From contig JAPPKV010000121.1 of the NCBI GenBank assembly GCA_028819775.1, positions 1-16,229 of the forward strand: a DNA stretch of 16,229 bases, read 5' to 3'. The notes under the pieces are model-generated. The model did no database searches and was not told the origin of the DNA. It saw only the letters and a list, made by a program, of their open reading frames with translations. Numbering within the stretch: the first letter of the stretch is position 1; the number at the start of each line of letters is the position of its first letter. Below, one piece after another: positions 1 through 16,229 of this stretch. This DNA comes from Gammaproteobacteria bacterium (lineage in GTDB: Bacteria > Pseudomonadota > Gammaproteobacteria > Pseudomonadales > Azotimanducaceae_A). Position numbers and translations under genes: made by a program.

Positions 1-87
1 CACACCTTCGAACTGATGTCGCTTGGCGCCGACGGCGTGGAAGGCGGTGAAGACCTTGACGCGGATATTCGTTACGCCGACCTGTAG
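1..87 (+). CDS. gspG: Type II secretion major pseudopilin GspG, C-terminal end (partial)
   Basis: The window opens inside this gene; only the last 28 codons and a TAG stop are present. The readable tail contains SLGADGVEGGEDLDADI, which matches the conserved C-terminal calcium-binding loop of GspG (SLGADG..GG...DADI), the major pseudopilin of the type II secretion pseudopilus. In the family, the Asp residues of this loop bind Ca2+ and stabilise the folded periplasmic domain. The following gene, gspH, starts inside this end, as expected for the conserved gspG-H-I-J-K-L-M order. The N-terminal prepilin part lies outside the window. The identification rests on the short tail plus the context and is strong. 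Confidence 0.9.
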   Translation, partial: HTFELMSLGADGVEGGEDLDADIRYADL

Positions 88-742
88 TGCGCCGGGTACC
101 GGGTCCACCCGGGCCCATCGTCGAGCCGCGGGATTCACGCTGCTCGAGCTTTTGCTGGTCGTCACCATCATCGGCATCCTGGCGTCGGTGGTAGTGCTCG
201 GAGCGACGGATGTCGGACGACAGCGCACCATACGCGCCGAAGCGGAGCGATTGGTGCTCGCCGTGGAACTGGCCCGCGACGAGTCGAGGCTGCGCAATGC
301 GGTGTGGGGCTTAAGGGTCGACGGCGGCACCTATCGGTTCCTGGAGTACGACGACGCCGGAGACGAGTGGCACGACGTGGCGCGCCGGGAATTTGCCTCC
401 GATGCCACGGAGGACAATGTCGAGTTCCAGGTCGGGCCTGTTCTGGAGGGTTCGGAAGACGCACTGGAACCGGCTTGGAACCCGGCGAGCAGGAGAGGCG
501 AGACGGTGCCGCGCACCACGGACGTGGTCGCGGACGACGAGGCCCCGGTTCCGGATGTGGTCATCTATCCCGGCGGCGAGATGACACCGTTCAAGATCAC
601 CGTGTCCGGCGGCGACGACTATGTGGCCTGGGTCGCCCAGTCCGATGGGATCCAACGGACGCGTGCCGTTGCTGAGAACGAAGTCGACGAGGTCGACGAC
701 GATCTCCGGGACTGGCTGCAGGACGCCGGCATCGTTCAATGA
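56..742 (+). CDS. gspH: Type II secretion minor pseudopilin GspH
   Basis: Minor pseudopilin thought to sit near the tip of the periplasmic pseudopilus, in complex with GspI, GspJ and GspK. The protein has a type IV prepilin cleavage site, AAG|FTLLELLLVV, with Phe1 and Glu5 of the mature form, then a hydrophobic helix (FTLLELLLVVTIIGILASVVVLGA) and an acidic C-terminal domain. The start is uncertain. There is no ATG, and no ATG, GTG or TTG codon lies in frame between base 59 and the cleavage site at 134. I chose TTG at 56 because GGTGA lies 5 bases upstream; GTG at 47 or TTG at 23 are alternatives. The leader would then be about 26 residues, longer than usual, and the gene overlaps gspG by about 32 bases. 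Its ATGA stop overlaps gspI. Confidence 0.9.
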   Translation: MTRIFVTPTCSAPGTGSTRAHRRAAGFTLLELLLVVTIIGILASVVVLGATDVGRQRTIRAEAERLVLAVELARDESRLRNAVWGLRVDGGTYRFLEYDDAGDEWHDVARREFASDATEDNVEFQVGPVLEGSEDALEPAWNPASRRGETVPRTTDVVADDEAPVPDVVIYPGGEMTPFKITVSGGDDYVAWVAQSDGIQRTRAVAENEVDEVDDDLRDWLQDAGIVQ

Positions 743-1146
743 CGACGGCCATGCGCCATCCCGGTCGGCGCGTGGCCGGGTTCACGCTCTTGGAGTTGCT
801 GATCGCCTTGGCGATTCTGGCCATTGTCTCCATTGCGGTTTTCAACCAGGGCGGGGACACGGCGCGTCAACTCGGTGGTCTCGAGCAGAAGACCCTTGCA
901 CGATGGGTGGCCGAGAACGAACTAGCCAAACTGCGCTTGGAACACCGCCTGGCGGGCGAGCCGCTGCGCCCGCGCAGCAAACGGGACCAGGTGTCCCATG
1001 GCGACCGTTACTGGCAAGTCGTCGAAGAAATCCAGACAACGGACCATCCATGGATGCACCGGGTGGAAATCTCCGTCTATGCCCTGGTGGATGGACGGGA
1101 GGCCGGCCCGGTCGACACGCTGGTTGGATTCGTGGGACGGTATTGA
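739..1146 (+). CDS. gspI: Type II secretion minor pseudopilin GspI
   Basis: A 135-residue minor pseudopilin, the expected small size for GspI, which nucleates the GspI-J-K tip complex of the pseudopilus. The prepilin leader MTTAMRHPGRRVAG is positively charged and ends in Gly just before FTLLELL (Phe1, Glu5), the GspO peptidase site. The hydrophobic helix FTLLELLIALAILAIVSIAVF follows, then the GspI-like stretch WVAENELAKLRLE. The ATG start overlaps the gspH TGA in an ATGA, and the TGA stop overlaps the ATG of gspJ by one base, so translational coupling is likely. A second in-frame ATG at codon 5 could also serve as the start. Confidence 0.94.
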   Translation: MTTAMRHPGRRVAGFTLLELLIALAILAIVSIAVFNQGGDTARQLGGLEQKTLARWVAENELAKLRLEHRLAGEPLRPRSKRDQVSHGDRYWQVVEEIQTTDHPWMHRVEISVYALVDGREAGPVDTLVGFVGRY

Positions 1147-1871
1147 TGAAACCCCATTGCGCGTCCGAAACCATCGCCAGGCAAGCCGCATCGGGCAAAT
1201 TTGCGAACCGTCTGGGTTTCACGCTGGTGGAGATGATGACGGCACTGGCGATATTCGGCGTGATCGGGCTCATGGCGACCCAGATACTCACCGGTACGAT
1301 CCGAGTTGGTGAGACCACGCGCGAACGGGGTGAGTCCCTTTCGGATGCGCAACGCGCCATGGACATCATCGGTCGGGACATCATGCAGTTAACCCGACGT
1401 ACCGTGCTGGACGAACTCGGCGAAGCAACGGAGCCGGTAGTCGTATCCGGCACGAGCCTCCTCGAATTGACGCGCCTGGGATGGCAGAACCCGCTTGGGA
1501 AGTCGCGTAGCGAGGTGCAGCGGGTCGCCTATGTACATCGGGACGATGCGCTGATCCGGCTGTTCTGGCCGGTGCTGGATCGCGCACCCGGGTCGGAGCC
1601 AATTGCCCAGATGCTGCTGAAGGGCGTTACCGAGGCAAGTTTCAGCGTCCAGGACGATCAGGGCGAGCGGCACGGTTTCTGGCCGTTGGTGGAGGCGGAG
1701 GACGAGACCGCCCCGGAACTCGCCGCGGTGGCCATGGCGCTGCGACTGGAACGCTACGGGCATGTCGAACGCCTTTGGCTGGTGGCCCCGGGGGCCTCCT
1801 ACATAACCGATGCCGAGGCCGGTGACGACCCGGACGCTGGCGAAGTCGAAGGCGTGCGGATCCGATCATGA
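1146..1871 (+). CDS. gspJ: Type II secretion minor pseudopilin GspJ
   Basis: A 241-residue minor pseudopilin; GspJ binds GspI and GspK at the pseudopilus tip. The leader of 24 residues ends ...FANRLG before FTLVEMMTALAIFGVIGLMATQIL, so Phe1 and Glu5 are present. The segment RAMDIIGRDIMQLTRR is typical of GspJ (family pattern: aM..i.rDl.Q...R). The open frame extends far upstream to 621, but that part lies across gspI in another frame and is ignored; the ATG at 1146 overlaps the gspI stop (TGATG). The stop overlaps gspK in an ATGA. The leader is fairly long for this family, but the ATG choice is clear from the overlap. Confidence 0.94.
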   Translation: MKPHCASETIARQAASGKFANRLGFTLVEMMTALAIFGVIGLMATQILTGTIRVGETTRERGESLSDAQRAMDIIGRDIMQLTRRTVLDELGEATEPVVVSGTSLLELTRLGWQNPLGKSRSEVQRVAYVHRDDALIRLFWPVLDRAPGSEPIAQMLLKGVTEASFSVQDDQGERHGFWPLVEAEDETAPELAAVAMALRLERYGHVERLWLVAPGASYITDAEAGDDPDAGEVEGVRIRS

Positions 1872-2848
1872 TTTCCGACCGTCGACATCGTCCGGCCCCA
1901 CGGGGGCTAGCGCTTGTCACCGTCCTGCTCATCGTTGCCGTGACTACCGCGCTGGCCTACGAAATTGCCAACCGGCACGCATTCGGCGTGGCGGTGAGTC
2001 GTCAAGTTTTCTCGGGTTCCCAGGCACGGGAATTTGCCCTGGGAGGCGAACAGTACGCGCGGCAACTGCTCTATGCCGATTGGGAAGACGAAGGCACGCG
2101 TAGCAAGGACACCCTGCTGGAGGACTGGTCGTCGATGCCGGAAGCGTTCGAGGTCGAAGACGGCGGCATCGAGATGCGCATCGTGGATCTGTCCTCTCGG
2201 TTCAATCTGAACAGCCTGCTGGGTGCCGAGGGTCCCCAAAATGCGGCGCGACTCAATCGCTTGTTCACGGATCTGGAGTTGGATCCGAAGTACGTGGACG
2301 CCTGGGTCGATTGGATCGATCCGGACCAGGAGGTGCAACCCTACGGTGCCGAGGACGCCGACTACCTTCTCCGGGAACCGCCTCACCGAGCGGCGAACCA
2401 GCGCGCGGTCGACATTTCCGAACTCCGCCTTGCCGTGCCGTTCGAATCCCGGGACGAATATGCTCGGCTAGCACCCCATGTCACGGTTCTGCCGACCGAT
2501 CAGCTCACCGTAAACATCAACACGGTCACCGAAGCGGTCCTTGCCAGCCTGGCCCCGAACTTCCCAGCCGCGGACGCGCAACTCCTGGTGGAGCAGGTGC
2601 GCGACTACGACGATGTGGAAGGCGTCATCGCCCGCTATGCACCGCTTGGCGAAAGCGCCGCGGCACTCCGGGTTGGCAGCCAGTTCTTCGAGGTGCAGGT
2701 GAGGGCGCATGTTGGCGAAACCCGTTCGGAACTCACCTCGGTACTGCACCGAAACCAGGAGAGCGGGGAGCTCACCCTGTTGTCGCGGAACTTCGGCCGC
2801 CGAGTCGAACCCCGGGACGACGGGGACACAGATGCCACGGAAGCCTAA
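1868..2848 (+). CDS. gspK: Type II secretion minor pseudopilin GspK
   Basis: A 326-residue protein, the length expected for GspK, the large pseudopilin that caps the pseudopilus. The leader MISDRRHRPAPRG precedes LALVTVLLIVAVTTALAYEIANR. The mature position 5 is Thr rather than Glu, which is characteristic of GspK and supports this identity over another pseudopilin. The stretch IRIVDLSSRFNLNSLLG (here MRIVDLSSRFNLNSL) is the family's 'D..grfNlN.L' region near residue 110. An alpha-helical insert with VDWIDPDQE and PYGAEDADYL (about residues 148-170) matches the conserved DWiD.D.....GaED.yY block. Start overlaps gspJ by 4 bases; gspL follows after 3 bases. Confidence 0.95.
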   Translation: MISDRRHRPAPRGLALVTVLLIVAVTTALAYEIANRHAFGVAVSRQVFSGSQAREFALGGEQYARQLLYADWEDEGTRSKDTLLEDWSSMPEAFEVEDGGIEMRIVDLSSRFNLNSLLGAEGPQNAARLNRLFTDLELDPKYVDAWVDWIDPDQEVQPYGAEDADYLLREPPHRAANQRAVDISELRLAVPFESRDEYARLAPHVTVLPTDQLTVNINTVTEAVLASLAPNFPAADAQLLVEQVRDYDDVEGVIARYAPLGESAAALRVGSQFFEVQVRAHVGETRSELTSVLHRNQESGELTLLSRNFGRRVEPRDDGDTDATEA

Positions 2849-2851
2849 CCG

Positions 2852-4099
2852 ATGAAGCGTTTGTTCGTACGGATAAAGGCACCGGTGGTGCGTACGGAGG
2901 AGGGCATCGACGCGATCGTCGACTACCTCGTCCATGACGAGCACGGGGTCACCGAAGCCGTCGGGCAGACCAACGCCGCCGGGCTTGCCGAATTCGTCGA
3001 AATGAATGCGTCGTGGGCGGTGGATCCCGCACGGGTCGTCGTTTTCGTGTCCGCGAGCGACGTTCTGTCCGCGAGTTGCGAGGTCCCGGGCCGCAGCGTT
3101 GCCCAGATGCGGCGGGCGGTGCCCTATGCCATCGAAGAATTCGTGGCCGACGACATCGATACGATGCAGGTGGCCTGTGCGGACCTGGTGCGCAACGAGC
3201 CCGTGCATTGCCTGGTCGCCCCGCGGCGCAGCGTCGAGGAGTGGTTGGCCTTCCTTGCGGAGGCCGGAATCCAGCCTGGATTCCTGACGGCGGATGCAAT
3301 GGCGCTTAGGAACGACGGCAATGTCGTCGACGTGCTCTTCGAGGACGATCATGCGCTAGTCCGTGCTGCGGAGCAGATGGCATGTGTGGATCTTCCCAAC
3401 CTTGCCGAAGTCGTCGCAGGCATCACGGTGGGGACGGACCCTGATCGGCCGGCGGCGCTTCGTTTGATCAACGGGACGGCAGCGGGCCTCCGGGGATTGG
3501 ATCTCGACGGGTTCGAGGTCGAGGAGGCGCTGGTCGACATATCCGTGCTCGGCTTTCTTGCCGGTGAATTCGACGGGCAGGCGGTCAACCTGCTGCAAGG
3601 CGACTACGCGGTGAGGCGGCGTCCCACGGGTGCCTGGTCGCGTTGGCGTCCGGTGGCTGCCCTCGCCGGTACATGGTTCGTTGTCGGCCTGGCCGTGTTG
3701 GCGGCCCAAGGGTTCTGGGCCGACTACCAGGCATCGCGATTCCAGGAGCAAGCCGTAGAGCTCTACCGAACGCTCTACGGTGTCGACCGCGTTGCGGGCA
3801 ACCCCGCCGCGCGAATGAGGCGGTTGTTGGGCCAGACCACCGGGACCGACGACAGCTTTTACCGCCTCACTGGGCAGTTCGGGGAGGGGCTGTCCGAAAT
3901 CTCGGACCAATACGAGCTTCGCGGGGTGACCTATTCGACGCGCCGGGGGCTCGATGCGGACCTCGTCGTCGCCGATGACGCCGTATTGGAGCGCCTTGGT
4001 GCGTCGTTGCGGCGCGTGGGACTGGACATGGAAGTCATTTCGACCGATTCCGCGCAATCCGGGGGACGGATCGGTGCGCGACTGCGCGTCTCCGGCTGA
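2852..4099 (+). CDS. gspL: Type II secretion inner-membrane platform protein GspL
   Basis: A 415-residue bitopic inner-membrane protein. In the family the actin-like cytoplasmic domain recruits the GspE ATPase and the periplasmic ferredoxin-like domain dimerises with GspM. Visible here are the GspL pattern RRAVPYAIEEFVADDID (about residues 87-103, the 'a.pfalEe.la.d.d' region), NLLQGDYAVRR (246-256) just before the membrane, one transmembrane segment (about 266-288, VAALAGTWFVVGLAVLAAQ) and a periplasmic tail of about 125 residues. Start ATG is 3 bases after the gspK stop; the TGA shares one base with the gspM ATG. The order K-L-M and the topology make the call firm. Confidence 0.93.
   Translation: MKRLFVRIKAPVVRTEEGIDAIVDYLVHDEHGVTEAVGQTNAAGLAEFVEMNASWAVDPARVVVFVSASDVLSASCEVPGRSVAQMRRAVPYAIEEFVADDIDTMQVACADLVRNEPVHCLVAPRRSVEEWLAFLAEAGIQPGFLTADAMALRNDGNVVDVLFEDDHALVRAAEQMACVDLPNLAEVVAGITVGTDPDRPAALRLINGTAAGLRGLDLDGFEVEEALVDISVLGFLAGEFDGQAVNLLQGDYAVRRRPTGAWSRWRPVAALAGTWFVVGLAVLAAQGFWADYQASRFQEQAVELYRTLYGVDRVAGNPAARMRRLLGQTTGTDDSFYRLTGQFGEGLSEISDQYELRGVTYSTRRGLDADLVVADDAVLERLGASLRRVGLDMEVISTDSAQSGGRIGARLRVSG
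3881..3888 (+). promoter_or_regulatory. KOPS-like FtsK-orienting octamer (left of dif)
   Basis: GGGGAGGG on the + strand fits the enterobacterial KOPS consensus GGGNAGGG and points toward dif. It lies inside gspL. KOPS sites load the FtsK translocase and steer it to dif. A single short GC-rich match could be chance; it is listed because its polarity agrees with that of the next sites. Confidence 0.4.
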
Positions 4100-4596
4100 T
4101 GGCCATGTTTGCACTCGAGTCCATTGGCAATGTTTGGGTCCGGTCCGGTCTAAGGCGGCGGTACGAGACCCTTGCCGCCCGCGAACGCCTGCTGGTTCGA
4201 CTATGTCTCGGATTGGTGGCTGCGTTGGCGCTCTATGCAGGCATCGACTCCTTGCTCGACTTCCGCCGTGATGCCGTCACGCGCTACCTGAACGAGCAAC
4301 GCGATCTCGAATGGATGAAGCGGAACCAGCATCGAGTTGCCCGCGGCGACAGCGGCGGCGGGACGGGCGAGTTGCTGTCCACGGTCGTCAACAGCACGGC
4401 GGCTCAGTTCGGTTTCCGGCCGCGACGTACACAAACCGAAACGGAGGGGGTGAGTGCGCGGATCGAAGCCGAACAGTTCGATCGGGTGTTGCGCTGGGCG
4501 CACGCGCTGGAGACGCGTCACGGTGTCGAGATCACCCGAGCGGACATCGATCTCAACGACCCGGGGAGGGTCGATGCCCGGTTCAGCCTGCGCTGA
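4099..4596 (+). CDS. gspM: Type II secretion inner-membrane protein GspM
   Basis: A 165-residue protein with a short cytoplasmic N-terminus, one transmembrane helix (about residues 31-49, LLVRLCLGLVAALALYAGI) and a periplasmic domain, as expected for GspM, which pairs with GspL in the inner-membrane platform. The region preceding the membrane (YETLAARERLLVRL) matches the GspM pattern 'w..l..RER.ll..'. It is the last gene of the operon here: no gspN or gspO follows, and the gene ends only 33 bases before the dif site. The periplasmic part diverges widely in this family, so the name rests on size, topology and position after gspL. Confidence 0.9.
   Translation: MAMFALESIGNVWVRSGLRRRYETLAARERLLVRLCLGLVAALALYAGIDSLLDFRRDAVTRYLNEQRDLEWMKRNQHRVARGDSGGGTGELLSTVVNSTAAQFGFRPRRTQTETEGVSARIEAEQFDRVLRWAHALETRHGVEITRADIDLNDPGRVDARFSLR
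4563..4570 (+). promoter_or_regulatory. KOPS-like FtsK-orienting octamer, 60 bases left of dif
   Basis: GGGGAGGG near the end of gspM fits GGGNAGGG on the + strand and points rightward to dif at 4630. It is the match closest to dif. Whether this species uses the Escherichia coli KOPS sequence is an assumption. Confidence 0.45.
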
Positions 4597-4629
4597 TCTC
4601 TACACGTGCCAGACGCCGCGTTGGTCGTA

Positions 4630-4657
4630 ATTTAACATAATATACATTATGCGAAGT
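4630..4657 (-). other. dif: Chromosome dimer resolution site dif (XerC/XerD site)
   Basis: Read on the minus strand the 28 bases are ACTTCGCATAA, then TGTATA, then TTATGTTAAAT: an 11-base XerC arm, a 6-base central region and an 11-base XerD arm. From memory, the E. coli dif has arms GGTGCGCATAA and TTATGTTAAAT with the same TGTATA centre, so 25 of 28 positions agree and all differences lie in the outer XerC arm; the Pseudomonas-type dif (outer bases GATTCGC) is closer still. XerC and XerD, activated by FtsK, recombine here to resolve chromosome dimers during division. The site is intergenic and AT-rich in a GC-rich background. Strand composition changes sign across it, as expected at the terminus. 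Confidence 0.93.
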
Positions 4658-4736
4658 TATGGGCGAGCGTGGGGCCGGTCTAAAACGGGCCCGTTGGGGC
4701 GCGCGGCCGTCCGAGGTAACGGCTCCGGACCAAGGC

Positions 4737-4757
4737 GGGACGGGACAAGCCCGTCCC
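4737..4757. terminator. Perfect 8-base hairpin between dif and the acyl-CoA dehydrogenase stop
   Basis: GGGACGGG and CCCGTCCC form a perfect 8-base stem with a 5-base loop (ACAAG). It abuts the stop codon of the minus-strand acyl-CoA dehydrogenase, so it may protect or end that transcript. There is no T-tract on either side, so it is not a textbook intrinsic terminator; a REP-like dispersed palindrome is an alternative. Confidence 0.5.
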
Positions 4758-6362
4758 CTACGCGAGTAACGCTTTGCCGATGACCTTGAGAGCCAAGGTC
4801 TCTTCGGTACCCTCGAAGATCGATAGGACGCGAGCATCCACAAAATAACGGCTTACGTCGGTTTCCTCGGCGTAGCCTAAGCCGCCGTGGATCTGCATCG
4901 CCTCGCGCGTGATCCACTCCGCAGCCTTGCAGGCAACGAGTTTCACGAGACTCGCTTCAAGCTGGCCGCCGCCGGCATCCATGGTTCTTGCAACGGCATA
5001 CGAGAATTGCTGGCACGCCGCGATCGTGGCCGCCATGCGGGCAAGTTTCTGCAGCGTCAGCGGGTAGCCGGCGACGGATCGATCGAAAACCTGGCGCTGC
5101 TCGGCGTATTCGAGTGCCCGCCCGAACGCCGCTCGCATCAGTCCGCATGCTCGGGCGGCGGTCTGCAGACGGCCGCCTGCGAATCCGCTCATGGTGTAGT
5201 AGAAGCCCCGGCCTTCCCCGCCGGCCTCGCCGACCAAGGCGTCCTCTGGGACGACGAAACCGTCGAAAAAGAGTTCGAACGAGTGCATTCCCCGATAGCC
5301 GATGGTCGGAATCGCCCGGCCGGTCAGGCGACCGCCCATCGGGCTGTCCACCGTGAACGCCTGGTTGTCCGTGCCTCGCTTTTCGACGACAAAGAGGGAC
5401 AGCCCCCGATGCGGCGGCACGGCATTCGGATCCGTTCGCGCCAACACCAGGAGCGCGCCGGCCTTGCCCGCGAACGTGCACCAGGTCTTGCCCCCGTTCA
5501 GGGCCCAGCCGGACGTTCCATCTTCGGCGCGAGTGGCCCGCAGCGTAACGGATGCCACGTCCGAACCCGTACCGGGCTCCGTGACCGAAATGGCGACCAG
5601 GGGCTCGCCGGCGGCGATCCCCGGCAACCAACGCGCCTTCTGGGCCTCCGTTCCGCCTTCGAGTACGGCCCGGGCCATGATTTCCGGCCGCGTAATCAGA
5701 CTGCCCGCGGCCCCCAGCGAGCCGCGCGAGAGTTCCTCTGTTACGACCACCATGCCTAGGCTGTCCTCGTGGTCGTCCGGCTTCAAACCCCCGTAGCGGG
5801 CGGGCACGGACAAGCCGAAGCAGCCGAGTTCCCGCAAGCCGTCGATGATGGCGTCCGGAATCATGCGGTCGCCGCGGTGGATGTCCTGGGCCAAGGGGAC
5901 GACCTGCTCCTCTGTAAACTGACGAAACGTATCCCGGATTAGCGACTTTTCTTCACCGAGGTGGTCGTCGGGCGCCCTACCCTGGCGCTGCCGGATCGTT
6001 TCCCCAAGCAGCGCGATAGTCGATGGCGTCAGGTATTCGTCGATGAACCGTTGCGATTCGCCGTCGAACTGCGCCCGGCGTAGCCCGAACGCGGAGGGCC
6101 TGGCCTGCAATCGGCCCAGCACCCGGGCGAGCGCATCGGCGCAGAACATATTGGCCAAGGACCGCTTGTAGGACGCCTCGCCGGACGGCGAGGGATGGTC
6201 GGCATATTCGAGCATCGCATCGGCGGCATGAAGCTCGGCGGTCGAAACCGACAGGTCGTAGACCTCCATCTGCACCGCGTCGATGTCGCGCCCGACGAGA
6301 TGCGCCACACCCCGTTCGATCAACGCCGAGGTCCTATCGATGGCCTGTCGCGCCCTTCTCAT
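4758..6362 (-). CDS. Acyl-CoA dehydrogenase with N-terminal extension, (2S)-methylsuccinyl-CoA dehydrogenase-like
   Basis: An FAD-dependent acyl-CoA dehydrogenase of 534 residues, about 150 longer than the usual 380-400. Residues 1 to about 135 are a helical extension; the dehydrogenase fold follows. Family signatures: VTEPGTGSDVAS (260-271), GGKTWCTFAG (290-299), AEQRQVFDRSVAGYPLTLQKLA (420-441), IHGGLGYAEE (491-500) and IFEGTEE (515-521), where Glu517 aligns with the catalytic base of the medium-chain type. The size, the extension and the stretch GGTEAQKARWLPGIAAGE resemble (2S)-methylsuccinyl-CoA dehydrogenase of the ethylmalonyl-CoA pathway; this substrate call is inference. I chose ATG at 6362 because GAGG lies just upstream; a TTG at 6377 is the longer alternative. 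It is divergent from the SMP-30/CoA-transferase pair. Confidence 0.85.
   Translation of the reverse strand: MRRARQAIDRTSALIERGVAHLVGRDIDAVQMEVYDLSVSTAELHAADAMLEYADHPSPSGEASYKRSLANMFCADALARVLGRLQARPSAFGLRRAQFDGESQRFIDEYLTPSTIALLGETIRQRQGRAPDDHLGEEKSLIRDTFRQFTEEQVVPLAQDIHRGDRMIPDAIIDGLRELGCFGLSVPARYGGLKPDDHEDSLGMVVVTEELSRGSLGAAGSLITRPEIMARAVLEGGTEAQKARWLPGIAAGEPLVAISVTEPGTGSDVASVTLRATRAEDGTSGWALNGGKTWCTFAGKAGALLVLARTDPNAVPPHRGLSLFVVEKRGTDNQAFTVDSPMGGRLTGRAIPTIGYRGMHSFELFFDGFVVPEDALVGEAGGEGRGFYYTMSGFAGGRLQTAARACGLMRAAFGRALEYAEQRQVFDRSVAGYPLTLQKLARMAATIAACQQFSYAVARTMDAGGGQLEASLVKLVACKAAEWITREAMQIHGGLGYAEETDVSRYFVDARVLSIFEGTEETLALKVIGKALLA
5975..5982 (-). promoter_or_regulatory. KOPS-like FtsK-orienting octamer (right of dif)
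   Basis: CCCTACCC on the + strand is GGGTAGGG on the minus strand, fitting GGGNAGGG and pointing leftward to dif, the polarity expected on this side of the terminus. It lies within the acyl-CoA dehydrogenase gene, so coding constraint alone could explain it. Confidence 0.4.
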
Positions 6363-6388
6363 ACGGCCTCGAACCAACGCACCGTGAG

Positions 6389-6394
6389 ATTCTA
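6389..6394 (-). promoter_or_regulatory. Probable -10 element for the acyl-CoA dehydrogenase
   Basis: On the minus strand TAGAAT lies 26 bases before the ATG at 6362, matching the TATAAT consensus at 5 of 6 positions. No good -35 hexamer is found 16-18 bases further upstream, so an activator or another sigma context may apply. Confidence 0.4.
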
Positions 6395-6443
6395 GCGGAC
6401 GGGCGTGCCGTTCCGGGGGCGTCTGGCCGGCGCTTGATGCGGT

Positions 6444-6453
6444 GTGCCGGCAC
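6444..6453. promoter_or_regulatory. Ten-base palindrome in the divergent control region
   Basis: GTGCCGGCAC is a perfect palindrome lying between the divergent acyl-CoA dehydrogenase and SMP-30 genes (gap 6363-6530). It could be an operator half-way between both starts, but GC-rich palindromes of this length also occur by chance. Confidence 0.25.
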
Positions 6454-6530
6454 GGCTCGCGCTGTTAGGTCGGTATTTCCTTATGCTGTAATGCAGATTC
6501 GTTGGCACCCGCACGGAAAGGCCGCCCTCG

Positions 6531-7445
6531 ATGGAAATCGTTACGACCGGGCTCATGTTCCCGGAGGGACCCGTCGCCATGCCCGATGGATCCGTTCTCG
6601 TGGTCGAGATCGCCCGCGGCACTCTGTCACGAGTGCTGCCGGACGGCGAGGTCGAAGTCGTTGCGGAACCGGGCGGCGGCCCCAACGGTGCCGCCATCGG
6701 ACCCGACGGCAAGTGCTACATCTGCAACAACGGCGGCTTCGAGTGGACCGAGCGCCGTGGGCGGATCTACCCCGGCGATCAAACCACCGACTACCGCACC
6801 GGGCGAATCGAACGGGTCGACTTAGATACCGGTGCCGTGGAGGTGCTCTACGAAGCGGCCGACGGCGTGCGCCTGCGGGGTCCCAACGACATTGTCTTCG
6901 ACGCGACCGGCGGTTTCTGGTTCACCGATCACGGCAAGACCCGACCCCGCGAAAGGGATCGTACCGGTGTGTTCTACGCCAAGGCCGACGGTTCGTTCAT
7001 CGAGGAGGTCATTTTCCCGTTGGAGGCCCCGAACGGCATTGGCCTCTCGCCCGAGGAGGATGAACTCTACGTTGCCGAAACGCCCACTGGAAGGCTTTGG
7101 GCGTTTTCGCTGGCGGCACCAGGGCGGCTGCTGGGTGAACGGGCGGATCGGCCGGACGGTGGTCGCTTGGTGCGCGGCAGGGAGGGCTACTTCCTGTTCG
7201 ACTCCCTGGCAGTGGACGCCGCTGGCAACGCGTGCGTGGCCACCATCATCGACGGCGGCATCACGGTGCTTTCCCCGACGGGCGGCGAACCGGGATTCGT
7301 GCCGCTGCCGGATCGGATCACGACGAACATCTGCTTCGGCGGCAAGGATCTTCGCACGGCCTATGTGACCCTCTCCTCCACCGGTCAACTCGTCTCGATT
7401 CCTTGGGAAACGCCGGGCTTGCCATTGAATTTCCTGAACAAGTAG
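6531..7445 (+). CDS. SMP-30/gluconolactonase/LRE-family hydrolase
   Basis: A 304-residue six-bladed beta-propeller protein of the SMP-30/gluconolactonase family, whose members are metal-dependent lactonases acting on sugar lactones or related esters. Seen in the sequence: MFPEGPVAMPDG at the N-terminus (Glu12, the first metal ligand in the family), RGPNDIVFDATGGFWFTD (116-133), EAPNGIGLSPEEDELYVAE (165-183; Asn168) and FDSLAVDAAGNACVA (223-237; Asp224, matching the metal-binding Asp). No signal peptide is visible, so it is probably cytoplasmic. ATG at 6531 follows GGAAAGG by about 10 bases. The CoA-transferase gene starts 10 bases after its stop, so the two are co-transcribed. The true substrate cannot be read from the sequence. 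Confidence 0.88.
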   Translation: MEIVTTGLMFPEGPVAMPDGSVLVVEIARGTLSRVLPDGEVEVVAEPGGGPNGAAIGPDGKCYICNNGGFEWTERRGRIYPGDQTTDYRTGRIERVDLDTGAVEVLYEAADGVRLRGPNDIVFDATGGFWFTDHGKTRPRERDRTGVFYAKADGSFIEEVIFPLEAPNGIGLSPEEDELYVAETPTGRLWAFSLAAPGRLLGERADRPDGGRLVRGREGYFLFDSLAVDAAGNACVATIIDGGITVLSPTGGEPGFVPLPDRITTNICFGGKDLRTAYVTLSSTGQLVSIPWETPGLPLNFLNK

Positions 7446-7455
7446 CGGGATCAGC

Positions 7456-8637
7456 ATGAAGATTCTTCAAGGCCTTCGGGTCCTCGACTTCGGTCGCTAC
7501 ATCGCGGGACCCTTCTGCGGCGCCCTGCTCGGCGACTTGGGTGCCGACGTGATCCGCATCGAAAAAGTCGACGGCAGCGAGGACCGGTACACGGCACCGG
7601 TCACCGACGACGGCCAAGGCAGTGGGTTCATGGCGCTGAACCGCAACAAGCGGGGCATGACGATGAATCCGCGCAAGCCCGGGGGGCAGGACATCCTGCG
7701 CCGCCTCGTCGCGACGGCCGATGTCGTGATCGCCAACCTGCCCCCTGACACGCTCGAGTCCATGGGCCTCGACTACGCCAGCCTGACCGCGGTGAAGCCG
7801 GACATCATCCTCACGACCACGACCGCGTTCGGCGTCGGCGGTCCGTACGGCAACCGCGTGGGATTCGACGGCGTGGCCCAGGCGATGTCGGGCAACATGC
7901 ACCTCACCGGCTACGAACACGAGCCGATGAGGAACTACTTTCCGTACGTGGACTACACCACGGCCGCGCTGAACACCATGGCCACTCTCGCGGCCATCAT
8001 CCACCGCATGAACACCGGCGAAGGCCAGCATGTGCAGGGCTGTCTGCTCGCTTCCGCCCTCACGGTCGCCAACGGCACGCTGATCGAACAGTCGATCCTC
8101 GACAACAACCGCGTGGCCACCGGGAACCGCGGTCAAACCGCGGCTCCGATCGACGTGTTCCGGACCACCGACGGCTGGATCCTCGTGCAGGTAGTCGGCA
8201 ACCCCCTGTTCGAACGCTGGGCGAAGCTCATGGGCGAGGCGCACTGGCTCACCGACCCGAGGTACGCGACGGACGAAGCCCGGGGTGACAACGCCGTGGA
8301 CATCAGCGAGCGGATGAGCCGGTGGACGGCCGAGCGTTCCACCCCCGAGGCCATGGCCCTCCTCGCCGATGCACGGATTCCGTGCGGGGAGGTTCTGACG
8401 CCGGCCGAGGCGCTGGTCAACGAACAGGTCGTGGCGCGGCGTTTTCTCGAACCGGTCGGCTACCCCGGCCTACCCCATCCGGCACCCGTGGGGCGCATGC
8501 CCGTCGACTTCTCAAAGTCGGACACGGGCATCCGGCTGCGTGCGCCCACCCTCGGGGAGCATACGGACGAGATTCTCGGGGAACTGGGCTACGACACAGC
8601 CGAAATCGCCGATCTGCGTAGCCGGCGCGTGATCTAG
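7456..8637 (+). CDS. Class III CoA-transferase, CaiB/BaiF family
   Basis: A 393-residue family III CoA-transferase. These enzymes move CoA between acyl groups through an aspartyl-CoA thioester. The N-terminal signature LRVLDFGRYIAGPFCGALLGDLGADVIRIEK (residues 7-37) is diagnostic, as are MALNRNKRG (59-67), DVVIANLPP (89-97), FDGVAQAMSG (137-146) and YVDYTTAAL (164-172), where Asp166 matches the catalytic Asp of formyl-CoA transferase. The C-terminal APTLGEHTDEIL is also typical. It sits in an operon with an SMP-30-type hydrolase and faces an acyl-CoA dehydrogenase, which suggests degradation of a carboxylic acid through CoA esters. Alternatives include racemase-type members; the family call is firm, the substrate unknown. 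Confidence 0.92.
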   Translation: MKILQGLRVLDFGRYIAGPFCGALLGDLGADVIRIEKVDGSEDRYTAPVTDDGQGSGFMALNRNKRGMTMNPRKPGGQDILRRLVATADVVIANLPPDTLESMGLDYASLTAVKPDIILTTTTAFGVGGPYGNRVGFDGVAQAMSGNMHLTGYEHEPMRNYFPYVDYTTAALNTMATLAAIIHRMNTGEGQHVQGCLLASALTVANGTLIEQSILDNNRVATGNRGQTAAPIDVFRTTDGWILVQVVGNPLFERWAKLMGEAHWLTDPRYATDEARGDNAVDISERMSRWTAERSTPEAMALLADARIPCGEVLTPAEALVNEQVVARRFLEPVGYPGLPHPAPVGRMPVDFSKSDTGIRLRAPTLGEHTDEILGELGYDTAEIADLRSRRVI

Positions 8638-8708
8638 CCCCGACACCTTCATAGACGACCACGTCGCCCATCCCCGACATGGGATCGGACAACGCCCGGG
8701 TCTTCGCC

Positions 8709-8729
8709 TGTGGAAAACTCTGTGGACGA
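8709..8729 (-). promoter_or_regulatory. Tandem DnaA-box-like repeats
   Basis: TGTGGAAAA (8709-8717) and TGTGGACGA (8721-8729) lie 12 bases apart in the same orientation. Read on the minus strand they are TTTTCCACA and TCGTCCACA, differing from the DnaA box TTATCCACA at one and two positions. Near-tandem TGTGGA words are typical of DnaA-controlled or origin-like DNA, but functional binding is inference. Confidence 0.35.
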
Positions 8730-8784
8730 AATCCGTCACATAACCTTCGCGCCAGGTTCACGAATTCGGTTTGAAACAAAACGA

Positions 8785-8797
8785 AATAAGACTTATT
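8785..8797. promoter_or_regulatory. Perfect AT-rich dyad
   Basis: AATAAG and CTTATT flank a single central A, giving a 13-base perfect dyad in an AT-rich stretch about 110 bases upstream of the exbD promoter. It could be a repressor or activator site. No regulator gene is adjacent. Confidence 0.3.
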
Positions 8798-8880
8798 GCC
8801 AATCAAAGGTTTACGTGGCCAATTTCGACTTGGATCCGTCTCTCTACCGGACCTTTCGCCTCGCTCTCGGCTGGTCTGCG

Positions 8881-8889
8881 TGTGCATAA
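8881..8889 (-). promoter_or_regulatory. DnaA box match
   Basis: TGTGCATAA reads TTATGCACA on the minus strand, an exact match to the relaxed DnaA box consensus TTATNCACA. It lies 17 bases upstream of the proposed exbD -35 element, so DnaA, if it binds, could modulate exbD. Confidence 0.4.
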
Positions 8890-8905
8890 CCGCCCGCCAG
8901 GCTTG

Positions 8906-8935
8906 TTGGAGTGCCTATTGAAGTTGCGCTACACT
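8906..8935 (+). promoter_or_regulatory. Candidate sigma-70 promoter of exbD
   Basis: TTGGAG (8906-8911) and TACACT (8930-8935) are separated by 18 bases. The predicted start of transcription is near 8942, leaving a leader of about 30 bases before the ATG at 8973. The spacing and the -10 are acceptable, the -35 moderate. Confidence 0.45.
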
Positions 8936-8946
8936 GCCACAGACCA

Positions 8947-8958
8947 CTTTGACCAAAG
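8947..8958. promoter_or_regulatory. Dyad between exbD transcription start and ribosome site
   Basis: CTTTG and CAAAG form a 5-base perfect inverted repeat with a 2-base centre, located just downstream of the proposed transcription start and 3 bases before the ribosome-binding site. It may be a repressor operator; the loop is too small for an RNA hairpin of the full stem. Confidence 0.35.
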
Positions 8959-8972
8959 CGCGGGGAGGGCCA

Positions 8973-9380
8973 ATGCGCCGGCTGAGGTTGCGCCGCGAGG
9001 GCGACGAGAACAAGATCAACCTGACGCCCATGCTGGACGTCGTGTTCATCATGTTGATCTTCTTCATCGTTACGGCGACCTTCGTCAAGGAGATCGGCCT
9101 CGACGTGAACCAACCGGAGGACGACAAGCCCAAGACCGTTGACCCAGACAAGAAGTCCATCGTCGTGCGGATCACCAGCCGCGACCGGATCATCATCTCC
9201 CAGCGGGATGTGGATGTCCGAGCCGTCCGTGCCAACATCGAGCGCCTGCACGCCGAGAATCCCGAAGCCCCGGTGATCATCCAGCCCCATCCCGACTCGA
9301 AGACCGACACCATGATCCAGATCATGGATTCCGCCCGGCAGGCCGGGGTGTTCAACGTCTCGCTCGCAGCGGGTTCCTGA
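8973..9380 (+). CDS. exbD: Biopolymer transport protein of the ExbD/TolR family
   Basis: A 135-residue bitopic inner-membrane protein. ExbD/TolR proteins, with ExbB/TolQ, use the proton gradient to energise TonB- or Tol-dependent work at the envelope. Features: a basic cytoplasmic start (MRRLRLRREG), NLTPMLDVVFIMLIFFIVTATFV (residues 16-38) with the conserved membrane Asp22 that carries protons, then a periplasmic domain ending in the conserved pattern MIQIMDSARQAGVFNVSLA. ATG at 8973 is chosen because GGGGAGGG (8962-8969) is a strong ribosome site in front of it; a TTG at 8949 would add 8 residues. No exbB/tolQ or tonB lies in the window, so it appears to be a solitary copy. The threonine aldolase gene begins 33 bases downstream. 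Confidence 0.9.
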   Translation: MRRLRLRREGDENKINLTPMLDVVFIMLIFFIVTATFVKEIGLDVNQPEDDKPKTVDPDKKSIVVRITSRDRIIISQRDVDVRAVRANIERLHAENPEAPVIIQPHPDSKTDTMIQIMDSARQAGVFNVSLAAGS

Positions 9381-9413
9381 CCGCCGCCGATTCGCCGCCC
9401 GCCGGCACCTTCC

Positions 9414-10430
<1,017 letters not shown>

Positions 10431-10448
10431 CGGGCCGGCTCGGCCGTT

Positions 10449-10467
10449 ACGGGTCCCACGGACCCGT
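10449..10467. terminator. Hairpin between convergent ltaE and nupC
   Basis: ACGGGTCC and GGACCCGT make a perfect 8-base stem with a 3-base loop (CAC), 18 bases past the ltaE stop and 29 bases past the nupC stop on the other strand. Its place between convergent genes suggests a two-way terminator or RNA-end stabiliser, though no T-run follows on either strand. Confidence 0.5.
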
Positions 10468-10496
10468 GTCTGGCGGTCACGATCGTTGGCAACCGG

Positions 10497-11738
10497 CTAC
10501 CAGCCCGTTACCAGTCCGGCAATCGTACCTGTCAGGCAAGCGACCAACGTACCGGAGAGGATGGCCCGGGGCCCGAGCCGCAGCAGTTCACCCCGGCGGT
10601 CGGGAACCAGAACGCTGATGCCGCCGATCAGGATCCCGAGGCTTCCGAAGTTCGCGAACCCGCACAGCGCGTAGGTCAGGATTATCCGCGTCCCGGCCGA
10701 GAACTGCTCCCCCGACTCGGCGAACTGAAGGTAGGCGATCAACTCGTTGAGCACGACCTTGGTGCCGAGCAGCGTCCCTGCGCCGGTCGCCTCGGCCCAG
10801 GGCACACCCATCAACCAGGCGATGGGGGCGAAGACCCAGCCGAGCATGCGTTCCAGTTTCAGGGGTTCGCCCGAGATGTCGATCACGCCGAGTAGCAGGT
10901 TGACCAACGCCACCAGCGAGACCAGAACGATCACCATGGATGCAACGTTGGCCACGAGCCGAAGGCCGTCCATCGTGCCACGCGACACGGCGTCCATGAC
11001 GCTCTCGTACTTCAGCGCGTCGGCCAGATCGCCACCTGCGGTTACCCCCTCTTCCGGGACCATGATCCGCGCCACGACGACGGCACCGATGACGTTCACC
11101 ACGGAAGCGATGAGGACGTGACCCAAGGCGTTGTCGACGACCTGTGCCAGAACTGCGGCGTAAAGCGCCATGATCGATCCCGCAACCGTGGACATCCCGC
11201 AGGTGATGACCACGAAGAACTCCGACCTCGACAGGCTCTTCAGGTAGGCGCGGATCACGAGCGGGGATTCCACCATCCCGAGGAAGACGCTCGACGCAGC
11301 CGCCACGCCTACCGCTCCGCCAAGCCCGAGCGTCTTGCGCAGTGCCCAGGCGAAACCCCGGATGATCCAGGGCAGTATTCGCCAATACCAAAGCACGGCC
11401 ACCAGCACGCTGAACAGGAGGATCTGGGGCAGAACCCGGAACGCGAAAATGACCAGTGTCGGCCCTTGGTCGGGAGCAAAGACGAACGGGACGTCATCGC
11501 CGCCCAGGAAGCCGAAGATCAGGCTGGTGCCCGCCTTGGTCGCTTCCTCGATGGCGTAGACGACGTAGTTCAGCTTGGCCAGCGCATTGCTGATTGGTTG
11601 CACATTCAAGAGCAACCAGGCCAGGACGACCTGCACAGCGATGCCGATACCCACCTGGAGCGGTCGCACCTGGCGGCGGCGCTCACCCAAGGCCCAGGCA
11701 ATGCCGAGCAAGACAACGATGCCAACAACGGCCTGCAT
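10497..11738 (-). CDS. nupC: Concentrative nucleoside transporter, NupC/CNT family
   Basis: A 413-residue polytopic membrane protein of the CNT family, which imports nucleosides with H+ or Na+. Residue pattern: GMVESPLVIRAYL (154-166; Glu157 in the substrate/cation region), SRSEFFVVITCGMSTVAGSIMALY (170-193), KYESVMDAVSRG (243-254), GTKVVLNELIAYLQF (325-339; Glu332) and CGFANFGSLGILIGGI (359-374; Asn363, Ser366). These correspond to the nucleoside-binding residues known in CNT structures, except that the position usually occupied by Gln before Glu157 is Met-Val. The ATG follows GGGGGA, a good ribosome site. It is divergent from a PfkB-type kinase likely to phosphorylate the imported nucleoside. 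Cation choice cannot be read with certainty. Confidence 0.93.
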   Translation of the reverse strand: MQAVVGIVVLLGIAWALGERRRQVRPLQVGIGIAVQVVLAWLLLNVQPISNALAKLNYVVYAIEEATKAGTSLIFGFLGGDDVPFVFAPDQGPTLVIFAFRVLPQILLFSVLVAVLWYWRILPWIIRGFAWALRKTLGLGGAVGVAAASSVFLGMVESPLVIRAYLKSLSRSEFFVVITCGMSTVAGSIMALYAAVLAQVVDNALGHVLIASVVNVIGAVVVARIMVPEEGVTAGGDLADALKYESVMDAVSRGTMDGLRLVANVASMVIVLVSLVALVNLLLGVIDISGEPLKLERMLGWVFAPIAWLMGVPWAEATGAGTLLGTKVVLNELIAYLQFAESGEQFSAGTRIILTYALCGFANFGSLGILIGGISVLVPDRRGELLRLGPRAILSGTLVACLTGTIAGLVTGW

Positions 11739-11760
11739 GGAAATCCCCCGCCCCCGTCTT

Positions 11761-11774
11761 GCGTAGTCTTACGC
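11761..11774. promoter_or_regulatory. Small dyad in the nupC/kinase control region
   Basis: GCGTA and TACGC flank GTCT in the 78-base gap between the divergent genes, 22 bases upstream of the nupC start. A possible operator or the remains of one; weak evidence alone. Confidence 0.25.
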
Positions 11775-11797
11775 GTGCTGCTAAACGATGACCAAGT

Positions 11798-11810
11798 TTA
11801 CTCCGAGTAA
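11798..11810. promoter_or_regulatory. Perfect dyad, candidate operator before the PfkB-type kinase
   Basis: TTACTC and GAGTAA flank a single C, giving a 13-base perfect dyad that ends 6 bases before the GTG start at 11817. It overlaps the place of the ribosome site of the kinase gene, so a bound regulator would block expression. It lies in the shared control region with nupC. Confidence 0.4.
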
Positions 11811-11816
11811 GAGCGG

Positions 11817-12785
11817 GTGCCGTTTCAAAACGTCGCTTCCGATCCGCCCCGAGTCGTTCTGACCGGAACCCTCGCCATCGACTACGTCGCCGCGTATCCC
11901 GGGGTGTTCGCCGAGTTGCCACGCCATCGCGGAATCAACCTGGCGGTGCAGCTCGAGTCCATCGAACGGCGATTCGGAGGCTGCGCGATGAACATCGCCT
12001 ACACCCTCCGGCTGCTTGGCAATGACCCGGTGCCGTTTGTCTACGTGGGACGCGATTTCGACACCGAGTACGCTGCACACCTCGAGGCCTGCGGCGTCGA
12101 CATGTCGGGCATCCACGTGGTGGACGCTCCGCACTCCGCCCACGCCTTCATCTTCACGGACACGGACCAGAACCAATTCACGGGGTTCTTCGGGGGACCG
12201 GGTCCGACGCCCGAGTTCGGTCCCGAGCTACGAAATCGTGCAAGCGGCTTCGAATTCGGCATCCTCGCGCCGGACCTCCCAGCCAACATGATTGCGGCGG
12301 CCACGGCGCTGCGCGAAGCGGGCGTCCCGTTCCTGACGGATCCGGGACAGAACCTGACCGATTTTCGCGCCGACGAAGCCACCGAATTGGTCGCCCAGTC
12401 CACCGCGGTGATCGTGAACGAGTTCGAATACGTGCGATTGAGCGATCTCGTCGGGGACCGGCTGAACACGCTTGACCTCGTGGTGGTCACCGAGGGCGAA
12501 CGCGGCGCCCATTGGCACTCCGCCTCGGAGGGCGACGGCCGCGAATGCGCCGTGGCCGCGCGGATTGTCGATCCCACGGGTTGCGGAGATGGATTCCGCG
12601 GGGGCTTCGTCCACGCGAGACTACGGGGATCTCCCGTGTCGGAAGCGGTTCGTGCGGGTGCCGTGACGGCAGCGATGGTCTTGGAAACGGCTGGGACGCA
12701 AATGCACCGCTGCGAGAACTTCGCGGAGCGCTATCGCCAATCCTGGGGCCATTTGCCCGACTGGATTTCAGCTCGGTCCGACTAG
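11817..12785 (+). CDS. PfkB-family carbohydrate/nucleoside kinase, adenosine-kinase-like
   Basis: A 322-residue ribokinase-fold (PfkB) kinase. It has GTLAIDYVAAYPG (17-29) at the N-terminus, FGGCAMNIAYTLRLLGNDP (53-71; the substrate-side GG.a.N.A motif), PGQNL (176-180), VVVTEGERGA (222-231) and the signature DPTGCGDGFRGGF (252-264), where Asp258 is the catalytic base and GCGD forms the anion hole. The form FGGCA.NIAY and the start 'GslAyD....fPG.F' recall proteobacterial adenosine kinases rather than fructokinases. Divergence from a nucleoside transporter supports a nucleoside substrate; this is inference. The GTG start is preceded by GTAAGAG. Stop TAG is 56 bases before the next gene. Confidence 0.88.
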   Translation: MPFQNVASDPPRVVLTGTLAIDYVAAYPGVFAELPRHRGINLAVQLESIERRFGGCAMNIAYTLRLLGNDPVPFVYVGRDFDTEYAAHLEACGVDMSGIHVVDAPHSAHAFIFTDTDQNQFTGFFGGPGPTPEFGPELRNRASGFEFGILAPDLPANMIAAATALREAGVPFLTDPGQNLTDFRADEATELVAQSTAVIVNEFEYVRLSDLVGDRLNTLDLVVVTEGERGAHWHSASEGDGRECAVAARIVDPTGCGDGFRGGFVHARLRGSPVSEAVRAGAVTAAMVLETAGTQMHRCENFAERYRQSWGHLPDWISARSD

Positions 12786-12828
12786 TATCTCCCGGAACCA
12801 ACACCACGGCGCGGCGAGCAAAACGCGC

Positions 12829-12834
12829 TAATAT
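12829..12834 (+). promoter_or_regulatory. -10 element giving a leaderless mRNA for the phosphotransferase-like gene
   Basis: TAATAT (5 of 6 to TATAAT) ends 7 bases before the ATG at 12842, so transcription should begin at or within a base or two of the start codon. No purine-rich ribosome site precedes the ATG. The hexamer 17 bases further upstream (ACGGCG) is a poor -35. Confidence 0.45.
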
Positions 12835-12841
12835 TCGTCCC

Positions 12842-13462
12842 ATGTCGAAGGGCAGCATCATCCTACTGAACGGAACGTCCAGTGCCGGCAAGACCACACT
12901 CGCCCGGGCCATTCAGGACGTCAGCCCGACCCCGTTGCAGCACATCTCCCTGGATCAGTTCCGCGATGGCATGGCGGGCCGCTACCGAGGCATGAACTCG
13001 CACGACAACGAGCCCGGTAGCCGTGGTCTGAACATCGTGCCGGTGGACGGCATGACCCAACTGCGCTTTGGCGACGTGGGCCTGCTGACACTGCGTGGCA
13101 TGCGCCGTGCGGCCTCGGCGTTTGCGGCGACCGGTATCGATGTGGTGGTCGACGACCTGCTACTCGAACCCGACTTTCTCCGCGACTACCTCGAGGTTTT
13201 CGTGGGTTTCGAGGTTACCTTCGTGGGCGTGCATTGCGACTTGGATACGCTCATGGCCCGCGAGCGCGAACGGCCCGGACGATTCCCCGGCACCGCCGCG
13301 GCGCATTTCAAGCAGGTGCACGAGGGATGCGAATACGATGTGGAAGTGGACACCGTGAGCACGACGCCCCGGGAGTGTGCTAAGCGGGTCTTGGCCGCAT
13401 CCCGCGACCTGCGATCGCCCTCCGCGTTCGAGCGCTTGCGCGTCGGCGAGCACAGTGTCTGA
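12842..13462 (+). CDS. Chloramphenicol phosphotransferase-like P-loop kinase
   Basis: A 206-residue P-loop NTPase resembling the chloramphenicol phosphotransferase family. Walker A is GTSSAGKT (11-18), in the characteristic setting GSIILLNGTSSAGKTTLARAIQ. HISLDQFRD (34-42) follows, with Asp38 in the place of the catalytic Asp of the Streptomyces enzyme, and VVVDDLL lies in the middle (about residue 100). Most proteobacterial members are of unknown substrate, so drug modification should not be assumed. The frame is open upstream to 12512, but that part lies across the kinase gene in another frame. ATG 12842 is chosen because the motif starts a few residues later and a -10 lies in front. Its TGA overlaps the GTG start of the sirtuin by 8 bases. 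Confidence 0.82.
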   Translation: MSKGSIILLNGTSSAGKTTLARAIQDVSPTPLQHISLDQFRDGMAGRYRGMNSHDNEPGSRGLNIVPVDGMTQLRFGDVGLLTLRGMRRAASAFAATGIDVVVDDLLLEPDFLRDYLEVFVGFEVTFVGVHCDLDTLMARERERPGRFPGTAAAHFKQVHEGCEYDVEVDTVSTTPRECAKRVLAASRDLRSPSAFERLRVGEHSV

Positions 13463-14249
13463 CGGCCTCGCGGAACCGACTGGGCAAATCGACGAGGACG
13501 GCGAACTCGACGAATTTCGGGCCATGCTCGACGCGGCCCGACGCATCGTCGTGTTCACGGGGGCCGGCATCAGCACCGAGTCCGGCATCCCCGACTTCCG
13601 AAGTCCGGGAACGGGGCTCTGGAACAAGATCAAGCCCATCGAATTCCAGGAGTTTCTCGCCTCCGAAGACCGTCGGCAGGAGTCCTGGCGCCGGCGTTTC
13701 GGCTCCGGCGATACGAACTGGTCGAACGCCAAACCCAACCGGGGCCACTTGGCCGTGGCGAAGCTCATCGAGGATGGCCGCGCCAGCGCCGTGATCACCC
13801 AGAACGTCGACAACCTTCACCAGGATTCCGGCGTCCCGCCCGATCAGGTCATCGAACTTCACGGCAACAACAGCTTCGCGACGTGCTTAGCCTGCGAGAC
13901 CCGCTACGAACTTGCCGATCTGAAACATCAGTTCGAGACGCTCGGCCGGGTCGAGTCCTGCAGCCGCTGCGGCGGAGTCATCAAGACGGCAACCATCTCC
14001 TTCGGCCAGGCCATGCCGGAGGCGGCGATGGCCCGGGCCCAGAGGGTCACGGTCGAGTGCGACCTGTTCATCGTGATCGGCTCATCGCTCGTGGTCTACC
14101 CGGCGGCGGGATTCCCGGAGTTGGCCAAGCAACTCGGCGCGCACCTGGTGATCGTCAATCGCGAACCCACGCCGCTCGATGGTATCGCCGACCTCGTTCT
14201 GCATCGGGAAATCGGCCCAACCATGGGCTACGTGGTGGGAATAAACTGA
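13455..14249 (+). CDS. NAD-dependent protein deacylase, Sir2 family (sirtuin)
   Basis: A 264-residue sirtuin, which removes acyl groups from lysines using NAD+. Motifs: VVFTGAGISTESGIPDFRS (32-50; NAD-binding), ITQNVDNLHQDSG (114-126), ELHGN (134-138; His136 is the catalytic base), the zinc pairs CLAC (144-147) and CSRC (169-172), ISFGQAMPE (181-189) and VIGSSLVVYPAAGFP (207-221). All key residues are present, so it should be active. The start is taken as GTG 13455, which overlaps the stop of the phosphotransferase-like gene; longer readings upstream would be shadow sequence. The pair is probably translationally coupled. The acyl preference (acetyl, succinyl, other) cannot be read with confidence. 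Confidence 0.94.
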   Translation: MSDGLAEPTGQIDEDGELDEFRAMLDAARRIVVFTGAGISTESGIPDFRSPGTGLWNKIKPIEFQEFLASEDRRQESWRRRFGSGDTNWSNAKPNRGHLAVAKLIEDGRASAVITQNVDNLHQDSGVPPDQVIELHGNNSFATCLACETRYELADLKHQFETLGRVESCSRCGGVIKTATISFGQAMPEAAMARAQRVTVECDLFIVIGSSLVVYPAAGFPELAKQLGAHLVIVNREPTPLDGIADLVLHREIGPTMGYVVGIN

Positions 14250-14386
14250 ACCCATCCTCTTGACGCACGCGCCATTGACGGGCCCTCGCATGGTCCAAAC
14301 GCCCAAAAGGAGCTTGCGACCGTGGCGTTGTTTCATGGATAGGTCGGCGTGGCTGGGCCGGAGGTGGAGTCGGCATGTAGCGAAGG

Positions 14387-14403
14387 CGCGTCCTTCGGAC
14401 GCG
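14387..14403. terminator. Hairpin between convergent sirtuin and VWA genes
   Basis: CGCGTCC and GGACGCG form a perfect 7-base stem with a 3-base loop (TTC), within the 173-base gap 14250-14422 between convergent genes. Likely a transcription end or a GC-rich dispersed palindrome; no T-run is present. Nothing else was seen in this gap. Confidence 0.4.
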
Positions 14404-14422
14404 GCCGACCGGCTACGGGGCG

Positions 14423-15778
14423 CTACCGGGCCATCACCAGCAACCGGTCCGCAAAGCGCTCGATGTCGCGCAGCTTGTTGCAGGTTTCCACGCGAAAACA
14501 ATACGGCGCATAGCGCCGCATCTCGGAGTCGCCTTCATGCCACTGATCCCGGGTCTCCGGATTGAGCCAGAACGTCTGTTTCGCGCGTCGTGCTAGTTCC
14601 TCGAAGATGTCGACCCGGGGATCGTAGTAGTTGCTGCGCGCATCGCCCACTACGATGAGTGTCGAATGCTGGTCGATGTCCGACCCGCAGATTCCGCGGA
14701 AGTCGGCCAACGCCCGGGCATAGTCCGTATTGCCCTTGCCCCAGGTGAACAGGGCTTCTTCGATGGCGATCTCGGTCGGGCGCTCACGCATGGTGTCCGT
14801 CACTTCGCCTAGTCGACTCGAGAAGGCGAATGCCCGGATGTTGGGAAGCAGGTCCGTCAGCTCGTAGAGGAACAGGAGCAGGAAGCGAGCCACCCGGGCC
14901 ACTGAGTTGCTCACGTCGCACAGCACGAACACGGCACCCGGCTCGCGCTTCTCTTGGCGCCATTTGAGATCGAACAGCGCACCGTCGTAGGCAACATTGC
15001 GCCGTAACGTCTTCTTGATGTCGAGGACGCCGCGGCGGGCGCGTTTACGCCGCCGGCGATGATCCTTGGCGAGTTTCTCGGCCATCTTTTCGACGACGCG
15101 ACGAACGTCCTGGTGATAGGCCGTCGGCAACTGGTCCAGGTTGGATTTGAGGGCCGCCTCGATTATCGCTCGCTTTCCGGAAGGGTCGAGGTGGAGCTTG
15201 TATTGGGCATCGACATAGTCACCGACCTGTTGGCGAAAGTAATGACGCAGGTAGCGGAGGAACTCGTGCGTGCGGGCGTCGCCGGTCCCCGGCCCACCGG
15301 CTTCGACATAGGCATCGAGTTCGTCGAGCCCAAGGACCGTTCCAATGCGGCGGCCATAGAGAGACTTCTCACGTAAGCTCTTGATTTGGTGCATGTCGAC
15401 TTCCGCGGCCGCCCGGTGGATCTTCAATGCCAAGCGGTCTCGTTCATCGTCGAGAACGTTCGCGACGGACTCGGCCAGGCCGGGCGACGCGTCCGCGCGG
15501 ATTTGGGTCAGCATCTCATCGCGGTCGATGCGGCGGACGAACGAAGACTTCGGGGCATCGCGAAAAGCCAAGGCGAAGAAGCGTTCGAACGTCTCGTCGA
15601 AGCGTGCTTTCTCGTCCCTGGACTTGGCAAGCGCTAAGGCAAGCGAATCCTTGAGCAACGTTTTGTCGGCGATGCCGACGCGTTCGACGATCTCGAAGGC
15701 CGTCAGGGTTTCAGCCGGCGACGCACGGACATCCGCGTTGCGCAATGCCGTTACGAAGCGACCGAAGGTCAACTCCAC
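14423..15778 (-). CDS. CoxE-like von Willebrand factor A domain protein
   Basis: A 451-residue protein of the CoxE-like VWA group. Residues 1 to about 275 are helical and charged, including a very basic run (KDHRRRRKRARRG, 238-250). The VWA domain follows: GAVFVLCDVSNSVARVARFLL (281-301) holds the metal-ion site DxSxS (Asp288, Ser290, Ser292), WGKGNTDYARAL (346-357) supplies the Thr (Thr351), and IVVGDARSN (375-383) the Asp (Asp379). Such proteins work with a MoxR-type AAA+ ATPase, usually encoded just upstream, in maturing metalloenzymes or remodelling complexes. No such gene lies between 15779 and 16072. The start is a GTG at 15778 without a clear ribosome site; no ATG gives the conserved N-terminus. 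Function is inferred only from the family. Confidence 0.85.
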   Translation of the reverse strand: MELTFGRFVTALRNADVRASPAETLTAFEIVERVGIADKTLLKDSLALALAKSRDEKARFDETFERFFALAFRDAPKSSFVRRIDRDEMLTQIRADASPGLAESVANVLDDERDRLALKIHRAAAEVDMHQIKSLREKSLYGRRIGTVLGLDELDAYVEAGGPGTGDARTHEFLRYLRHYFRQQVGDYVDAQYKLHLDPSGKRAIIEAALKSNLDQLPTAYHQDVRRVVEKMAEKLAKDHRRRRKRARRGVLDIKKTLRRNVAYDGALFDLKWRQEKREPGAVFVLCDVSNSVARVARFLLLFLYELTDLLPNIRAFAFSSRLGEVTDTMRERPTEIAIEEALFTWGKGNTDYARALADFRGICGSDIDQHSTLIVVGDARSNYYDPRVDIFEELARRAKQTFWLNPETRDQWHEGDSEMRRYAPYCFRVETCNKLRDIERFADRLLVMAR

Positions 15779-15806
15779 TAAGCGGCCAGTCTTTTGGAAG
15801 CGCTAG

Positions 15807-15894
15807 TGTGCCGTCCCGGAAATGACATGACGTATCGTCTCAGCCAGGCACCCACCGCAAGAACAACCCAAGTGCTTGTTTCTGGGACGGCACA
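15807..15894. mobile_element. 88-base MITE-like element with 16-base terminal inverted repeats
   Basis: The left end TGTGCCGTCCCGGAAA (15807-15822) and the right end, TTTCTGGGACGGCACA (15879-15894), are inverse complements at 15 of 16 positions. The ends read TG...CA, as in many DDE transposons. The 56-base interior has no coding capacity. No target-site duplication is evident in the flanks. It starts 28 bases upstream of the VWA gene. A miniature, non-autonomous element or decayed insertion sequence fits best; a plain RNA hairpin with a 56-base loop is less likely. Confidence 0.5.
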
Positions 15895-16072
15895 TCCTCC
15901 ATTTGCCGCCCAAGGTTCCAGAGTCAGCACCGTTCGATTCGTCACCTCAATTGTGAGACCGCACGCTAGCGCCACAGGATCCGTTGCCTCTCAGCACCGC
16001 ATTTGTTCCAACCCAAGCCGCCCTAGCACCCCGTCCGACCTTTCGGCTGGCGCCGAAGAGTCCGACAGGCTG
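15895..16072. other. Non-coding gap before the partial gene at the window end
   Basis: No gene could be supported in this 178-base stretch, which looks less GC-rich than its surroundings. A minus-strand frame from 15975 to 15778 crosses the repeat element and has no recognisable content. A small hairpin, TTCGGC (16042-16047) with GCCGAA (16052-16057), sits just past the stop of the partial minus-strand gene and may help end its transcript. Confidence 0.4.
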
Positions 16073-16229
16073 CTAGGCGGCTTCGTCGAAATCCAACGGC
16101 CGCTCCAATGCCCGCCAGTCGATGTCGCCGTCTGTGGCAAGGTTTTCGAAGTCAAGGACGCCCATCTCCTCGAACTTCGGTCGGACCCTGTCGGTCAACA
16201 ATCCGATTCGCTTGAGGTTGGGAATGATC
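16073..16229 (-). CDS. Unrecognised protein, C-terminal part (partial)
   Basis: The last 51 codons and a TAG stop of a minus-strand gene that continues beyond the window. The readable tail begins IIPNLKRIGLLTDRVRPKFE and ends in LERPLDFDEAA, with an acidic last third. Codon third positions are rich in G and C, as in neighbouring genes, and the peptide looks like real protein. The block NLKRIGLLTDRVRPKFEEMGVL may belong to a ferritin-like or diiron protein tail, but I cannot confirm this from memory and name no function. It reads in the same direction as the VWA gene, about 295 bases upstream of it, with the repeat element in between. Confidence 0.6.
   Translation of the reverse strand, partial: IIPNLKRIGLLTDRVRPKFEEMGVLDFENLATDGDIDWRALERPLDFDEAA

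Follow-up and report, generated by a model that had tools for sequence, protein, structure and literature searches.

The question raised by this locus is whether a short, GC-poor sequence lying between two convergent genes is the dif site of a bacterial chromosome, and what its position would then say about the genes around it. XerC and XerD bind the two arms of dif, while FtsK joins the two dif copies of a chromosome dimer and activates XerD, and a single crossover then gives monomers. The DNA analysed here, referred to as the window, is a stretch of 16,229 nucleotides. At 4630-4657 it carries, on the minus strand, the 28-base sequence ACTTCGCATAATGTATATTATGTTAAAT, a putative chromosome dimer resolution site.

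This sequence is almost certainly the genuine dif of the chromosome of an uncultured gammaproteobacterium, at which XerC and XerD would bind and recombine. It is an ordinary gammaproteobacterial dif, that is, a standard genome feature of a known kind. The site puts the window at the chromosome terminus and leaves the knowledge of Xer recombination unchanged. The initial annotation had already read it as a chromosomal dif, and this reading is supported by the match to known sites, by the peak of the cumulative skew in the window and by the corresponding loci of related genomes.

Sequence and layout of the site

The dif sites of Escherichia coli K-12 and Pseudomonas aeruginosa PAO1 are printed as GGTGCGCATAATGTATATTATGTTAAAT and GATTCGCATAATGTATATTATGTTAAAT, respectively, in a table of PMC2731167. 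The window sequence is identical to the former at 25 of 28 positions and to the latter at 26 of 28. Compared with E. coli, the XerC arm differs at positions 1, 2 and 4, and both the XerD arm and the central hexamer are the same. Compared with P. aeruginosa, the outer XerC arm differs at positions 1 and 2, which are AC in the window and GA in PAO1. The P. aeruginosa site is likewise intergenic, with a GC content of 0.214 compared with 21% in the window. According to PMC2731167, the outer XerC arm is where variation of dif is reported, and all the mismatches of the window site fall in that region. On rechecking against the E. coli site, the coordinates, strand, arms and count of 25 identities given in the initial annotation proved correct, as did its placing of every difference in the outer XerC arm.

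The features of dif listed in PMC2731167 include an intergenic position, low GC content and a palindromic sequence. The window site lies between stop codons at 4596 and 4758, its 21% GC stands in a window of 64% GC, and it forms an inverted repeat with 79% identity over 14-base arms (4628-4641 and 4646-4659). It also has the 28-bp layout of dif, with two 11-bp arms, a 6-bp centre and a highly conserved XerD arm (Table 1). The match had been described as far beyond chance, and simulation agrees: in 200 windows generated with a first-order Markov model the top score against the E. coli site was 19/28. Setting aside the site and its own palindrome, the next-best place in the window reached 16/28.

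Table 1. Coordinates of the dif site, its parts and the two flanking genes in the window.
Feature	Position	Strand	Basis
gspM, last gene of gspHIJKLM (23-4596)	4099..4596	+	PF04612, E 2.6e-19
dif site, 28 bp	4630..4657	-	Matches to E. coli and P. aeruginosa dif; identical 28-mer in relatives
Predicted XerD-binding arm TTATGTTAAAT	4630..4640	-	Constant in 25/25 loci of relatives with the site
Central hexamer TGTATA	4641..4646	-	Identical to the E. coli hexamer
Predicted XerC-binding arm ACTTCGCATAA	4647..4657	-	Layout of dif as in PMC2731167
Acyl-CoA dehydrogenase (ACAD) gene, convergent with gspM	4758..6377	-	PF02771, PF02770, PF00441

Gene surroundings and direction of replication

The site occupies a gap of 161 bases between the stop codon of gspM, 33 bases before dif, and that of the convergent ACAD gene, 100 bases beyond it. 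According to Pfam, the genes to the left are gspH, gspI, gspJ, gspK, gspL and gspM, all on the plus strand. To the right, the same search places first the ACAD gene (minus strand), a SMP-30/gluconolactonase-like gene, a class III CoA-transferase gene and an ExbD-like gene, followed by a beta-eliminating lyase, a nucleoside transporter (minus strand) and a PfkB kinase, and lastly a chloramphenicol-phosphotransferase (CPT)-like kinase, a Sir2 protein and a CoxE-like VWA protein (minus strand). On our reading the beta-eliminating lyase is of the threonine-aldolase type. A search of the 16-kb window gave no Rfam family at the gathering score and no tRNA.

The position of dif sets the direction of replication of every gene in the window: those transcribed with the fork are on the plus strand to the left of 4630 and on the minus strand to the right of 4657.

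Among the genes on the right, the CPT-like kinase (12842-13462; PF07931, E 9.7e-43) stands between the PfkB kinase and the Sir2 protein, and its family name gives nothing sure on the substrate.

GC skew and KOPS in the window

Within the window, cumulative GC skew reaches its maximum at 4744, some 100 bases from dif, so that the comparison with the skew switch proposed in the initial annotation came out in favour of the site. GC skew is +0.074 to the left of dif and -0.026 to the right. When blocks of 500 bases were shuffled, the difference at the dif split was equalled in 0 of 20000 shuffles, and the best split anywhere was as large in 0.8% of them.

The skew at third codon positions, taken on the coding strand, was -0.009 for plus-strand genes on the left, -0.199 for plus-strand genes on the right and -0.091 for minus-strand genes on the right (the starts of gspJ and of the CPT-like and Sir2 genes were trimmed by hand for this count). 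Since plus-strand genes differ between the two sides, gene direction alone fails to explain the switch, and the three values show that genes read with the fork are richer in third-position G than those read against it. KOPS motifs in the window, two plus and none minus on the left, one plus and two minus on the right, have the expected sense and are too few to weigh.

The dif locus in related genomes

Loci of relatives were collected by scanning genome contigs with the ACAD protein, and the best 80 of 102 were taken. A site scoring at least 22/28 against the window's dif is present in 25 of these 80 loci, and a control sequence read backwards scored 19 at most in the same set. Where at least 9 kb of sequence follows the ACAD gene, 21 of 46 loci (again among the best 80 of 102) have the site. 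Its orientation relative to ACAD is as in the window in 22 of the 25 and opposite in three (L045, L054 and L064), and dif lies between 38 and 9827 bases from the end of the ACAD match. The XerD arm is constant in 25/25, in a set chosen by its score of at least 22/28. In the XerC arm the outer positions 1, 2 and 4 vary and positions 9-11 are constant in all 25; in the central hexamer, positions 13, 14 and 15 vary. The identical 28-mer is found at the same place in L001, L003, L005, L006 and L049. In the first of these (genome G001, the metagenome-assembled genome Gammaproteobacteria bacterium RHO3_bin_63), which is the closest relative, gspM lies on one side of the single dif copy and the ACAD gene on the other. 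The ACAD proteins of the two organisms are 96% identical, and this relative is therefore probably another species or strain, judging from protein identity.

The small addition made by this locus concerns gene order. Gsp genes, dif and ACAD follow one another in 18 of the 25 dif-bearing loci of relatives (from the best 80 of 102), as told from recognisable Gsp genes beyond the site, with GspM in 15. The other seven (L015, L023, L031, L045, L054, L060 and L064), some of which lack sequence, have no recognisable Gsp genes. The order is also found on single contigs of 4.3-5.1 Mb (L009 and L019), and in G012 gspM still adjoins dif with the ACAD gene about 28 kb away. Across relatives that keep the gsp-dif arrangement, GspL identity falls to 26-35%. 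This order can serve as a landmark when dif is sought in draft genomes of relatives.

In a sample from the whole order that covered about 1.5 kb to either side of dif, GspL was recognisable in two of 29 neighbourhoods, one of them with GspM too, and the ACAD gene in 0 of 29; such a check would miss a GspL that has diverged strongly, and any gene further out than 1.5 kb. With gsp linkage in only two of these neighbourhoods, the arrangement is bound to a lineage and not general. A limited look at titles and the beginnings of abstracts gave no printed report of gsp genes beside dif, which is weak evidence that none exists. It is improbable that the dif neighbourhood is itself under constraint in this lineage, with gsp and ACAD units that converge on dif, co-directional with the forks, being retained over long divergence. 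In such a case, transcription towards dif from both sides, or close spacing, would perhaps aid dimer resolution or shield the site from insertions.

Skew follows the orientation of the site in relatives as well. The XerC side has the higher skew in 20/20 loci that extend for at least 4 kb to either side of dif, five of the 25 having been dropped as too short, and the window agrees; in L011 the difference is barely there.

One homologue of the window's GspL, P0060, is a chain of 577 residues in which GspL and GspM domains occur together (PF05134, PF12693 and PF04612). It is possibly a natural GspL-GspM fusion or else a frame error.

Copy number and position on the chromosome

When the inner 24 bases were searched with a tolerance of 3 mismatches, one dif was counted in 16 of 18 relatives, G001 among them, two in G015 and none in G018. 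In a survey of the order that tolerated no more than 2 mismatches, a match was present in 91 of the 145 genomes, one site in each, and absent from 54; a control with the reversed pattern gave no match in the 145 genomes.

The two sites of G015 (G015:C18:12446-12469 and G015:C6:1072762-1072785) are weaker dif-like sequences, with 2 mismatches in the inner 24 bases of one and 3 in those of the other. They could reflect a second replicon, an element or contamination.

In three relatives assembled as single contigs, the distance from dnaA to dif is 0.464 (G009), 0.494 (G012) and 0.496 (G013) of the genome, which puts dnaA nearly opposite dif in all three; in G001 a DnaA match over the cut-off was not found. 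In the 400 kb around dif of G009 the cumulative skew reaches its maximum 1328 bases (about 1.3 kb) from the site, and KOPS-like GGGNAGGG octamers change polarity across it, with 18 forward and 6 reverse before dif and 7 and 33 after (Fisher p 1e-5). Whole chromosomes of the same three relatives were covered coarsely, by 20 samples of 20 kb each. In G013 the skew switch falls next to dif and KOPS counts are 22/3 versus 5/19. The coarse skew of G009 and G012 is noisy, with the cumulative maximum elsewhere than dif; the mean skew of their two replichores differs in the expected sense, and the polarity of KOPS in these samples is not significant (p 0.15 and 0.31, respectively).

Alternative origins of the site

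A dif-like sequence may also belong to a plasmid or chromid (a site of the pdif or cer type), and such matches do exist, the E. coli records holding 195 plasmid places versus 5371 on chromosomes. For the window this origin is very unlikely. The flanking genes are of chromosomal type (type II secretion, fatty acid and amino acid metabolism), the skew switches at the site, and two relatives carry the same order on the megabase-sized contigs described above. In addition, a 121-base query had 0 matches in 72,556 plasmid records at E 1e-5, a search in which the bare 28-mer is below reach. The main grounds for rejecting a plasmid origin are the gene content and the skew.

There is even less reason to regard the sequence as an attachment site that borders a mobile element integrated at dif (IMEX) and has a second dif-like copy as its partner. 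PMC2731167 describes dif as a target of filamentous phages and genomic islands, and the inner 27 bases of the window site occur exactly in 32 stretches of viral contigs (L194-L225), which, from their sequence, would fit phages that integrate at dif. However, the 16 kb window has no second dif-like site (16/28 at best), both flanking genes are those found beside dif in relatives, and none of the 17 window ORFs searched with Pfam was recognised as a phage-type gene.

An AT-rich palindrome that arose by chance, such as a terminator serving the convergent genes, would agree with a palindromic site in this gap but has a negligible probability, as simulated windows stay at or below 19/28, a terminator-like site was not found at 4500-4900, and the XerD arm is constant in all 25 loci with the site over very different distances from ACAD.

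Proposed mechanism and Xer proteins

Taking the site as the chromosomal dif, its action would follow the established mechanism of Xer dimer resolution (PMC2731167; PMC5357621; PMC2680272). Recombination between sister chromosomes would produce a dimer, whose two dif copies would be brought together at the division septum, FtsK being led to them by the polar KOPS octamers. XerC would be placed on the ACTTCGCATAA arm and XerD on the TTATGTTAAAT arm, the gamma domain of FtsK would activate XerD, and a single crossover across the six-base centre would yield two monomers. It is argued in PMC3025954 that termination does not occur strictly at dif. The site marks the skew switch and the place of dimer resolution, not necessarily the exact point at which the forks meet.

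Binding of XerC and XerD, recombination at the window's dif and a host that encodes these proteins and FtsK are what we infer from the site and from related genomes. In the seven relatives searched, XerD and FtsK_gamma were over the cut-off in 7/7 each, and XerC in 5/7, the other two being about 2 bits under.

Other tyrosine recombinases were observed in two of the relatives. In G013:C1 they form trios at about 612.8-615.6 kb, 3871-3874 kb and 4230-4237 kb, as repeated copies and inverted pairs, and in G006:C31 three of them are neighbours at about 0.5-3.3 kb. These groups resemble elements with recombinases in trio.
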